Assembly (NCBI GenBank): GCA_018715645.1
Contig: DVLE01000052.1
Location: 1-57,009 of the forward strand
DNA length: 57,009 bases
Reading direction: 5' to 3'
Source: Candidatus Merdisoma merdipullorum
GTDB lineage: Bacteria; Bacillota; Clostridia; Lachnospirales; Lachnospiraceae
This document shows positions 1 through 57,009 of this stretch, piece after piece (the stretch's first letter is position 1; every line of letters begins with the position of its first letter). Position numbers and translations under genes: made by a program. Below the pieces are notes generated by a model. That model made no database searches. It was not told where the DNA came from and saw only the letters and a program-made list of their open reading frames with translations.

Positions 1-221
1 AGCCGCTGCTGCTCCTCCACCCGCTTTCCAAATTCCTCCGGCGGATAGATATTCGGATTATAGTAAAAAACCGTGATAGAAAAATACTCAGACAGATATT
101 CCAGCACATAGCTGCTGCAGGGCGCGCAGCAGCTATGGAGCAGGAGGCGGGGCGTCTCTCCCTTTTCCGTAAGCTCCTGAAGCTTCTTATCCAGTTCCTT
201 CTGATAATTGATCTTATTCAT
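1..221 (-). CDS. queH: Epoxyqueuosine reductase QueH (N-terminal part, cut by window edge)
   Basis: About 73 codons are present; the gene runs off the left edge. The translation begins MNKINYQKELDKKL and carries LLLHSCCAPCSSYVLEYL near residues 28-45. The paired cysteines of HSCCAPC, followed by FYYNPNIYP, are the signature of QueH, the non-cobalamin epoxyqueuosine reductase that performs the last step of queuosine synthesis on tRNA. The ATG at 221 overlaps the end of the carboxypeptidase gene by 8 bases, so it is probably translated from the same mRNA as the two-component operon upstream. That is an unusual partner for a tRNA-modification enzyme and probably reflects read-through rather than shared function. 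The rest of the protein cannot be seen. Confidence 0.88.
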   Translation of the reverse strand, partial: MNKINYQKELDKKLQELTEKGETPRLLLHSCCAPCSSYVLEYLSEYFSITVFYYNPNIYPPEEFGKRVEEQQR

Positions 222-1089
222 ATCCCAGATACTCCTCCAGGCAGATTCCCTGCTCCATAATCTCCCGCGCCGCTTCCCGTCCCACATAACGGTAATGCCA
301 GGGTTCATAGATAATCCCTGTAATCTCCGTCTTATCCGTGGGATAGCGCAGGATAAAGCCGTACTTCCAGCAATTTTCCATAAGCCACTGCTGCTCGTCC
401 GTCTGCGCCTGCTTCTCGTCCAGGATCTGATAGTCCCGCGCTACGATGTCTACGGCCAGGCCAAGATTGTGCTCGCTCGTTCCTGGACGGGCCACAGTCC
501 TTGCAGCCTCCTCCCTGGCCCCTGGGCCGCTCGTCCCTTCAGCCTGAATCCGGCGCACCTTATCCTCATAGAGCTCCGTCTGCTTCTCTATGGTACGATA
601 AGCCGAACACACCCAAAAGTCAAGTCCTTCTTTCCGGCCAGCCGCAAGCATCTCCTGGAGGAACTTCACCGCCCGCGCGTCAAAATAATAATTGTTTTCA
701 ATCTCTGCAAGCTCCGGCTCATATCCCGCCTCTACCGGGTGGGAGGCATTGACAAGGGTAAGCTTCCAGTCTTCGCCTTCCCTTTCTTTGTCCCTTGCCG
801 CAGTCAGAAAGCTGCCTGGAGAGGTCAGGTTTCCGACGACGCCTGCCGCTTCCGCCTCTCCTGCAAATACGATTTTTCCAAACATCACACCCAGCAAAAA
901 GGTAAACAGACAGAAGCCGAAGATCTTTCTGTGAAGCGCCCGTTTTTGTCTTTTCTGCTTCTGTCTCCTGGTCCCATGACCTGCCATCTGGCTCCGGCTC
1001 TCCTGCCGCATCCGCCTCTCCTGCTGTCTCTGGATTTCCTGCTGCCTCATCTTTCTCACCTCTGATGCAATTCTAAACAGGCTTTGCAT
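214..1089 (-). CDS. vanY: VanY-like D-alanyl-D-alanine carboxypeptidase (peptidase M15B), membrane-anchored
   Basis: The 291-residue protein has a basic, Gln/Arg-rich cytoplasmic N-terminus, one membrane segment at about residues 55-76 (FGFCLFTFLLGVMFGKIVFA) and an extracytoplasmic M15 domain. The zinc-site motifs are visible: SEHNLGLAVDIV (S-x-H-x6-D) and EPWHYRYVG with its conserved E and H. The AYRTIEKQTELYED stretch is also typical. The family trims the terminal D-Ala of peptidoglycan stem peptides. Its ATG shares one base with the stop codon of the membrane protein upstream (TGATG), so it is the fourth gene of an operon starting with a response regulator and histidine kinase. A role in cell-wall stress or glycopeptide response is inferred from that context. 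No vanHAX ligase genes are in the window, so this alone does not indicate vancomycin resistance. Confidence 0.88.
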   Translation of the reverse strand: MQSLFRIASEVRKMRQQEIQRQQERRMRQESRSQMAGHGTRRQKQKRQKRALHRKIFGFCLFTFLLGVMFGKIVFAGEAEAAGVVGNLTSPGSFLTAARDKEREGEDWKLTLVNASHPVEAGYEPELAEIENNYYFDARAVKFLQEMLAAGRKEGLDFWVCSAYRTIEKQTELYEDKVRRIQAEGTSGPGAREEAARTVARPGTSEHNLGLAVDIVARDYQILDEKQAQTDEQQWLMENCWKYGFILRYPTDKTEITGIIYEPWHYRYVGREAAREIMEQGICLEEYLGYE

Positions 1090-2099
1090 CAGAAATGTAT
1101 CATCCGGATCGAAAGATCTTCTCCATAAAGCGGACAGCGCAGCTGATACCTCATCTCCTGCCCGGATTCATCCCGGTAGCTGGCCTCCCCATATATTTCT
1201 ATCCCGGCAAATCCCCAGGATTCGCCGACGTAGCGCCAGGCTTCCTCCTCCGTGTAACCGGCATCCAGAAATGACTGGACCTCAGCCTGAAACGCCGGAT
1301 CCTCAACGACGCTCCTGTAAATATCGTCGGAATAGCCGACACTAACCTCCCCGGTCTCGCAGCTCAGATACTCTCCCCAGCCCTCCAGCAGCGTATTCAT
1401 CAAGCTTTCGCCCGGATCGGCGAAGCTGTCCCTCTCTCCGCTCTCCTCTGTCTCATCCTCCAAAGCTTCCCAGCCATGGCCATACTCCTGCTGCCCCGCA
1501 CCTGTCTCTGCCGCGTTTGAGGGAACCTCTCCTTTGTATGACGTGTCATACCAGCCGTCCGGCTCATTGAGCCAGTCGAAAAGGCTCCCGCCATAGACGG
1601 ATTCCGCCTCCTGTCCGCAGACCATGCCCAGAATCCTGCCTGTCTCATCGTCCAAAAGCAGAAGCGCCGCAAGGCCGCTGTCCAGATAAAGCTGACCGCT
1701 CCACACAATCATAGACTTCTCCCCATCCATATCCATGACGAAGTACGCTTCCATGAATATGTCTTTTGGCGCCCCTAGGGTGTCCTTCAGAAGCCCCAGC
1801 CCGGAAAGCGCCGAAAGCTCCTTCCCGATCTGTTCTCCAAGCGTTGACTGGCTGTAATTTTTCCCTTTTGTCAGAGGCATATAGTTGACGGAATCACTCT
1901 GAATCAGACGCACCTTTTCCACAACCGTAAGCTCCGGCTGCTCTGTGATGACCATACGCCCGGTCTCCTCCTGCTCCACGCGGCCGAGAAGCCTTTCATC
2001 CTGCCAGGAAAGCAAAAGACCGGGAAGAATGAAACCGACTGCCGCAGCCAGCAAAAGGCCGGTTCCTGCCCCAAGCCAGGTTTTTATTTTTTTTGGCAT
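1089..2099 (-). CDS. Membrane-anchored acidic protein of unknown function in a two-component operon
   Basis: I do not recognise this family. The chosen start (MPKKIKTWLGAG) lies one base after the kinase stop codon; an in-frame ATG further upstream would overlap the kinase by 68 bases. The 336-residue product has a short basic N-terminus, one membrane segment at about residues 9-30 (LLLAAAVGFILPGLLLSW) and a soluble acidic domain predicted outside the cell. That domain includes a Glu/Ser-rich low-complexity stretch (ALEDETEESGERD). No catalytic motif is evident. Its position between sensor kinase and carboxypeptidase suggests an accessory part of the same envelope-sensing unit, for example a kinase modulator. 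This is inference from context only. Confidence 0.75.
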   Translation of the reverse strand: MPKKIKTWLGAGTGLLLAAAVGFILPGLLLSWQDERLLGRVEQEETGRMVITEQPELTVVEKVRLIQSDSVNYMPLTKGKNYSQSTLGEQIGKELSALSGLGLLKDTLGAPKDIFMEAYFVMDMDGEKSMIVWSGQLYLDSGLAALLLLDDETGRILGMVCGQEAESVYGGSLFDWLNEPDGWYDTSYKGEVPSNAAETGAGQQEYGHGWEALEDETEESGERDSFADPGESLMNTLLEGWGEYLSCETGEVSVGYSDDIYRSVVEDPAFQAEVQSFLDAGYTEEEAWRYVGESWGFAGIEIYGEASYRDESGQEMRYQLRCPLYGEDLSIRMIHF

Positions 2100-2100
2100 A

Positions 2101-3546
2101 TCAGTTTTCCTCCTGCTCTTCCCCGTCTGAGGGGAGATAAACGCGGACCAGCGTTCCCTTTCCCACAATGCTTTGGAAACTCAGCGTTCCCCCATGTCTT
2201 TTTACAATCTCCTCACAGACAGAAAGGCCTAAGCCCGCTCCTCCCTGCCGCCTGGCTCTGGATTTATCCACCATATAAAAGGCCTCCGTAATCCGGGACA
2301 ATTCTTCTTTCTGCATTCCCTTGCCGGTATCCCGCACATAAAAGGCAAAGCCTTCGCTCTCCCTGCGTCCCAGAAGATACAGCGTGCCTTCCCCTTCTAT
2401 GGCCTTACGCCCGTTATCCAAGAGATTCAGAAGCACCGTCTTCATCAGATCCGGCTCCATCGGAACCTGCTCATCCTCCACAACCGTCTGAAGGGTGATT
2501 CCGGCCTGTTCCAGGGCAGGTCGCAGGGTGGCCTGAATTTCTTCCGCCAGCCAGCGCGCACGCACGGGACGCTTCTCAAGCTCTCCATGCCGGACTACCA
2601 GAAGATTCAGCAGCTTAAAGGAAAGAGATTCCAGGCGCTTTCCTTCCTTAAAGATATAATTGGCCGCCGCGAAACGCTCCTCCTGCCCCATCTCCCGCGT
2701 TCGCAGCATATCCGCATAGCCGATCATGGAGGTCAGCGGGGTTTTCAGCTCATGCGCAAAGCTTCCAATAAAATCCTCCTGCCTGCGGGCGGCATCCTCA
2801 AGCTCTTTAAACTGCTTCTCCAGATTGTCCGCCATATGATTAAAGTCAGCCGCAAGCTGGCCGATCTCGTCCTGGGTTTCCACACGGGCGCGCACTTCCA
2901 GATCGCCTCCCGCGATCCGGCGGGCCGCTCTGGAAAGCCTCCCAAGAGGCTTTAAAAGCCAGACTGCTATCAGATAGCAGCCTGCTCCCTGCAGGAGCAG
3001 AAATCCTGCCATCCATCGGCGGTAAATCCCGTACTGTGTCTGCCGGTCCAGAAAAATCGCGGTCACATCCCGGTCGCTTTCCAGGTACAGAAGCGCCTCT
3101 CCCTCAAGCAGCATAGCGCTGGCCGTGACCAGATGATAGCTTTCCCCGTTCCGAAGCAGCATGCTGGCTCTGCTCTCCTCTGACACGGCGTTCAGAAGTT
3201 TTTCCCTCTCCTCCTCCGAAAGCTTTGCATTGCCGCCGGCTGTATAAAGGGTACGGCCGTCCTCATCGTAAATCCGAAAATTAAGCTCCGACTCCCCGAT
3301 ACTCTCAGCCATGCTTCCGGCTGTCTGCCGTACTCCTTCGGATACGGAGCTTCCGGTATCCTGGGCCGTCATATTCCAGTAAGCCGCAAAGGAATACTGA
3401 AGCATCCGGTTTTCCTCCGCCGCATTTTTCGTTTCTCTCTGATAACTCGACTGGAACAGAGCCGACAGCAGGGCAAATCCGCCTGCGCAGGCGATGACCA
3501 GGCTGAGCGCCAGAGTCGCTATACAGATTTTCCAGGAAAACTTCAT
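2101..3546 (-). CDS. Sensor histidine kinase (HAMP-HisKA-HATPase), partner of adjacent OmpR-type regulator
   Basis: The 481-residue membrane kinase has a first membrane segment at residues 7-30, an extracellular domain of about 140 residues, and a second segment near 178-198 (WMAGFLLLQGAGCYLIAVWLL in part). A HAMP linker (LARRIAGGDLEVRA-like) and a HisKA domain with the phosphoacceptor His in FAHELKTPLTSMIGY follow. The ATPase domain shows the N box (NLLDNGRKAIEG), G1 (DTGKGM) and G2 (GGAGLGLSVCEEI). All motifs needed for autophosphorylation are present. It starts 6 bases after the response-regulator stop and ends one base before the next gene, so the operon is tightly coupled. The signal sensed is unknown; the downstream VanY-like enzyme points to the cell envelope. 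Confidence 0.93.
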   Translation of the reverse strand: MKFSWKICIATLALSLVIACAGGFALLSALFQSSYQRETKNAAEENRMLQYSFAAYWNMTAQDTGSSVSEGVRQTAGSMAESIGESELNFRIYDEDGRTLYTAGGNAKLSEEEREKLLNAVSEESRASMLLRNGESYHLVTASAMLLEGEALLYLESDRDVTAIFLDRQTQYGIYRRWMAGFLLLQGAGCYLIAVWLLKPLGRLSRAARRIAGGDLEVRARVETQDEIGQLAADFNHMADNLEKQFKELEDAARRQEDFIGSFAHELKTPLTSMIGYADMLRTREMGQEERFAAANYIFKEGKRLESLSFKLLNLLVVRHGELEKRPVRARWLAEEIQATLRPALEQAGITLQTVVEDEQVPMEPDLMKTVLLNLLDNGRKAIEGEGTLYLLGRRESEGFAFYVRDTGKGMQKEELSRITEAFYMVDKSRARRQGGAGLGLSVCEEIVKRHGGTLSFQSIVGKGTLVRVYLPSDGEEQEEN

Positions 3547-3552
3547 TCCTCT

Positions 3553-4206
3553 TCACCCTTCCAGCCGGTAACCGATTTTGTAAACTGTCACAATCCGGTC
3601 CTCCCAGCCCACCTTTTTTCGCATACGCTGCACATGAAGGTCGACCGTCCGGCTGTCCCCCATATACTCGCCGCCCCAGATCCGCTCATAGATCGTCTCC
3701 CGGTACAAAGCGATGTTTTTATTCCTCACAAACAAAAGCAGCAGTTCATATTCTTTCTTGGTCAGATATACAGGCTCCCCGTTCTTTTTCACGGTCCGCG
3801 ACGCCGTATCGATGACCAGATCCCCCTCCGTGAGAATCTGCTCCGTCTTGTGGTAACGGCGCAGCACTGTCTCCACACGGGCAAGAAGCTCAATAACTTC
3901 AAAAGGCTTCGTCAGATAATCGTCGGCTCCCATCCGAAGCCCCCTCACTCTGTCCGCCACCGAAGCCTTGGCTGTCAGGAAAATCACGGGAATCCCCAGA
4001 GGAGCAATATAGCTCATCAGCTCGTATCCATCCACCTTCGGCAGCATCACATCCAGGAGAATCAGATCATAAGACGCCGCGTCCAGCGCGTCTGCGGCAG
4101 CCATGCCGTCGTACACGCAGTCGCAGAGATAGCCCGCTCCTCTTAAATTTACTGCGATCAGATTGGAAATCGCCTGTTCGTCCTCTACCACCAGAATCCG
4201 TATCAT
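3553..4206 (-). CDS. OmpR-family response regulator
   Basis: The start MIRILVVEDEQ was chosen because an AGGGGGAG sequence lies a few bases upstream and the receiver fold begins directly. A longer in-frame opening to 4323 would add a Lys/Arg-rich stretch unlike the family. The 217-residue protein has a receiver domain with acidic residues E8, D9 and E10, phosphoacceptor D52 (LILLDVMLP) and the LTAKA and KPFE motifs. A C-terminal winged helix with YEQ-like turns follows (GGEYMGDSRTVDLHVQRMRKK). It is the first gene of the RR-HK-membrane protein-vanY-queH operon. Direct repeats overlapping its own promoter (4303-4335) suggest it binds there and controls itself. Confidence 0.94.
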   Translation of the reverse strand: MIRILVVEDEQAISNLIAVNLRGAGYLCDCVYDGMAAADALDAASYDLILLDVMLPKVDGYELMSYIAPLGIPVIFLTAKASVADRVRGLRMGADDYLTKPFEVIELLARVETVLRRYHKTEQILTEGDLVIDTASRTVKKNGEPVYLTKKEYELLLLFVRNKNIALYRETIYERIWGGEYMGDSRTVDLHVQRMRKKVGWEDRIVTVYKIGYRLEG

Positions 4207-4302
4207 CCTGCTCCCCCTGTTTCCTCTCGTTTTGCCCTTGTTCTTCTCATCCGGGCTTTTTCTATTCCGGCGTCTGCCGGCGCTCTCTTTCATCATGCCC
4301 AT

Positions 4303-4335
4303 TTTGCATCCTGATTGTATCATATTTGCATCATC
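4303..4335. promoter_or_regulatory. Three 11-bp-phased direct repeats, likely response-regulator binding array
   Basis: Three units start at 4303, 4314 and 4325 with cores TTTGCATC, ATTGTATC and TTTGCATC. The outer two are identical over eight bases and the middle one matches six of eight. The exact 11-base phasing places them on one face of the helix, as expected for tandem binding of OmpR-family regulators. The array overlaps the -10 element of the response-regulator promoter (4319-4324). That fits autoregulation, probably negative. Assignment to the adjacent regulator is inferred. Confidence 0.6.
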
Positions 4336-4348
4336 GGCGACAGAACAA
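4319..4348 (-). promoter_or_regulatory. Putative sigma-A promoter of the two-component/vanY operon
   Basis: Read on the minus strand, TTGTTC (4343-4348) and TATGAT (4319-4324) are separated by 18 bases, about 115 bases upstream of the response-regulator ATG. The -10 box lies inside the repeat array. Confidence 0.5.
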
Positions 4349-4361
4349 CCCTTCCAAGACT

Positions 4362-4391
4362 TTCACAAAAGGGGAAGGGCTCTCATAAAAT
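4362..4391 (+). promoter_or_regulatory. Putative promoter of the SsuBC-like ABC transporter
   Basis: TTCACA (4362-4367) and TAAAAT (4386-4391) are separated by 18 bases, 77 bases before the ABC ATPase ATG. A CCCTTCC/GGAAGGG inverted repeat (about 4349-4379) surrounds the -35 and may be a regulatory site. I see no thi-box or other known riboswitch in the leader. Confidence 0.4.
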
Positions 4392-4468
4392 AGGTGTATA
4401 TCAAAAAAACGGTTGCAGTCTGCGCCCGGAAGCGGATGCAGGAGGCAACAGTGCAAGGAGGCGTTTCC

Positions 4469-5236
4469 ATGGATCCGTTGTTGAAGCTTTCGCATGTCAG
4501 CTTTTCCTATCACGAAGCAGAAGGCGAAACTTTGGCTCTTTCCGATATATCCTTTACCCTGGAACCCGGAAAATTTCTGGCCGTCGTAGGACCGAGCGGA
4601 TGCGGAAAGTCCACGCTGCTCTCTCTGATCTGCGGCCTTCTCACACCGGAGGAGGGGAGCATTCTTCTTCAGGGAGTACCCCTTAAGGAAGCCCGCACCA
4701 ATATCGGCTACATGCTCCAAAGAGATCACCTTTTTGAATGGCGCACAGTCTACAGCAACGTGCTTCTGGGACTGGAAATACAGAAGAAAATGACGCCGGA
4801 ACGTCTTGAGAGCGTAGACGCCATGCTGGAGACTTACGGTCTCTCCGAATTTCGGAACGCCAGGCCATCTCAGCTCTCCGGCGGTATGCGCCAGCGCGCG
4901 GCCTTGATCCGGACGCTGGCTCTGGAGCCTGAACTGCTCCTTTTAGACGAACCTTTTTCCGCTCTGGATTACCAGACGCGGCTCTCTGTCTGCGACGACA
5001 TCTACAGAATCATCAAACAGGAAGAAAAAACCGCCATCCTCGTCACCCACGACCTCTCGGAAGCGATCAGTATGGCGGATCAGATCCTGGTACTCTCCCG
5101 CCGTCCGGGAAGGATAAGAAAAGAAGTCTTTGTCCGCTTTGCTATGGAGGAACGCACGCCTATGCGTTCCAGGAGCGCGGCTGAATTCCAGGAATATTTT
5201 AATCTTATATGGAAGGAGCTGAACAGTGATGGCTGA
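4469..5236 (+). CDS. NitT/TauT (SsuB-like) ABC transporter ATP-binding protein
   Basis: The start MDPLLKLSHVSFSYH was chosen because of the AAGGAGG site 8 bases upstream. The 255-residue ATPase has Walker A (GPSGCGKST), the signature LSGGMRQRAALIRTL, Walker B (LLLLDEPFSALD) and the switch His (LVTHDLSEAISMAD). The DEPFSALDYQTR pattern and the Arg-rich LSRRPGRI C-terminal turn are typical of the nitrate/sulfonate/taurine importer subfamily, which also handles thiamine precursors and riboflavin. Its stop codon overlaps the permease start, so the two are translationally coupled. No substrate-binding protein gene lies beside them, so the substrate is undetermined. Confidence 0.9.
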   Translation: MDPLLKLSHVSFSYHEAEGETLALSDISFTLEPGKFLAVVGPSGCGKSTLLSLICGLLTPEEGSILLQGVPLKEARTNIGYMLQRDHLFEWRTVYSNVLLGLEIQKKMTPERLESVDAMLETYGLSEFRNARPSQLSGGMRQRAALIRTLALEPELLLLDEPFSALDYQTRLSVCDDIYRIIKQEEKTAILVTHDLSEAISMADQILVLSRRPGRIRKEVFVRFAMEERTPMRSRSAAEFQEYFNLIWKELNSDG

Positions 5237-6026
5237 ACCCTCGTCCGCCCAGCAGCGGTTTCTGAAAAAGCGGCAGCAAAAACTGCGGACCGTCACCCTG
5301 GTCCGCAGTCTGATTTTTCTGGCCTTTCTCGTTCTCTGGGAAGCCAGCACCAGGCTCCATCTCATTGATGCCTTTATCTTCAGCAGTCCTACGCGAGTAG
5401 TGACCACCTTTATGTCCATGGCCGCGGACGGCTCCATCTTCCGGCACATAGGAAGCACGCTCCTTGAAACGCTGGTAAGCTTTTTCCTGGTCTTTGCCGT
5501 GAGCCTTTTTTCCGCCATGCTGCTGTGGCTGAGCCGGTCCCTGAGCAGAATCCTGGAACCCTACCTGGTGGTCCTTAACAGCCTTCCGAAATCGGCTCTG
5601 GCCCCGCTTCTCATTGTCTGGCTAGGCGCCAATACGCGGACTATCATCGTAGCCGGCATGTCGGTAGCTGTATTCGGCAGTATTCTTACGATTTACACAG
5701 GATTTTCAGAAGTGGACCCCGACAAAATCAAGCTCATCTATACTCTGGGAGGGAAAAAAAGAGATGTTCTGCTGAAGGTAATTCTGCCAGGCTCCATCCC
5801 GATTTTTCTGAACACCATGAAAGTCAATATCGGTCTCTGTCTCGTGGGCGTCATCATCGGGGAATTTATCGGAAGCCGTCAGGGACTGGGCTATCTCATC
5901 ATCTACGGGAGCCAGGTCTTTCAGCTTGATATGGTGCTGATGTCCATTGTGATTCTCTGTATCGTGGCTATGTGTCTTTACCAGGCCATAAGCGCCGCGG
6001 AACGGATTTACCTGAAAAAGCTCTGA
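5229..6026 (+). CDS. NitT/TauT (SsuC-like) ABC transporter permease
   Basis: The protein of about 265 residues has six predicted membrane segments and a C-terminal BPD_transp_1 domain. The EAA-type loop is recognisable around TLGGKKRDVLLKVILPGSIP, and the family motif GEFIGSRQGLGYLI follows. A GTG immediately precedes the chosen ATG and could also be used; AAGGAG lies 7-10 bases upstream of the pair. The reading frame overlaps the ATPase gene by 8 bases. Together they form the membrane core of an importer. The binding protein must be encoded elsewhere, or the system uses a shared one. Confidence 0.9.
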   Translation: MAEPSSAQQRFLKKRQQKLRTVTLVRSLIFLAFLVLWEASTRLHLIDAFIFSSPTRVVTTFMSMAADGSIFRHIGSTLLETLVSFFLVFAVSLFSAMLLWLSRSLSRILEPYLVVLNSLPKSALAPLLIVWLGANTRTIIVAGMSVAVFGSILTIYTGFSEVDPDKIKLIYTLGGKKRDVLLKVILPGSIPIFLNTMKVNIGLCLVGVIIGEFIGSRQGLGYLIIYGSQVFQLDMVLMSIVILCIVAMCLYQAISAAERIYLKKL

Positions 6027-6071
6027 CCGCTTTGTCCGAAACGCTTTTACGATTTTCCCAGGGAACAAATG

Positions 6072-6095
6072 CAGGAGATGCGGACGCACCTCCTG
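6072..6095. terminator. Hairpin between convergent genes
   Basis: CAGGAG and CTCCTG flank an inner TGCG/CGCA stem, with one A-C mismatch between the two stems. It lies between the converging permease and DUF815-linked genes. There is no clear T tract on either side, so terminator function is only probable. Confidence 0.4.
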
Positions 6096-6143
6096 GATTA
6101 CATACTTTCTCCTGCCGCTTTTATCCGGCCATTCCCTTTTCCC

Positions 6144-6434
6144 CTACATCGCCCGCAGTACCGCCAGAATATAGGGCGCTCCGAACACATTCAGAGACTT
6201 GGGGCCCGTGACGGCCGCGGGATTTTCCCGGATCCGCTCCAGAGCGCGGCTGATCGTAGCCTTCGTGATGGTCTTGGCCCTACGGTCGACCACCATTTCT
6301 CCCCCACGGATTTCATACGTGAACGGAAGTCCTTTTGCCGTATAAAAAGTCTGATACTGCCGCCTGGCCATGCGCTCCCAAAGCTCCTCTATGTCCCACT
6401 TGAGGACCGGACTTTGCTCCATGCTCTCTCCCAT
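6144..6434 (-). CDS. Small conserved-looking protein of unknown function next to DUF815 ATPase
   Basis: The 96-residue soluble protein has AAAGGAG 4 bases before the ATG; a second ATG four codons in is also possible. It contains a compact C-terminal half with GLPFTYEIRGGEMVVDRR, followed by KTITKATISRALERI and GPKSLNVFGAPYILAVL. The TITKATISRAL helix looks like part of a helix-turn-helix, but I cannot assign the family. It follows the AAA ATPase by 48 bases on the same strand and is probably cotranscribed with it. No membrane segment or signal peptide is seen. Confidence 0.65.
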   Translation of the reverse strand: MGESMEQSPVLKWDIEELWERMARRQYQTFYTAKGLPFTYEIRGGEMVVDRRAKTITKATISRALERIRENPAAVTGPKSLNVFGAPYILAVLRAM

Positions 6435-6482
6435 AAGGCTCCTTTCCGCCTTCGCTCGCCTGCTTTTCCCTGATACGCCGCT

Positions 6483-7793
6483 CTATTCTTTCTTTCGTCC
6501 CGCCAGATAGTTGATAAACTGCTGGGCTGTCCGCCCGGAAATGCCTCCGTGGCTCATCTCCCATTTGTTCGCTTCCGCGCACAGTTCCTGCTCGGACAGG
6601 GTGATTTCCGGATAACGCTTCGCAAGCTCCGTCACAATCCGGAAGTACTCCTTCTGTGTAGGCTTGGAGAAACTGATGGTCACGCCGAAACGGGCCACCA
6701 GAGAAAGCTTTTCCTGCATGGTATCCGAACGGTGCATACCATCGTCCTGTTCCATATCGCTGCGATCACTCCAGGTCTCACGGATAATATGCCGGCGATT
6801 GGACGTGGCGTAGATCAGTACATTGTCCGGCTTTGTCTCCATGCCGCCCTCGATCACGGCCTTCAGGTACTTGTACTCGATCTCAAATTCTTCAAAGGAG
6901 AGGTCGTCCATATAGATAATAAAACGATAATTCCGGTTCTTAATCCTGGAAATCACGGCGGACAGATCCTGAAACTGATGCTTATAAATCTCAATCATCC
7001 GCAGACCCTGATCGTAATACTCGTTCAGAATCGCTTTGATGCTGGTGGATTTTCCTGTGCCGCTGTCTCCGAACAGCAATACATTGTTCGCCGGAAGTCC
7101 CTGCACAAAGGCCTCCGTATTGTCCACCAGTTTTTTCTTCTGAATCTCATATCCGACCAGATCATCCAAAACCACCTGCTCCGTATTATTGATAGGGAGA
7201 AATTCCACGCCGTCCGCAAGACTTCGGATCCGGAAAGCCTTGTTCAGCCCGAACATTCCCACGCCGTATGCCTTATAGAAATCCGTAATGATTTCAAATA
7301 TTTCCTCCTCGTCACGGGCCTCCTCTATCCGGCGGCTGACAGCCTGCACCTTTTCACTGACGTTTTTATTATACATACGCTCCTTTTTCCCGATCGCCTT
7401 ATAGTGGCAGATCGTGGAAAAACAGTCGATGCCCAAATCTTTTTCGATGAGTGAAAAATCAAAATCAAAAAGATTCTTAAATACCCGGAAATCACCCTTG
7501 GCAAAATGATTCACACTGCCATCGTTGGCGCCCACCTTTTCACTTGTCATGCTGAAAGAATTTTCATTTGTCAGCAGGATAAAGGTCAGATAATTATGCC
7601 ACAGATTCTCATCAAACCCGTACATGGTCGCCAGATCAAGCAGAGCCTTCATCTGTTCATAAATTCTCGTCGTCAGCTCCGCCTTGCTTCCGACGCCGTT
7701 CTCATAGTCTTCAAAGATACCGGAAAGCTTCCGCAGGATGCTGTCCTCCCCCAGATCCCGGTACAGAATCAGTTTTGCCACTTCTTTATACAT
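6483..7793 (-). CDS. DUF815-family AAA ATPase
   Basis: The start [14 protein letters not shown] has GGGAG 7 bases upstream; an ATG seven codons earlier lacks such a site. The 436-residue protein has an N-terminal helical region of about 200 residues and a C-terminal AAA domain. Walker A is [15 protein letters not shown], Walker B is [14 protein letters not shown], and a sensor-1-like segment reads [12 protein letters not shown]. The layout and length match DUF815 (PF05673), a bacterial AAA family of unsettled function. The TSNRRH stretch and the C-terminal [14 protein letters not shown] are characteristic. A putative promoter lies at 7826-7854. Confidence 0.88.
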
Positions 7794-7825
7794 CTTGCTT
7801 CTCCCTTCGTCCATTTCTTTCAGAC

Positions 7826-7854
7826 ATTATAACTCGATTCCCGTCTTCTGTCAT
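7826..7854 (-). promoter_or_regulatory. Putative sigma-A promoter of the DUF815 ATPase gene
   Basis: On the minus strand ATGACA (7849-7854) and TATAAT (7826-7831) are 17 bases apart, 33 bases before the ATG. It is divergent from, and close to, the csoR promoter. Confidence 0.6.
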
Positions 7855-7870
7855 TCTCTTTTTCATCCGC

Positions 7871-7899
7871 TTGACAGCCCTTGAGATTCTTCCTATAAT
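7871..7899 (+). promoter_or_regulatory. Consensus sigma-A promoter of the CsoR-family repressor gene
   Basis: A perfect TTGACA (7871-7876), a 17-base spacer and a perfect TATAAT (7894-7899) precede the AAGGAGG ribosome site. No ATACC/GGTAT operator overlaps it, unlike the ATPase promoter downstream, so the repressor is probably made constitutively. Confidence 0.85.
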
Positions 7900-7926
7900 T
7901 TATCTGTACAAGGAGGCTGTCACGTT

Positions 7927-8202
7927 ATGAAGCAATGTATGGACGCGGACAATCTGCATCGCAGACTGAAAAAAATCATCGGACAGGTACAGGCAATTGA
8001 CCGCATGGTGGATGAAGACATTCCATGTGAAGACATCCTGGCCCAGATCAATGCCGCAAAGTCTGCCCTGCACAAGGTCGGGCAGGTGGTTCTGGAAGGT
8101 CATATCCAGCACTGTGTCCGGGACGGGATCGAACATGGCGACGCAGATAAGACGATTGAGAATTTTACCAAGGCCGTCGAACGGTTTGCCAATATGAAAT
8201 AA
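7927..8202 (+). CDS. csoR: CsoR/FrmR-family (DUF156) metal-sensing transcriptional repressor
   Basis: The 91-residue all-helical protein has the family core LKKIIGQVQAIDRM. The metal-site triad C34, H59 and C63 has spacings of 25 and 4, identical to the Cys-His-Cys Cu(I) site of CsoR (known from the family). The Tyr that precedes the first Cys in canonical CsoR is Pro here, and the outer-sphere Glu position appears to be Asn79 beside Glu78. The metal may therefore not be Cu(I), or the allosteric coupling may differ. It is followed by a terminator and then a metal P-type ATPase whose promoter carries two palindromic operators. This is strong context for repression of that pump. Confidence 0.88.
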   Translation: MKQCMDADNLHRRLKKIIGQVQAIDRMVDEDIPCEDILAQINAAKSALHKVGQVVLEGHIQHCVRDGIEHGDADKTIENFTKAVERFANMK

Positions 8203-8207
8203 ATCAG

Positions 8208-8260
8208 CCGATATAAAATCCGGGGATTCGCTTATTCAGATTTTATATCGGTTCTTTTCT
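8208..8260 (+). terminator. Rho-independent terminator after csoR
   Basis: A perfect 13-base inverted repeat (8208-8220 with 8239-8251, CCGATATAAAATC) is followed by TTCTTTTCT. It separates csoR from the ATPase transcription unit. Confidence 0.8.
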
Positions 8261-8268
8261 GATTTTCC

Positions 8269-8298
8269 TTGACACCCATACCCGTATAGGTATATGAT
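8269..8298 (+). promoter_or_regulatory. Promoter of the metal P-type ATPase gene
   Basis: TTGACA (8269-8274), an 18-base spacer and TATGAT (8293-8298). The spacer is almost entirely occupied by the first ATACC/GGTAT operator. Confidence 0.75.
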
Positions 8299-8328
8299 AC
8301 TTCCATAAGCCCATACCCCTATAGGTAT
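8278..8328. promoter_or_regulatory. Twin CsoR-type operators ATACC-N6-GGTAT
   Basis: Two 16-bp palindromes, ATACCCGTATAGGTAT (8278-8293) and ATACCCCTATAGGTAT (8313-8328), differ at one base and have centres 35 bp apart. The first fills the promoter spacer and touches the -10 box; the second lies at the start of the transcript. ATACC/GGTAT half-sites around a central spacer are the known style of CsoR-family operators. Assigning them to the neighbouring repressor is inference. Confidence 0.8.
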
Positions 8329-8354
8329 AATCAGGCAAAAGGAGCGTATCGTCT

Positions 8355-10238
8355 ATGAAACGATTCATTTCAAAGCTGGAAGCTTTTCTGGAGCTGGGCG
8401 GCACGAAAAAAGATATTGCGCTGCTGGTTATCTCCGGCGTCTCCCTGCTCTTAAGTATTTTTAATCTGATTTCTCTGCCCTTCGATCCTGCCTGGATCGC
8501 TATCATCCTCTGCGGAATCCCGATTATTCTGGAGGCTCTCATCGGTCTTGTCACCGCCTTTGACATCAAAGCCGACGTTCTGGTGTCCCTGGCTCTCGTC
8601 GCCTCCGTCTGCATCGGAGAGGATTTTGCTGCCGGAGAAGTGGCCTTTATCATGCAGCTTGGCGGTCTGCTGGAAGAACTGACCGTCGCAAAGGCGCGGG
8701 CCGGAATCGAGAAGCTCGTTCGTCTCACGCCGCGGACCGCGCGAATACTCACAGCGGAGGGCGAAAAAATCATTTCCGCCGAAGACGTACAGGTCGGCGA
8801 CCGTATCCGTGTCCTCCCCGGAGAAACCGTCCCTGTAGACGGCGTGATTCTCTCCGGCCAAACTTCCGTAAACCAGGCTGTCATGACCGGAGAATCACTT
8901 CCTGTAGATAAAGCAGCCGGCGACGAAGTCTCAAGCGGCACGGTAAACCAGTTCGGAGCTTTTGAAATGAAAGCGGTAAAGGTCGGTGAGGACAGCTCGA
9001 TCCAACGTATGATCCGCCTTGTCCAGTCCGCCGACGCCGGGAAGGCAAAGATTGTGGGAATCGCGGATCGCTGGGCTACCTGGGTAGTCGTCATCGCCCT
9101 GACAGCCGCGTTTCTCACCTGGCTTATTTCCGGAGAAGTCATCCGGGCCGTCACGATACTCGTCGTATTCTGCCCCTGCGCCATGGTTCTCGCCACACCG
9201 ACGGCCATCATGGCCGCCATCGGAAACGCGACGCGTCACGGCTTTCTCGTCCGCGAAGGAGACGCTCTGGAACGCCTGGCCGCTGTCCGGAGAATTGCCT
9301 TTGACAAAACCGGAACGCTGACCTATGGGAATCCCAAAGTCGTTGCCGTAAAAAGCCTTTCTGACCACTGGGATACAGCGGCTCTGTTTGCATACGCCGC
9401 CTCCGCGGAGCAATTCTCGGAGCATCCCCTTGGAAAAGCCGTCGTGCGGGATTTCAAGGCACAGGAAAACGCCTTCCTTCACCCTGCCGACGATTTCCGG
9501 ATGATCCCCGGACAGGGAGTGTCTGCCAGAATAGAAGGAAAAAAGTTCTTGGCAGGCAACGAAAAAATGCTGGAGGAAGCCTGCGGCATCCTTTCCGATT
9601 CCGTTTACGTGGAGGCGCAGGAGTACCTCGAAAAAGGCTGCACCATTATTTACCTGGCTTCAGACGGCGTTCCCGCGGGTTTCCTCGCTCTCGCAGACAC
9701 CGTCCGCCCGGAAAGCGCCCGAATGCTTTCCCGCCTGAAAGCTCTTGGCGTGCGTCCTGTTCTTCTGACCGGAGACCATGAAAACGCTGCGGGCGCAATC
9801 GCCGGAGATCTGGGAATCGACGACGTAAAAGCGAATTGTCTCCCGGAAGATAAGCTGACACTGATCGGTTCCTTCCAGGCAAAGGGCGAAGCTGTCTGCA
9901 TGATCGGCGATGGCATCAACGACGCCCCCGCTCTGAAAAAAGCCGACGTGGGAATCGCAATGGGCGGAGTGGGAAGCGACATCGCCGTGGACGCCGCCGA
10001 CATCGCCCTCGTAGACGATCAGGTCCAGGAGCTGCCTCACCTCTTCGCCCTCTCCCGGCGTATGATGGTTACGATCAAATGCAATCTGTCCTTCTCTCTG
10101 GGTTTGAACCTGCTGGCCATAATACTGGCTATCACCGGTATTCTGGGACCTGTGGCCGGAGCCCTCGTACACAACGCGGGTTCTGTCGTCGTCATCATAC
10201 ATTCAGCATTGCTGCTGAAATGGAGAAAAAAAGAATAA
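8355..10238 (+). CDS. Heavy-metal-translocating P1B-type ATPase without N-terminal metal-binding domain
   Basis: The 627-residue pump has the transmembrane metal-site motif C273-P-C275 (FCPCAMVLATPTA), the phosphorylated Asp D317 in DKTGTLTYG, the actuator TGESLPVDK, the HP motif (EHPLGKAVV) and the hinge GDGINDAPALKKAD near residue 518. It begins directly with membrane helices and lacks the HMA or CXXC domains usual in CopA and CadA. The last membrane helix has HNAGSVVVIIHSALLL, which differs from both the copper-type MxxSS and the zinc-type Lys/Asp signatures, so the exported metal is uncertain. Copper, or another soft or transition metal, is possible. It is controlled by a promoter with twin CsoR-type operators. 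Confidence 0.9.
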   Translation: MKRFISKLEAFLELGGTKKDIALLVISGVSLLLSIFNLISLPFDPAWIAIILCGIPIILEALIGLVTAFDIKADVLVSLALVASVCIGEDFAAGEVAFIMQLGGLLEELTVAKARAGIEKLVRLTPRTARILTAEGEKIISAEDVQVGDRIRVLPGETVPVDGVILSGQTSVNQAVMTGESLPVDKAAGDEVSSGTVNQFGAFEMKAVKVGEDSSIQRMIRLVQSADAGKAKIVGIADRWATWVVVIALTAAFLTWLISGEVIRAVTILVVFCPCAMVLATPTAIMAAIGNATRHGFLVREGDALERLAAVRRIAFDKTGTLTYGNPKVVAVKSLSDHWDTAALFAYAASAEQFSEHPLGKAVVRDFKAQENAFLHPADDFRMIPGQGVSARIEGKKFLAGNEKMLEEACGILSDSVYVEAQEYLEKGCTIIYLASDGVPAGFLALADTVRPESARMLSRLKALGVRPVLLTGDHENAAGAIAGDLGIDDVKANCLPEDKLTLIGSFQAKGEAVCMIGDGINDAPALKKADVGIAMGGVGSDIAVDAADIALVDDQVQELPHLFALSRRMMVTIKCNLSFSLGLNLLAIILAITGILGPVAGALVHNAGSVVVIIHSALLLKWRKKE

Positions 10239-10250
10239 GTATCCGCTCAG

Positions 10251-10306
10251 ACTGCGCCGGAATTTCACTCTGTCTTCAGACCTCCGGCGCAGTTTTTCAT
10301 TTTTTA
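10251..10306 (+). terminator. Rho-independent terminator after the metal ATPase
   Basis: ACTGCGCCGGA (10251-10261) pairs with TCCGGCGCAGT (10283-10293), followed by TTTTCATTTTTT. Confidence 0.88.
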
Positions 10307-10334
10307 AGAATTTCTGAAGATTTCTAAATTTCCC

Positions 10335-10363
10335 TTGACATTTTTCCTATTCCAGACTATTGT
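10335..10363 (+). promoter_or_regulatory. Promoter of the GntR/ABC exporter operon
   Basis: TTGACA (10335-10340) and TATTGT (10358-10363) are separated by 17 bases. The -10 is the first half of the GntR operator. The leader of about 140 bases to the ATG contains a CTGCCG/CGGCAG hairpin (about 10409-10437) and a run of nine C residues (10453-10461). Confidence 0.65.
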
Positions 10364-10383
10364 ATTAATCAAATAGTACAATA
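10358..10383. promoter_or_regulatory. YtrA-type GntR operator
   Basis: An imperfect 26-bp palindrome has arms TATTGTA-N-TA and TA-N-TACAATA around an AT-rich centre. It overlaps the -10 box and start region, where a YtrA-family repressor would block its own operon. The TTGTAC...GTACAA style is known for this subfamily. Confidence 0.7.
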
Positions 10384-10507
10384 ATACAAAAGCATATCCT
10401 GACTCCCTGCCGGAGCGGGATGCGGGGAGCGGCAGTCTAACTATTGAAAATACCCCCCCCCGGAAAAAAACGGAATTACCGGACGACTCAAAGAAAGGAG
10501 TGACGAT

Positions 10508-10876
10508 ATGGCATGGACTCTTGATGATTCCCGTCCCATCTATCTTCAGATCGAGGATCTCATCAAAACCAACATTATCGCCGGCGTCTATCAGCCGGGA
10601 GAAAAACTTCCTTCTGTACGGGACTTGGCCGCGGAGGCGGCAGTCAATCCCAATACTATGCAGAAGGCATTGACAGAGCTGGAACGCAGCGGTCTTGTTT
10701 ACACCCAGCGCACCAGCGGCAGATTTATCACGGAGGACGTATCAAAAATGACAGAACTCAAAGAACAACTTGCCAGAGAACAGATTCAGCTTTTCCTGAA
10801 AAATATGGAGCAGCTCGGTCTTACCAAGGAGGACATCCGGCGGCTTCTGGAAAAAGAATGGAAGGAGGAATCGTAA
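10508..10876 (+). CDS. GntR-family (YtrA subfamily) transcriptional regulator
   Basis: The 122-residue protein has the classic N-terminal winged helix: PIYLQIEDLIKTNI, GEKLPSVRDLAAEAAVNPNTMQKAL, ELERSGLVYTQRTSGRFI. A short helical C-terminal dimerisation tail follows instead of a ligand-binding domain, which defines the YtrA subfamily. AAAGGAG precedes the ATG. Its stop overlaps the ATG of the ABC ATPase (TAATG). YtrA members repress small ABC exporter operons in Firmicutes, often released by cell-envelope stress; the inducing signal here is not known. Confidence 0.92.
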   Translation: MAWTLDDSRPIYLQIEDLIKTNIIAGVYQPGEKLPSVRDLAAEAAVNPNTMQKALTELERSGLVYTQRTSGRFITEDVSKMTELKEQLAREQIQLFLKNMEQLGLTKEDIRRLLEKEWKEES

Positions 10877-11574
10877 TGGAACAGCTTCTGAACTGTCAGG
10901 CCTTAAGCAAACGCTATGGATATAAGACGGCTCTCGACAGCATTAACCTGTCGCTGGAACGCGGGCGCATCATCGGCCTGCTGGGACCGAACGGGAGCGG
11001 AAAGACCACACTCATCAAGCTGATCAACGGACTGCTGGCTCCAAGCTCAGGCTTTCTTACCATCAATGGTTCCGTCCCCGGACCGGAGACGAAAAAGATC
11101 GTCTCCTATCTTCCTGAGCGGACCTATTTCAACAGTTGGATGAAGGTAACCGACATCCTGAATTTTTTCTGCGACTTCTACGAAAATTTTGACAGAAACC
11201 GTGCCAGCGATATGCTGCACCGCTTAGGCATCAATGAAAACGATCGCTTAAGTTCCATGTCGAAGGGCACAAAGGAGAAGGTTCAGCTCATCATGGTCAT
11301 GAGCCGGGATGCACAGCTTTACTGTCTGGATGAACCCATTGGCGGCGTGGACCCGGCTGCACGGGATTATATTTTGCAGACCATCATTACCAATTATAAC
11401 GAAAATGCGTCGGTGCTCATTTCCACTCACCTGATTGCCGATATTGAGAATGTTCTGGACGACGTCATCTTTATTCAGGAAGGACATATCCGCCTTCACG
11501 CGTCCGTAGACGAGATCCGTGAGCAGGAGGGCAAATCTGTGGACGCATTGTTCCGGGAGGTATTCAGATGTTAG
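10876..11574 (+). CDS. ABC exporter ATP-binding protein (YtrB-like)
   Basis: The start MEQLLNCQALSKRYG has AGGAGG 8 bases upstream and overlaps the regulator stop codon. The 232-residue ATPase has Walker A GPNGSGKTT, Walker B LYCLDEPIGGVDPAA and H-loop LISTHLIADIENV. The signature segment reads SSMSKGTKEKVQLIMVM, a degenerate form (SKG in place of SGG) that is common in this subfamily of ABC-2 exporters. It overlaps the permease gene by 7 bases and works with it. The substrate is unknown. Confidence 0.92.
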   Translation: MEQLLNCQALSKRYGYKTALDSINLSLERGRIIGLLGPNGSGKTTLIKLINGLLAPSSGFLTINGSVPGPETKKIVSYLPERTYFNSWMKVTDILNFFCDFYENFDRNRASDMLHRLGINENDRLSSMSKGTKEKVQLIMVMSRDAQLYCLDEPIGGVDPAARDYILQTIITNYNENASVLISTHLIADIENVLDDVIFIQEGHIRLHASVDEIREQEGKSVDALFREVFRC

Positions 11575-12416
11575 GAAAACTGATAAAAAATGAATTTAAG
11601 GCCGTAAACCGGCTGATGATCCCTTTGCATCTCGGATTGATCGTCATCACCATCATAGGACGCTTTTATCTGCAGTTTACAGTATTCAATAACCCAAGCC
11701 AAATGTATGTGCTGGAGCAGAATATCTGGTACAATCTGCTGAATGTCATGCTGGTCATGTTCTATATCATCGCTCTGATCGCGGCGGCGCTCATCACCTG
11801 GATCTATCTGTCCATCCTTCGGTTCCGGAAGAATCTGTTCACGGACGAGGGCTATCTGATGCATACGCTTCCGGTGTCTGCCTCCGCTCACATCTGGAGC
11901 AAACTGATTGTAAACTTTGTCTGGCAGCTCATCGACATAATACTCATCATCTTATCCGTCTGCGGTCTGTTTTTGAACATGGATATGATCCGGGCTCTCC
12001 CTGATGCCTTTTCCTTGCTGTTCAGTTCCTTCCCGGATGCTTTTGGCGTACCGGCGGGCGTGGGAATCCCGCTCTATCTCCTGCTGTTCCTGGTAGACAG
12101 CATCAGCGGGATCCTGATTATCTATATGTGCATCGCCGTAGGCCACAGCTTCAACAGCCATAAGATTCTGGCTTCCGTCGGCATCTACGTGGGCGTATGG
12201 ATAATAGCCAACATCTTATCCTCTGTTTGTGCAGCCATTACCGGAATGGTCTCTTACGGCAGTTCTTCACTTTTGATAGGAGTGGCGAATAATCTGCCCA
12301 ATGCTACCTATTTCTGGCTGAGCTGGATTATGTCCCTGCTGCTCTGTCTGATACGCGGGGTCGCCGGGTACCTGCTGTCCAACTACTTCATGACCAAGCG
12401 GCTGAATCTGGAATAG
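11568..12416 (+). CDS. ABC-2-type exporter membrane protein
   Basis: The 282-residue polytopic protein has about six hydrophobic segments, at roughly residues 18-36, 58-82, 105-128, 162-182, 205-232 and 250-272. Between the second and third lies the FTDEGYLMHTLPVSASAHIWSK loop, typical of small Firmicutes exporters regulated by YtrA-type repressors. It is the last gene of the three-gene operon and ends just before a large bidirectional hairpin. Confidence 0.85.
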   Translation: MLGKLIKNEFKAVNRLMIPLHLGLIVITIIGRFYLQFTVFNNPSQMYVLEQNIWYNLLNVMLVMFYIIALIAAALITWIYLSILRFRKNLFTDEGYLMHTLPVSASAHIWSKLIVNFVWQLIDIILIILSVCGLFLNMDMIRALPDAFSLLFSSFPDAFGVPAGVGIPLYLLLFLVDSISGILIIYMCIAVGHSFNSHKILASVGIYVGVWIIANILSSVCAAITGMVSYGSSSLLIGVANNLPNATYFWLSWIMSLLLCLIRGVAGYLLSNYFMTKRLNLE

Positions 12417-12442
12417 CTTACCGCAAAGTATTTTCAAAAAAA

Positions 12443-12494
12443 GACTTTCCGTATCTGCAGTCCGGCTATGTCGGACATACAGATACGGAAAGTC
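12443..12494. terminator. Bidirectional terminator between converging operons
   Basis: A perfect 15-base inverted repeat (12443-12457 with 12480-12494, GACTTTCCGTATCTG) also contains an inner GTCCG/CGGAC stem. CCTTTTCTTTTTT follows on the plus strand and an AAAAAAA run (T on minus) lies on the other side. Confidence 0.88.
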
Positions 12495-12506
12495 CTTTTC
12501 TTTTTT

Positions 12507-13085
12507 CTAATTTCCTGTCTCCAAAAGCTCCAAAACAGCCTCCGGCACATCTTCCAAGCTTTCCACATAGACGTCACAGCTCCCCTCCGAGACCTCCTGG
12601 TCCCAGGCGCAGATCCGGATGCCTACGGCTCTGGCCGCTGTCAGTACGCTCTCAAGAGCGTCGCTGTGATTCGCGTGAAGGGCAATGACTTCTGCGCCCT
12701 CCGCCACAAACTCATTGATCCCCCACATCTGATATTCCACCGGATTCACATCACAGCTTGCAAAGCTGCCGGCCGGAAGCGCACCCGCTTCCTTTGCTTC
12801 CTCTGCGGACACATCCGGCGTATATACGATAAGACGAATCCCGTTTTCCTCCGCCATCGCTTCCATATCCGCGACTATCTCCTCATTCTCCTGTGCATCC
12901 CTGCTGCTCAGAAGAAGACCGACTGTAAAACCTTCTTCCGTCTCCGCCATCAGTTCTGCTTTCATTGTATTCTCCGTGCTCTCCTGGGAAAGCTGCGCGC
13001 TTCCGCATCCTGCGCCCGCCAAAAATAAGAGACTGGCCAAAAGCCACGGCGCTTTCCCCGTCAATCCTTTTATTATTTTCATCAT
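12507..13085 (-). CDS. Short sugar-binding-like (RbsB-type) lipoprotein, single lobe
   Basis: The start MMKIIKGLTGKAPW was chosen because the signal peptide begins here; a longer in-frame opening adds non-hydrophobic residues and overlaps the methyltransferase. Residues 1-26 form a lipoprotein signal with cleavage before Cys in LAGAGC, a slightly weak lipobox. The mature part resembles the first lobe of type I periplasmic binding proteins: TVGLLLSSRDAQENEEIV, then ANHSDALESVLTAARAVGIRI as in ribose-binding proteins. At 192 residues it is much shorter than the usual 300 or so and ends after what would be the hinge. It could be a truncated gene or a specialised sensor. No transporter genes adjoin it. 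Confidence 0.7.
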   Translation of the reverse strand: MMKIIKGLTGKAPWLLASLLFLAGAGCGSAQLSQESTENTMKAELMAETEEGFTVGLLLSSRDAQENEEIVADMEAMAEENGIRLIVYTPDVSAEEAKEAGALPAGSFASCDVNPVEYQMWGINEFVAEGAEVIALHANHSDALESVLTAARAVGIRICAWDQEVSEGSCDVYVESLEDVPEAVLELLETGN

Positions 13086-13116
13086 TTTTCCGTTCCTCTC
13101 TGTATTCCAGGACTCG

Positions 13117-14640
13117 TCAGCCTGCCCCCATGCGAACTGCAAGAAACCAGGCGTCTTCCTTTTCACTGATACGCCATTCCCTTTCCAGCCTCAGATTCGC
13201 GCATTCCCGCAGCCGCTTCTTCGCAAATCCTCTGTCATGGGTATAGACAAAGAGCATAGCTCCCGGCTTTAAGAGTCCTTCCGCACGCTCAAAAAGATAC
13301 CTGTGCAGAAGATCCGTCTCATGAGATGTTCGTTTTCCGCCCGCGGAAGGCATATCGGTAAAAATCTCGTCAAAACGGTATTCATGCCGAAAATCCCGCA
13401 TATCCCGGTTGACAAAATGCACTGGCACTCCTGCGATCGCTGCGTTTTCTCTGGCTCCCGCTATGGCGGGCGCAAAGAGATCCACTCCGTAAAGCGTATC
13501 CGCGTGAACCAGATAGTTCCGCTCCAGCAGAAGCGTTCCCACTCCGCAGAAGGGATCGAGTACCCTTGCCTCCTCTTTCAGATAAGGTTCGGCAAGCTTT
13601 GCAAGAAGCGCGGCCAGAGAAGGCTGCATGGAAGCCGCCGTGCTGTTTTTCCGATAGGAGAAACGATGATCGGGAAGGGAGGGAAACTTTACAAGCGGAA
13701 GAAACGCTCCCGACTTTTTCTCAAGAAGACGTATCTCCACCTCATACGCCGACACATCGTTGATAAGGAGGCCCTTGGACCTTTGCATCAGTCCGTCTGC
13801 CAATCTCTTTGTAAACAGATTTTTCTGTTCCTGCATCATGCGGCTTCTACATTCAATCCGAAACCTCCAGGGAGTCTTTTTCTGCGTTCCTTCCGGAAGA
13901 TGACGTTCCAAAAGCTCCAAAAGGCCGGAAGAAAGCAGAGCCTCTGCCTGCTCCGCCGCAATCTTTTCCGGATTAAGCTCCTCTCCGTTCAGACAGAACA
14001 AAAGCTCGCGCCAGGTGCGAATCGTAAGCAGTTCACGCAGATCCGCTTCGCGCACGCGGATACCGGAACCCAGAAGGCTCACGCTTCCTTTGGCAATCTG
14101 CCTTGCCGTCACCTCCCTGTGTTCCTTCCAGGCTGTCAGGATCACATCCGACGGAACATCCAATCCGGCGAATCGTCTGTTCTCCCCCTGAGGCTGCAGG
14201 CGAGACAAAAGGACGTTCACAGCTTCCAGCTCCTCGCGGATGTGCTTTTCTGTCTCTGGTGTGCGTTCCGTCCGGATCAGCTCTGTTTGCCTCTCCCGGA
14301 AGAAATCGGCGCACTTCGCGCAGTCGCTGCCCTGCAAAGCGATCAGGTAGGAGCTTTTCACGAATCTCTGCGTCTCCGCCTGGTAGGCCAGAAGCAGAGC
14401 GTCCCGGCACACATCGCTCCCAATAGAGCCCAGAACCAGAGCCGCGTTCTTACGCGTCTTTGCATCCTCCGATTTCAGCAGAGGCAAAAGCGTCTCCGGC
14501 TCCTCCTGAAACCGGTCCCGCAGCCACTCCAGCTTTTCCCGTCCGCCTTCTTTTTCCTTCAGCGCGGCTCTTATGGCAGACAGATTCTGCCGCATATTTT
14601 TTCCAGCTTTTATCTCCTGATATAATTCCTGTAAATCCAA
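13117..14640 (-). CDS. HEAT-repeat + THUMP-like/UPF0020 SAM-dependent methyltransferase
   Basis: A TTG start at 14640 (MDLQELYQEIKAG) was chosen because AGGAAGAA precedes it; the first internal ATG at 14595 is poorly placed. The protein is about 507 residues. The N-terminal 130 residues contain helical HEAT-type repeats (KTRKNAALVLGSIGSDV). The middle is THUMP-like. The C-terminal Rossmann methyltransferase has motif I VLDPFCGVGTLLLE and an acidic loop YGVDLF. The substrate-base motif that is usually N/D-PPY appears as TDMPSAG. Relatives modify guanosine in tRNA or rRNA. The HEAT fusion and the altered motif IV leave the substrate open. Confidence 0.78.
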   Translation of the reverse strand: MDLQELYQEIKAGKNMRQNLSAIRAALKEKEGGREKLEWLRDRFQEEPETLLPLLKSEDAKTRKNAALVLGSIGSDVCRDALLLAYQAETQRFVKSSYLIALQGSDCAKCADFFRERQTELIRTERTPETEKHIREELEAVNVLLSRLQPQGENRRFAGLDVPSDVILTAWKEHREVTARQIAKGSVSLLGSGIRVREADLRELLTIRTWRELLFCLNGEELNPEKIAAEQAEALLSSGLLELLERHLPEGTQKKTPWRFRIECRSRMMQEQKNLFTKRLADGLMQRSKGLLINDVSAYEVEIRLLEKKSGAFLPLVKFPSLPDHRFSYRKNSTAASMQPSLAALLAKLAEPYLKEEARVLDPFCGVGTLLLERNYLVHADTLYGVDLFAPAIAGARENAAIAGVPVHFVNRDMRDFRHEYRFDEIFTDMPSAGGKRTSHETDLLHRYLFERAEGLLKPGAMLFVYTHDRGFAKKRLRECANLRLEREWRISEKEDAWFLAVRMGAG

Positions 14641-14703
14641 AATTCTTCTTCCTGTTCTTGTTTCATTTTTATAGCTGTCGCCATTATACCATGTCCTTCG
14701 GAC

Positions 14704-14733
14704 ATTATACCATAGCCCCGGTTTTGGCGGCAA
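14704..14733 (-). promoter_or_regulatory. Promoter of the methyltransferase gene, with its -35 inside direct repeat R1
   Basis: On the minus strand TTGCCG (14728-14733) and TATAAT (14704-14709) are 18 bases apart. The -35 lies inside the 42-bp repeat and the -10 starts at the base adjacent to it. A second GGTATAATG copy lies 21 bases downstream, separated by the palindrome ATGTCC-GAA-GGACAT. Confidence 0.55.
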
Positions 14734-14751
14734 GGGGGCTGTTTCTCTGCT
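14710..14751. repeat. 42-bp direct repeat, left copy (R1)
   Basis: Matches 16274-16315 at 41 of 42 positions (one G/A difference), with weaker similarity for about 8 more bases. The two copies bracket the AT-rich AlbA_2 gene. It begins CCATAGCCCC and ends TTTCTCTGCT. Confidence 0.9.
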
Positions 14752-14772
14752 GTTTTTGACTTTTTAAATAGC

Positions 14773-16155
14773 TTACTCAAGCACTTTCCAATAACCTGTC
14801 TTTTTAGAGCCAACTCTTTCTACATAGCCATTTTCTTTCAAGAACGCAAGATTATTCTCCACCGCTGTTTTACTAATTCCCAGTATCTGATGCAGTTCGC
14901 TTGTGGTAACATTCGGATTATCTCTCATTTCTGTTATGATTCTTTGTCTTCTTGAATTTAATCCTTTTTTATCCCCAACCTTATTCCCAACTTTTTTTCC
15001 AACCTTCTTTATTCGCTGAAGTGGGATTGTAACAACAATCGAATTTTCCCTAAAAGTAAATGCTTCCTTTCCATAAGTTTCAATGATCTTAGGCACTCCA
15101 CGACCAGATTTTTCACTGATATGCAGTTGTAAAAAGATTTCAGATAATTTTTCATTTACCGGAATTGATTCTCCCAAGAAAAATCCTTCCATAGTCTGTG
15201 CCGGTGCCAGTGTTCCTCTCGATAAAATTTCTATCCTATTCGAGAAGACTGAAATCATTGGTTCGTTTCCACTTATCCATAGATTATGCAGAACAGCATT
15301 TATAATTGCTTCTCTAAAGGCTTTGTTATCAAACAGCGGGGTTTCCGGACGCTCTACTACACGCTCGCTCTCATCCGTCTGAATTAGATTTAATACATCC
15401 GCATATCTTAAAACCTCATCCAAAGTATAGAGCAAACAATTATTCCCAAATTCTCTTACAGAAAATAAATTGGAACCTTTGGTTTCTCCTTCAAAAATTG
15501 ATACCCTCAATGGGAAATGCGAATTATCCGAAAGCAACTGTGCAAGCAGATTATATTCCCCATCTTTATTTCTTAACCCAAGATTTTTCTCAAAAGTCTT
15601 TTCATTTAATACGATTCCCTTTGAACCATAATAACCAAATAATTTAGAAAATGTCAGCTCCTGATATTTGGCCGGCAATGTCTCAATCGTCTCCATTCTA
15701 CCGTCCAAAATCTTAAATAACTGGATTTCCCTTCTCGGATAATCTTTCAAATTTGCTTTGGAAGAACCGATGCGAATATATCGCTTTTCTTTAAAAGCTG
15801 TCGGAATTTCTTCCGCAGCAGGAATCACCAGAACAACAACTCTCTTATTATTTATGGTTGTTTCCTCAAATGAAAAATTGATGCTCGGAGATAGATTTCT
15901 CGCCAAAAAATTTTGATACGGTTCTTTATTATAGTCGCAATACTGATTGAATGTTGTTCCTACGATTTCATGCATTTCATTATTCACGCCCCAGACAAAG
16001 TATGCTTGAGCCTTATAATGAAATGCCGCTGCATTTGACAAGGCTGATACGTATTCACCAAGGACTTCTGGCTGAAACCAATTTTCCTTAAATTCAAACC
16101 ACTCCTGCTCATCACCATATGCGCATAAGTCTAAAACTAATTTTTCAATATTCAT
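14773..16155 (-). CDS. AlbA_2 (Schlafen-like) / HATPase_c_4 / winged-helix protein, probable transcriptional regulator on an AT-rich insert
   Basis: The 460-residue protein has an N-terminal AlbA_2 domain (residues about 10-130: EWFEFKENWFQPE, SNAAAFHYKAQAYFVWGV). An ATPase-like middle follows, with FREAIINAVLHN, FSNRIEILSRG and SEKSGRGVPKIIETYG, as in PF13749. A low-complexity linker KKVGKKVGNKVGDKKG leads to a C-terminal winged helix (TTSELHQILGISKTAVENNLAFLKENGYV). Family members are DNA-binding regulators, often on mobile DNA, and some act in defence. The gene is visibly AT-rich against its neighbours. It is flanked by 42-bp direct repeats and has a 20-bp inverted repeat around its -10 box. 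Recent horizontal acquisition is likely. Confidence 0.85.
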   Translation of the reverse strand: MNIEKLVLDLCAYGDEQEWFEFKENWFQPEVLGEYVSALSNAAAFHYKAQAYFVWGVNNEMHEIVGTTFNQYCDYNKEPYQNFLARNLSPSINFSFEETTINNKRVVVLVIPAAEEIPTAFKEKRYIRIGSSKANLKDYPRREIQLFKILDGRMETIETLPAKYQELTFSKLFGYYGSKGIVLNEKTFEKNLGLRNKDGEYNLLAQLLSDNSHFPLRVSIFEGETKGSNLFSVREFGNNCLLYTLDEVLRYADVLNLIQTDESERVVERPETPLFDNKAFREAIINAVLHNLWISGNEPMISVFSNRIEILSRGTLAPAQTMEGFFLGESIPVNEKLSEIFLQLHISEKSGRGVPKIIETYGKEAFTFRENSIVVTIPLQRIKKVGKKVGNKVGDKKGLNSRRQRIITEMRDNPNVTTSELHQILGISKTAVENNLAFLKENGYVERVGSKKTGYWKVLE

Positions 16156-16169
16156 AGATCAGTATCCTT

Positions 16170-16226
16170 TTCCCAACTTTTATTCCCAATAAGGACATTA
16201 TAACGCATTGGGAATAAAGTTGGGAA
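16170..16226 (-). promoter_or_regulatory. Large operator-like inverted repeat flanking the -10 box of the AlbA_2 gene
   Basis: The arms 16170-16190 and 16207-16226 (TTCCCAACTTT(T)ATTCCCAAT and its complement) match over 20 bases, with a single extra T in the left arm. The 16-base spacer contains a perfect minus-strand TATAAT (16197-16202). A protein bound to both arms would occlude the promoter, so autoregulation by the winged-helix product is the simplest reading. Confidence 0.75.
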
Positions 16227-16273
16227 TATTTTATGCAATGATTAAAAAAATATTCTTAGAACTTATCGAAAGT

Positions 16274-16315
16274 CCATAGCCCCAGTTTTGGCGGCAAGGG
16301 GGCTGTTTCTCTGCT
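16274..16315. repeat. 42-bp direct repeat, right copy (R2)
   Basis: Copy of 14710-14751, offset by 1564 bp. Unlike R1 it has no TATAAT abutting it, so the -35-like TTGCCG it contains is orphaned here. Confidence 0.9.
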
Positions 16316-16501
16316 ACTTTTGCCGGACTTGCGTATTTTTTTCCGAATCGTTGCATTTGCAACAGATTATTCCTTTGTTTTTGCATATACTTAATGATAA
16401 TTAGCCTTGTTGGCTGAGGAACTGCTTGTTCTTCAGTCCAAGCTCATCTTACGCCGGGTACAGGCCGGCATCATTATCAGAACCTAAGGAGGAGCATTTT
16501 T

Positions 16502-16912
16502 ATGAGCGTAACATTTGATAAATCTCTGGAAACCGGAAATGAACTGATCGATCAGCAGCACAAGGAACTGATTGATCGTGTGAATAAGCTGCTGGAAAGC
16601 TGCTATATGGGAACAGAAAAGCGTGCCGCTATTCAGACTTTGAATTTCCTGCTGGATTACACCGTATTTCATTTTGAAGCTGAGGAGAAGCTTCAGCAGG
16701 AATCCGGCTATCCGGGCTTTGAGGCTCACAAGGAGCAGCATCAGACATTTGTAAAGGCTGTACATGAGCTTCTGGACATGCTGGAGGAGGAAGAAGGCCC
16801 CACAGACGCTTTTGTGGAAGCGGTAAATAAGAACATTACCGACTGGCTTCTGAATCATATCCAGGTACAGGACAAGGCTGTGGCCGCTTACGTGCAGAGC
16901 CATTCCAAATAA
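16502..16912 (+). CDS. Bacteriohemerythrin
   Basis: The 136-residue four-helix protein retains all seven di-iron ligands expected for hemerythrin: H20 (DQQHKEL), H57 and E61 (HFEAEE), H76 and H80 (HKEQH), H119 and D124 (HIQVQD). Single-domain bacterial hemerythrins bind oxygen reversibly and serve oxygen sensing, delivery or scavenging in anaerobes and microaerophiles. AAGGAGG lies just upstream of the ATG. It stands alone, next to the right direct repeat. With the rubrerythrin at 43 kb it points to an oxygen-sensitive lifestyle. Confidence 0.95.
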   Translation: MSVTFDKSLETGNELIDQQHKELIDRVNKLLESCYMGTEKRAAIQTLNFLLDYTVFHFEAEEKLQQESGYPGFEAHKEQHQTFVKAVHELLDMLEEEEGPTDAFVEAVNKNITDWLLNHIQVQDKAVAAYVQSHSK

Positions 16913-17040
16913 GAATGAAAACCCGCATCATACCGACATACGATACCTGCACACGAGGGGAAGCATATCTGCCGCATCGGTTCTGCGCAGAATAAGCTCC
17001 TTCCGGGCAGCTCAATAAAACAGTATAAAATTGATTTCAG

Positions 17041-17070
17041 GAAACGGCGCAGCTTCGGCTATGCCGTTTC
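17041..17070 (+). other. Hairpin in the hemerythrin/DUF2200 intergenic region
   Basis: GAAACGGC (17041-17048) pairs with GCCGTTTC (17063-17070). TCTGTAAT rather than a T tract follows, so this is a possible weak terminator or leader structure. The rest of 16913-17126 shows nothing recognisable apart from the AGGAGGA ribosome site. Confidence 0.4.
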
Positions 17071-17126
17071 TCTGTAATGTCTATAAGAGCCGTTCTAAAA
17101 AGGGTGGAAAAGCAGGAGGAATCAGA

Positions 17127-17708
17127 ATGAGCAATGAAAAAGTTTATGGTATGAGTTTCAGTAAAATCTATCCGCTTCTGGTCACTAAGGCAGAGAAAAA
17201 AGGGCGTACATTGGACGAAGTAACCCAGGTCATCACCTGGCTGACCGGGTACACCACAGAAGAAATCGAGAAGGCTGCGGCAAGTTCTCTGACATACGGT
17301 GACTTTTTCCGTAATGCCCCGCAGCTGAACCCGAACCGGAAGCAGATCACCGGCGTTGTATGCGGTGTGCGTGTGGAAACGATTGAGGAACCGCTCATGC
17401 AGGAAATCCGGTATCTGGATAAACTTATCGACGAGCTTGCCAAAGGAAAGGCCATGGAAAAAATATTGCGCGGCCAGGCGAAAATCTGTGAAGATAATAT
17501 CAAAAACAATGAAAAAACCTATCTGTTTGATGCGGTAATTGAAGCCGTCCCTGAAAAAGGCGGCGCTTATGTACGTTTTCCCCATGACATCCGCAAGGAA
17601 TTCGGAAAAGGCCGGGTGAAAGCAGAGATTACCTTTGACGACGAACCGTATTCCGGCAGCATTGTAAATATGGGCATAAAAAATGCGGACGAAAGTTCAA
17701 AAACGTAA
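17127..17708 (+). CDS. DUF2200-DUF1905 fusion protein, truncated at the C-terminus
   Basis: The start [18 protein letters not shown] has AGGAGGA just upstream. Residues 1-113 match a complete DUF2200 protein, ending at the usual [16 protein letters not shown]. Residues about 128-190 match DUF1905: [43 protein letters not shown]1905 normally continues some 25 residues further, but here TAA follows ADESSKT. The same frame resumes after the stop as IKVITAEQ, which looks like the missing final strand. This suggests a small deletion or nonsense change. The two domains usually occur as separate small proteins of unknown function. A DUF1801 remnant follows immediately. Confidence 0.8.
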
Positions 17709-18064
17709 ATCAAGGTCATTACTGCGGAGCAGCGCCGCAGAACATTGAGGAATACATTGCACAGCAGCCGGAAAGTGCCCGGCCATATCTCCGCCAAGTC
17801 AATGACGCCATCAAAAGCGCGCTGCCGGACGCTGTGCAGAAAATTTCATGGAGTATGCCGACTTATTGGAAAAAGCGGAATCTCATCCAGTTTGCCGCAT
17901 TTCAAAAGCACATTGGCTTGTATCCCGGCCCTGCGGCAGTGGAAGCCTTTGCAGACCGGCTGCAAGGATATAAAACCAGCAAGGGAGCCATCCAATTTCC
18001 CTATGATAAGCCATTGCCCCTTGATCTGATTAGCCAAATTGCGGCATGGTGCGGAAAAGAGTAG
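17709..18064 (+). pseudogene. DUF1801-domain remnant, out of frame and without a start codon
   Basis: Reading frame +2 (codons ending at 18064) gives NIEEYIAQQPESARPYLRQV, then LPDAVQKISWSMPTYWKKRN, IQFAAFQKHIGLYPG and KGAIQFPYDKPLP, a nearly complete DUF1801 (YdhG-like) domain. No ATG with a ribosome site precedes it in frame; the first possible start, GTG at 17834, would remove about a third of the domain. It is in a different frame from the DUF2200-DUF1905 gene just upstream. I read it as the broken 3' part of a former DUF1905-DUF1801 gene or of a separate DUF1801 gene. Confidence 0.65.
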
Positions 18065-18082
18065 GGAGAAACAATCACTCAG

Positions 18083-18937
18083 TTATGCACACGGCAGCCG
18101 CAGTACATAACGGCAGAGCCCCTTTCCCTGATACATAAACTCTTTTTTCCTGTGAAATCCCAGCTTTTCAATCAGATGCAGAGAAACCAGATTTTCCCGA
18201 TCGATGTAGGCGCTGACCTGAGGGAGATACAGGGTATGCTCCGCATAATCGAGGGCGGCGCGGCTTGCTTCTTCTGCATAGCCGCGGCGGCGGTATCTCT
18301 CGCCGATCAAATAGCCCATATCAATCTCGGAGAACTCCAGGTAATCCGCAATGCCAAATCCCACCCTGCCAATCAGCTTGCCGCTCTCCTTTTCGATTAC
18401 CACCCACATGCCAAACTGGTAAAGGCCGTACATATACGCGATATACGCCTTGATCTTTTCTTCCTCCTCATGCCTGTCCAGGCTGGAAGGATGCATAAAA
18501 CCTGTAAACTCATTTTCCCTGTAAAGAGCATTGATGTCGTCCAGATCCGCAAGCGTCATTTCCCGAATCAAAAGACGCTTTGTCTCTGCGATCTGCACGG
18601 GAAGACCCAGGGCCCGCGTATGTACGTTGCACAGAAAAGGAACATCTATCTCCTGAAAGCCCTCCAGGAGAATCCGGCAGCCTGAAAGCCTTTGTCCATC
18701 AATATCCGGATTCAGGTAGCCTACACAGAAAAGGCCCAGGGAAAGAGCTATCTTCTCCTCTCTGTCCGTTTCCACCAGGCACAGCAGTTCGTCGGGGCTG
18801 GCATGGAGACTGAGCATTGCCTCCTGAAAATCCTCCTTCTCCCTGCCTTTCAAGTCTGTCCACGGAAAATGATTCTTCTTAAGCTCCTCCTTAAGCATCT
18901 GCGTTCCGGAGGCAGCGATCACAAGACCTTTCAGCAT
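18083..18937 (-). CDS. GNAT N-acetyltransferase with a degenerate HAD-like N-terminal domain
   Basis: The 284-residue protein starts at an ATG with AAGGAG 10 bases upstream. Residues about 1-118 resemble the second half of a HAD-type phosphatase (ALSLGLFCVGYLNPDIDG, LLEGFQEIDVPFLCNVH) without the catalytic DxD motif. The GNAT domain runs from TKRLLIREMTLADLDDINALY to the end. Its acetyl-CoA loop is seen at YLIGERYRRRGYAEEASRAAL and the last strand at NLVSLHLIEKLGFHRKKEF. This resembles RimJ/RimL-type acetyltransferases. The substrate is unknown. The HAD part may act as a binding scaffold; I have seen this arrangement in Lachnospiraceae but cannot verify its frequency here. Confidence 0.85.
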   Translation of the reverse strand: MLKGLVIAASGTQMLKEELKKNHFPWTDLKGREKEDFQEAMLSLHASPDELLCLVETDREEKIALSLGLFCVGYLNPDIDGQRLSGCRILLEGFQEIDVPFLCNVHTRALGLPVQIAETKRLLIREMTLADLDDINALYRENEFTGFMHPSSLDRHEEEEKIKAYIAYMYGLYQFGMWVVIEKESGKLIGRVGFGIADYLEFSEIDMGYLIGERYRRRGYAEEASRAALDYAEHTLYLPQVSAYIDRENLVSLHLIEKLGFHRKKEFMYQGKGLCRYVLRLPCA

Positions 18938-19079
18938 TTTTCAAAAACTCCTTTACGTCTTCATCCTTTTCTGTTACCATAAGCTGGCAAGGGTATATTC
19001 CCCAGTCAACTTATAGTAAGATATATGTGACATAATCGCAGGCTGGAAACAGTATGCGCACGGAAAAGGAGAATGAATT

Positions 19080-19598
19080 ATGGCAAATCCAATAGTTACA
19101 TTTGAGATGGAGAACGGTGACGTTATCAAAGCGGAGCTTTATCCCGACATCGCTCCCAACACAGTTCGCAATTTTATCAGTCTTGTGAAGAAAGGCTTCT
19201 ACAACGGCCTCATTTTCCACAGAGTGATCGAGGACTTTATGATTCAGGGCGGCTGTCCGGATGGAAACGGAATGGGCGGTCCCGGCTACTCTATCAAAGG
19301 AGAATTCGCCCAGAATGGCTTTGACAATGAACTGAAGCATACCCCCGGCGTCCTGTCCATGGCTCGCGCCATGCATCCCGACTCTGCCGGTTCCCAGTTC
19401 TTTATCATGCACAAGACCTCTCCTCATCTGGACGGAGCATACGCTGCCTTTGGCAAGGTAACGGAAGGTCTGGACATCGTAAACAAGATCGCCCAGACGC
19501 CCACGGATTACCGCGATCGGCCGATGACGCCGCAGGTTATGAAGACAGTCACTGTGGAAACCTTCGGAACAGATTATCCTGAGCCGGATACTCTGTAA
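19080..19598 (+). CDS. ppiB: Peptidyl-prolyl cis-trans isomerase, cyclophilin type
   Basis: The 172-residue cytoplasmic cyclophilin shows the core active-site segments: FHRVIEDFMIQGGCPDGNG (Arg, Phe, Gln), GVLSMARAMHPDSAGSQFFI and HLDGAYAAFGKV. It catalyses proline isomerisation in folding proteins. AAGGAG lies 9 bases before the ATG. It is a single-gene unit ending in a bidirectional terminator shared with rarA. No signal peptide is seen. Confidence 0.95.
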   Translation: MANPIVTFEMENGDVIKAELYPDIAPNTVRNFISLVKKGFYNGLIFHRVIEDFMIQGGCPDGNGMGGPGYSIKGEFAQNGFDNELKHTPGVLSMARAMHPDSAGSQFFIMHKTSPHLDGAYAAFGKVTEGLDIVNKIAQTPTDYRDRPMTPQVMKTVTVETFGTDYPEPDTL

Positions 19599-19640
19599 AT
19601 TCCCGCACTTATTTTTTGTTTCTGACTACCCTCAGTAAAA

Positions 19641-19682
19641 CGCCGCCTTTCGGAGCTTCCCGCCCCGGAAGGCGCTTTTTTC
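19641..19682. terminator. Bidirectional terminator between ppiB and rarA
   Basis: GCCTTTCGG (19645-19653) pairs with CCGGAAGGC (19665-19673) with one G-T pair, followed by GCTTTTTT. On the other strand GGCGTTTTACTG follows the stem. Confidence 0.8.
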
Positions 19683-19709
19683 CTCGCCCTTTTTCTTTTC
19701 TTCCCTTTT

Positions 19710-21059
19710 CTATTCTTCCTCCTTTCCTTCGGTTTCTTCCTGTCTATTTCCCTTTATTTTACGAAAATATTCCCGAATCTGTCTCTCATAGCCATTGTCG
19801 GAGGGCTCGTAAAACACCTCGCCAAGAAGCTCTGCAGGCAAATATTGCTGCTCCACATAATGATTCGGGTAATTGTGAGCGTATTTATAACCGATTCCAT
19901 GCCCCAGTTTTCCGGAGCCGCTGTAATGGGCGTCCTGAAGATGAGGCGGTACGCTGGTACGCTGCGTTTTCACCGACTGCATGGCCTTATCAATCGCCAT
20001 GACCGCAGAATTGCTCTTGGGCGCGCAGGCCACATAGGAAGCCGCCTGAGCCAGGATGATCTGAGCCTCCGGAAATCCCACGCGTTCCACGGCCTGAGCA
20101 GCCGAAACCGCCACGGTGAGCGCCATGGGATCTGCATTTCCCACATCCTCCGAGGCGCAGATCATAATTCTTCTGGCGATAAAACGCTCATCCTCTCCGG
20201 CATAGATCATCTTCGCGAGATAATAAACGGCCGCGTCCGGATCGGAGCCGCGCATACTCTTGATAAAGGCCGAAATCGTATCGTAATGATTATCTCCGGT
20301 CTTGTCATAGCGTACCGTGCGCTTCTGGATACATTCGGAAACTACATCCAGCGTCAGATGTATCTTCCCGTCTTCGCTCTTTTCCGTCGTCAGCACGCCG
20401 AGCTCCACGGCATTCAGAGCGGCTCTCGCGTCTCCTCCCGCTATATCCGCGAGAAAGTCGGCGGCCTCCTCCGTAATTTCCGCATGGTATGCTCCCATAC
20501 CGCGTTCTTTATCCGAAACCGCCCGATGAATCAAAGTGAGAATATCTTCTTTGCTTAAAGGCTGAAGCTCAAAAATGACAGATCTGGACAAAAGCGCCCC
20601 ATTCACTTCAAAATACGGGTTTTCTGTCGTGGCCCCGATCAGAATCACCGTTCCGTCCTCCACAAAGGGAAGAAGATAATCCTGCTGCCCCTTGTTGAAG
20701 CGATGGATCTCGTCTATGAACAGGATGGTTTTCCGTCCGTACATCCCCAGGTTTTCCTTCGCCTTCGCCACCACGGCTTCCATGTCCTTTTTCCCGGCCA
20801 CCGTGGCGTTAAGCTGTGTGAAATCCGCCTTCGTGGTGCCTGCGATCACGCGGGCGATGGTCGTCTTTCCCGTACCGGGCGGGCCGTAAAAGAGCAGTGA
20901 GCTTAGTTTATCCGCCTGGATCGCCCGGTAGAGCAGCTTGTCCTTTCCCAGAATATGCTTTTGCCCTACGATCTCGTCCAGTGTACGCGGACGCAGGCGG
21001 GAGGCCAGCGGAGCTTCCTCCGTAAGCTTCCTCTCCCGCATATAATCAAATAAATCCAT
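19710..21059 (-). CDS. rarA: Replication-associated recombination protein A (AAA ATPase RarA/MgsA)
   Basis: The 449-residue clamp-loader-like ATPase has the family N-terminus [20 protein letters not shown], Walker [13 protein letters not shown], Walker [17 protein letters not shown], sensor-1 [14 protein letters not shown] and the C-terminal tetramerisation region [18 protein letters not shown]. RarA acts at stalled replication forks. GAGGAGATAACA precedes the ATG. It is followed upstream on the same strand by the deacetylase gene, whose stop lies 10 bases from this start, so the two may be cotranscribed. Confidence 0.95.
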
Positions 21060-21069
21060 TGTTATCTCC

Positions 21070-21825
21070 TCATTCCAGAATCAGCTCGTCAGCCGTCACA
21101 AACTCATACCCTTCCGCCTGCAGAAGATCAATGATGCGAAGCGCGGCCTCCACTGTGCTTTTATAGGAATCGTGCATCAGAATAATATCATTCTCCTCCG
21201 CCTCGGATATGACTTCCTGCACGATCAGATCTGCATTTTCCGTACTCCAGTCCAGCGTATCCACCGACCAGAAAATCGGAATCATCATGACTTCGCATTC
21301 CAGTTCCTTATTCCAGTTGCCAAAGGGCGGGCGCACATACTCTACCGGCTGCCCCGTAATCTCCGTAATCTTCCTGCTGGTATCCTGAATCTCCGCACAG
21401 GCGTCCTCCTGGGAAAGCGTCGTAATATCTACGTGATACCAGGTGTGGTTTCCAATCAGGTGTCCTTCCTCCGCCATGCGCCGGACCACATCCTCATTTC
21501 CTTCTATATTGCAGCCCAGAAGAAAAAACGTCGCCTTCACGCCCCGCTCTGCAAGGCCATCAAGAAGCTGCTCTGTATAATACGGATGCGGGCCATCGTC
21601 AAAGGTCAGCGCAATTTTCCTGTTTTCCAGAGGCTCCGCCTCCGCCTGAACCGGAACCGTCTCCCCTGTGCTTTCTTCTGCCCGGATTCCGGCGCTTTCA
21701 TCTGTCTCCTCCGTGAGAAAAAACTCACGCGCGGCCGCTGCGGACAGTACTGCGGTCAATCCGAGAACTGCCGTCAAAAGCCCCTTCTTCCATGCCGGAA
21801 AGGTCTGGCTGTCTCTGTTCCTCAC
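21070..21825 (-). CDS. Membrane-anchored polysaccharide deacetylase (peptidoglycan/chitooligosaccharide type)
   Basis: The 251-residue protein uses a GTG start (MRNRDSQTFPAW), has one N-terminal membrane segment (residues 13-32) and a short acidic linker. The NodB domain shows TFDDGPHP (motif 1 with Asp-Asp), GNHTWYHVD (metal His-x4-His), RPPFGNWN (motif 3), DTLDWS (motif 4) and ILMHDSYKSTVEA (motif 5). All catalytic and metal residues are present. The enzyme likely removes acetyl groups from GlcNAc or MurNAc in the wall, which can confer lysozyme tolerance. The exact substrate is inferred only at family level. Confidence 0.92.
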   Translation of the reverse strand: MRNRDSQTFPAWKKGLLTAVLGLTAVLSAAAAREFFLTEETDESAGIRAEESTGETVPVQAEAEPLENRKIALTFDDGPHPYYTEQLLDGLAERGVKATFFLLGCNIEGNEDVVRRMAEEGHLIGNHTWYHVDITTLSQEDACAEIQDTSRKITEITGQPVEYVRPPFGNWNKELECEVMMIPIFWSVDTLDWSTENADLIVQEVISEAEENDIILMHDSYKSTVEAALRIIDLLQAEGYEFVTADELILE

Positions 21826-21868
21826 ACAAGTCCCCGCATATCATCTCTTTTCTTCTAAATATATGCAG

Positions 21869-21896
21869 ACAGAGCGGGCTTATGAGCCCGCTCTGT
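21869..21896. terminator. Perfect hairpin upstream of the deacetylase gene
   Basis: ACAGAGCGGGCT and AGCCCGCTCTGT form a 12-bp stem with a TATG loop between the DUF gene (21913-22386) and the deacetylase. It lacks a clear T tract but probably ends the minus-strand transcript from the upstream gene. Confidence 0.55.
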
Positions 21897-21912
21897 ACAC
21901 TGGCGTAAGACC

Positions 21913-22386
21913 TTATTTCCCGTCCTGCTCCCCGGACTCTGTACTTTCTGTTTCCTCCGGTTCTTCGTTTTCCACAATTCCTTCAAACTCTGCGCGGTAC
22001 TTCCGCTTCATCTGCGCCGTCAGAAAATAGATCAGAAACGGAAACAGAATATCGCTTCCCGCTTCGGAATTGATTCCTGAGATCCAGTACAGCAGAGCTC
22101 CGGCTCCGATCACGTCCATCAGCATCATTTTCAGGAAGCCTCTCCTTCTCTGCTCCGTAAGCTCCTGAAACATGCCAAGCCGATATGGCTCCACAATGTC
22201 CGACATGATGAGATAGATTACTACGAAGCCTCCGAGCATAAATCCAAACAGCATCATATTCAAAGTTTTTGTAACCATTCCATACACGGTATAAAGAATG
22301 ATCGCAAGCGTCATAACGGCCAGAACCTGCATCGTCAGCTTCTGTACCTGTTTTCGCCTTTCCTTTTCATTGCTGTTATTTTCCAT
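21913..22386 (-). CDS. Four-helix membrane protein of unknown function
   Basis: The start MENNSNEKERRKQ was chosen because AAGGAG lies 6 bases upstream; an ATG six codons earlier has no such site. The 157-residue protein has a basic N-terminus and four hydrophobic segments (LTMQVLAVMTLAIILYTVYG; MMLFGFMLGGFVVIYLIM; MLMDVIGAGALLYWI; DILFPFLIYFLTA). An acidic C-terminal tail follows (VENEEPEETESTESGEQDGK). I do not recognise the family. It is divergent from the DUF4250 gene. Confidence 0.75.
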   Translation of the reverse strand: MENNSNEKERRKQVQKLTMQVLAVMTLAIILYTVYGMVTKTLNMMLFGFMLGGFVVIYLIMSDIVEPYRLGMFQELTEQRRRGFLKMMLMDVIGAGALLYWISGINSEAGSDILFPFLIYFLTAQMKRKYRAEFEGIVENEEPEETESTESGEQDGK

Positions 22387-22444
22387 CTCTTTCTCCTTTG
22401 CCATCGTTTTTGTCTGAGTCTAGTGTATCAGAAAAGATTACTGC

Positions 22445-22473
22445 TTGCAAGTTCTGCAGCAATGTCTTATCAT
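22445..22473 (+). promoter_or_regulatory. Promoter of the DUF4250 gene
   Basis: TTGCAA (22445-22450), a 17-base spacer and TATCAT (22468-22473), 26 bases before the ATG. Confidence 0.6.
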
Positions 22474-22498
22474 ACTGTTACGAAGGAGGTAATCATAT

Positions 22499-22672
22499 AT
22501 GATCCCCAACGATCCGTTCATGCTGCTGAGCTGGATCAATATGCAGCTTCGGGATTATTATCCCAGTCTCGACGAGCTTTGCAGCTCTCTGAATCTTAAT
22601 CGCAGGGAACTTGAAGTCAAGCTCGCTTCCATTGATTTCCGCTATGATCCGAACAGCAACAGCTTTGTATAA
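22499..22672 (+). CDS. DUF4250 small protein
   Basis: The 57-residue protein begins MIPNDPFMLLSWINMQLRDY and ends IDFRYDPNSNSFV. This matches the DUF4250 family (PF14056), a small conserved protein of Clostridia. GAAGGAGG lies 10 bases upstream of the ATG and a promoter lies at 22445-22473, so it is a genuine short gene. It has no membrane segment and its function is unknown. The SLDELCSSLNLNRRELEVKL segment looks like a compact helix-turn-helix, though DNA binding is not shown. Confidence 0.88.
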   Translation: MIPNDPFMLLSWINMQLRDYYPSLDELCSSLNLNRRELEVKLASIDFRYDPNSNSFV

Positions 22673-22713
22673 TTTTTCTCAATCCTGTACAGTCTATAAC
22701 TGACAGAATAGAC

Positions 22714-22738
22714 AGGGACCGCCAAACATGCGGTCCCT
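22714..22738 (+). other. Hairpin upstream of the DUF378 gene
   Basis: AGGGACCGC (22714-22722) pairs perfectly with GCGGTCCCT (22730-22738). It is followed by CAGAAAGGAG, the DUF378 ribosome site, so it could end the DUF4250 transcript or gate translation of the next gene. Confidence 0.5.
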
Positions 22739-22760
22739 CAGAAAGGAGAATCCCTTTATT

Positions 22761-22955
22761 ATGAAATTTTTAGACTGTACCTTCCTCACCATCGCCATTA
22801 TCGGCGCTTTGAACTGGGGACTCATAGGCGTCTTCCGTTTTGACCTGGTAAATTTTCTTTTTGGAAATATGAGTCTGCTTTCCAGAATCGTCTATACCCT
22901 GGTCGGAATCAGCGGCCTCTATCTCTTCCGCTTCTTCGGCCGTTCCGGAGACTGA
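22761..22955 (+). CDS. DUF378 membrane protein (YuzA-like)
   Basis: The 64-residue protein starts MKFLDCTFLTIAIIGALNWG, with AAAGGAG upstream. It has two membrane helices and the DUF378 hallmarks IGALNWGLIG, FRFDLVNFLFG and RIVYTLVGISGLYLF. Its function is unknown. It lies directly behind a hairpin that follows the DUF4250 gene and converges with nagB. Confidence 0.92.
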   Translation: MKFLDCTFLTIAIIGALNWGLIGVFRFDLVNFLFGNMSLLSRIVYTLVGISGLYLFRFFGRSGD

Positions 22956-22987
22956 GTTTTCTTCCGGTACAGTTCCAGCTCTATTAT

Positions 22988-23716
22988 TTAGTTGATCTTG
23001 GAAAGGGCCTCAGCGTCACCGATGATGGTTACATCCGGATGGAACTGAATAATAGACGCCGGAACCTCCGGCCTTACTTCTCCAAGGAAGGCTTCAGCCG
23101 CGATCTCTGCTTTATCTTTGCCGCTGACAATCATCAGAAGCTTTCTCGCACGCATAATCGTACCGATTCCCATGGTATACGCCTGTCTCGGCACCTCGTC
23201 GGCAGAAGCGAAGAAACGCTTGTTGGCTTCGATCGTCATCTCCGTCAGGTCCACACAGTGCGTATTTTTATCGAAAAAGCTGTTGGGCTCATTGAAGCCG
23301 ATATGGCCGTCATGGCCCAGTCCCAGAAGCTGGATGTCGATGCCGCCCAGAGAAGAAATCAGCTCCTCATATCTCTTGCTCTCTTTTTCCGGATCCGGTT
23401 CCATGCCATCCGGTACATGCGTATGCGCCGGATCGATATTGATTCTGCTGAACAGATTCTTGTTCATGAAATAGTAATAGCTCTGATCGTTCGCATGATC
23501 CAGTCCCCGGTACTCATCCAGATTTACTGTGGAAACCCTGGAAAAATCAAGGTCTCCTTTGCCGCACCACTCTGCCAGGCAGTCATAAGTTCCCAGAGGC
23601 GTAGAGCCTGTAGCCAGTCCAAGAACGCTGTCCGGCTTCATGATCACCTGCGCGGCCAAAATCTGTGCAGCCTTTCTGCTCATCTCCTGATAATCCTTTG
23701 CTTTGATAATCTTCAT
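22988..23716 (-). CDS. nagB: Glucosamine-6-phosphate deaminase
   Basis: The start MKIIKAKDYQEMS has AGGAGGG upstream. The 242-residue enzyme has LGLATGSTPLGTYD (phosphate loop), STVNLDEYRGL, the active-site segment LLGLGHDGHIGFNEP and TMGIGTIMRARKLLMIVSG. It converts glucosamine-6-phosphate to fructose-6-phosphate and ammonia in amino-sugar use. No nagA or PTS gene adjoins it. The 5' leader of roughly 85 bases carries two strong hairpins, so post-transcriptional control is possible. Confidence 0.95.
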   Translation of the reverse strand: MKIIKAKDYQEMSRKAAQILAAQVIMKPDSVLGLATGSTPLGTYDCLAEWCGKGDLDFSRVSTVNLDEYRGLDHANDQSYYYFMNKNLFSRINIDPAHTHVPDGMEPDPEKESKRYEELISSLGGIDIQLLGLGHDGHIGFNEPNSFFDKNTHCVDLTEMTIEANKRFFASADEVPRQAYTMGIGTIMRARKLLMIVSGKDKAEIAAEAFLGEVRPEVPASIIQFHPDVTIIGDAEALSKIN

Positions 23717-23736
23717 ATTATCCCTCCTGAATATAA

Positions 23737-23787
23737 GACGTGCCCCTTCGGGCACGTCCGCTGCCGCTTTCTTTCCCGGAAAGCGGC
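23737..23787 (-). promoter_or_regulatory. Two strong stem-loops in the nagB leader
   Basis: GACGTGCCC/GGGCACGTC (23737-23758, tetraloop) and GCCGCTTTC/GAAAGCGGC (23763-23787) lie between the nagB promoter and its ribosome site. Neither is followed by a T tract on the minus strand. They match no riboswitch I know. Confidence 0.5.
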
Positions 23788-23809
23788 TTCTCCCTTTTTT
23801 GTTGATCTC

Positions 23810-23839
23810 ATCTTATCAAAGTCAAGAGGCAAGTGTCAA
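23810..23839 (-). promoter_or_regulatory. Promoter of nagB
   Basis: On the minus strand a perfect TTGACA (23834-23839) and TAAGAT (23810-23815) are 18 bases apart. About 50 bases separate it from the end of rpoZ. Confidence 0.65.
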
Positions 23840-23892
23840 TGGGCCTACTGAATTATGCAACTTATTTGTTCTTTCTTGTTACGATTCAGGCT

Positions 23893-24246
23893 TTATTCCT
23901 CATCCTCCTGCACTGCGTCCTCCGCGGCTTCCGTCTCCTCCGCGCTTTCCTCTGCCGTATCTTCCTGCAAAGCCTCTGCCTTTGCCTGAGCTTCCAGCTC
24001 CTCCTGAGCCGCAGCCTCCTCCTCGGACAGGATCTTGATCTTGCCGTTTTCCAGCTCCTGGATCGCGATAGACAGCGGCTTCTTTCCGCTGGCCTCCACC
24101 AGCGGCGTCTCGCCGGCGATAATCTGACGGGCGCGCTTCGCAGTCGCCAGAACGATGGAATAACGGCTGTTGACTACCGGAGTTTCGCCTTCCTCTACCT
24201 CACTGTTTACTACCTTCATCAAATCTGAATATGAGGGATGTAACAT
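23893..24246 (-). CDS. rpoZ: RNA polymerase omega subunit with acidic C-terminal extension
   Basis: The 117-residue protein starts MLHPSYSDLMKVVN and has the omega core SRYSIVLATAKRARQIIAG and KPLSIAIQELENGKI. After residue about 75 it becomes a long Glu/Ala-rich tail (EEEAAAQEELEAQAKAEA and onward) not needed for the fold. It lies 9 bases downstream of gmk in a conserved yicC-gmk-rpoZ order, which supports the call. Omega assists RNA polymerase assembly. Confidence 0.92.
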   Translation of the reverse strand: MLHPSYSDLMKVVNSEVEEGETPVVNSRYSIVLATAKRARQIIAGETPLVEASGKKPLSIAIQELENGKIKILSEEEAAAQEELEAQAKAEALQEDTAEESAEETEAAEDAVQEDEE

Positions 24247-24255
24247 ACTTTCACC

Positions 24256-24885
24256 TTATCCTTTCTGAAATTCCTTTAATTCTGTTCTAATTTCATGAAT
24301 GAGCTCCAGGCTGCGCGACACGCGGCTGTGCTCTCCTTTGATCATTTGATGCACCTGCTCCACGCAGATCTCCAAATCATCGTTGATGATAAAATAATCG
24401 TAGCTTTCGATTCCTTCCGCTTCCTCCGCGGCGCGGGCCAGACGGCTCTCAATGACCTCCATGCTCTCCGTACCGCGTCCCACAAGACGTTCCTTCAAGG
24501 TACGGGCGTCGGGCGGAGATATAAAAAGGAGCAGTGTGTCGGGAAAACGCTTTTTTATCTGCAGCGCCCCCTGGATCTCTATCTCAAGAATAACATCTTT
24601 CCCCAAAGCAAGCTGCTGCTCCACATAGGCGCGGGGCGTGCCGTAATAATTTCCTACATAACTGGCATGCTCAATCAGGGCGTCCTCGGCAATCATTTTT
24701 TCAAACTCCTCTCTGGTCTTGAAAAAATATTCCCGCCCGTCCTCTTCCCCCTCCCTTGGGCTTCGCGTGGTGGCAGAAATGGAAAGGGCGTAATTGTCAT
24801 AGCGGCGCAGCAGTTCCTTCATAATCGTTCCCTTGCCGGAACCGGAAAAGCCGGATACCACTACCAAAATACCTTTTCTGTCCAT
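24256..24885 (-). CDS. gmk: Guanylate kinase
   Basis: The 209-residue enzyme has the P-loop VVSGFSGSGKGTIMKEL, the GMP-binding SISATTRSPREGEEDGREY, the lid segment VYVEQQ-like region and ERLVGRGTESMEVIESRL. It phosphorylates GMP to GDP. AAGGGG lies 9 bases before the ATG, and the gene starts 10 bases after yicC. The remA gene often found between yicC and gmk in Firmicutes is absent. Confidence 0.96.
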   Translation of the reverse strand: MDRKGILVVVSGFSGSGKGTIMKELLRRYDNYALSISATTRSPREGEEDGREYFFKTREEFEKMIAEDALIEHASYVGNYYGTPRAYVEQQLALGKDVILEIEIQGALQIKKRFPDTLLLFISPPDARTLKERLVGRGTESMEVIESRLARAAEEAEGIESYDYFIINDDLEICVEQVHQMIKGEHSRVSRSLELIHEIRTELKEFQKG

Positions 24886-24895
24886 AGTGTTCCCC

Positions 24896-25774
24896 TTATT
24901 CGATATTCTGAATCTGTTCCCGGACCTTTTCGATTCCCGTCTTCAGCTCGATGGCATGACTGGAAACCTCCAGATCATTTGCCTTGGAAAGAATCGTATT
25001 GGCTTCCCGGTTCATTTCCTGAGCGATAAAATCAAGCTTGCGCCCCACGCTGTCCTTTTCCTCCAGCGTAGCCTTCGTATGCTCGATATGACTCTTAAGC
25101 CGCACTATCTCCTCGTCCACACAGATTTTGTCAGCATAAATCGTAACCTCTGCCGCGATACGGCTCTCCTCTATCTGGGTGTCCGCGAGAAGCTCCTGAA
25201 CCTTTTCTTCCAGCTTCGCCCGATATTCCGCCACGATCTGGGGAGCACGCTCTTCAATATAAGCCACATGTCCCAGCAGCTCGTCAAGCTTTTCCATAAG
25301 ATCCCGCTTAAGATTCGTCCCTTCTGTGGTCCGGGTCTCTACCATCTGTTCGCAGGCTCCCCGAAGGGCCTGTTCAAGAAGCTTCCAGAGTTCTTCCTCA
25401 TCCTCCTGCACTTCTTCCATCACCAGAACCTCCGGATACCTGGAAAGGGAGCTGACCTTCACGTCCTGTTCCAGGCCGAACTCCTCCGACATCTGGTTCA
25501 GATACTTTAAATACTCCGCAGCCAGCGCATGATTATAATGCAGGCAGACATTCGCCTCCGACAAATCCTCATAGGTAATAAAGACGTCTACCTTTCCCCT
25601 CTGAAGATACTGCTTCAGAAAGCCGCGGACGGCCGCTTCAAAAAAATTCAGCTTTTTCGGCATCTTGATCGCCACATCCAGATACCTGTGATTGACGGAC
25701 TTCATTTCTACCGTCATTTTCCGGTCGCCCTCTGATATTTCGCATCGGCCGAACCCTGTCATGCTTTTCACCAT
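24896..25774 (-). CDS. yicC: YicC-family endoribonuclease-like protein
   Basis: The start MVKSMTGFGRCEIS is the conserved family N-terminus; the ribosome site before it is weak (AGAGAA). The 292-residue protein shows MKSVNHRYLDVAIKMPKKL, the FLKQYLQRGKVDV segment and the DUF1732 C-terminus VGRKLDFIAQEMNREANTI. YicC proteins are RNases or RNase adaptors in other bacteria. It heads the gmk-rpoZ operon. Its promoter interleaves with that of rqcH. Confidence 0.94.
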   Translation of the reverse strand: MVKSMTGFGRCEISEGDRKMTVEMKSVNHRYLDVAIKMPKKLNFFEAAVRGFLKQYLQRGKVDVFITYEDLSEANVCLHYNHALAAEYLKYLNQMSEEFGLEQDVKVSSLSRYPEVLVMEEVQEDEEELWKLLEQALRGACEQMVETRTTEGTNLKRDLMEKLDELLGHVAYIEERAPQIVAEYRAKLEEKVQELLADTQIEESRIAAEVTIYADKICVDEEIVRLKSHIEHTKATLEEKDSVGRKLDFIAQEMNREANTILSKANDLEVSSHAIELKTGIEKVREQIQNIE

Positions 25775-25862
25775 TTTGGTATTCTCTTTTCTCTTTCTTC
25801 CGCCATGCAGGCATTGCGCAGACCAGTCCCATCGCAGGCCCGGCACAGCTCATTTGGATTAT

Positions 25863-25891
25863 ATTTTAGTTGAATTTCCAGGACGTGTCAA
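25863..25891 (-). promoter_or_regulatory. Promoter of yicC-gmk-rpoZ, interleaved with the rqcH promoter
   Basis: On the minus strand TTGACA (25886-25891), a 17-base spacer and TAAAAT (25863-25868). Its -35 lies inside the spacer of the opposing promoter. Confidence 0.6.
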
Positions 25892-25898
25892 GTATACT
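25870..25898 (+). promoter_or_regulatory. Promoter of rqcH, interleaved with the yicC promoter
   Basis: TTGAAT (25870-25875), a 17-base spacer and TATACT (25893-25898), 33 bases before the chosen ATG. RNA polymerase could not occupy both promoters at once. Confidence 0.65.
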
Positions 25899-25930
25899 GA
25901 AAGAAAATGCTAGAAAACAGGAGACTTGCC

Positions 25931-27673
25931 ATGCCATTTGACGGTATTACCATATCATGTCTTAGAAAAGAACTGTCGGAGAAGCTCGTGGGCGGACGTA
26001 TCACAAAAATTGTCCAGCCGGAGGCGGACGAGCTTCTCTTTACCATAAAAAACAACGCGGCTCAGTACCGCCTGCTTCTCTCCGCTTCGGCCAGCCTTCC
26101 GCTTGTCTACCTGACAGAGCGGAACAAGCCCGCGCCCATGACGGCGCCCGGTTTCTGTATGCTTCTGCGCAAACACCTGGGCGGAGGACGCATTACGGCT
26201 GTGACACAGCCGTCCCTGGAACGAATTCTTCGCTTTGAGATTGAGCATCTGGATGAAATGGGGGATCTCTGCCGCAAATATCTTATCGCGGAGCTGATGG
26301 GAAAGCACAGCAATCTCATCTTCTGTCGGGAAGATGGCACGATTCTTGACAGCATCAAGCACATCTCTCTGGCAGTCAGTTCTGTCCGTGAGGTGCTGCC
26401 CGGACGAACCTATTTTATTCCCCATACCCAGGATAAACTCGATCCTCTCACAGCCGCGCCTTCCGATATGATCGCGGCTGTCTGCGCCCAGCCTGCGGCT
26501 CTTGGAAAAGCTGTCTACACCACGCTGACCGGATTTTCCCCAGCCATGGCCGAGGAACTCTGCCACCGCTCGTTTTTGGAATCCGGCCGTCCGGCCATGG
26601 CTCTGAACGAAAGGGAGCGTGATATGCTGGAGCATCAGCTTCTGCGGCTTGTAGAGGAAATCAAAGAAGGCCATTTTACGCCTCAGATTTATTATAATGG
26701 GAAGGAACCTTCCGATTTCTCGGCCGTTCCCTTTACGATGTACGAGGATCTCACGGTCCAGACCTTCACGGACATTTCCGGCCTTCTGGAATCCTATTAC
26801 GCAGTCAAAAACACGCTGACGCGGATTCACCAGAAATCCTCGGATCTTCGGAGAATTGTACAGACGGCGCTGGAACGCAACCGGAAAAAATACGATCTTC
26901 AGCTCCGTCAGCTTAAGGATACGGAAAAACGTGACAAATTCAAGGTTTGGGGGGAACTGATCCATACTTACGGATACGGTGTTCCGGAAGGGGCGCGTTC
27001 CATGCAGGCCCTCAACTACTATACCAATGAGGAGATCACGATTCCTCTTGATCCGACACTGTCAGCCCAGGAAAACGCCGTACATTATTTCGACAAATAC
27101 GGAAAGCTGAAGCGCACGTTTGAAGCCGTAACGAAGCTTCTTCAGGAAACCAAGAGCCAAATCGAGCATCTGGAATCCATTCAGACTGCCCTTGACATGG
27201 CGCTGACGGAAGAAGATCTGACTCCTATCCGCGAAGAACTCACGGAGTATGGCTACATCCGGCGCAAAAGCGGTAAAAACGGCAAGAAGGTCAAAATCAC
27301 TTCCAAGCCGTACCACTACCTGTCCAGCGATGGCTTTGACATCTATGTGGGAAAAAATAATTTCCAGAACGATGAGCTTACCTTCCAGTTTGCCACCGGC
27401 GGCGACTGGTGGTTCCACGCCAAAGGCGTGCCTGGTTCTCACGTCATCGTCAAAAGCGAGGGAAGAGAGCTTCCCGACAGCACCTTTGAGGACGCCGGAC
27501 GGCTGGCCGCGTACTATTCCAAAAACCGCGGCAGCGATAAAGTCGAGATCGATTACGTGGAAAAGAAGCATGTCAAAAAGCCTGGCGGGGCGAAACCCGG
27601 TTTTGTCGTATACTACACCAACTACTCCCTGATGATTGATTCCGACATTTCCGGGCTCCGGCAAGTGGATTAA
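25931..27673 (+). CDS. rqcH: Rqc2/RqcH ribosome quality-control factor (NFACT protein)
   Basis: The start MPFDGITISCLRKELSE has GGAG 7 bases upstream; a slightly earlier ATG would add eight residues. The 580-residue protein has an NFACT-N domain (GGRITKIVQPEADELLF, FCMLLRKHLGGGRI). Helix-hairpin and coiled-coil regions follow at about 270-430. The C-terminal NFACT-R domain (DUF814) has SDGFDIYVGKNNFQNDELTF, WWFHAKGVPGSHVIVKS and VEIDYVEKKHVKKPGGAKPG. RqcH adds alanine tails to nascent chains on stalled 50S subunits. Older annotation calls such proteins fibronectin-binding (FbpA). It stands divergent from yicC. Confidence 0.95.
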   Translation: MPFDGITISCLRKELSEKLVGGRITKIVQPEADELLFTIKNNAAQYRLLLSASASLPLVYLTERNKPAPMTAPGFCMLLRKHLGGGRITAVTQPSLERILRFEIEHLDEMGDLCRKYLIAELMGKHSNLIFCREDGTILDSIKHISLAVSSVREVLPGRTYFIPHTQDKLDPLTAAPSDMIAAVCAQPAALGKAVYTTLTGFSPAMAEELCHRSFLESGRPAMALNERERDMLEHQLLRLVEEIKEGHFTPQIYYNGKEPSDFSAVPFTMYEDLTVQTFTDISGLLESYYAVKNTLTRIHQKSSDLRRIVQTALERNRKKYDLQLRQLKDTEKRDKFKVWGELIHTYGYGVPEGARSMQALNYYTNEEITIPLDPTLSAQENAVHYFDKYGKLKRTFEAVTKLLQETKSQIEHLESIQTALDMALTEEDLTPIREELTEYGYIRRKSGKNGKKVKITSKPYHYLSSDGFDIYVGKNNFQNDELTFQFATGGDWWFHAKGVPGSHVIVKSEGRELPDSTFEDAGRLAAYYSKNRGSDKVEIDYVEKKHVKKPGGAKPGFVVYYTNYSLMIDSDISGLRQVD

Positions 27674-27700
27674 GAATTTCTTAATCCTTTACCGGTTTTC

Positions 27701-27729
27701 TTGCTTTTTTCATAAGCTGCGCTTATACT
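27701..27729 (+). promoter_or_regulatory. Promoter of the SH3-repeat protein gene
   Basis: TTGCTT (27701-27706), a 17-base spacer and TATACT (27724-27729). A GGATTAAG/CTTAATCC palindrome at the rqcH stop codon just upstream may act as a weak terminator. Confidence 0.6.
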
Positions 27730-27745
27730 GAAACCAGGACAAAGA

Positions 27746-27771
27746 GGGCGCGTCCGTAAAAGGACGCGCCC
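27746..27771 (+). other. Strong leader hairpin of the SH3-repeat gene
   Basis: GGGCGCGTCC and GGACGCGCCC form a perfect 10-bp GC-rich stem with a GTAAAA loop, about 17 bases after the -10 box. It lies near the transcript 5' end and may stabilise the mRNA. Confidence 0.5.
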
Positions 27772-27804
27772 ACAATATACATAGATAAAAGGGGGAATCC
27801 TATT

Positions 27805-29145
27805 ATGTCCGCATCCTATGTGCGCTCCAAAAAACATTTCTTGCTTATGTTTCTGCTGATCTTTTCGCTTGGCTTCGGCTTTGCAGCATCCGGCTTTCAT
27901 TCTCAGGCGGCCAGGGCCACCGGAACAGTGAAAAACCGGATTCTGAATGTCCGTTCTTCAGCCTCTACCAACTCCTCCATTGTCTGCAAACTGACTCAGG
28001 GCACAACAGTGACCATTATCTCCGAAACCACAGGAGATGACGGACTGAAATGGTACGATGTATTCTTCGCATACAACGGCGAGGCGAAGGAGGGCTTTGT
28101 CCGGGCCGATCTGGTCAATGTATCCGGCTCTGTCTCAGGCGGATCCTCAGGGGGCTCCTCATCTTCAGGCGGAGCCGCCGCCTCCGGCACCCGGTATGTG
28201 AAGCCTAGCGTAGCGATCGTCCGTTCCTACGCTTCCACCAATGGCGACATCCGTACCAGGCTGGAAAGAGGAACGACCGTTTCTATTCTTTCTTCAAAAA
28301 CAGGCGCCGACGATGGACGTACCTGGTACAAGATTTCCTTCACTCAGAACGGAACCTCCATGGAAGGTTATATCCGGGGCGATCTGCTGACAGAGACCAA
28401 TCCGGGCGGCTCCTCCTCAGGAAGCACTGACGTCTCCGGAACCCGCTATGTGAACGGCGACGTAGTCCGTGTCAGAACCTGGGCTTCCACGAGCGCCGAC
28501 ATTCGTTCCCGTCTGACCAGAGGAACGACCGTCAGTCTGATTTCTTCCAAGACAGGTGACGATGGAAAGCTTTGGTATAAAGTGTCTTATTCTGATGGCG
28601 GTTATCAGTTAAACGGCTATATCCGCAGCGATCTGCTGTCTGAGCAGAGTTCCGGCAGTTCCGGTTCAGGAAGCGGTTCCGACAATACCGTCTCCAATAC
28701 GCCGGCTACCGTGCGTCCCGCAGTAGCGAACATCCGCACCTGGGCCTCCACGAACGCCGACGTCCGTTCCAAGCTTTCTCAGGGAACGGGGGTTACTATC
28801 ATTGGAGAAACCACAGGAAGCGACGACGGAAGGAAGTGGTACAAGATTTCCTATACCTCCGGCGGAGCGTCTCTGACCGGCTATATCCGCGGTGATCTGC
28901 TGAATATCGGCAGCAGTTCTTCCGGAAGCTCCTCTGGAAGTTCCTCTGGCAATTCCGCCGCGGTCGCTCAGGTACGCAGCTATGCCTCTCCTTACGCCGA
29001 CATCCGCGCCACGCTGGAAAACGGTACAAAGGTAGCTATCATCAAGGAAGTGACCGGAGAAGACGGCCAGAAATGGACCAAGATTTCTTTCACCCAGAAT
29101 GGAAACGAGCTTCAGGGATACGTTCCCTCCTCGCTGCTGAAGTAG
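27805..29145 (+). CDS. Secreted protein with five bacterial SH3 repeats
   Basis: The 446-residue protein has a signal peptide (residues 1-36: KHFLLMFLLIFSLGFGFAASG). Five SH3_3 repeats of about 62 residues follow, each with the pattern VRSxAST-x-DIR-L-GT-V-I-TG-DG-WYKI-GYIR-DLL. They start near residues 40, 130, 213, 298 and 388 and are joined by Gly/Ser-rich linkers. There is no catalytic domain, LPXTG or membrane anchor. Bacterial SH3 domains commonly bind peptidoglycan cross-bridges, so a wall-associated adaptor is plausible. GGGGGAATCC precedes the ATG, and a bidirectional terminator follows. Confidence 0.9.
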   Translation: MSASYVRSKKHFLLMFLLIFSLGFGFAASGFHSQAARATGTVKNRILNVRSSASTNSSIVCKLTQGTTVTIISETTGDDGLKWYDVFFAYNGEAKEGFVRADLVNVSGSVSGGSSGGSSSSGGAAASGTRYVKPSVAIVRSYASTNGDIRTRLERGTTVSILSSKTGADDGRTWYKISFTQNGTSMEGYIRGDLLTETNPGGSSSGSTDVSGTRYVNGDVVRVRTWASTSADIRSRLTRGTTVSLISSKTGDDGKLWYKVSYSDGGYQLNGYIRSDLLSEQSSGSSGSGSGSDNTVSNTPATVRPAVANIRTWASTNADVRSKLSQGTGVTIIGETTGSDDGRKWYKISYTSGGASLTGYIRGDLLNIGSSSSGSSSGSSSGNSAAVAQVRSYASPYADIRATLENGTKVAIIKEVTGEDGQKWTKISFTQNGNELQGYVPSSLLK

Positions 29146-29168
29146 ACGCCAGTCAAAGAAAGCGCATC

Positions 29169-29206
29169 AAAAAATCGCTCAGACCTTGCGGCCTGAGCGA
29201 TTTTTC
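29169..29206. terminator. Bidirectional terminator between SH3-repeat gene and FtsX-type permease
   Basis: AAAAATCGCTCAG (29170-29182) and CTGAGCGATTTTT (29193-29205) form a 13-bp stem, with A/T runs on both flanks suited to termination in both directions. Confidence 0.9.
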
Positions 29207-29228
29207 TGTTATGGTTTTTTACATCTTC

Positions 29229-31499
29229 TTATTCTATCCGCTCATCGCGGAGCATATCGGCCAGGTTCATCCTCATCAGCCTTTTGCCTCCCAGATAATA
29301 GGCGAGTCCGACAAACGCAAACACCGCCAGTGCGAAAAACACTATAGGAAGCACAGGCATCCTGGGAAGAATGAGAGCCGGATCGAGATACGCCATTTTC
29401 ATAAAGAACAGGACGGCCGCAAGCAGGATCGGAAGGCTGATCAGCACCGGGCGGCAGGCGATCACAAGCGCCTCCGCACAGAACATTTTCCATATCTGCG
29501 CCGGCGTCATGCCGACGGACAGATACCGCGCCGTCTCCCTACGTCTCTGGCGGGCAAAGCTCAGGGTATTGGAAAATACGCTGCCGACGCCGATCATGGC
29601 AAGCAGAACACAGAAGCCTCCAAGGATTGTGCGAAACACATAGATCGCCCCATCACTGGCGTTTCTGTCTTCGATCCTGTTTTCCGTCTCTGTCTCATAG
29701 CCGCTTCCGATTGCCCGGACCAGTTCCTTCTCCAGACTGTCAAGCTCCTCCTGCGTCGGTCCTTCTTCCTCCGAAATTTCCGTATAGGCATTTTCTTTCT
29801 CCTCTCCTGCCAGCACCCGGATCAGAGTATTTTCCTCGGTTCCCCCTACCTGTCCGCCTATCTCCGCCCAAAGAGATACGGGAAGGACGTGTATCATTTC
29901 GTAATAATCAAGCGTCTGATATTCCTCTCTCATGGCCGGCAGCTCCTGCGTATAACCCAGCACAGGAATCTCCACGCCTACGTCTTCCTCTCCGGCACGT
30001 CTCAGGGTGACGCTTGCATGATCTTCCTTTACATACGGAAAAGAGGTCCGGATCCGGAAATTGGGATCCGTATCGTCCCGCACCTGGTTCAGAATCACAG
30101 CGCCCTCAAGACTTGGCTCTGCCCCCACTCTGGCGCAGTACTCCAAAAAGCTGGCATCATCCAGAATGAATATAGGCGCGTTCACAAGCCAGCCCCCATC
30201 CATTTCCAGCACATAAGCTCCCGGAGCGTCCGCAAATCCTCCGGCTTCCAGAAATTCGCCGCTTAACTCCTCCTCTGTCAGAATCCGCTTTGCGGATGCC
30301 TTCTGGTATACGAGGGCGTCCCGTACCCCCGGCAAAGCCTGTACCGTATCGGTACGCTCAAATTCCTCTATATTCGTGTCTTTTACTGTAACTATCACAT
30401 CCCAGGAATTTCGGAACGCGTCGAAGTAGGTAAGCTCCGTGTTCAGAGTCATGATGGACAGCAGGCATTGTACAAGGCCAAAAGCCAGAAAAGACAAAGT
30501 CAGCGAAAAAGCTGACATACGCAGAGTTTTTCGTCTGGCTTTCAGCGCGTTTCCTGCAAGCTCCCCTTCCACGCCGAACAGCCTTCCCAGAATTCGGGAT
30601 TTTCTCCGCCGCTTCAGCCCCTTTTCTCCGGCGCCCCGGATAGCCTCCAGAGGCGTCAGACGGCTTAAACGCCTGGCGGGTATCCACGCGGAAAGCAATA
30701 CGGTCAAAACGACGCACAGAAGAGTCGTTCCGAAAACGAGAGGATGATAGGAAAAAGGCACCTCCATACGTCCCTCGATCACTTGGTTGGAATATGCGTT
30801 GATCCCGGCCATAAGCCCTGCGCTCCCCGCGATTCCCAGAACAGTTCCGAGCATGGCCGGAGCCGCGCTGTGGAAGAAAGCCTTCTTAAGAAGCAGGTTC
30901 CGGATTTGCGCAGGCGTGGCTCCGACGCTTGCAAGTATGCCAAGCTGTCGGATTTTATCGTCCATTTGCACCGCATAGGCATGGCGTATGATAATAATCA
31001 GAGAAAAACAGGAAAGAAAACCCGCCGCCGCAAAAACCATAAGAATCATATAAGCATCCTGGGAATCCGGATTGTTCGGATTCACGACAAAATACAGATT
31101 CAAAAGATCCTGGTGATAAGATATATTCTCCTCCCTAAGCCCTGCAAGGGATGCGATACGCGGAAGATCCTCATAGACGGACGATACGTCTTTCAGAAGA
31201 ATATCCACCGCAATTTCTTCCCCTTCCGTCTCTTTTTCATTGACCCTGGCGCTTTCCACATTGGCATAGCTCCTGATGAGCTGCAAAGTCTCATCCTCTA
31301 TCACACCTGTCAGACGGGCGTGATAATTTCCTTCTTCAGTCTGATACCGCACCACATCGTAATTCCAGACATTGTAAAGCGTGCTGCAAAGCAGGGAAAG
31401 GAACAGCGCCGCTATAAAAGCCGCTACAGCCACAGTCCCCGCGGAATCCCTGCCGCTGCGGACACGGCCTCCAAAACAAGTCTTTCTCATGACGTTCAC
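29229..31499 (-). CDS. Large FtsX-type ABC transporter permease, regulated by adjacent two-component system
   Basis: The 756-residue protein has a first membrane segment at about 22-44 and an extracytoplasmic region to about 150. Three segments follow (FSLIIIIRHAY region to 270), one near 330, a second large extracytoplasmic domain of about 270 residues, and three to four C-terminal segments. The two FtsX cores show RQLGILASVGATPAQIRNLL and RYLSVGMTPAQIWKMFCAEA. Its ATG overlaps the ATPase stop codon (ATGA). The order RR-HK-ATPase-permease resembles antimicrobial-peptide sensing and detoxification modules of Firmicutes. Resistance to a cell-envelope agent is inference from context. Confidence 0.9.
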   Translation of the reverse strand: MNVMRKTCFGGRVRSGRDSAGTVAVAAFIAALFLSLLCSTLYNVWNYDVVRYQTEEGNYHARLTGVIEDETLQLIRSYANVESARVNEKETEGEEIAVDILLKDVSSVYEDLPRIASLAGLREENISYHQDLLNLYFVVNPNNPDSQDAYMILMVFAAAGFLSCFSLIIIIRHAYAVQMDDKIRQLGILASVGATPAQIRNLLLKKAFFHSAAPAMLGTVLGIAGSAGLMAGINAYSNQVIEGRMEVPFSYHPLVFGTTLLCVVLTVLLSAWIPARRLSRLTPLEAIRGAGEKGLKRRRKSRILGRLFGVEGELAGNALKARRKTLRMSAFSLTLSFLAFGLVQCLLSIMTLNTELTYFDAFRNSWDVIVTVKDTNIEEFERTDTVQALPGVRDALVYQKASAKRILTEEELSGEFLEAGGFADAPGAYVLEMDGGWLVNAPIFILDDASFLEYCARVGAEPSLEGAVILNQVRDDTDPNFRIRTSFPYVKEDHASVTLRRAGEEDVGVEIPVLGYTQELPAMREEYQTLDYYEMIHVLPVSLWAEIGGQVGGTEENTLIRVLAGEEKENAYTEISEEEGPTQEELDSLEKELVRAIGSGYETETENRIEDRNASDGAIYVFRTILGGFCVLLAMIGVGSVFSNTLSFARQRRRETARYLSVGMTPAQIWKMFCAEALVIACRPVLISLPILLAAVLFFMKMAYLDPALILPRMPVLPIVFFALAVFAFVGLAYYLGGKRLMRMNLADMLRDERIE

Positions 31500-32176
31500 C
31501 TCCGCTTCCGGTCGCCTGCAATGCGTCCATCTTCAAGAGTAATGATACGGTCTGCCGCCAAAGCGGCCTTCTCGTCATGGGTAACTAACAGAATCGTCTG
31601 ATTCAGCTTCCGATTGGATACTCTGAACAGATCCACGATCTCTTCTGCGTTCTTCCGGTCCAGATTCCCCGTGGGTTCGTCGGCCAATACAATCGCGGGC
31701 CGATAGATCAAAGCTCTGGCGATCGCCGCTCTCTGCTGCTGTCCTCCGGAAAGCTGTCCTGGCAGAGCATCCAGCTTATCTTGTATGCCCAGAGTTTCCG
31801 CCACCTCCTCAAAAAACTCCTGATTCACTTCCCGCCCATCCAGGGACAGCGGCAGCAAAATATTCTTCCGCACCGTCAGCGTCGGGATCAGATTGTAAAA
31901 CTGGTAAACGATTCCTACCTTTCTGCGGCGAAAGACCGCCGCCTTTGCAGCCTTCATCGAGGTGATTTCCTCTCCATCCACATAGACTTTTCCCTCCGTG
32001 GGCTTATCCACGCTTCCCAAAATATGAAGCAGCGTAGACTTTCCGGAACCGGAAGCCCCCATGACCGCTGCAAACTCCCCTTTTTCCAGCGACAGATCAA
32101 TTCCTGCCAGGGCCGTCACCTGCCCCGCTCCTGAACCGTATACTTTTTTCACACCTTCACATCTTATAATCTCCAC
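31496..32176 (-). CDS. ABC transporter ATP-binding protein (LolD/MacB family)
   Basis: A GTG start (MEIIRCEGVKKVYG) is chosen because AGGAGGG lies 5 bases upstream and gives a typical 226-residue length; a longer ATG-started opening adds 39 unrelated residues. Motifs are Walker A GASGSGKST, Q-loop VYQFYNLIP, signature LSGGQQQRAAIARAL, Walker B IVLADEPTGNLD and LLVTHDEKAA. It drives the overlapping FtsX-type permease. A phased repeat array lies just upstream of its likely promoter. Confidence 0.92.
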   Translation of the reverse strand: MEIIRCEGVKKVYGSGAGQVTALAGIDLSLEKGEFAAVMGASGSGKSTLLHILGSVDKPTEGKVYVDGEEITSMKAAKAAVFRRRKVGIVYQFYNLIPTLTVRKNILLPLSLDGREVNQEFFEEVAETLGIQDKLDALPGQLSGGQQQRAAIARALIYRPAIVLADEPTGNLDRKNAEEIVDLFRVSNRKLNQTILLVTHDEKAALAADRIITLEDGRIAGDRKRR

Positions 32177-32278
32177 TTTTTCCCTCCTTTTCTTATCTTC
32201 AATCGGCAATATCAGCCTTTCGCCAAAACATTCCTGTCCGGGCCGCAGCTTACCTGCCGCAAAATTTCCTGCAATATA

Positions 32279-32323
32279 AGAATAGCAGGGCAAAGTGACA
32301 GTTCAGTGACAAACTCAGTGATA
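32279..32323 (-). promoter_or_regulatory. Phased direct repeats and putative promoter upstream of the ABC genes
   Basis: Three AGTGACA-like units on the plus strand start at 32294, 32305 and 32317 (AGTGACA, AGTGACA, AGTGATA), 11 and 12 bases apart. On the minus strand they read TGTCACT. They end about 10 bases before a TATTCT (32279-32284) that could be the -10 of the ABC genes. The third unit overlaps the kinase stop codon. The arrangement fits binding of the neighbouring OmpR-type regulator to activate the transporter. Confidence 0.55.
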
Positions 32324-33493
32324 ATAAAGACGAATTTCAAAGCAGGCGCCGCCATCAGGATGATTCCTTGCCGTAAGGCTGCCATTCTGAAGGCTGAAAA
32401 TGGAATACGCCAGCGCCAGCCCTATCCCCGCGCCGTCCGGAGCCGCGTTTTTTCCCCGGTAAAACCGTTCAAAAAGATGCGGCAGATCCTCCGGAGCAAA
32501 GCCTGTCCCCTGATCCCACATCCGAATCTCCACATACAGAGGATTCGCGGTATAATCGCAGAAAATGGTTCCTCCCTCCTGTGAATGTTCCATACAGTTT
32601 TTGAAAAGATTCATCAAAGCCTCCATGGTCCATTCCATATCTCCCAAAAATTCAGCTCTTCCCTTGTCCGGAATCTCCGTGCGGACGCCCGCCCTGTCAA
32701 ACAGCTCACGGAGATTTTCGGATGCGAGGCATAACACTGTATAGACGTCCACGCTCTCCCTTTTCAGCTCCAGTGTTCCTGCATCGATCTTTGACAAGGT
32801 CAACAGGGCTTCTTCCAGACGATTCAGCCGTCCTATCTGCCTTCTGACCGGTTCGATATAAGGATTCCCGGCATTTCTCTCCATAAGCTGCAAAGACAGA
32901 TCGGCAGCCGTAAGGGGCGTCTTAAGCTGGTGGGCGATATTGGCCAGATTGTCCGCAAAGCTCTTTTTGGCCTTCAGCGCCTCCTCCCTTGTGACGTACA
33001 GCTTTGTAACCGTCTTATAGATCTCGTCCTGAAGTCCGGAGTATTCATCCTCGCGTGTCTGAACCAGCGTCCCCGTCTCCCCCAGATTCACCCGTTCCAG
33101 ATACCGGGTAAGCTCCAGGAGCCTTTTATTCTTTTTTTTATCCGCCAGAACAAAGCATAAAAGAAAGGATGCCATCCCCAGAACTCCCGTAAGCAAAGTC
33201 AGAAGAAGCATATCCCGGACCTCGTTTTCCCCGAAATCCCGGATCTCGTATCCATACTGTTTCAGAAAGCCTGCATTCTCGCCCAGCCCAGCCTGATATG
33301 CTTTTAACGATTGTGAAAGTTCTTCTTCCAGTTCCGGGTAATTCTCCAAAATCACACTGCAAAAAGCTTCCGTCTGTTCGTATGACGCCTTCTGATACAG
33401 GCGCTGCCACAATCCGGTAAGCAGTGCAAGCCCCGCCAGGAATACGGCTGCTGGAAGCAGGAACAGCAGTTTTTTCCGCCTTTTTCCAGTCAT
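32315..33493 (-). CDS. Sensor histidine kinase of the ABC-linked two-component system
   Basis: The 392-residue kinase has two membrane segments at about 8-28 and 116-137. They enclose an extracellular domain of about 85 residues (ENYPELEEELSQSLKAYQAG). A short linker leads to HisKA with His in NIAHQLKTPLTAADL, and the ATPase domain has NLFKNCMEHS, DQGTGF and GAGIGLALAYSIF. The start overlaps the regulator stop by 4 bases (ATGA). A medium-sized extracellular domain suggests it may sense a ligand directly, unlike the Bce-type intramembrane kinases that have almost none. Confidence 0.92.
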   Translation of the reverse strand: MTGKRRKKLLFLLPAAVFLAGLALLTGLWQRLYQKASYEQTEAFCSVILENYPELEEELSQSLKAYQAGLGENAGFLKQYGYEIRDFGENEVRDMLLLTLLTGVLGMASFLLCFVLADKKKNKRLLELTRYLERVNLGETGTLVQTREDEYSGLQDEIYKTVTKLYVTREEALKAKKSFADNLANIAHQLKTPLTAADLSLQLMERNAGNPYIEPVRRQIGRLNRLEEALLTLSKIDAGTLELKRESVDVYTVLCLASENLRELFDRAGVRTEIPDKGRAEFLGDMEWTMEALMNLFKNCMEHSQEGGTIFCDYTANPLYVEIRMWDQGTGFAPEDLPHLFERFYRGKNAAPDGAGIGLALAYSIFSLQNGSLTARNHPDGGACFEIRLYYH

Positions 33494-34179
33494 TCGGTAT
33501 CCTCCATTCTGTATCCGAAGCTGCGGATCGTCTTGAGACAGGACGGATTCCCCAGCTTCTCCCGGAGACGCTTCATCGTAACGGTCAGCGTATTATCATT
33601 TACAAAGCTGCCGCTGCTGTCCCAGATCTGCTCCAGAAGCAGGGAACGTGTCACGGTTCGTCCTTTATTTTCCATTAGAATCCGAAAAAGCTGATATTCC
33701 GGCCAGCTCAGAGCAACCTCCCTTCCCTGGCTGAATACTTTCATTTTCCCTGTATCCAGCAAAAGTCCGCCGCAGAAAAAACAGTTCTCCCGTACGCCGC
33801 CTGACCGCCGCAGCAAAGCCTGAATCCTTGAATACAATACCTCCAGCTCAAAAGGCTTCACAATATAGTCGTCGGCTCCATTCCCCAGGCCGGCCACGAT
33901 GTCTCTGGAATCTCCGCGTACCGTAAGAAAGATAAGAGGCAGCCTGTCCCACCGCTCCCGAATCCAGCGGCAAAAAGCGTCTCCCTGCCCGTCCGGCATG
34001 TTCCAGTCCACAAGCATCAGATCCGGCGCTCCCTCCAGCATAGCCTGCCTGGCTTCCTTAAGCGTGGGAAGAATCCTCACCCTGCAGCCTTTCTGTTCCA
34101 GATATTCCTTTACAAACCGGGCAATAGCCGCATCATCCTCCACATAAAAAAAATTCCCCTGGGAATACGGTTTTTCCAT
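33490..34179 (-). CDS. OmpR-family response regulator of the ABC-linked system
   Basis: The start MEKPYSQGNFFYVEDD has AGGAGAG upstream; a longer opening to 4269-type positions upstream (34269) adds 30 unlikely residues. The 229-residue protein has acidic residues E14, D15 and D16, phosphoacceptor D58 (DLMLVDWNMPDG), the ADDYIVKPFELE segment and a C-terminal winged helix (NDNTLTVTMKRLREKLG). The usual LTA-R/K motif reads LTVRGDS. It heads the regulator-kinase-ATPase-permease cluster. Its own promoter is not obvious. Confidence 0.92.
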   Translation of the reverse strand: MEKPYSQGNFFYVEDDAAIARFVKEYLEQKGCRVRILPTLKEARQAMLEGAPDLMLVDWNMPDGQGDAFCRWIRERWDRLPLIFLTVRGDSRDIVAGLGNGADDYIVKPFELEVLYSRIQALLRRSGGVRENCFFCGGLLLDTGKMKVFSQGREVALSWPEYQLFRILMENKGRTVTRSLLLEQIWDSSGSFVNDNTLTVTMKRLREKLGNPSCLKTIRSFGYRMEDTE

Positions 34180-34253
34180 TTTCTCTCCTTTCTCCTGGTA
34201 CATTCTTCTAAAATACAAGAATATGTAAACCCGAATATTTTCCCTGTAGCGAA

Positions 34254-34283
34254 AAGGCGGCGCAGCCAAAGCTGCGCCGCCTT
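34254..34283. terminator. Strong hairpin between phospholipase-like gene and response regulator
   Basis: A 12-bp perfect GC-rich stem (AAGGCGGCGCAG with CTGCGCCGCCTT) has a CCAAAG loop and CTAAATT beyond. It probably ends the minus-strand transcript from the gene at 34354-34950. The rest of 34180-34353 shows no gene. Confidence 0.65.
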
Positions 34284-34353
34284 CTAAATTCCCTGTATCC
34301 TACGGCCGGTATCATTACCCGCCGATATATCCTGCCTGCCGCAGGGCCCCATC

Positions 34354-34950
34354 CTAAGCCAGACAGAGCCGCTTTGTCATCTCGATTCCCATTGCCCGGT
34401 TTACCAGGTTCAGGATAGCCTGCACTACCTGATGACAGATGCGGACGATAAACTCGCAATCCTCTTTTACTCCGTGCTCCCTTTCCAGATAATCCACATG
34501 AGCCTTACGGATAAAAGAGCATACTGCTTCCGGCGTCTCAAACTTTCTTCCGTCAATCTTTGTCTGGAAAGCCTTTCCGCTTCTCACATATTCCAGAAGC
34601 TGAAGTTTTAACTCCTTTTCGTATGCGCAATGATCCTTGAAACCGCCTTCGTAAATCAGATTGTGCGGAAAAGTAAAGTAATCCGCGATATAATGGATAA
34701 TCTCGCCGAGCCTTCTCATAAAGGCGCGTGCGTTGCGGAGAATCAGCTCCGCATCCAAAGAAAGATCACAAATTCTGTCTTTCACCATCTCAAAGGTCCC
34801 CTCAAACTCATGACGCTGCGTCAGGAAAGACGGCTTACAGTCGGGAAGAATGCTTCCCAGATAAAACGCCTTCCGGTGTTCCGTCATAACCGGGACCTCC
34901 ATATCCTTCACAATATACTTCGCAAGTGAGACGTGTGATTTCTTTCTCAA
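34354..34950 (-). CDS. Zinc-dependent phospholipase C / S1-P1-nuclease-like protein
   Basis: A TTG start (MRKKSHVSLAKYIV) is supported by AGGAGG upstream; no ATG fits better. The 198-residue protein has family histidines and acids in TEHRKAFYLGSILPDCKPSF, LGEIIHYIADYFTFPHN and DHCAYEKELKLQL, as in PF00882 zinc-dependent phospholipase C. There is no signal peptide, and the length is shorter than clostridial alpha-toxin, so this is the small cytoplasmic subfamily common in gut Clostridia. Its substrate is not established and nothing suggests a toxin. Confidence 0.82.
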   Translation of the reverse strand: MRKKSHVSLAKYIVKDMEVPVMTEHRKAFYLGSILPDCKPSFLTQRHEFEGTFEMVKDRICDLSLDAELILRNARAFMRRLGEIIHYIADYFTFPHNLIYEGGFKDHCAYEKELKLQLLEYVRSGKAFQTKIDGRKFETPEAVCSFIRKAHVDYLEREHGVKEDCEFIVRICHQVVQAILNLVNRAMGIEMTKRLCLA

Positions 34951-35017
34951 TACCTTTTCCTCCTAATATGCATCAGCCGTACCGATACATATAACCCTTC
35001 CTTTTGCCACCTTTCTT

Positions 35018-35046
35018 ATCATACTCTAAAAGCCTCTGGTTGTCCA
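35018..35046 (-). promoter_or_regulatory. Promoter of the phospholipase-C-like gene
   Basis: On the minus strand TGGACA (35041-35046), a 17-base spacer and TATGAT (35018-35023), about 68 bases before the TTG start. Confidence 0.55.
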
Positions 35047-35097
35047 TAACTAACTTTGCCAATCATTTAAAAATTTTACGTCTTTTTTTCGCCTATT

Positions 35098-35619
35098 TCA
35101 ATAAAAACCGGCCCAATGATCTGCCACTTCCTCCGCAATTTCCTCCGCGCTTCGGTCATCGGTGGCCACCAGAACATCTGCCGCCGCTTCATATTTATTC
35201 CTGCGTTCCGAAAGGAGTTCTGAGATGTATTCTACATTCTTATGTCCTTCCAGCAGCGGACGGTCATGGCTGTCCTTTACCCTTTCCAAAATTGTCTCCG
35301 GCCGGGCTGTCAGAAACACAATGATTCCGCTCCTTTTCATGGCCTCCACGTTGCATACGCGAAGCGGGACTCCTCCCCCGCAGGAGACGACCGTATTTTC
35401 CTTATTTTCCAGAGAAAGCAAAAGCTCCGTCTCCAGCTCCCGGAAATATTCCTCGCCATGCAGGCGAAAAATCTCGGAGATTGCCATGCCTTCTCTGCGC
35501 TCAATCTCCTTATCCATCTCCAGCCATTCCATTCCATGCTGCCTGTGCAGCCATCTGGCGACAGTGCTTTTTCCCGCTCCCATAAATCCGATTAAAAATA
35601 TGTTCCTTTTCCGGCTCAT
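35098..35619 (-). CDS. aroK: Shikimate kinase
   Basis: The 173-residue kinase has Walker A GFMGAGKSTVARWL, the shikimate-binding Asp and Arg in WLEMDKEIERREGMAI and EEYFRELETE, the SCGGGVPLR loop and the lid Arg in DRPLLEG. It phosphorylates shikimate in aromatic amino acid synthesis. No other aro gene adjoins it. It lies downstream of polC on the same strand, with 54 bases between, and may be cotranscribed. Confidence 0.95.
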   Translation of the reverse strand: MSRKRNIFLIGFMGAGKSTVARWLHRQHGMEWLEMDKEIERREGMAISEIFRLHGEEYFRELETELLLSLENKENTVVSCGGGVPLRVCNVEAMKRSGIIVFLTARPETILERVKDSHDRPLLEGHKNVEYISELLSERRNKYEAAADVLVATDDRSAEEIAEEVADHWAGFY

Positions 35620-35673
35620 CCGTTCGTATCCTTTCCTCTCATATCCCGCGCACAGGCATTCTTCAGGATTTCT

Positions 35674-38600
35674 TTACACAAAATCAAACAGGGAAAGCTG
35701 GTTGGATTCCGGCATATCCCCCAGAAGCCCCAGATCGCCCATCAGATCTATAACCGTCTTTGACAGCTTGCTGCGGCTGCGCAGATCGTCCTTCGACAGG
35801 AAGGGACCAGCCTTCGCCGCTTCGTAAAGCTGATCGGCCGCCTTATCGCCCAGACCTTCGATGGTACTCAAAGAAGGCATCAGCTTTCCGTCTATAATCT
35901 GGAAATGATGCGCCTTTGCCCGGTAAATATCAATAGGCAGAAACTCAAAGCCGCGGGCGTACATCTCCTGCACAATGTGCATATCCTTCATGGTATCCTG
36001 CTCCTTCTTGGACAGGGAATCGCTTCTTCTCTTATAGTCTGCCATATAATAGGCCAGACGCTCTTTTCCCTGGCACATCAGCTCGTAGCTGAAGGCGGAC
36101 GCACGGATACTGAAATAAGCCGCATAGTAGGCCAGCGGATAATTGATCTTGCAGTAGGCGATCCGCCAGGCCATCATGACGTAAGCCGCCGCGTGAGCCT
36201 TCGGGAACATATATTTGATCAGGGTACAGGACTCGATATACCAGTCCTCCACGCCTGCCGCCTTCATGGCCTCGATCCATTCCGGCTTCAGTCCCTTACC
36301 CTTACGCACGCTCTCCATGATGGTAAAGGAGAGGCTCGGCTCCACGCCCATCTGGATCAGGTAAAGCATAATATCGTCACGGGTACAGATAGCCGTGGAA
36401 ATCGTCGCTTTCCCCTCTTTGATGAATCTCTGCGCGTTATTCAGCCACACATCCGTACCATGGGACAGACCGGAGATCCGGATCAGATCCGAGAAGGACT
36501 GCGGCTTCGCGTCCACCACCATCTGGATAACGAAATCTGTTCCAAACTCCGGGATGCCAAGGCAGCCTAAGGGACAGCCGTCAATATCCTCCGGCGTGAT
36601 TCCCAGAGCTTCCGTATTCTTAAACAGGGACATGACGCCCGGATCATCCAGCGGAATCGTCTTCGCGTCGATCCCGGTCAAATCCTCCAGCATACGAATC
36701 ATCGTCGGATCATCGTGTCCGAGAATATCAAGCTTCAACAGGTTGTGGTCGATAGAGTGGTAATCAAAATGCGTCGTGATAATATCTGTGGTCATATCGT
36801 TGGCCGGATGCTGTATCGGCGTGAACGAGTGAATCTCCTCGCCGTGGGGAAGCACCACGATGCCGCCCGGATGCTGTCCGGTCGAACGGCGCACGCCCAC
36901 GCAGCCCTGTACGATCCGGTCAATCTCGCAGTTTCGCTTGTGCTGACCTCGTTCCTCATAATAATTCTTCACATAGCCAAAAGCCGTCTTGTCTGCCAGC
37001 GTGCCGATGGTTCCGGCCCGGAAGGTCTGTCCCGTACCGAAGATCACCTCTGTGTATTTGTGCGCCTTGGACTGATAATCGCCGGAAAAGTTCAGGTCAA
37101 TGTCCGGCTCCTTGTCTCCTTTGAAGCCCAGGAAGGTCTCAAAAGGAATGTCAAATCCCTCTTTCTTCAAAGGCGTTCCGCAGACAGGGCAAGCCTTATC
37201 CGGCATATCGCAGCCGGCTGCTCCCGCGTACTTTCGCACCTCCTCGGAATCAAAATCGCTGTAGTGACAGGAGGGACAGTAATAATGAGGCGGCAGCGGA
37301 TTTACTTCCGTAATTCCGGCCATGGTCGCCACAAAGGAGGAACCTACGGAACCACGGGAACCCACCAGATAGCCGTCCGCATTGGACTTCCACACCAGCT
37401 TCTGAGCGATGATATACATAACTGCGAAGCCGTTGGAGATAATGGAGTGCAGCTCCTTCTCCAGCCGCTCCGTAACCACCGGCGGAAGCTCCTCCCCGTA
37501 AATGGAATGGGCCTTCTCATAACAGATGTCGCGCAGTGTCTGATCGGAATTTTCGATAACCGGAGGACACTTATCCGGCCGCACGGGGGAGATCCGCTCT
37601 ATCATATCCGCAATCTTATTCGTATTCCCGACGACGACCTCCCATGCCTTGTCGCTTCCCAGATACTCAAACTCCGCCAGCATCTCCTCCGTCGTGCGAA
37701 GATAGAGGGGCGCCTGTTCGTCCGCATCCTTAAATCCCTTTCCGGCCATGATAATCCTTCGGTACACCTCATCCTCCGGATTTAGGAAATGTACGTCGCA
37801 GGTAGCCACTACAGGCTTGTGAAACTGCTCTCCAAGGGCGACGATTTTCTTATTCAGACGGATCAGATCGTCCTTTGACTCAAAAGTGGGACGCTCTCCC
37901 CGCAGCATAAATTCATTGTTTCCAAGAGGCTGGATTTCCAGGTAATCGTAAAAATTCACAAGCCTCGCAATCTCCTCCTCCGGCGCAGAGCGCACAAGAG
38001 CCTGGTACAGCTCTCCGGCTTCGCAGGCGGAGCCAATGATCAGCCCTTCCCTGTGCTTTTGGAGCACGCTCTTGGGGATCCTCGGAACCCTCGCGAAATA
38101 ATCCAGATGCGACCAGGAAACCAGCCGGTACAGATTTACGCGCCCGATCTCATTCTTCGCCAGAAGGATCACATGATAACTCGGCAGTTTTTTGACCGCC
38201 TCCTTATCCAGCGCGCTCATCTGGTTCACCCCGTCCAGATCCGTAACGTCCCTGTCTTTTAACATCTGCACAAATTTCACGAAAATCTCCGCCGTACAGC
38301 CCGCATCGTCTACAGCCCTGTGATGGTTTTCCAGGGAAACATTCAAGGCCTTCGCCACCGTATCCAGCTTATAGCGAGGGAGCTTCGGCAAAAGCACTCG
38401 TGCCAGGGCTACCGTATCCACGACGGTAAAGGCGCAGGGAAGTCCCTGCCGTTCACTATTCTTACGGATAAAGCTCATGTCGAAGCCAGCGTTATGGGCC
38501 ACCATGACGGCTCCCTCGCAGAATTTCAGGAACTTCGGCAAAATCTCCTCGATGGTGGGCTCTCCCATAACCATCTCGTCGCTGATGCCAGTCAGCTTTT

Positions 38601-40188
38601 CGATCTCAAAGGGAATCGGCGTCTGTGGGTTCACAAAGACGCTGAATTTATCCTTAATCTGTCCGCCCTCCACACGGACGGCTCCGATCTCTATGATCCG
38701 GTCATTTTCCGCGCTGAAACCGGTAGTCTCTATGTCAAAGACCACGTAAGGAGCATCCAGGCTCTGCCCCCTGGAATCCTCCACGATGTCCTTCATATCA
38801 TCTACCAGATAGCCCTCCATGCCGTAGATGACCTTAAAAGAGTCTCCTTTGTCAAGACTGTGGCTGGCGTCCGGATAAGCCTGCACTACGCCGTGGTCCG
38901 TCACTGCGATGGCCTTGTGGCCCCAGGACTTGGCCCGCTTGATGATCTCCTTCACATCGGAGACTCCATCCATATCGCTCATCTTCGTGTGGCAGTGCAG
39001 CTCCACCCGTTTTATCTCGCTGTTGTCCATCCGAGGCTTGCGAAAATCGGAGGACTTCTTTATGCCTGTCACCGAACCTATGGTCAGCTCATTGTCGAAA
39101 CGATCCTGAGCAGTCAGACCCCGGATGCGCACAAAGGAACCCTTTGCCACCTTTTCCCGCAGGGAATCAAGCTCCTCGTTTTTGGCAAAAAACTTTACCC
39201 GGATGGTATCCGTATAGTCCGTCACCGTGATCGTCACGATGGTTTTCTCTCCACGGATCTCCCGCTCGTCCCAGCCCGTGATCTGACCGTGAATCACCAC
39301 TTCTCCCATCTCGCCCACAATCTGAACCAGATCGGTGATCTCCCCATCGTCGAAATCACGGCCGAACAGTACGTCAGGATTGCTGCTCTTTCCGCCCCGG
39401 TAGCGGTTTCCTCCGCTTTTCAGATGCCTTCCATATGCATAATCACTCTGACCGAATCCGCCGTAAGCTTTCTTTTCACCCGGCTTTTTCGCGGCTTCCG
39501 CTTTCTTTGCGGTCCCAGCCGCCTTCTGTGCCTTCGCAGCCTTTCCGTCCGCCGGGGCCGCCTGACTCTCCGCCGTCTCCCCGCTTTGCTCCTGCTCCGT
39601 CTTCAGCAGAATCATATGTTCCATCATCCGGGCAGCCTGCCGCTCAATATCTACCCTGCCGGTCCGCTTCTTCTTCTCCTCATCTCTCTCCACAAACTCT
39701 GTCTGAATCCGCAGATCGAGACCGCAGCGTTCCGTGAAGATCTTATAGAGTACCCGGATCAGCTCGTCCGCCGCATCCTCTCCAAGCGTAGTCTTGACAA
39801 GTTCCAGGCGCATCAGGTTTTCTTCGGGAAATGAGATATTGGCTCCGCGAAACAGGTTATATTCCAAAATGCTGTAATGCTTCAGCTCATAGAGGATACT
39901 GTCTTTGTAAAGTTCCAGAAGCTTTTCCGGCGTGTACTGCCCGGAAAGCTCATACCGCTCCAGAATTTTAAGCTCCACCTCCGCCCTGCCGAAAAGCTGC
40001 CGCTTCAGCGTGCGCTCAAGCTGAAAAAGCTGCTCCTTATGGATCAGCTTTCCGCTTACGAGATAAACCCGGATAAAATTTTTTGCTCGGTTAGAGGTCA
40101 CCTTTTCCACCCGAACCTGTTCCAGCAGATCGAGAAGTCCCTGCTCCAGATTCAAAGGCGGGAATACCTCCGCGAACATTTTCGTCAT
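35674..40188 (-). CDS. polC: DNA polymerase III alpha subunit, PolC type
   Basis: The 1504-residue replicative polymerase has the Gram-positive PolC layout. An N-terminal domain is followed by a Lys/Ala-rich insert near residues 196-245. The OB fold is near 285-365, the PHP domain from about 394 (ELHCHTKMSDMDGVSD) with the proofreading exonuclease inserted at about 475-650 (YVVFDIETTGF, VMVAHNAGFD, HHRAVDDAGCTA). A zinc-binding module lies near 965-1005 (CPSCHY, CPVCGTPL) and the polymerase core begins near PDIDLNFSGDY at about 1029. AGGAG lies 9 bases before the ATG. Only six bases separate it from ispG. Confidence 0.98.
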   Translation of the reverse strand: MTKMFAEVFPPLNLEQGLLDLLEQVRVEKVTSNRAKNFIRVYLVSGKLIHKEQLFQLERTLKRQLFGRAEVELKILERYELSGQYTPEKLLELYKDSILYELKHYSILEYNLFRGANISFPEENLMRLELVKTTLGEDAADELIRVLYKIFTERCGLDLRIQTEFVERDEEKKKRTGRVDIERQAARMMEHMILLKTEQEQSGETAESQAAPADGKAAKAQKAAGTAKKAEAAKKPGEKKAYGGFGQSDYAYGRHLKSGGNRYRGGKSSNPDVLFGRDFDDGEITDLVQIVGEMGEVVIHGQITGWDEREIRGEKTIVTITVTDYTDTIRVKFFAKNEELDSLREKVAKGSFVRIRGLTAQDRFDNELTIGSVTGIKKSSDFRKPRMDNSEIKRVELHCHTKMSDMDGVSDVKEIIKRAKSWGHKAIAVTDHGVVQAYPDASHSLDKGDSFKVIYGMEGYLVDDMKDIVEDSRGQSLDAPYVVFDIETTGFSAENDRIIEIGAVRVEGGQIKDKFSVFVNPQTPIPFEIEKLTGISDEMVMGEPTIEEILPKFLKFCEGAVMVAHNAGFDMSFIRKNSERQGLPCAFTVVDTVALARVLLPKLPRYKLDTVAKALNVSLENHHRAVDDAGCTAEIFVKFVQMLKDRDVTDLDGVNQMSALDKEAVKKLPSYHVILLAKNEIGRVNLYRLVSWSHLDYFARVPRIPKSVLQKHREGLIIGSACEAGELYQALVRSAPEEEIARLVNFYDYLEIQPLGNNEFMLRGERPTFESKDDLIRLNKKIVALGEQFHKPVVATCDVHFLNPEDEVYRRIIMAGKGFKDADEQAPLYLRTTEEMLAEFEYLGSDKAWEVVVGNTNKIADMIERISPVRPDKCPPVIENSDQTLRDICYEKAHSIYGEELPPVVTERLEKELHSIISNGFAVMYIIAQKLVWKSNADGYLVGSRGSVGSSFVATMAGITEVNPLPPHYYCPSCHYSDFDSEEVRKYAGAAGCDMPDKACPVCGTPLKKEGFDIPFETFLGFKGDKEPDIDLNFSGDYQSKAHKYTEVIFGTGQTFRAGTIGTLADKTAFGYVKNYYEERGQHKRNCEIDRIVQGCVGVRRSTGQHPGGIVVLPHGEEIHSFTPIQHPANDMTTDIITTHFDYHSIDHNLLKLDILGHDDPTMIRMLEDLTGIDAKTIPLDDPGVMSLFKNTEALGITPEDIDGCPLGCLGIPEFGTDFVIQMVVDAKPQSFSDLIRISGLSHGTDVWLNNAQRFIKEGKATISTAICTRDDIMLYLIQMGVEPSLSFTIMESVRKGKGLKPEWIEAMKAAGVEDWYIESCTLIKYMFPKAHAAAYVMMAWRIAYCKINYPLAYYAAYFSIRASAFSYELMCQGKERLAYYMADYKRRSDSLSKKEQDTMKDMHIVQEMYARGFEFLPIDIYRAKAHHFQIIDGKLMPSLSTIEGLGDKAADQLYEAAKAGPFLSKDDLRSRSKLSKTVIDLMGDLGLLGDMPESNQLSLFDFV

Positions 40189-40194
40189 ATGTAT

Positions 40195-41250
40195 CTACTC
40201 CTCGTTCCAGTGCAGAAGTTCACTGCGCAGCGCGTCCAAAAGCTCCTCCTCCGGAAGCTTTTTCACAATCTCGCCCTTTTTGATCAGAAGTCCCGTTCCC
40301 ACACCGCCTGCGATACCGATGTCTGCCTCCTTCGCCTCTCCCGGACCGTTCACAACGCAGCCCATGACGGCCACCTTGATGTCCAGCGGAATATCCTCCA
40401 CCATGCGCTCCACCTGATTGGCAAGACCGATGAGGTCAATCTGCGTCCGTCCGCAGGTAGGGCAGGACACTACCTCGATACCGCCTTTGCGAAGCCCCAG
40501 CGTCTTTAAAATCCGCTTTGCGGAACGTATCTCCTCCAGCGGATCTCCCGTCAGGGACACCCGAATCGTATCTCCGATCCCCTGATAGAGGATGATTCCA
40601 AGTCCTACCGCCGACTTGATATTTCCTGAAAACAGTGTTCCCGCCTCCGTAATGCCCACATGGAGGGGATAATCCGTCCTGTCCGCAATCAGCTCATGGG
40701 CCTTCGCGCACATCAGCACATCCGAAGACTTAATACTGATCACGAGCTGATCATAACCCATATCCTCAATGAGATGCACTTTATCGAGGGCGCTCTCCAC
40801 GATGCCTTCCGCAGTCACTCCATGGTACTTCTCCAAAATCTCCTTTTCCAGAGAACCGCTGTTCACGCCGACCCGAATCGGAATCCGGCGTTCCTTCGCC
40901 GTATCCACCACAGCCTTTACGCGCTCGCGGCTTCCGATATTTCCAGGATTGATACGAATCTTGTCCGCGCCGTTTTCCATGGCGGCGATGGCCAGCCGGT
41001 AATCAAAATGAATGTCCGCCACCAGAGGGATCGTGATCTGCTTTTTGATCTCCGCCAGAGCCTTCGCGGCTTCCATAGTCGGAACGGCGCAGCGGATGAT
41101 GTCGCAGCCCGCCGCTGTCAGCGCCTGAATCTGCTCCACCGTAGCCTTTACATCCTCCGTCTTCGTATTTGTCATGGACTGAATCAGCACAGGATTGCCT
41201 CCGCCGATCACCCTGTCCCCGATTTTCACTGTCTTTGTACGCTCTCTCAT
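40195..41250 (-). CDS. ispG: 4-hydroxy-3-methylbut-2-enyl diphosphate synthase (IspG/GcpE)
   Basis: The 351-residue enzyme begins MRERTKTVKIGDRVIGGGNP and has QSMTNTKTEDV, the TIM-barrel core and the C-terminal 4Fe-4S cluster region with cysteines in SCPTCGRTQ and VMGCVVNGPGEAKEADIG. It makes HMBPP in the MEP isoprenoid pathway. GGGAG precedes the ATG. It is directly followed by polC, a conserved Firmicutes neighbourhood. The usual upstream dxr and rseP genes are not here; an ftsW-family gene takes that place, 93 bases away. Confidence 0.97.
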   Translation of the reverse strand: MRERTKTVKIGDRVIGGGNPVLIQSMTNTKTEDVKATVEQIQALTAAGCDIIRCAVPTMEAAKALAEIKKQITIPLVADIHFDYRLAIAAMENGADKIRINPGNIGSRERVKAVVDTAKERRIPIRVGVNSGSLEKEILEKYHGVTAEGIVESALDKVHLIEDMGYDQLVISIKSSDVLMCAKAHELIADRTDYPLHVGITEAGTLFSGNIKSAVGLGIILYQGIGDTIRVSLTGDPLEEIRSAKRILKTLGLRKGGIEVVSCPTCGRTQIDLIGLANQVERMVEDIPLDIKVAVMGCVVNGPGEAKEADIGIAGGVGTGLLIKKGEIVKKLPEEELLDALRSELLHWNEE

Positions 41251-41343
41251 CTGTACTCCCGCTTTCCGAAGCCCCAGGGCTTCTTAATCCTCATCCCCTC
41301 TGTCATCCGGGGAAATCATTCTTTTATCACTATCTGCAGGCTT

Positions 41344-42543
41344 CTATTCCAGCCTTGCCTCCCGAAGCTCCCGCTCCCTCTTAAAACGGCTGAACTTTTC
41401 CACATTCAATACCATGCCTATCTCGATCAGCAGAAAAACGCTGGCCGTTCCTCCGTAGCTGAAAAAGGGAAGCGTCACGCCCGTGGTGGGAAACAGGCTC
41501 GTCACCACCATAAGATTCAGCACCACCTGCAAAGCCACATGGGAAAACACCCCGATGGCCAGCAGCCTTCCAAACAGATCCTCGGCCTGCTGCGCCACGC
41601 TGTAAAGCCGGTACAACAGATAAATAAACATCAGGATCACCAGTCCGGCTCCAAAGATTCCAAGCTCCTCGCAGACGATGGCAAAAATCATGTCATTGAA
41701 TGCCTCCGGGATCGGTCCTAACTTCTGAATACTGTTTCCCAGCCCTTTTCCGAAAAGTCCTCCGGATCCGATGGCGTACAGAGCCTGCAAAGCCTGATAG
41801 GCCGTATCCGATTCATAGGAATAGGGATCCAGCCAGGCCTGAATCCGGGCAATACGGAAGGCAGATTCCGAATCCGCATACCGCAGCGTATAGTAAATAA
41901 CCCCCGCCGCAAACACAACGCCGACAGCTCCCATGATCACAAAAGGATAGTATTTCGGATACACCATAAACGCCATGAGAAAGCTGATGCCAAATACAAT
42001 CACGGCCGTACTCATGTTGTTGCTGATCTCCAAAATCATCACAGAAATCACGGCTGTGGGAATCATGACCTTGGCAAATACCCGCAGATTATTCAGACTT
42101 GACGAATACTTACAGATCAGGGCCGCTGAAAAGATGATCATGGCTACCTTCACCGGCTCCGCCACCTGAAACTGCCCAAGTCCCGGCACCTTAAGCCACC
42201 GTGTAGCCCCGTTCGCATTGACGCCAAGTCCCGGTACCAGAAGCAGCAGAATCAGCACTGCTGAGCCCAGCAGACACAAAACCGCGAAATACCTCCACTT
42301 ATGGTAGTCAATATTGGCCACAATCAACATCATGATCAGGCCAAGAATACTGTATTTCAACTGGCTTTTTAAAAGATATGTAGGATCGTAATTATATACC
42401 TCACTCATGCTGGCCGTATAATAACTGGCGCTATATATCACAATAAGACCGAAGACAATCAGGAAAATGACTGCCACGATCAGATTCGTGTCGTAGCTGA
42501 GCAGATAGGAGAGAACTCTCCTCTTTTTTCCTCTGTTTGCCAT
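41344..42543 (-). CDS. ftsW: FtsW/RodA/SpoVE-family peptidoglycan glycosyltransferase
   Basis: The 399-residue protein has ten or so membrane segments and the SEDS signatures QVAEPVKVAMI, the PEAFNDMIFAIVCEELG loop and FPTTGVTLPFFSYGGT near the C-terminus. SEDS proteins polymerise glycan strands with a class B penicillin-binding protein. The sequence is closer to FtsW/SpoVE than to RodA by the PEA-NDMIFA loop, but no divisome gene adjoins it, so the exact member is uncertain. AGGAG precedes the ATG. Confidence 0.88.
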   Translation of the reverse strand: MANRGKKRRVLSYLLSYDTNLIVAVIFLIVFGLIVIYSASYYTASMSEVYNYDPTYLLKSQLKYSILGLIMMLIVANIDYHKWRYFAVLCLLGSAVLILLLLVPGLGVNANGATRWLKVPGLGQFQVAEPVKVAMIIFSAALICKYSSSLNNLRVFAKVMIPTAVISVMILEISNNMSTAVIVFGISFLMAFMVYPKYYPFVIMGAVGVVFAAGVIYYTLRYADSESAFRIARIQAWLDPYSYESDTAYQALQALYAIGSGGLFGKGLGNSIQKLGPIPEAFNDMIFAIVCEELGIFGAGLVILMFIYLLYRLYSVAQQAEDLFGRLLAIGVFSHVALQVVLNLMVVTSLFPTTGVTLPFFSYGGTASVFLLIEIGMVLNVEKFSRFKRERELREARLE

Positions 42544-42612
42544 GCAGCTCCTCCGGTAATTAATTTCTCAAATTTTCATGTCCGGTTAAATCCGCAGCGG
42601 CAAAGCGTTTCA

Positions 42613-42696
42613 TTCCGGCGTCCCAGGAAGGCACGCCGGAAACCTTCGCTTGTCCGTGCTCAAAAAGTAGTATAACACAAAAACAGAGGTTGTGAA
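42613..42696 (-). promoter_or_regulatory. Promoter and leader hairpin of the ftsW-family gene
   Basis: On the minus strand TTCACA (42691-42696) and TATACT (42669-42674) are 16 bases apart. Downstream in the leader TTCCGGCGT (42613-42621) pairs with ACGCCGGAA (42633-42641). Confidence 0.5.
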
Positions 42697-42762
42697 CGAA
42701 AAATTACCCCTTTCCCTTCAATTTCATTTATCCATATCCGTCATATTTCGCCAAAAACCGGT

Positions 42763-43356
42763 TCAGAGAAGCGGAATACTGGACAAACGGATAAAATATC
42801 CCTGTTCTTCCCGGCAGACCGGACAACGGGGAGGAACCTCGCAGCCGGTGTAGATATGACCGCAGTTCAGACAGATAAAGCTTTCTTCTTTTTCCGCGGA
42901 AAACAGGCGTCCTTCCTCCAAAAGCTGCGCAAAAACGCCGAACCTGTCGCCATGGGTCTTTTCTATCGCCGCGATACTGTAGAAGGAAGCAGCCACGGCC
43001 GGAAAGCCTTCCTCCCGCGCAGTATCTCCAAAGGTCTTATAGACCGGATCATGCTCCTCATATTCATTGTGCTGGGCAGCGCGCAGAACATCTTCTATAT
43101 TTCTATACAGATCCACCGGATAGCCTCCGTCCACATGAATGGATGTCCCCGCCAGCGCCTGCAAATGCTCATAGAACACTTTTGCATGGGCCCGCTCCTG
43201 GTTGGCCGTGTAATTGAAGATCGCTTCGATCACCGGAAGCTTCTGAGAGCGCGCCTGCTGCGCCGCAAAAGTATACCGGTTTCTCGCCTGACTCTCTCCC
43301 GCAAAGGCACGCATAAGGTTTTCTCTTGTCTCGCTTTTCTGAAAATCAACTGACAT
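42763..43356 (-). CDS. rbr: Rubrerythrin
   Basis: The 197-residue protein has a four-helix di-iron domain with Glu ligands in AGESQARNRY, NQERAHAKVF, TAREEGFPAV and IEKTHGDRF. A C-terminal rubredoxin-like FeS4 domain follows (CLNCGHIYTG and RCPVCR). Rubrerythrin reduces hydrogen peroxide in anaerobes. AGGAG precedes the ATG. It stands alone between the ftsW-family gene and the tRNA. Confidence 0.96.
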   Translation of the reverse strand: MSVDFQKSETRENLMRAFAGESQARNRYTFAAQQARSQKLPVIEAIFNYTANQERAHAKVFYEHLQALAGTSIHVDGGYPVDLYRNIEDVLRAAQHNEYEEHDPVYKTFGDTAREEGFPAVAASFYSIAAIEKTHGDRFGVFAQLLEEGRLFSAEKEESFICLNCGHIYTGCEVPPRCPVCREEQGYFIRLSSIPLL

Positions 43357-43480
43357 CGTAAATCTCCTTCCTTTTTGGAAATAGTATGCACAAGGAAATG
43401 GAGATTTATTTAAAAATTTTTCTTATTTTTCACCTGAGCGAATATGCCCCTGTCAATTAAGGGCAAGAGATTTTAGATAC

Positions 43481-43506
43481 AAAAAAACCGCGTACTTACG
43501 CGGTTT
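43481..43506 (-). terminator. Terminator of tRNA-Gly
   Basis: On the minus strand AAACCGCGTA and TACGCGGTTT form a 10-bp stem, followed by a run of T (A 43481-43487 on plus). It lies just beyond the tRNA 3' end. Confidence 0.9.
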
Positions 43507-43512
43507 CTTAAG

Positions 43513-43585
43513 AGCGATAGACGGGACTCGAACCCGCGGTCTCGACCTTGGCAAGGTCGCGCGTTACCAACTACGCCACTATCGC
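43513..43585 (-). tRNA. tRNA-Gly (anticodon GCC)
   Basis: The minus strand folds as a 73-base cloverleaf. The acceptor stem is GCGATAG/CTATCGC and the D stem GCGT/ACGC. The anticodon stem CGACC/GGTCG encloses loop TTGCCAA (anticodon at 43550-43552). The T arm is GCGGG-TTCGAGT-CCCGT. The discriminator base is U. CCA is not encoded. It has its own promoter and terminator, so it is a single-gene unit. Confidence 0.95.
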
Positions 43586-43628
43586 ATATTCTGTTGTGTG
43601 CCGCCGCTGTTCATCAGCGACATGTTGT

Positions 43629-43657
43629 ATAATACATGAAACCGAGACGTTTGTCAA
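43629..43657 (-). promoter_or_regulatory. Promoter of tRNA-Gly
   Basis: On the minus strand TTGACA (43652-43657), a 17-base spacer and TATTAT (43629-43634), about 44 bases before the tRNA. Confidence 0.85.
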
Positions 43658-43706
43658 CACTTTTTCTAAAATTTTTTCAAAATGTTTTTGAGCATAGTTT
43701 TTGCTC

Positions 43707-43735
43707 TTGCCAAGGCCCTTTGAATTTCCTATAAT
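43707..43735 (+). promoter_or_regulatory. Promoter of thyA-folA
   Basis: TTGCCA (43707-43712), a 17-base spacer and TATAAT (43730-43735), 34 bases before the thyA ATG. Confidence 0.75.
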
Positions 43736-43769
43736 GATACCAAGAATCTGGACAGGGGAGGCAGAAAAA

Positions 43770-44618
43770 ATGAGCTATGCAGATCAGATATTTATAGAGA
43801 TGTGCCGGGACATCATCGAGAACGGCACCAGTACGGAAGGAGAAAAGGTACGCCCGAAATGGGAGGACGGAAGCTTCGCCTACACCATCAAGAGATTCGG
43901 CGTGGTGAACCGCTACGATCTCTCCAAAGAATTTCCGGCGCTCACCCTGAGAAGGACAGGGCTTAAAAGCTGTATGGATGAAATCCTGTGGATCTATCAG
44001 AAAAAATCCAACAACATTCACGACCTGAACAGCCATATCTGGGACGAGTGGGCCGACGAAACAGGTTCTATCGGAAAAGCCTACGGCTACCAGATCGGAG
44101 TGAAAAGCCATTATAAAGAAGGGGACATGGACCAGATGGACCGGGTGCTGTTTGATCTGAAAGAAAATCCCTACAGCCGCCGGATCATGACAAACACCTA
44201 TGTCTTTTCCGACTTAAGCGAAATGCATCTGTACCCCTGCGCTTACGGAGTGACTTACAATGTAACAAAGCGTCCGGGTGAAGACAGGCTGGTGCTGAAC
44301 ATGATTCTGAACCAGCGTTCCCAGGACGTGCTTGCCGCCAACAACTGGAACGTATGCCAGTACGCCATTCTGCTGATGATGGTAGCTCAGGTAAGCGGTA
44401 TGGTTCCCGGCGAACTGGTACATGTGATCGCGGACGCGCATATCTACGATCGCCATGTGGATATTATCCGGGAGCTGATTTCCCGTCCCTCCTATCCGGC
44501 TCCAAAGGTATCTCTGAATCCGGATGTCAGGGATTTCTATCAATTTACCACTGACGATCTGATCGTGGAGAACTATGTGACCGGACCGCAGATTAAAAAT
44601 ATTCCCATTGCAGTCTGA
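43770..44618 (+). CDS. thyA: Thymidylate synthase (ThyA)
   Basis: The start MSYADQIFIEMCRDI has GGGGAGG 8 bases upstream. The 282-residue enzyme has the catalytic Cys157 in MHLYPCAYGVTYNV; the residue after Cys is Ala rather than the usual His. Other folate/dUMP motifs are RRIMTNTYVFSDL, NQRSQDVLAANNWNV and DAHIYDRHVDII. It makes dTMP from dUMP, consuming methylene-THF. folA follows 18 bases later, so the dihydrofolate produced is recycled by a cotranscribed enzyme. Confidence 0.95.
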   Translation: MSYADQIFIEMCRDIIENGTSTEGEKVRPKWEDGSFAYTIKRFGVVNRYDLSKEFPALTLRRTGLKSCMDEILWIYQKKSNNIHDLNSHIWDEWADETGSIGKAYGYQIGVKSHYKEGDMDQMDRVLFDLKENPYSRRIMTNTYVFSDLSEMHLYPCAYGVTYNVTKRPGEDRLVLNMILNQRSQDVLAANNWNVCQYAILLMMVAQVSGMVPGELVHVIADAHIYDRHVDIIRELISRPSYPAPKVSLNPDVRDFYQFTTDDLIVENYVTGPQIKNIPIAV

Positions 44619-44636
44619 GAGAGGAGAAGCAAACAC

Positions 44637-45131
44637 ATGAATCTGATTGTAAACGCAGATAAGAACTGGGCCATCGGCTACAAAGGAAAGCTGCTCGTCA
44701 GCATTCCGGAGGATATGAAATTTTTCCGCTCCGAGACCACGGGAAAGGTAGTCGTACTTGGAAGGAAAACACTCGCCACCTTTCCAGGCGGCCTGCCGCT
44801 GAAAAACCGGACCAACATTATCCTTACACGCAATAAAGATTTCGCCGCAAAGGACGCTATCGTCTGTCATTCCGTGGAGGAAGCGCTGGAGGAACTGAAG
44901 GCTTACCCTTCAGAAGATATTTATATCATCGGAGGCGATACCATTTATAAGCAGTTTCTTCCCTATTGCGACGTGGCTCATGTGACGCGCACCGAGCACG
45001 CGTACGACGCAGACGCCTGGTTCCCGAATCTGGATGAGGATCCGGACTGGGAACTGACAGGACAGAGCGAGGAAAAGACCTACTTTGATCTGGAATTTAC
45101 CTTCTGCCGGTATGAGAGACGGAAAGCTTAA
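44637..45131 (+). CDS. folA: Dihydrofolate reductase
   Basis: The 164-residue enzyme begins MNLIVNADKNWAIGYKGKL. The active-site acid is Glu25-region (SIPEDMKFF), the NADPH loop is VVVLGRKTLATFPGGLPL, and IIGGDTIYKQFLPYCD and DAWFPNL follow. It is translated from the same mRNA as thyA, with a GAGGAG site between. The pairing is the standard thymidylate cycle. Confidence 0.96.
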   Translation: MNLIVNADKNWAIGYKGKLLVSIPEDMKFFRSETTGKVVVLGRKTLATFPGGLPLKNRTNIILTRNKDFAAKDAIVCHSVEEALEELKAYPSEDIYIIGGDTIYKQFLPYCDVAHVTRTEHAYDADAWFPNLDEDPDWELTGQSEEKTYFDLEFTFCRYERRKA

Positions 45132-45151
45132 AATATCGGGCAGGATTAAGA

Positions 45152-45180
45152 TTGCACAATGGAAAAAAGTGATCTATAAT
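45152..45180 (+). promoter_or_regulatory. Promoter of ilvE
   Basis: TTGCAC (45152-45157), a 17-base spacer and TATAAT (45175-45180). A GGTTC/GAACC hairpin (45197-45213) lies in the short leader. There is no T-box. Confidence 0.7.
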
Positions 45181-45243
45181 GTTAAAAAATTGTAACCGGT
45201 TCATGTTTTGAACCATTACGGAATATATAGGAGGAGACTGGTT

Positions 45244-46269
45244 ATGGAAAAAAAGAATATCGACTGGGGTAATCTGGATTTTGGCTACATAACGACGGAC
45301 AAGCGTTATGTTTCCAATTACAAGAATGGCGCCTGGGATGAAGGCGTCCTTACCGACGACGCCACCGTAGTCATCAATGAATGCGCCGGCGTGCTTCAGT
45401 ACGCGCAGACGGTCTTTGAAGGCTTGAAGGCTTATACGACCGAAGACGGACATATCGTTACCTTCCGCCCGGATCTGAACGCAGAACGTCTGGAGCAGTC
45501 CGCGAAGCGTCTGGAGATGCCCGTATTCCCCAAGGAGCGGTTTGTGGACGCAGTAACCCAGGTGGTTAAGGCAAACGCGGGTTATGTGCCTCCCTACGGC
45601 ACAGGCGCTACCCTGTACATTCGTCCCTATCTGTTCGGAACTAATCCCGTAATCGGCGTAAAGCCGGCGGATGAATATCAGTTCCGCGTATTCTGTACAC
45701 CGGTGGGCCCATACTTCAAGGGCGGCGTAAAGCCGATCACCATCTGCGTATCTGATTTTGACCGCGCAGCTCCTCACGGAACAGGCCACATCAAGGCCGG
45801 ACTGAACTACGCCATGAGTATGCACGCCATCGTGACGGCTCACAAAGCAGGCTTTGACGAGAACATGTATCTGGACGCCGCCACCAGAACAAAGGTAGAG
45901 GAAACCGGAGGCGCCAACTTCCTGTTCGTGACAAAGGACAATAAGGTTGTGACGCCCAAGTCTGACAGCATTCTTCCGTCTATCACCCGCCGTTCTCTGG
46001 TCTATGTCGCCAAAGAATACCTGGGACTGGAAGTAGAAGAAAGAGAAGTCCTGTTCGACGAGGTTAAGGACTTTGCGGAATGCGGACTTTGCGGAACCGC
46101 CGCCGTCATCTCTCCGGTCGGCAAGATCGTAGACCACGGCAAGGAAATCTGTATGCCAAGCGGCATGGAGAAAATGGGACCGATCACACAGAAACTGTAC
46201 GACACTCTGACAGGAATCCAGATGGGACGCCTGGAGGCTCCCAAGGGCTGGATCCATGTAGTGGAATGA
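45244..46269 (+). CDS. ilvE: Branched-chain-amino-acid aminotransferase
   Basis: The start MEKKNIDWGNLDFGY has AGGAGGA upstream. The 341-residue fold-type IV PLP enzyme has the Schiff-base Lys in GTGHIKAGLNYAMS, the EETGGANFLFV cofactor segment, FEGLKAYTTEDG and the GTAAVISPVGKI phosphate cup. It interconverts branched-chain amino acids and keto acids. It belongs to the longer eukaryote-like/Gram-positive BCAT group by length. The amidohydrolase gene follows after six bases. Confidence 0.95.
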   Translation: MEKKNIDWGNLDFGYITTDKRYVSNYKNGAWDEGVLTDDATVVINECAGVLQYAQTVFEGLKAYTTEDGHIVTFRPDLNAERLEQSAKRLEMPVFPKERFVDAVTQVVKANAGYVPPYGTGATLYIRPYLFGTNPVIGVKPADEYQFRVFCTPVGPYFKGGVKPITICVSDFDRAAPHGTGHIKAGLNYAMSMHAIVTAHKAGFDENMYLDAATRTKVEETGGANFLFVTKDNKVVTPKSDSILPSITRRSLVYVAKEYLGLEVEEREVLFDEVKDFAECGLCGTAAVISPVGKIVDHGKEICMPSGMEKMGPITQKLYDTLTGIQMGRLEAPKGWIHVVE

Positions 46270-46275
46270 TAAGGT

Positions 46276-47100
46276 ATGATTATTGATTTTCATACGCACA
46301 TATTTCCCGATAAAATTGCGCACAGAGCCGTGTGCAACCTGGAGCGCATCGGAAGGGTGGCCGCTTATACCGACGGCACCCTCGACGATCTGCGCAGATC
46401 CATGAAGGAATCTCATGTCACCCATTCCGTCGTGCTTCCCATCGTCACCAAGCCTGAGCAGTTCCGGCATATCAATGAATTTGCTCAGTCCATTACGCAC
46501 GAAGCGCCGGATGCTGACGGGCTTTCTATCATCTCCTTTGGCGGCATCCACCCGGATTCCGCCAATTACAAGGAGGAACTGCGCATCATCAAACGCAAGG
46601 GACTCAAAGGCATTAAACTTCATCCCACTTATCAGAATACCTATATAGACGACATCCGGTACGAGCATATCATCGATTATGCCACCCGGCTTGACCTCAT
46701 TGTTTCTATCCACTGCGGACGGGATCTGGGATACCCGGAGCAGGTCTATGCCACGCCGGAACGTATCCGCCGTATGCTTCGGGACGTCTTTCCCGGACGC
46801 TCTGCCGAGAAGCTTGTGCTGGCCCATCTGGGCGGTCACGATATGGAAAACGAATCCGAACAGCTCCTGGTAGGCGGCAATTATTATATGGACCTGGCCT
46901 ATGTCCTTCGCCTTGCCCTGCCGGAGCAGATCCTGCGTATGTGCCGGAACCATGGCGTCGAAAAGATTCTTTTTGCCACAGACTCTCCCTGGAGCGGCCA
47001 AAAAGAGGATGTGGAATACATTCAGAAGATTGGATTTACAGAATCAGAGCTGGAACAAATTCTGTATAAAAACGGAGCGAAGCTTCTGGGACTGTCCTAA
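46276..47100 (+). CDS. Amidohydrolase_2-family metal-dependent hydrolase
   Basis: The 274-residue TIM-barrel protein has metal-ligand motifs at the start (IIDFHTHIFPDKI), GLKGIKLHPTYQN, VSIHCGRDLGYPE, LVLAHLGGHDMEN and a late Asp in ILFATDSPWSG. The last is the usual catalytic Asp region. PF04909 members decarboxylate or hydrolyse small substrates; the substrate here is unknown. The ribosome site is weak (AAGG 2 bases before the ATG), so translation is probably coupled to ilvE. It converges with the amidase gene. Confidence 0.88.
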   Translation: MIIDFHTHIFPDKIAHRAVCNLERIGRVAAYTDGTLDDLRRSMKESHVTHSVVLPIVTKPEQFRHINEFAQSITHEAPDADGLSIISFGGIHPDSANYKEELRIIKRKGLKGIKLHPTYQNTYIDDIRYEHIIDYATRLDLIVSIHCGRDLGYPEQVYATPERIRRMLRDVFPGRSAEKLVLAHLGGHDMENESEQLLVGGNYYMDLAYVLRLALPEQILRMCRNHGVEKILFATDSPWSGQKEDVEYIQKIGFTESELEQILYKNGAKLLGLS

Positions 47101-47137
47101 AAGGACATCCCGGAGGTTCCGCCCCGTTTTTGATTGT

Positions 47138-48346
47138 TCAGAGACGTTTCGCCTCCGTTCTCAGCTCATAATTATTATATACCCGTATCACCAACGCATC
47201 CTCTTCAAAGCTTTCCATATCCACAGAAAAGCAAATCCTGTCTTCTCCGGTCCACAATTCAAGCTCCTTCCAGGTATTTCCGCCATCCAGGCTGTAATCA
47301 TAATACATCAGACGGCTTTCCGGCTCCCTGGCATAAAGGCTGATCTCAGCAGCTCCATCCTCCGTTTTCTCCAGCGTATACCACACGTTCTCCGGCGCTG
47401 TGACATCCGGCTGTACCGGAGAAGCCGCAGGTTCTGAAAGCTCTGGTTCCGATAACCCGGTCAGCTCTTTTCCCTTCTCCAATCCGAAAAACGCCGCGAT
47501 TCCGGCTGCGTCTCTCCTCCCCAGGCTGCGAAGCTCCTCTGCGCTGTCCATACGCGCCCAGTCCCGATCCTCATCCATATAACCATGCTCTACGATAATC
47601 GCAGGAATCCCAAGACTGCGGCATTCCCGGATGATACCATAGTAGTCCCCCTTACTCCCCAAGCGTGTTTTCACGCCCTTGGAAGCAAAACCATAATCCG
47701 AAAGCTCTGAAAGAATCCTGACGCCAAGGCCTTCTCCATACGCATAGTAGGCGTCATAAGCCGAGACAAAGACCTCCGAACCGAACAGATTATGTTCCTC
47801 CGAGGCATTCAAATGGAGGCTTATCAGGACATCCGCACCCACAGAAGCAGCGTAAGCCGCCCGCTCCTTCAATGTCATAGCTTTGTCTGTCTCCCTGGTA
47901 TAAAAAATCTCCACATTTCCGTAGGCAGACAGTTCCTCTCCCAAAGCCTTCGCGATCTCCAGCGTCAGATATTTTTCATAGGTATCCCGGTATATGGCCC
48001 CCAGCTCCTGTTCATCGGTGATGCCAGGTCCTCCGTGTCCCGGATCCAGAACGACGCGCACCTTCGGCGTCTCTTTCTCCGTCTCTGCCTGAGCTTTCCT
48101 TTGTTCCTCCGCCTCTGCCGCAGCCTGGGCTTTCCTTTGTTCCTCTGTCTTCCAGGTTTCCCCCAAAAGTCTCTCTCCTGACGGCGCCAAAAGGGCAGAC
48201 CTGGCATCTCTGCCAGGTCCGCCTGCTTCTTCATTCCATATCGTACAGATACAAAGAACCGCTGCCGCTCCCATAAGAAAAGCAAGCATCAGAAGCGGCA
48301 GTCTCCTCATTCCTGCCCTTCTGCGTCTTTTTCTTCTCTTTCTCAT
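47138..48346 (-). CDS. N-acetylmuramoyl-L-alanine amidase (Amidase_3) with Arg-rich N-terminus
   Basis: The start MRKRRKRRRRAGMRR has AAAGG 7 bases upstream; another ATG six codons earlier overlaps the permease. The 402-residue protein has an extremely basic N-terminus, one membrane segment (LPLLMLAFLMGAAAVLCICTIW) and a short coiled stretch with EEQRKAQA repeated. The Amidase_3 domain shows zinc ligands in VVLDPGHGGPG (His), TRETDK region, ISLHLNASE (His) and IIVEHGYMDED (catalytic Glu). A C-terminal domain of about 90 residues looks like a beta-sandwich (YYDYSLDGGNTWKEL). It lies directly after a MacB-type permease, 10 bases apart, in an ABC operon. Confidence 0.9.
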   Translation of the reverse strand: MRKRRKRRRRAGMRRLPLLMLAFLMGAAAVLCICTIWNEEAGGPGRDARSALLAPSGERLLGETWKTEEQRKAQAAAEAEEQRKAQAETEKETPKVRVVLDPGHGGPGITDEQELGAIYRDTYEKYLTLEIAKALGEELSAYGNVEIFYTRETDKAMTLKERAAYAASVGADVLISLHLNASEEHNLFGSEVFVSAYDAYYAYGEGLGVRILSELSDYGFASKGVKTRLGSKGDYYGIIRECRSLGIPAIIVEHGYMDEDRDWARMDSAEELRSLGRRDAAGIAAFFGLEKGKELTGLSEPELSEPAASPVQPDVTAPENVWYTLEKTEDGAAEISLYAREPESRLMYYDYSLDGGNTWKELELWTGEDRICFSVDMESFEEDALVIRVYNNYELRTEAKRL

Positions 48347-48356
48347 AATCCTGCCT

Positions 48357-49739
48357 TTATTCATTGCGAATCGCCGCCAGCGGACTCAGCCGCATGGCCC
48401 GCAGAGCCGGGAACAGTCCTGCGAGCATACCGATAAGCACCGCAAATATCAAAGCCACCAGCGACAGATAGAACGGAATATAGGAAATGTTAGAATAATA
48501 GCTTTCCTTCAGCACAAAATTGATGATCGCGGAAATCCCATAACTCAGAATCAGGCCGACAACGCCCCCGATCAAACCGATAAATCCGGCCTCCGCCAGG
48601 AACATATTCCGGATCGCGGAAAGGTCACAGCCCAGTACTTTCATCACTCCGATTTCCTTCGTCCGCTCATAGATAGACATCATCATCGTATTGGCGATGC
48701 CGATAGCCGCCACGAACAGGGATACCGCTCCGATTCCTCCCAGAGCTGCCTGAATAGAACGGGACTGTTCCTGCACCTGGTTCATCCATTCCACATTGCT
48801 GTTGGCCTGAAGCCCCAAAGCCCTGATCTGCTCCTGAACCTCCCCCACATGATCCATATCATCCACGCGGATATAAGCTTCATTATAATAGATTTCCTTG
48901 TAGGGTTTTCCCGCGCTGTTCGTAGGCTGGCCCGGAATCGCTTTTCCCTTGAACGCCCGTGTAAGCTGCGCTTTCAGGGCATCCACATTACAGAGCACGT
49001 AGTTTGAGTTTTCTCCGTACTCATCCGGGCCTCCGGCTATCAGACCGCAGGAGGGAACCACATATTTCTTCGGAGCAGGCACCGGGGTTCCGTTTTCATC
49101 CGTTCCTCCCCATTTATTATTGTAATAGGCTTCCGTATCAAAGATCACAAACAAGGGATCGTTCATAAAATCTACGTCCGCCAGCTCTCCCCAATAAGGA
49201 TACTGGCCCGTCTTGGCATTATAAAAATTGGTGATGACTGTATTTCCAAAAAGGAGCTGTAATTCCTCATCTGACGTAGGCAGCGTACCTTCCGCCATCT
49301 CAAGATTCAGCTTTTCAAGGGCCTCCTGGCTCATGCCGCGGATATAGAGATCGCCCTCCCATACGCCTTGCTTCGCGATAGCCGAAAGAGACAGCACCGG
49401 AGAGGCAATCTCCACATGTTCTATCTGAGCAATGGTCTCTATCATCGCGTCGTCAATCCGAACCGGCTCATTGCTTTCGCTGGAAGACGAGCTTTCCACC
49501 ATAACGCCCCCGCTGCTGTACATCACATATCCGCTTTCATTTGGATATACCGAGATCGTCGTCAGTCCGCCGTACTGCTCAATCTGCTCCATATTGGTTT
49601 TGTTAAGCCCCAGTCCGAGAGAAATCATGACTACGATGGACGCCGTACCCACGACTACGCCCAGGACTGTGAGGACAGTCCGCAGCTTCCGCCGCCAGAG
49701 ACTGCTCAGGCTCATTCTGAGCAAATCAATATAATTCAT
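48357..49739 (-). CDS. MacB/FtsX-type ABC transporter permease
   Basis: The 460-residue protein has the MacB topology. There is one N-terminal segment (LRTVLTVLGVVVGTASIVVMI), a large extracytoplasmic PCD domain (residues about 45-330) and three C-terminal segments from about 335. The core motif TKEIGVMKVLGCDLSAIRNMF and the LSPLAAIRNE ending are typical. AAGGAG precedes the ATG, 3 bases after the CARDB-like gene. It pairs with the ATPase at 51.7-52.5 kb as a mechanotransmission-type transporter acting outside the membrane. Confidence 0.92.
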   Translation of the reverse strand: MNYIDLLRMSLSSLWRRKLRTVLTVLGVVVGTASIVVMISLGLGLNKTNMEQIEQYGGLTTISVYPNESGYVMYSSGGVMVESSSSSESNEPVRIDDAMIETIAQIEHVEIASPVLSLSAIAKQGVWEGDLYIRGMSQEALEKLNLEMAEGTLPTSDEELQLLFGNTVITNFYNAKTGQYPYWGELADVDFMNDPLFVIFDTEAYYNNKWGGTDENGTPVPAPKKYVVPSCGLIAGGPDEYGENSNYVLCNVDALKAQLTRAFKGKAIPGQPTNSAGKPYKEIYYNEAYIRVDDMDHVGEVQEQIRALGLQANSNVEWMNQVQEQSRSIQAALGGIGAVSLFVAAIGIANTMMMSIYERTKEIGVMKVLGCDLSAIRNMFLAEAGFIGLIGGVVGLILSYGISAIINFVLKESYYSNISYIPFYLSLVALIFAVLIGMLAGLFPALRAMRLSPLAAIRNE

Positions 49740-49742
49740 GGA

Positions 49743-51701
49743 TTACTCCTTTTCTTTACTGCCGGTTTCGTCTCCATCGGCTTCTTCCATGCCGTCGTCG
49801 ATATTGTCGTCGTCCAGACTTACATCGTCCAGACCTCCCAGCTCATCATCCAGAGCCGCAATTTCCTCCGCCTGCGCTTTTTTCTTCTTTCTGAAACGAA
49901 TCACCACAAATACGATGACCGCGACAATCACAACAGCCAGAGGAACAAGGACATACCAGAGCTTAAAGCCTCCGCTCTCCTCTACCATCGGATCCGCCAT
50001 CATATCCATATCCATTTCCGGATAGAACGGCTCTGAAACATAGAGATTCATCTCTTTTTCCACAGTAGTGGCCTCTCCTGCCTCGTCCTCAAAGGTAATC
50101 TCTATCTTTACCACGCCTTCGTCCATTGTCGCCGCAGCTCCGCTCAGGTAAGCGTCCACATTTCCGGTTGCTCCCGGAGCGATATTTCCCAGATAAGTCT
50201 CTCCTCCCGTCACAGAGTCAGCGACAAATCTGACCGTCGTATTGTAAAGCTGCGTCTTGCCGATATTGTAAATGCTGAACATGACATTGGCTTCAGAGCC
50301 TACCTCGATGGATTCAGGCATTACCTCGATGCTGCTGGTGTCAATCCTCGCCTCCTGCCGGACAGGAATCGAAACGCTGGCCGTATTCTCGTAGGCATTG
50401 ACATTTTCATCCTCGTAGTTCATCTTCACATTGACCACATAAGGCTTCTGCGCAAGATCGGCGCGGGCCTCCATCTCCATGGAGATGTCCTTGCTCGCGC
50501 CCGGAGCAATCTGATCCACAAAGATCGTGCTTGAGCCCGCCGTAGGCAGGAAGGCCGCCGCCACATAGGTCGTGTCCGTACTCTCGCTGGCCGCCTGAAT
50601 GTCAAACACCATATTCTTGACCGCCGTCGCCTTGGAGGTATTCTGCATATGAAGCGTCAGCGTAAAGGTGTCGCCCGCATGCACGGTCTCCGGATCCGTA
50701 GAGAAGCCCGTGACAATTACTCTGGGCGTAGAAGCTTTGCCATCTGCGGACATGCCTGTGGTTCCCACCACATTTACATAAGTAGTCAGCGTCACGCTGG
50801 ACAGTACGTTATTTTCGTCCTCATAAGAGACCACAAAATTGATCGGCATATATCCGCTGGGCGCATCTTTTCTCGTTCTCAGCGTCCAGGTCAGCTCCCG
50901 GCGTCTGTCCATATCGGAACCGCCGTCGTCCGTACCCGGAAGGCCTTCGATGGTCTGGCTGTAATTGGAGGTTTCAATCTCAAAAGGCCATACGGAAGGA
51001 TCGCTGCTGATCTGCGGCGTCACCACCACATGATCTACCCAGCTTCGTCCCATATTCACCACGGGAAGCACCACGTTCACCTGCTGTCCCGCGTTCGCCA
51101 CCGGTGTTACCCAGTTGCCTCCCACCATGATATTGCTGTTGGTAGTGGAAGGCTGCGGATCCTCCTGCGGGGCTTCCGGTTTTATCGTATAGGAATCAAT
51201 CTGTGCCTTAACGTCTGTCTCAAAGGTCGTCAGATTGCTGGTATACATTTCGGCCGCCAGCGTGCCGCCCAGCTCATCCGGCTTACTGATGTCTCCTATC
51301 ATACTCTGCAGATACTGCAGGGCCGCCTCGCCGTTTCCCGCCGCCTCTATCAGAGATTTTTTGATATTATAGTGGCTGATCAGCACGCGCTTGGACGAAC
51401 GCTTCTGCGCGTCGGTAACCAGTTCCTCTGTCGTTTCACCGCTGCCTCCTTCCGGATCCTCCACCTGAGGGGTAGCAGTCCCATTGGATGTGTTCGTACT
51501 TTTCGTGCTTTCATCTGTATTGTTCTGAGTATTCGTCTCAGACTGGGCGGACGCTTCACCGCTCCCTGAACCTACTCCTTCTATCACCTGCGGAGATGCC
51601 TGCGCCGTCAGAGGCGCTAATCCAAGTCCTCCGGCCGGGACAGCCAACGAAGCGCAGAGCGCCAGCAGCAGTGCTTTTTTTGCTAATCCAAGGTTTTTCA
51701 T
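49743..51701 (-). CDS. Exported CARDB/COG1361-like protein with C-terminal membrane anchor
   Basis: The start MKNLGLAKKALLLAL has GGAGG about 10 bases upstream. The 652-residue protein has a signal peptide (about 1-36), a Ser/Thr/Asn-rich low-complexity region (residues 40-80) and several beta-sandwich CARDB-like repeats. Examples are PVVNMGRSWVDHVVVTPQI, ITLHMQNTSKATAVKNMVFDI-like and VNVMFSIYNIGKTQLYNTTV-like segments. One C-terminal membrane helix follows (VLVPLAVVIVAVIVFVVI), then a short acidic tail. Such proteins occur with FtsX-type ABC genes in Firmicutes. It probably lines the outer face, linking transporter and wall. The function is inferred. Confidence 0.85.
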   Translation of the reverse strand: MKNLGLAKKALLLALCASLAVPAGGLGLAPLTAQASPQVIEGVGSGSGEASAQSETNTQNNTDESTKSTNTSNGTATPQVEDPEGGSGETTEELVTDAQKRSSKRVLISHYNIKKSLIEAAGNGEAALQYLQSMIGDISKPDELGGTLAAEMYTSNLTTFETDVKAQIDSYTIKPEAPQEDPQPSTTNSNIMVGGNWVTPVANAGQQVNVVLPVVNMGRSWVDHVVVTPQISSDPSVWPFEIETSNYSQTIEGLPGTDDGGSDMDRRRELTWTLRTRKDAPSGYMPINFVVSYEDENNVLSSVTLTTYVNVVGTTGMSADGKASTPRVIVTGFSTDPETVHAGDTFTLTLHMQNTSKATAVKNMVFDIQAASESTDTTYVAAAFLPTAGSSTIFVDQIAPGASKDISMEMEARADLAQKPYVVNVKMNYEDENVNAYENTASVSIPVRQEARIDTSSIEVMPESIEVGSEANVMFSIYNIGKTQLYNTTVRFVADSVTGGETYLGNIAPGATGNVDAYLSGAAATMDEGVVKIEITFEDEAGEATTVEKEMNLYVSEPFYPEMDMDMMADPMVEESGGFKLWYVLVPLAVVIVAVIVFVVIRFRKKKKAQAEEIAALDDELGGLDDVSLDDDNIDDGMEEADGDETGSKEKE

Positions 51702-51753
51702 TCTTCTTTTTCCTCCCCATTTCCGGTTCCCGCAGCAGTTCAATCCCTCTGAA

Positions 51754-52458
51754 CTATTGGCGGTTATTCTCTATCTTCACGATCTTCCCGTCGATAATAT
51801 GGAATATTCTGTCCGCAAAGCCGGCCAAATGGTTGTCATGAGTTACCATGACAAGCGTCTGGTTCTGCTCCCGCACAATCTTCTTCATCAGCTCCATAAC
51901 CTCGGCCGATGTGTTGGAATCCAGATTTCCCGTGGGCTCGTCAGCAAAAATGATCTCCGGATCCACCACGAGAGCTCTGGCCACGCCCACCCTCTGCTGC
52001 TGGCCTCCTGACATCTCGTTCGGTCTGTGGTTCTTATGCTTGGAGAGCCCGACCAGATCAAGCATTTTATCCGCCTTCGCCAGACGTTCCTTTTTCGGCA
52101 CTCCGCGGAAAGTCAGCGGCAGAGCCACATTTTCCACCGCGTTCATCGTCCCCAACAGGTTAAACGACTGGAAAATAAAACCCACATGCTCACGCCGGAA
52201 CCGGACGAGCTGACTCTCATTAAGCTCTTCCAGGTGCTGACCGCTGATTACTATCTGTCCCTTCGTAGGCTTTTCCAGTCCTGCCAGCATGTTCAGCATC
52301 GTGGATTTTCCTGAGCCGGAGGGGCCCACAATCGAACAGAATTCCCCCCGGTATATATTCAGGCTCACCCCGTTTAATGCCCGGACCCTGTTCTCTCCAA
52401 TCCGGTATATCTTATACAGGTTTCTCACCTGAATCACTGCTTCTTTTTTCTGCTCCAT
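51754..52458 (-). CDS. ABC transporter ATP-binding protein (MacB/LolD family)
   Basis: The start MEQKKEAVIQVRNLYK has AGGAG 7 bases upstream. The 234-residue ATPase has Walker A GPSGSGKSTMLNML, Q-loop IFQSFNLLG, signature MSGGQQQRVGVARAL, Walker B IIFADEPTGNLD and H-loop VMVTHDNHLA. It is the first gene of the operon ATPase-CARDB protein-permease-amidase. A likely -10 TATACT lies about 70 bases upstream on the minus strand; the -35 is poor, so activation by a regulator is possible. Confidence 0.93.
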   Translation of the reverse strand: MEQKKEAVIQVRNLYKIYRIGENRVRALNGVSLNIYRGEFCSIVGPSGSGKSTMLNMLAGLEKPTKGQIVISGQHLEELNESQLVRFRREHVGFIFQSFNLLGTMNAVENVALPLTFRGVPKKERLAKADKMLDLVGLSKHKNHRPNEMSGGQQQRVGVARALVVDPEIIFADEPTGNLDSNTSAEVMELMKKIVREQNQTLVMVTHDNHLAGFADRIFHIIDGKIVKIENNRQ

Positions 52459-52671
52459 AGCTTTTCTCCTGAATCCGGCAGAATCATAATTCAGAAACTC
52501 TACCATATCTTGTATTATCCGGTTCCAGTATAGCACAAGATTTTCTAAAAAACTATTTAAGAAATTATTAAGATCAGCAACGCATTTATGCTGTTTTCAC
52601 AGCGTTTTTGTCAATTATGGGGACCGCAGTCTGAGTTCTCCCCTTCGCGTATACAACGGACTGCGGACCAG

Positions 52672-52715
52672 AAAAAAGGGCTTCCAGCGGAGCAAAGCCG
52701 CCAAAAGCCCTTTAT
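52672..52715 (-). terminator. Terminator of glyA
   Basis: On the minus strand AAAGGGCTT and AAGCCCTTT enclose an inner GCGG/CCGC stem and are followed by TTTTTT. A second hairpin (52620-52669, CCGCAGTC/GACTGCGG arms) lies further on. The remainder of 52459-52749 holds only the ABC operon promoter region. Confidence 0.9.
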
Positions 52716-52749
52716 TTTCCTGAAAATTGTCCTGTATCAAAGAGATAGT

Positions 52750-53991
52750 TTACATATCCAGCGGATATTTGTCAGTCAGGCTCTTTACCAAAGCCTTTGC
52801 GCGCTCCGTAGCGCTCTCGCCTTCCTTAATCATCATCGCCACAGCTTCGGCTACCGTCTCCATATCCTCTTCTTTCAGTCCGCGGGATGTAACCGCCGGC
52901 GTACCGATACGGATTCCGCTTGTAACAAACGCAGACTTGGGATCGTTAGGGATCGTATTTTTATTTGCCGTGATATTGGCCGCGTCCAGAAGATGCTCCA
53001 CTTCCTTTCCGGTCAAATCAAAGGGAGTCAGATCTACCAGCATCAGGTGGTTGTCCGTGCCGCCGGACACAATCTTGATGCCTCTGTCCATAAGGCCTTT
53101 GCAGAGAGCCTGCGCATTCTTTATAATCTGCTGCTGGTATTCCTTGTATTCCGGAGTCAGAGCTTCGGCAAAGCATACTGCCTTCGCTGCGATAACGTGC
53201 ATCAGAGGTCCTCCCTGAATACCCGGAAATACCGCTTTATTAAAGTTAAACTTCTTTGCCGTCTCAGCGTCTGACATAATCATGCCTCCGCGGGGACCGC
53301 GCAGTGTCTTATGCGTCGTGGTAGTCGTCACATGCGCATACGGAATGGGACTTGGATGAAGTCCTGCCGCCACCAGTCCCGCAATATGGGCGATGTCAAC
53401 CATCAGATAAGCTCCCACTTCGTCGGCAATCTCCCGGAACCGTTTGAAATCAAGAGTACGGGCGTAGGCGCTCGCACCGGCAATGATCATTTTGGGCTTG
53501 CATTCCAGCGCAATACGGCGGATTTCGTCATAATCCAGCACTCCATCGTCATTGACTCCATAAGGCACCACGTTAAAATACGTGCCTGAGAAATTAGCCG
53601 GGCTTCCATGCGTCAGATGTCCGCCGTGAGCCAGATTCTGTCCCATAATCGTATCGCCTGGTTTCAGCATCGCAAACTGAACCGCCATATTCGCCTGAGC
53701 TCCTGAATGGGGCTGTACGTTCACATATTCGCAGCCAAATATCTTCTTTGCTCTCGCAATGGCCAGATCCTCGACAACATCCACGCACTCACAGCCGCCG
53801 TAATAACGTTTGCCTGAATACCCTTCCGCGTATTTATTCGTCAAGGGGCTTCCCATTGCTGCCATAACCGCCTTTGACACCCAGTTTTCTGATGCAATCA
53901 GTTCAATATGACTGTTCTGGCGGTTCATCTCCGCCTCAATCGCGGCTGCAACCTCCGGGTCCACCGCCTTTACTTCATCCAATGAATACAT
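52750..53991 (-). CDS. glyA: Serine hydroxymethyltransferase
   Basis: The start [15 protein letters not shown] has AGGAGGAAGTGAC upstream; an ATG ten codons earlier lacks such a site. The 413-residue PLP enzyme has [41 protein letters not shown] and the PLP Lys in [15 protein letters not shown]. It converts serine and THF to glycine and methylene-THF, feeding the thyA reaction. The leader of about 120 bases carries repeated AAAGACAAA words and possible stems. Confidence 0.97.
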
Positions 53992-54069
53992 GTCACTTCC
54001 TCCTGTGCTTTCCCGCGGCATTTTACTTAGCTTTCAGACGCATATCGGAGAGCAAAAGGATTTCCCCGG

Positions 54070-54099
54070 TTTGTCTTTCTGTAGCGCACATTTGTCTTT
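54070..54099 (-). promoter_or_regulatory. Repeated 9-base words in the glyA leader
   Basis: AAAGACAAA (minus strand) occurs at 54091-54099 and 54070-54078, starts 21 bases apart, just downstream of the glyA promoter. A GAGAGCA/TGCTCTC pair brackets the region (about 54107-54113 with 54049-54055). It matches no THF, glycine or ZTP riboswitch I know. It could be an operator pair or an unknown RNA element. Confidence 0.4.
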
Positions 54100-54114
54100 G
54101 CCGCATATGCTCTC

Positions 54115-54143
54115 ATTATATTAGACTGGCATAGAAAAAGCAA
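54115..54143 (-). promoter_or_regulatory. Promoter of glyA
   Basis: On the minus strand TTGCTT (54138-54143), a 17-base spacer and TATAAT (54115-54120). Confidence 0.75.
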
Positions 54144-54282
54144 GTATTTTTTGCTGTACGAACCAATCTGTTCCAAGCTGTAAAATCCACCATTGCCATC
54201 TTTGACATAATACGATACGATATAACCGTACCCTTACTTGACAGGAGCATACTCGCCCAAGCGAATCACGAAAGGAGCCGCT

Positions 54283-54618
54283 ATGAAGATTGCAGACACT
54301 ATGAACGGTCCCGTCTGGGTCATCTGGCTTGTCGCTTTGCTGTGTCTGGCGCTTGCCGTGCTTTTTCTTTCCGGTCACGGAAGCTGGCTGATCGCCGGAT
54401 ACAATACCGCAAGCAAAGAAGAAAAAGAAAAATATGACAGGACAAAGCTCTGCCGTATCATGGGCTGGGGGATGGCTGTAATCGCCGTCATGACTTTCGT
54501 TATGGCAGCCGGATGCCGGTCGCTCCCCGCATCCTTTACCAATCTGTACGGAGCCGTCATTTTGATCGACTGCATCGTTATGATTATTTTAGCCAACACT
54601 ATCTGCAAAAAGAAATAG
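54283..54618 (+). CDS. DUF3784 membrane protein
   Basis: The start MKIADTMNGPVWVIW has AAAGGAG upstream. The 111-residue protein has three membrane helices and the DUF3784 signature LSGHGSWLIAGYNTASKEEK followed by YDRTKLCRIMGW. Its function is unknown. A DUF1294 gene follows after 23 bases, probably cotranscribed. Confidence 0.9.
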   Translation: MKIADTMNGPVWVIWLVALLCLALAVLFLSGHGSWLIAGYNTASKEEKEKYDRTKLCRIMGWGMAVIAVMTFVMAAGCRSLPASFTNLYGAVILIDCIVMIILANTICKKK

Positions 54619-54641
54619 TTCCCTGCAAGGAGTTTTTACAT

Positions 54642-54941
54642 ATGAGACCAGCTACTGTTATCGCAATTTATCTTATCATTATCAATCTCTTTGCCTTTCT
54701 GCTCATGGGAGTTGATAAGGCAAAGGCACGCCGGCATAAATGGCGCATTCCGGAAAAAACACTTTTTTTGTCCGCCATTTTCGGCGGCAGCATCGGCGCT
54801 ATCCTGGGAATGCAGATATTCCGGCATAAAACTCAGCATATTTCCTTCCGGATCGGCATGCCCTGCATTCTGATCCTGCAAATAATCCTGGCGGCTTTTT
54901 TCTTTTCCGGTAGGCTGTCTGCTATCTTTCCCTCAATCTAA
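54642..54941 (+). CDS. DUF1294 membrane protein
   Basis: The start MRPATVIAIYLIIINL has AAGGAG 9 bases upstream. The 99-residue protein has three membrane helices and family motifs LLMGVDKAKARRHKWRIPEK and FGGSIGAILGMQIFRHKT. The function is unknown; such domains are often fused to cold-shock domains elsewhere. Its 3' end overlaps the convergent gene at 54933 by 9 bases. Confidence 0.92.
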   Translation: MRPATVIAIYLIIINLFAFLLMGVDKAKARRHKWRIPEKTLFLSAIFGGSIGAILGMQIFRHKTQHISFRIGMPCILILQIILAAFFFSGRLSAIFPSI

Positions 54942-55358
54942 AAGTAAGTACCAGGTTCCATCCACTCGTACCAGAGAAAGCTCCATAGTCTCTCCCGTGT
55001 GAGTTTCCTCCACAGTCGCCCATGCGGAGTCTCCGTCTTCCACGATTTCCAAAATCTCCAAATCCAGCTGCGCATATTCCGCTCCCATTTCCTCAGTAAT
55101 GTCCGTCAAAAGAGGAAATACATCTATCAGGCTTTGTCCATCCAGACCGAACAGGCCGCCCACCAGATTCACTCCGCCTCGAATCGCCGTTGCCGTAACT
55201 GGCTCAATGCAGTCAAGCATACCGTTGTAATCCTGTTCATTGAACGCTTTTTCAAAATCATTAATTGTTTTTTCCGGCGTGCTTGTATTGCCAAAGAAAT
55301 AAAATAAAACCGCTCCCGCGATGCAAATCGCCACAATTATTCCTATCAGTTTTTTCAT
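54933..55358 (-). CDS. Membrane-anchored protein with NTF2-like (DUF4878-type) domain
   Basis: The 141-residue protein has one N-terminal membrane segment (LIGIIVAICIAGAVLFYFF) and an outward domain that starts TPEKTINDFEKAFNEQDYNGM. It ends with paired strands (SAWATVEETHTGETMELSLV, VDGTWYLLL). The pattern is that of NTF2-like DUF4878 proteins. Function is unknown. It overlaps the end of the DUF1294 gene tail to tail. A good promoter lies at 55483-55511. Confidence 0.75.
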   Translation of the reverse strand: MKKLIGIIVAICIAGAVLFYFFGNTSTPEKTINDFEKAFNEQDYNGMLDCIEPVTATAIRGGVNLVGGLFGLDGQSLIDVFPLLTDITEEMGAEYAQLDLEILEIVEDGDSAWATVEETHTGETMELSLVRVDGTWYLLLD

Positions 55359-55482
55359 AACCTTTATCTCCCGTTCACAAAATCTTTAACCACTCTCAGT
55401 TTGTCCTCAACCGTCCCAATGAATCACCCGTAAATCTTCTCCGTCCCCCTTTGCTCATCCGTTTATTTATATTACTAGCTAT

Positions 55483-55511
55483 AGTATATATTGTGCAATT
55501 TCTCATGTCAA
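55483..55511 (-). promoter_or_regulatory. Promoter of the NTF2-like protein gene
   Basis: On the minus strand TTGACA (55506-55511), a 17-base spacer and TATACT (55483-55488), with a leader of about 120 bases. Confidence 0.8.
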
Positions 55512-55610
55512 TAGCTGGCTATTTCCTGAAAATTATTCCTATTCCTATTATCTGTTTTGTACTGAGAAGAACATCGATCGTCAGAATCGCGGCAGTCCCC
55601 CATATATAAT

Positions 55611-55644
55611 GGAGGAAAACATTCCATTCCGAATGCTTTCCTCC
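55611..55644 (-). terminator. Hairpin after metA
   Basis: GGAGGAAA-N-CATTC and GAATG-N-TTTCCTCC form a long stem with one mismatch, 13 bases past the metA stop codon. There is no strong T tract. Confidence 0.6.
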
Positions 55645-55656
55645 GTCTGTGTTCGC

Positions 55657-56571
55657 TTACTCATCTTCCCACTCGTATGGTGTAAGCTGGTATACATAAT
55701 AATTGATCCAATTCGTGTAAAGCGTATTTGCATGAGCCCTCCACATCAGAAGCGGCCTGTTTTCACTGTCATTATCCGGGAAATAGTCTTTCGGAAGCTG
55801 AATATCCAGTCCCTTATTCTTATCCCGCAGATATTCTTTCTCAAGCGTCAGCCTGTCATACTCAGGATGCCCGAATACAAAGACCTTGCGGCCTTCCTCG
55901 GCCATGGCGATGAATACGCCGGCCTCCTCGGACTCCGCCAGGATCGTCAGCTCCCTGCATGACCGTATCTCCTCCGTATCTACTGTCGTATGCCGGGAAT
56001 GGGGCGCATAAAACTCGTCGTCAAAGCCGCGGACCAGGGGCTCCTTCCGGTTGCGTACCTTATGCCGGTACAGGCCAAAGAGCTTCTGAGGAAGAAGCTT
56101 TTTCTCAAGTCCGTAAAAATGGTACATGGCCGCCTGCGCTCCCCAGCAGATAAAGAAAGTCGAGGTTACATGGGCGTCGGCCCAGTCCATAATCTCTACC
56201 AATTCTTCCCAGTAATCCACTTCCTCAAATTCCATCTGCTCCACCGGCGCCCCCGTGATGATCAGGCCATCAAAACGCCGCTTTTTTATCTCGCAAAACG
56301 GCTCATAAAATTTATTGATATGGCTCTGAGCCGTATTTTTGGACTCATGGCTGCTGACCATAATAAAAGTAATGTCAAGCTGCAGCGGTGTATTGGACAG
56401 AGAACGAAGAAGCTGCAGCTCCGTGTCCTCCTTCAGAGGCATCAGATTCAGGATCCCTATCTTCAGCGGACGTATATCCTGTTTCATAGCCCGTGTCTCA
56501 TCCATAACAAAAATATTTTCACTTTCCAGAATTGCCCTCACCGGCAAATCACTCTGTACCTTAATCGGCAT
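55657..56571 (-). CDS. metAA: Homoserine O-acetyltransferase (MetA-family, acetyl-CoA type by residue 111)
   Basis: The 304-residue enzyme matches the MetA/HTS family. It has the nucleophile Cys142 (FFICWGAQAAMYHFYG), H235 and E237 (FGHPEYDR), LNLMPLKEDTELQLLR and the IITGAPVEQM segment. Residue 111 is Glu. In this family Glu111 is known to favour acetyl-CoA and Gly111 succinyl-CoA, so this protein most likely makes O-acetylhomoserine for methionine synthesis by sulfhydrylation. There is no SAM riboswitch in its upstream region, and no other met gene adjoins it. Confidence 0.95.
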   Translation of the reverse strand: MPIKVQSDLPVRAILESENIFVMDETRAMKQDIRPLKIGILNLMPLKEDTELQLLRSLSNTPLQLDITFIMVSSHESKNTAQSHINKFYEPFCEIKKRRFDGLIITGAPVEQMEFEEVDYWEELVEIMDWADAHVTSTFFICWGAQAAMYHFYGLEKKLLPQKLFGLYRHKVRNRKEPLVRGFDDEFYAPHSRHTTVDTEEIRSCRELTILAESEEAGVFIAMAEEGRKVFVFGHPEYDRLTLEKEYLRDKNKGLDIQLPKDYFPDNDSENRPLLMWRAHANTLYTNWINYYVYQLTPYEWEDE

Positions 56572-57009
56572 CTTTTCTTCACTCCTCCGCCTTCGTCTGT
56601 GTCGGTATCCAGCTCCCTCTTCCGGCGGGAACAGACGCGGACACTGTCTATTACTATATCATATTTTTCATCTTTTGACTATCCCCCGCTTCGCTCCCAT
56701 ACCCGCCGCCGTACCTTCAAGGCGCTCCCGAAAGGCTCACGCAATATAAACCAAAATAACATACCATTTTCCCCGTAACATGATATAATTCTTTTAGACG
56801 TTATATCTGCGCCGCTCCGGCGCCGACCAGGGGGCAGCCTTTCCTTGCCGGAGCGTGTGCATGATGAAGGTAAAATTTGGTAGTGTCAAGTAATCTATGA
56901 AAAAACCGAGCCTAAAAAAGAGGCTCAAAAGAACCTTGAAAATTGCAGATATTGATTTCCAAAAGCGCTCCGAGGACTCAGGGCGCTGCCCTGAGAACCC
57001 GCAAGGGAC
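56572..57009. other. Right-end non-coding region with hairpins; possible edge of a mobile element
   Basis: 438 bases without a convincing gene. CGCTCCGGC/GCCGGAGCG arms (about 56813-56858), a GAGCC/GGCTC hairpin (about 56909-56927) and a perfect CTCAGGGC-GCT-GCCCTGAG hairpin (56977-56995) are visible. An ORF from ATG 56897 (MKKPSLKKRLKRTLK) stays open to the edge but has no ribosome site. The metA promoter is not obvious. The GC-rich tail ending in CCCGCAAGGGA is of a style common near mobile elements, but nothing here proves it. Confidence 0.4.

Follow-up and report, generated by a model that had tools for sequence, protein, structure and literature searches.

The window analyzed here is a 57,009-nt stretch of contig DVLE01000052.1 of Candidatus Merdisoma merdipullorum (Lachnospiraceae), whose assembled genome comprises 2.87 Mb in 97 contigs and is 87% complete. 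Between the genes for a UPF0020-type methyltransferase and a hemerythrin, it carries a single gene for an AlbA_2-type protein, enclosed by two copies of a direct repeat. The features of the locus, observed and predicted, are as follows.

13117..14640, minus strand: UPF0020-type methyltransferase gene, left neighbor (start uncertain)
14672..14714, minus strand: dispersed host palindromic repeat, TATGGTATAATGTCC...
14710..14758, plus strand: direct repeat copy R1, 49 nt
14773..16155, minus strand: AlbA_2 / ATPase-C-like / winged-helix gene, 460 aa, intact
14970..15010, minus strand: predicted internal operator, in-frame units in the linker K-V-G-K-K-V-G-N-K-V-G-D
16170..16228, minus strand: promoter of the AlbA_2 gene and predicted operator, TTGGGAATA-type units in inverted orientation flanking TATAAT
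16197-16202, minus strand: TATAAT box, within the promoter
16256..16271, minus strand: TTTCGATAAGTTCTAA, F-D-K-F-stop, left over from the 3' end of a phage tail-assembly-chaperone gene
16274..16322, plus strand: direct repeat copy R2, 49 nt, 46 identical to R1
16502..16912, plus strand: hemerythrin gene, right outer neighbor

The two repeat copies are identical at 46 of 49 positions, with a start-to-start spacing of 1564 nt. The 42-bp direct repeats reported in a preliminary description of this DNA are real, and correspond to the best-conserved stretch of the longer repeat, 42 nt with one mismatch. A 38-bp core of the repeat matched twice in the window at up to three mismatches (0.00 matches expected, 100 shuffles). 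At the same tolerance, a 27-bp core had two matches in the entire own genome and, in a family sample of 397 genomes, was absent from the remaining 396. Dispersal of the sequence without linked cargo, which the preliminary description had named as refuting its reading, was not seen. An Rfam search of positions 14500-16520 returned five matches up to E = 1, and since all of them scored far below the gathering scores, no RNA element was assigned to this region.

The AlbA_2 gene is the sole gene between the repeats, and no transposase-like fold was present among the matches listed. Its GC content of 36.4% and GC3 of 32% compare with 46.5-56.4% and 53-68%, respectively, in 13 neighboring genes. These results agree with the earlier view of one AT-rich AlbA_2 gene bracketed by repeats with no transposase inside.

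The window protein matches the SLFN_AlbA_2, HATPase_c_4, and winged-helix families, and its SLFN_AlbA_2 score (Pfam PF04326; 64.5 bits against a curated cut-off of 25.3) places it in this class. It shares domains, above the Pfam cut-offs, with the SLFN_AlbA_2/HATPase_c_4/wHTH proteins (PF04326, PF13749; DIP2311), which we take to be COG2865-type regulators. An AlphaFold model of the protein (pLDDT, 84.6; pTM, 0.53) was closest among solved folds to DIP2311 (PDB 3lmm, E = 1e-20), followed by Schlafen N-domains at E values of 2e-4 and weaker, and a sequence search for solved relatives returned none at E <= 0.2. In PHROGs, phrog_12156, labeled as a DNA helicase, matches the protein over its full length (E = 5e-57). 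The best PADLOC match, PDC-S50 (E = 3.9e-8), covers only residues 2-124 and 126 of 387 model positions; a role in defense is possible. Broken or partly deleted copies of AlbA_2 genes occur in both phage and chromosomal settings (L117, L170, L193/L341, L014).

Insertion site and origin of the repeat

Across positions 13117-16912, the genus is split. A gntR-abcA-abcP-lipoprotein block is followed by the methyltransferase gene in 8 and by the hemerythrin gene in 7 of the 15 other genus genomes (one genome per species), while the window genome carries both. The order lipoprotein-methyltransferase-AlbA_2-hemerythrin is unique to the window genome, and the methyltransferase gene adjoins the hemerythrin gene in none of the 15 relatives. 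Comparison of this junction in relatives had been proposed as a check on the insertion, with a single repeat and no gene as the proving arrangement. At the site, tblastn found the AlbA_2 gene in 0 of 15 genomes; a single-repeat site without the gene was not found among them. Together with its AT-rich composition and horizontal spread, the absence of the gene from the site in all 15 genomes supports the claim that the gene was inserted here. Another genome of the genus (G004) carries an AlbA_2 gene elsewhere, with 95% protein identity to the window copy. The DNA identity of the two copies is 87.1% across the entire gene, compared with 69-86% for the host genes examined in that genome, except for short pieces (43 nt or less) that reach up to 90.6%.

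The ends of the repeat bear on its origin. The outermost five bases of R1 (14710-14714; TATGG on the minus strand) are also the start of the dispersed host palindromic element, placing the insertion breakpoint 5 bp inside this element. TATGG begins 13 of 13 copies of the element found by its first 14 bases, with unrelated DNA before each. On the strand of the gene, TATGG forms the end of the repeat; R1 then continues into the palindromic element, while R2 retains TATGG without the remainder of the element and is followed by the phage remnant. Because TATGG is the start of a host element and R1 continues into that element, the repeat is duplicated chromosomal sequence. Judged by these junctions, it is chromosomal target DNA and not part of a travelling unit. 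The mobile unit of one repeat plus one gene envisaged earlier is therefore not supported: the repeat does not travel, its last bases are the first of a dispersed host palindrome, it is missing from the other close copies, and another chromosomal copy has a different repeat. The palindromic element, which begins TATGGTATAAT, is modular and at times clustered; it occurs on other contigs of the own genome (L337-L354) and also has BLAST matches in genus relatives.

That other chromosomal copy, L069, is flanked by two identical 24-bp repeats, the only copies in its genome. Its AlbA_2 gene adjoins htpG, with a transporter gene on the other side (by eye); in a search of its genus for the empty site, htpG and the right-hand gene matched on different contigs or far apart. 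A further chromosomal copy, L075, has no flanking repeat, and the copy at L193 is truncated. In 10 of 12 other testable close copies a flanking repeat above background was absent, the flank of L068 being too short. Across 72 loci, five had flanking repeats scoring at least 20, compared with 4 of 222 intervals drawn at random from those loci, only a mild enrichment (Fisher one-sided P = 0.042); among 150 mispaired flanks none reached this score, the highest being 13.

Long flanking repeats of 20, 36, and 73 nt also occur at the more distant AlbA_2 genes L098, L130, and L141; those of L141 (3468-3540 and 5442-5514) contain a terminator-like hairpin. They were excluded as instances of the same phenomenon because they are 250-340 bp away on at least one side. 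A common hairpin target for insertions was likewise dropped. Compared with shuffles, terminator-like folding was seen for the repeats of L069 (z = -3.29) and L141 (z = -5.16), those of L098 and L130 gave no significant result, and R1 and R2 fold no more stably than shuffled sequence (z, -0.03 to -0.33). The terminator-like palindrome at the L069 insertion (5740-5825) recurs in other gene settings in its relatives L162 and L163, and may itself be mobile.

Close copies and the phage tail hot spot

In a scan of public genomes for relatives, the closest among the best 80 of 211 loci had 92-96% protein identity and came from several Lachnospiraceae genera. By DNA search, 24 of 397 family genomes matched at E <= 1e-30, the own genome included. 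With duplicates removed, 15 distinct close copies besides the window copy were available for comparison. BLAST homology stopped at window position 16271 in 11 of these and at 16254-16269 in the other 4; the opposite end fell at 14762-14775 in 14 of the 15, the remaining copy being truncated. Directly upstream of AlbA_2, at least 11 of the 15 copies carry the end of a tail-assembly-chaperone gene, identified in 10 by the peptide QED(FD)RF/KF-stop and in L070 by tblastn. The peptide of L117 lacks FD, and L191 has a fragment of the chaperone end. Downstream of AlbA_2, a tape-measure gene follows in 5 and a Mom-like gene in 6 of the 11 chaperone-linked copies. This Mom-like second accessory gene is seen at 7422-8249 of L113, and also in L067, L068, L076, L117, and L170. 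By eye, most phage copies are followed by a terminator-like hairpin, which the window copy lacks; a TATAAT promoter-like site is present in the window copy and its homologues.

Two scans of viral contigs with the chaperone covered 80 of 425 and 80 of 232 loci, and 31 loci were examined. One carried AlbA_2, three passed from the chaperone straight to the tape measure, and most of the rest had other sequence at this place. This variable sequence behind the chaperone marks the place as a moron hot spot; among known morons, HK97 gp15 lies between chaperone and tape measure. In the same 31 loci, chaperone genes without AlbA_2 end in identical codons, and the F-D-K-F codons therefore belong to the phage. 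A scan of viral contigs for AlbA_2 itself found it in only one. An annotated phage collection gave no DNA match to the gene, and the 77 records from a plasmid search were all below 60% identity.

The insert in the window begins with the TTTCGATAAGTTCTAA remnant, 2 bp from the repeat. Since the window copy keeps the chaperone's last codons, F-D-K-F-stop, its AlbA_2 gene most likely came from the moron hot spot behind this gene. Presence and absence at one place in related phages, the mark of a moron, is a property of the AlbA_2 family and not of the chromosomal window copy. Like the morons of phage tail operons, the family occupies the late tail region as an accessory gene, here behind the chaperone in 11 of 15 copies, and the gene has its own promoter-like sequence; unlike them, the window copy lies outside any phage. 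Tab of Pseudomonas phage JBD26 is described as an 83-residue protein from the phage late operon (PMC10884400), against the 460-aa AlbA_2/wHTH protein of the window. A search of the open-access literature returned no description of AlbA_2 morons.

Units of the promoter and the linker

The 12-bp inverted units of the AlbA_2 promoter recur, in frame, in the linker codons preceding the winged helix. A unit pattern, written after inspection of the data, was scored in 72 intact homologues, with L112, L117, L119, and L134 excluded before the counts for internal stops; these four were likewise left out of the tree, the whole-coding-sequence scores, and the winged-helix comparison given below. Upstream of the genes it gave 80 sense and 83 antisense matches. 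Within the 36-codon linker region it gave 123 matches, all in frame 0, and elsewhere in the coding sequences only 8 sense and 7 antisense. Units were present in both promoter and linker at 52 of the 72 loci.

We then compared the units of each locus with one another. Among 19 representatives (<88% identity), an exact unit was common to the own promoter and own linker in 16, against 15% of crosses, and 0 of 20,000 permutations reached the observed value. The majority type at the three most variable letters agreed between promoter and linker in 48 of 52 loci. On a tree of the core domains, the first variable letter changes twice in the promoter and twice in the linker (agreement, 52/52), the next two do so 5 and 6 times (49/52), and the last three 5 and 14 times (36/52); independent changes are few. 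In a nearest-neighbor check both members were matched in 19 of 49 pairs, with 29 misses involving L077, whose promoter unit has drifted. When whole coding sequences were scored, 23 of 33 best matches fell at codons 375-402, and the own sum of 478 exceeded the permutation maximum of 458. The same control also speaks against covariation, however: the own coding sequence ranked first in only 3 of 33 representatives, a median of 15.6% of other coding sequences scored equal or better, and the best match lay outside the linker in 10 of 33. Promoter similarity tracked winged-helix identity given core identity (partial correlation, 0.38; 0 of 2000 permutations), while the reverse value was 0.04. The linker is predicted to be disordered (pLDDT < 50 at residues 382-397), which would leave its residues free to be set by the DNA.

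In the own genome, a 21-base operator at up to three mismatches matched only the AlbA_2 gene, in its promoter and at two overlapping places in its linker; in two phage loci, the operator likewise matched only the own promoter and linker. A strict-pattern search of seven other genomes matched one of them, inside an AlbA_2 gene, and is uninformative. The best reading of these sequence patterns is that the AlbA_2 protein represses its own gene and has a second, internal operator, the units being its predicted sites. The units may instead act at the RNA level, yet the inverted copies upstream of TATAAT would be untranscribed. We lean slightly toward the fuller proposal that the linker codons copy the promoter units, forming an operator in the regulator's own coding sequence that would be linked to, and change with, the DNA-binding domain and would let the regulator bridge some 1.2 kb between promoter and gene body. 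The AlbA_2 unit would then stay self-contained when jumping between phages and chromosomes.

Autorepressors with an operator inside a coding sequence are familiar from lac O2, the gal internal operator, and purR. AlbA_2 resembles these in having sites both in the promoter and within coding DNA. It differs from them in that an in-frame array of 12-bp units lies in the regulator's own linker and that, across the family, these internal units vary together with those of the promoter and with the DNA-binding domain. For SLFN_AlbA_2-type proteins, no description of operator units in linker codons was found in the open-access literature searched. If the protein does bind the units in the coding sequence, a DNA-binding motif shapes the linker throughout an entire protein family. 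Regulatory and coding information would then overlap in an unusual way, and the family would supply natural operator-repressor pairs for the study of winged-helix recognition.

A probable passage to the chromosome and its alternatives

The history that we regard as quite probable is that a phage moron gene moved to the chromosome by non-homologous joining, with duplication of target DNA, and that its product is autorepressing. It draws on features established at the level of sequence, namely, the insertion, its foreign composition, the shared ends, the phage remnant, the host origin of the repeat, and the covarying units. We infer the direction from phage to chromosome and, likewise, binding of the units by the AlbA_2 protein and what this protein senses or acts on. 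A single moron gene with its own promoter would have left the hot spot behind a prophage tail-assembly-chaperone gene and entered the chromosome between the methyltransferase and hemerythrin genes. The phage DNA would have been cut in the chaperone's last codons and just past the AlbA_2 stop codon, and the non-homologous joining would have left 49 bp of chromosomal target DNA on each side, most plausibly through staggered-break fill-in or template switching. The insert would have persisted as a solitary intact gene, with the repeats as a scar rather than as recombination sites of a cassette, and the AlbA_2 product would repress its own promoter via the winged helix, acting on the units around TATAAT and on the second set in the coding sequence. 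Against this history speak the lack of a flanking repeat at L075, the truncation of L193, the imperfect match of R1 and R2 (46 of 49), the only mild enrichment of long flanking repeats at AlbA_2 genes, and the rarity of AlbA_2 in the viral scan and its absence by DNA from the annotated phage collection. RecA-independent joining with template switching, as in work on RpnA (PMC5350276), is one way for unrelated DNA to enter a chromosome. RpnA serves here as an example of such joining, and the enzyme itself is not implicated by the window data. A solitary phage accessory gene caught after such a move, its cut in the phage DNA placed to the base and its landing site duplicated, makes the often assumed phage-to-chromosome traffic of single genes open to study at base level.

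A decayed prophage, in which the 49-bp repeats are attL and attR and all but the accessory gene has been deleted, would also account for a phage-borne gene with a phage remnant kept beside it, and attachment sites commonly form repeats of 15-50 bp that differ at few positions. We nevertheless consider it unlikely. The cuts fall at the natural ends of the moron unit, leaving 2 bp between insert and repeat on one side and about 3-14 bp on the other; loss of the remaining prophage would take two independent deletions with precisely these end points. No other phage gene lies inside the insert, and the L069 insert is short as well, with a different repeat.

The arrangement of one gene and two direct repeats, with no recombinase inside, could also point to a cassette mobilized through site-specific recombination at the repeat (integron-like or Xer/pdif-like). 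Both pdif modules and integron cassettes are single-gene modules bracketed by recombination sites, and the window resembles them in its one gene between short direct repeats. Its repeat is unlike their sites in being unique, host-derived, and different at each insertion, and no recombination site common to the insertions and travelling with the gene was seen. With two core copies in the genome there is no array, the repeat end is part of a host palindrome, the L069 sequence differs, and 10 of the 12 testable close copies noted above have no flanking repeat above background, making a cassette very improbable.

That the AlbA_2 protein moves its own gene, binding the unit arrays near both gene ends and joining them as a transposase would, we rate as less probable still. 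The gene does have operator units close to each of its ends, the ends of the inserted unit are constant amid very varied neighbors, and two chromosomal copies have target-type duplications. However, the insert extends about 43 bp beyond one array and about 200 bp beyond the other, the duplication is absent in most copies, and no transposase fold was found, the nearest solved structures being DIP2311 and Schlafen domains. The locus does not resemble an insertion sequence or transposon either, as AlbA_2 is the only gene inside and the target duplication has no fixed short length: it measures 49 nt in one abutting case and 24 nt in the other, and L075 has none. An assembly artifact of the metagenome bin, which the fragmented and incomplete assembly might suggest, is scarcely credible, as the repeat copies differ at three positions and thus are not one collapsed sequence, and the same arrangement occurs independently in L069.

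Beside the locus, between the hemerythrin gene and a GNAT gene, the window contains a small gene (17128-17708) that is not at that place in the 15 genus relatives; it represents a second lineage-specific insertion or loss.
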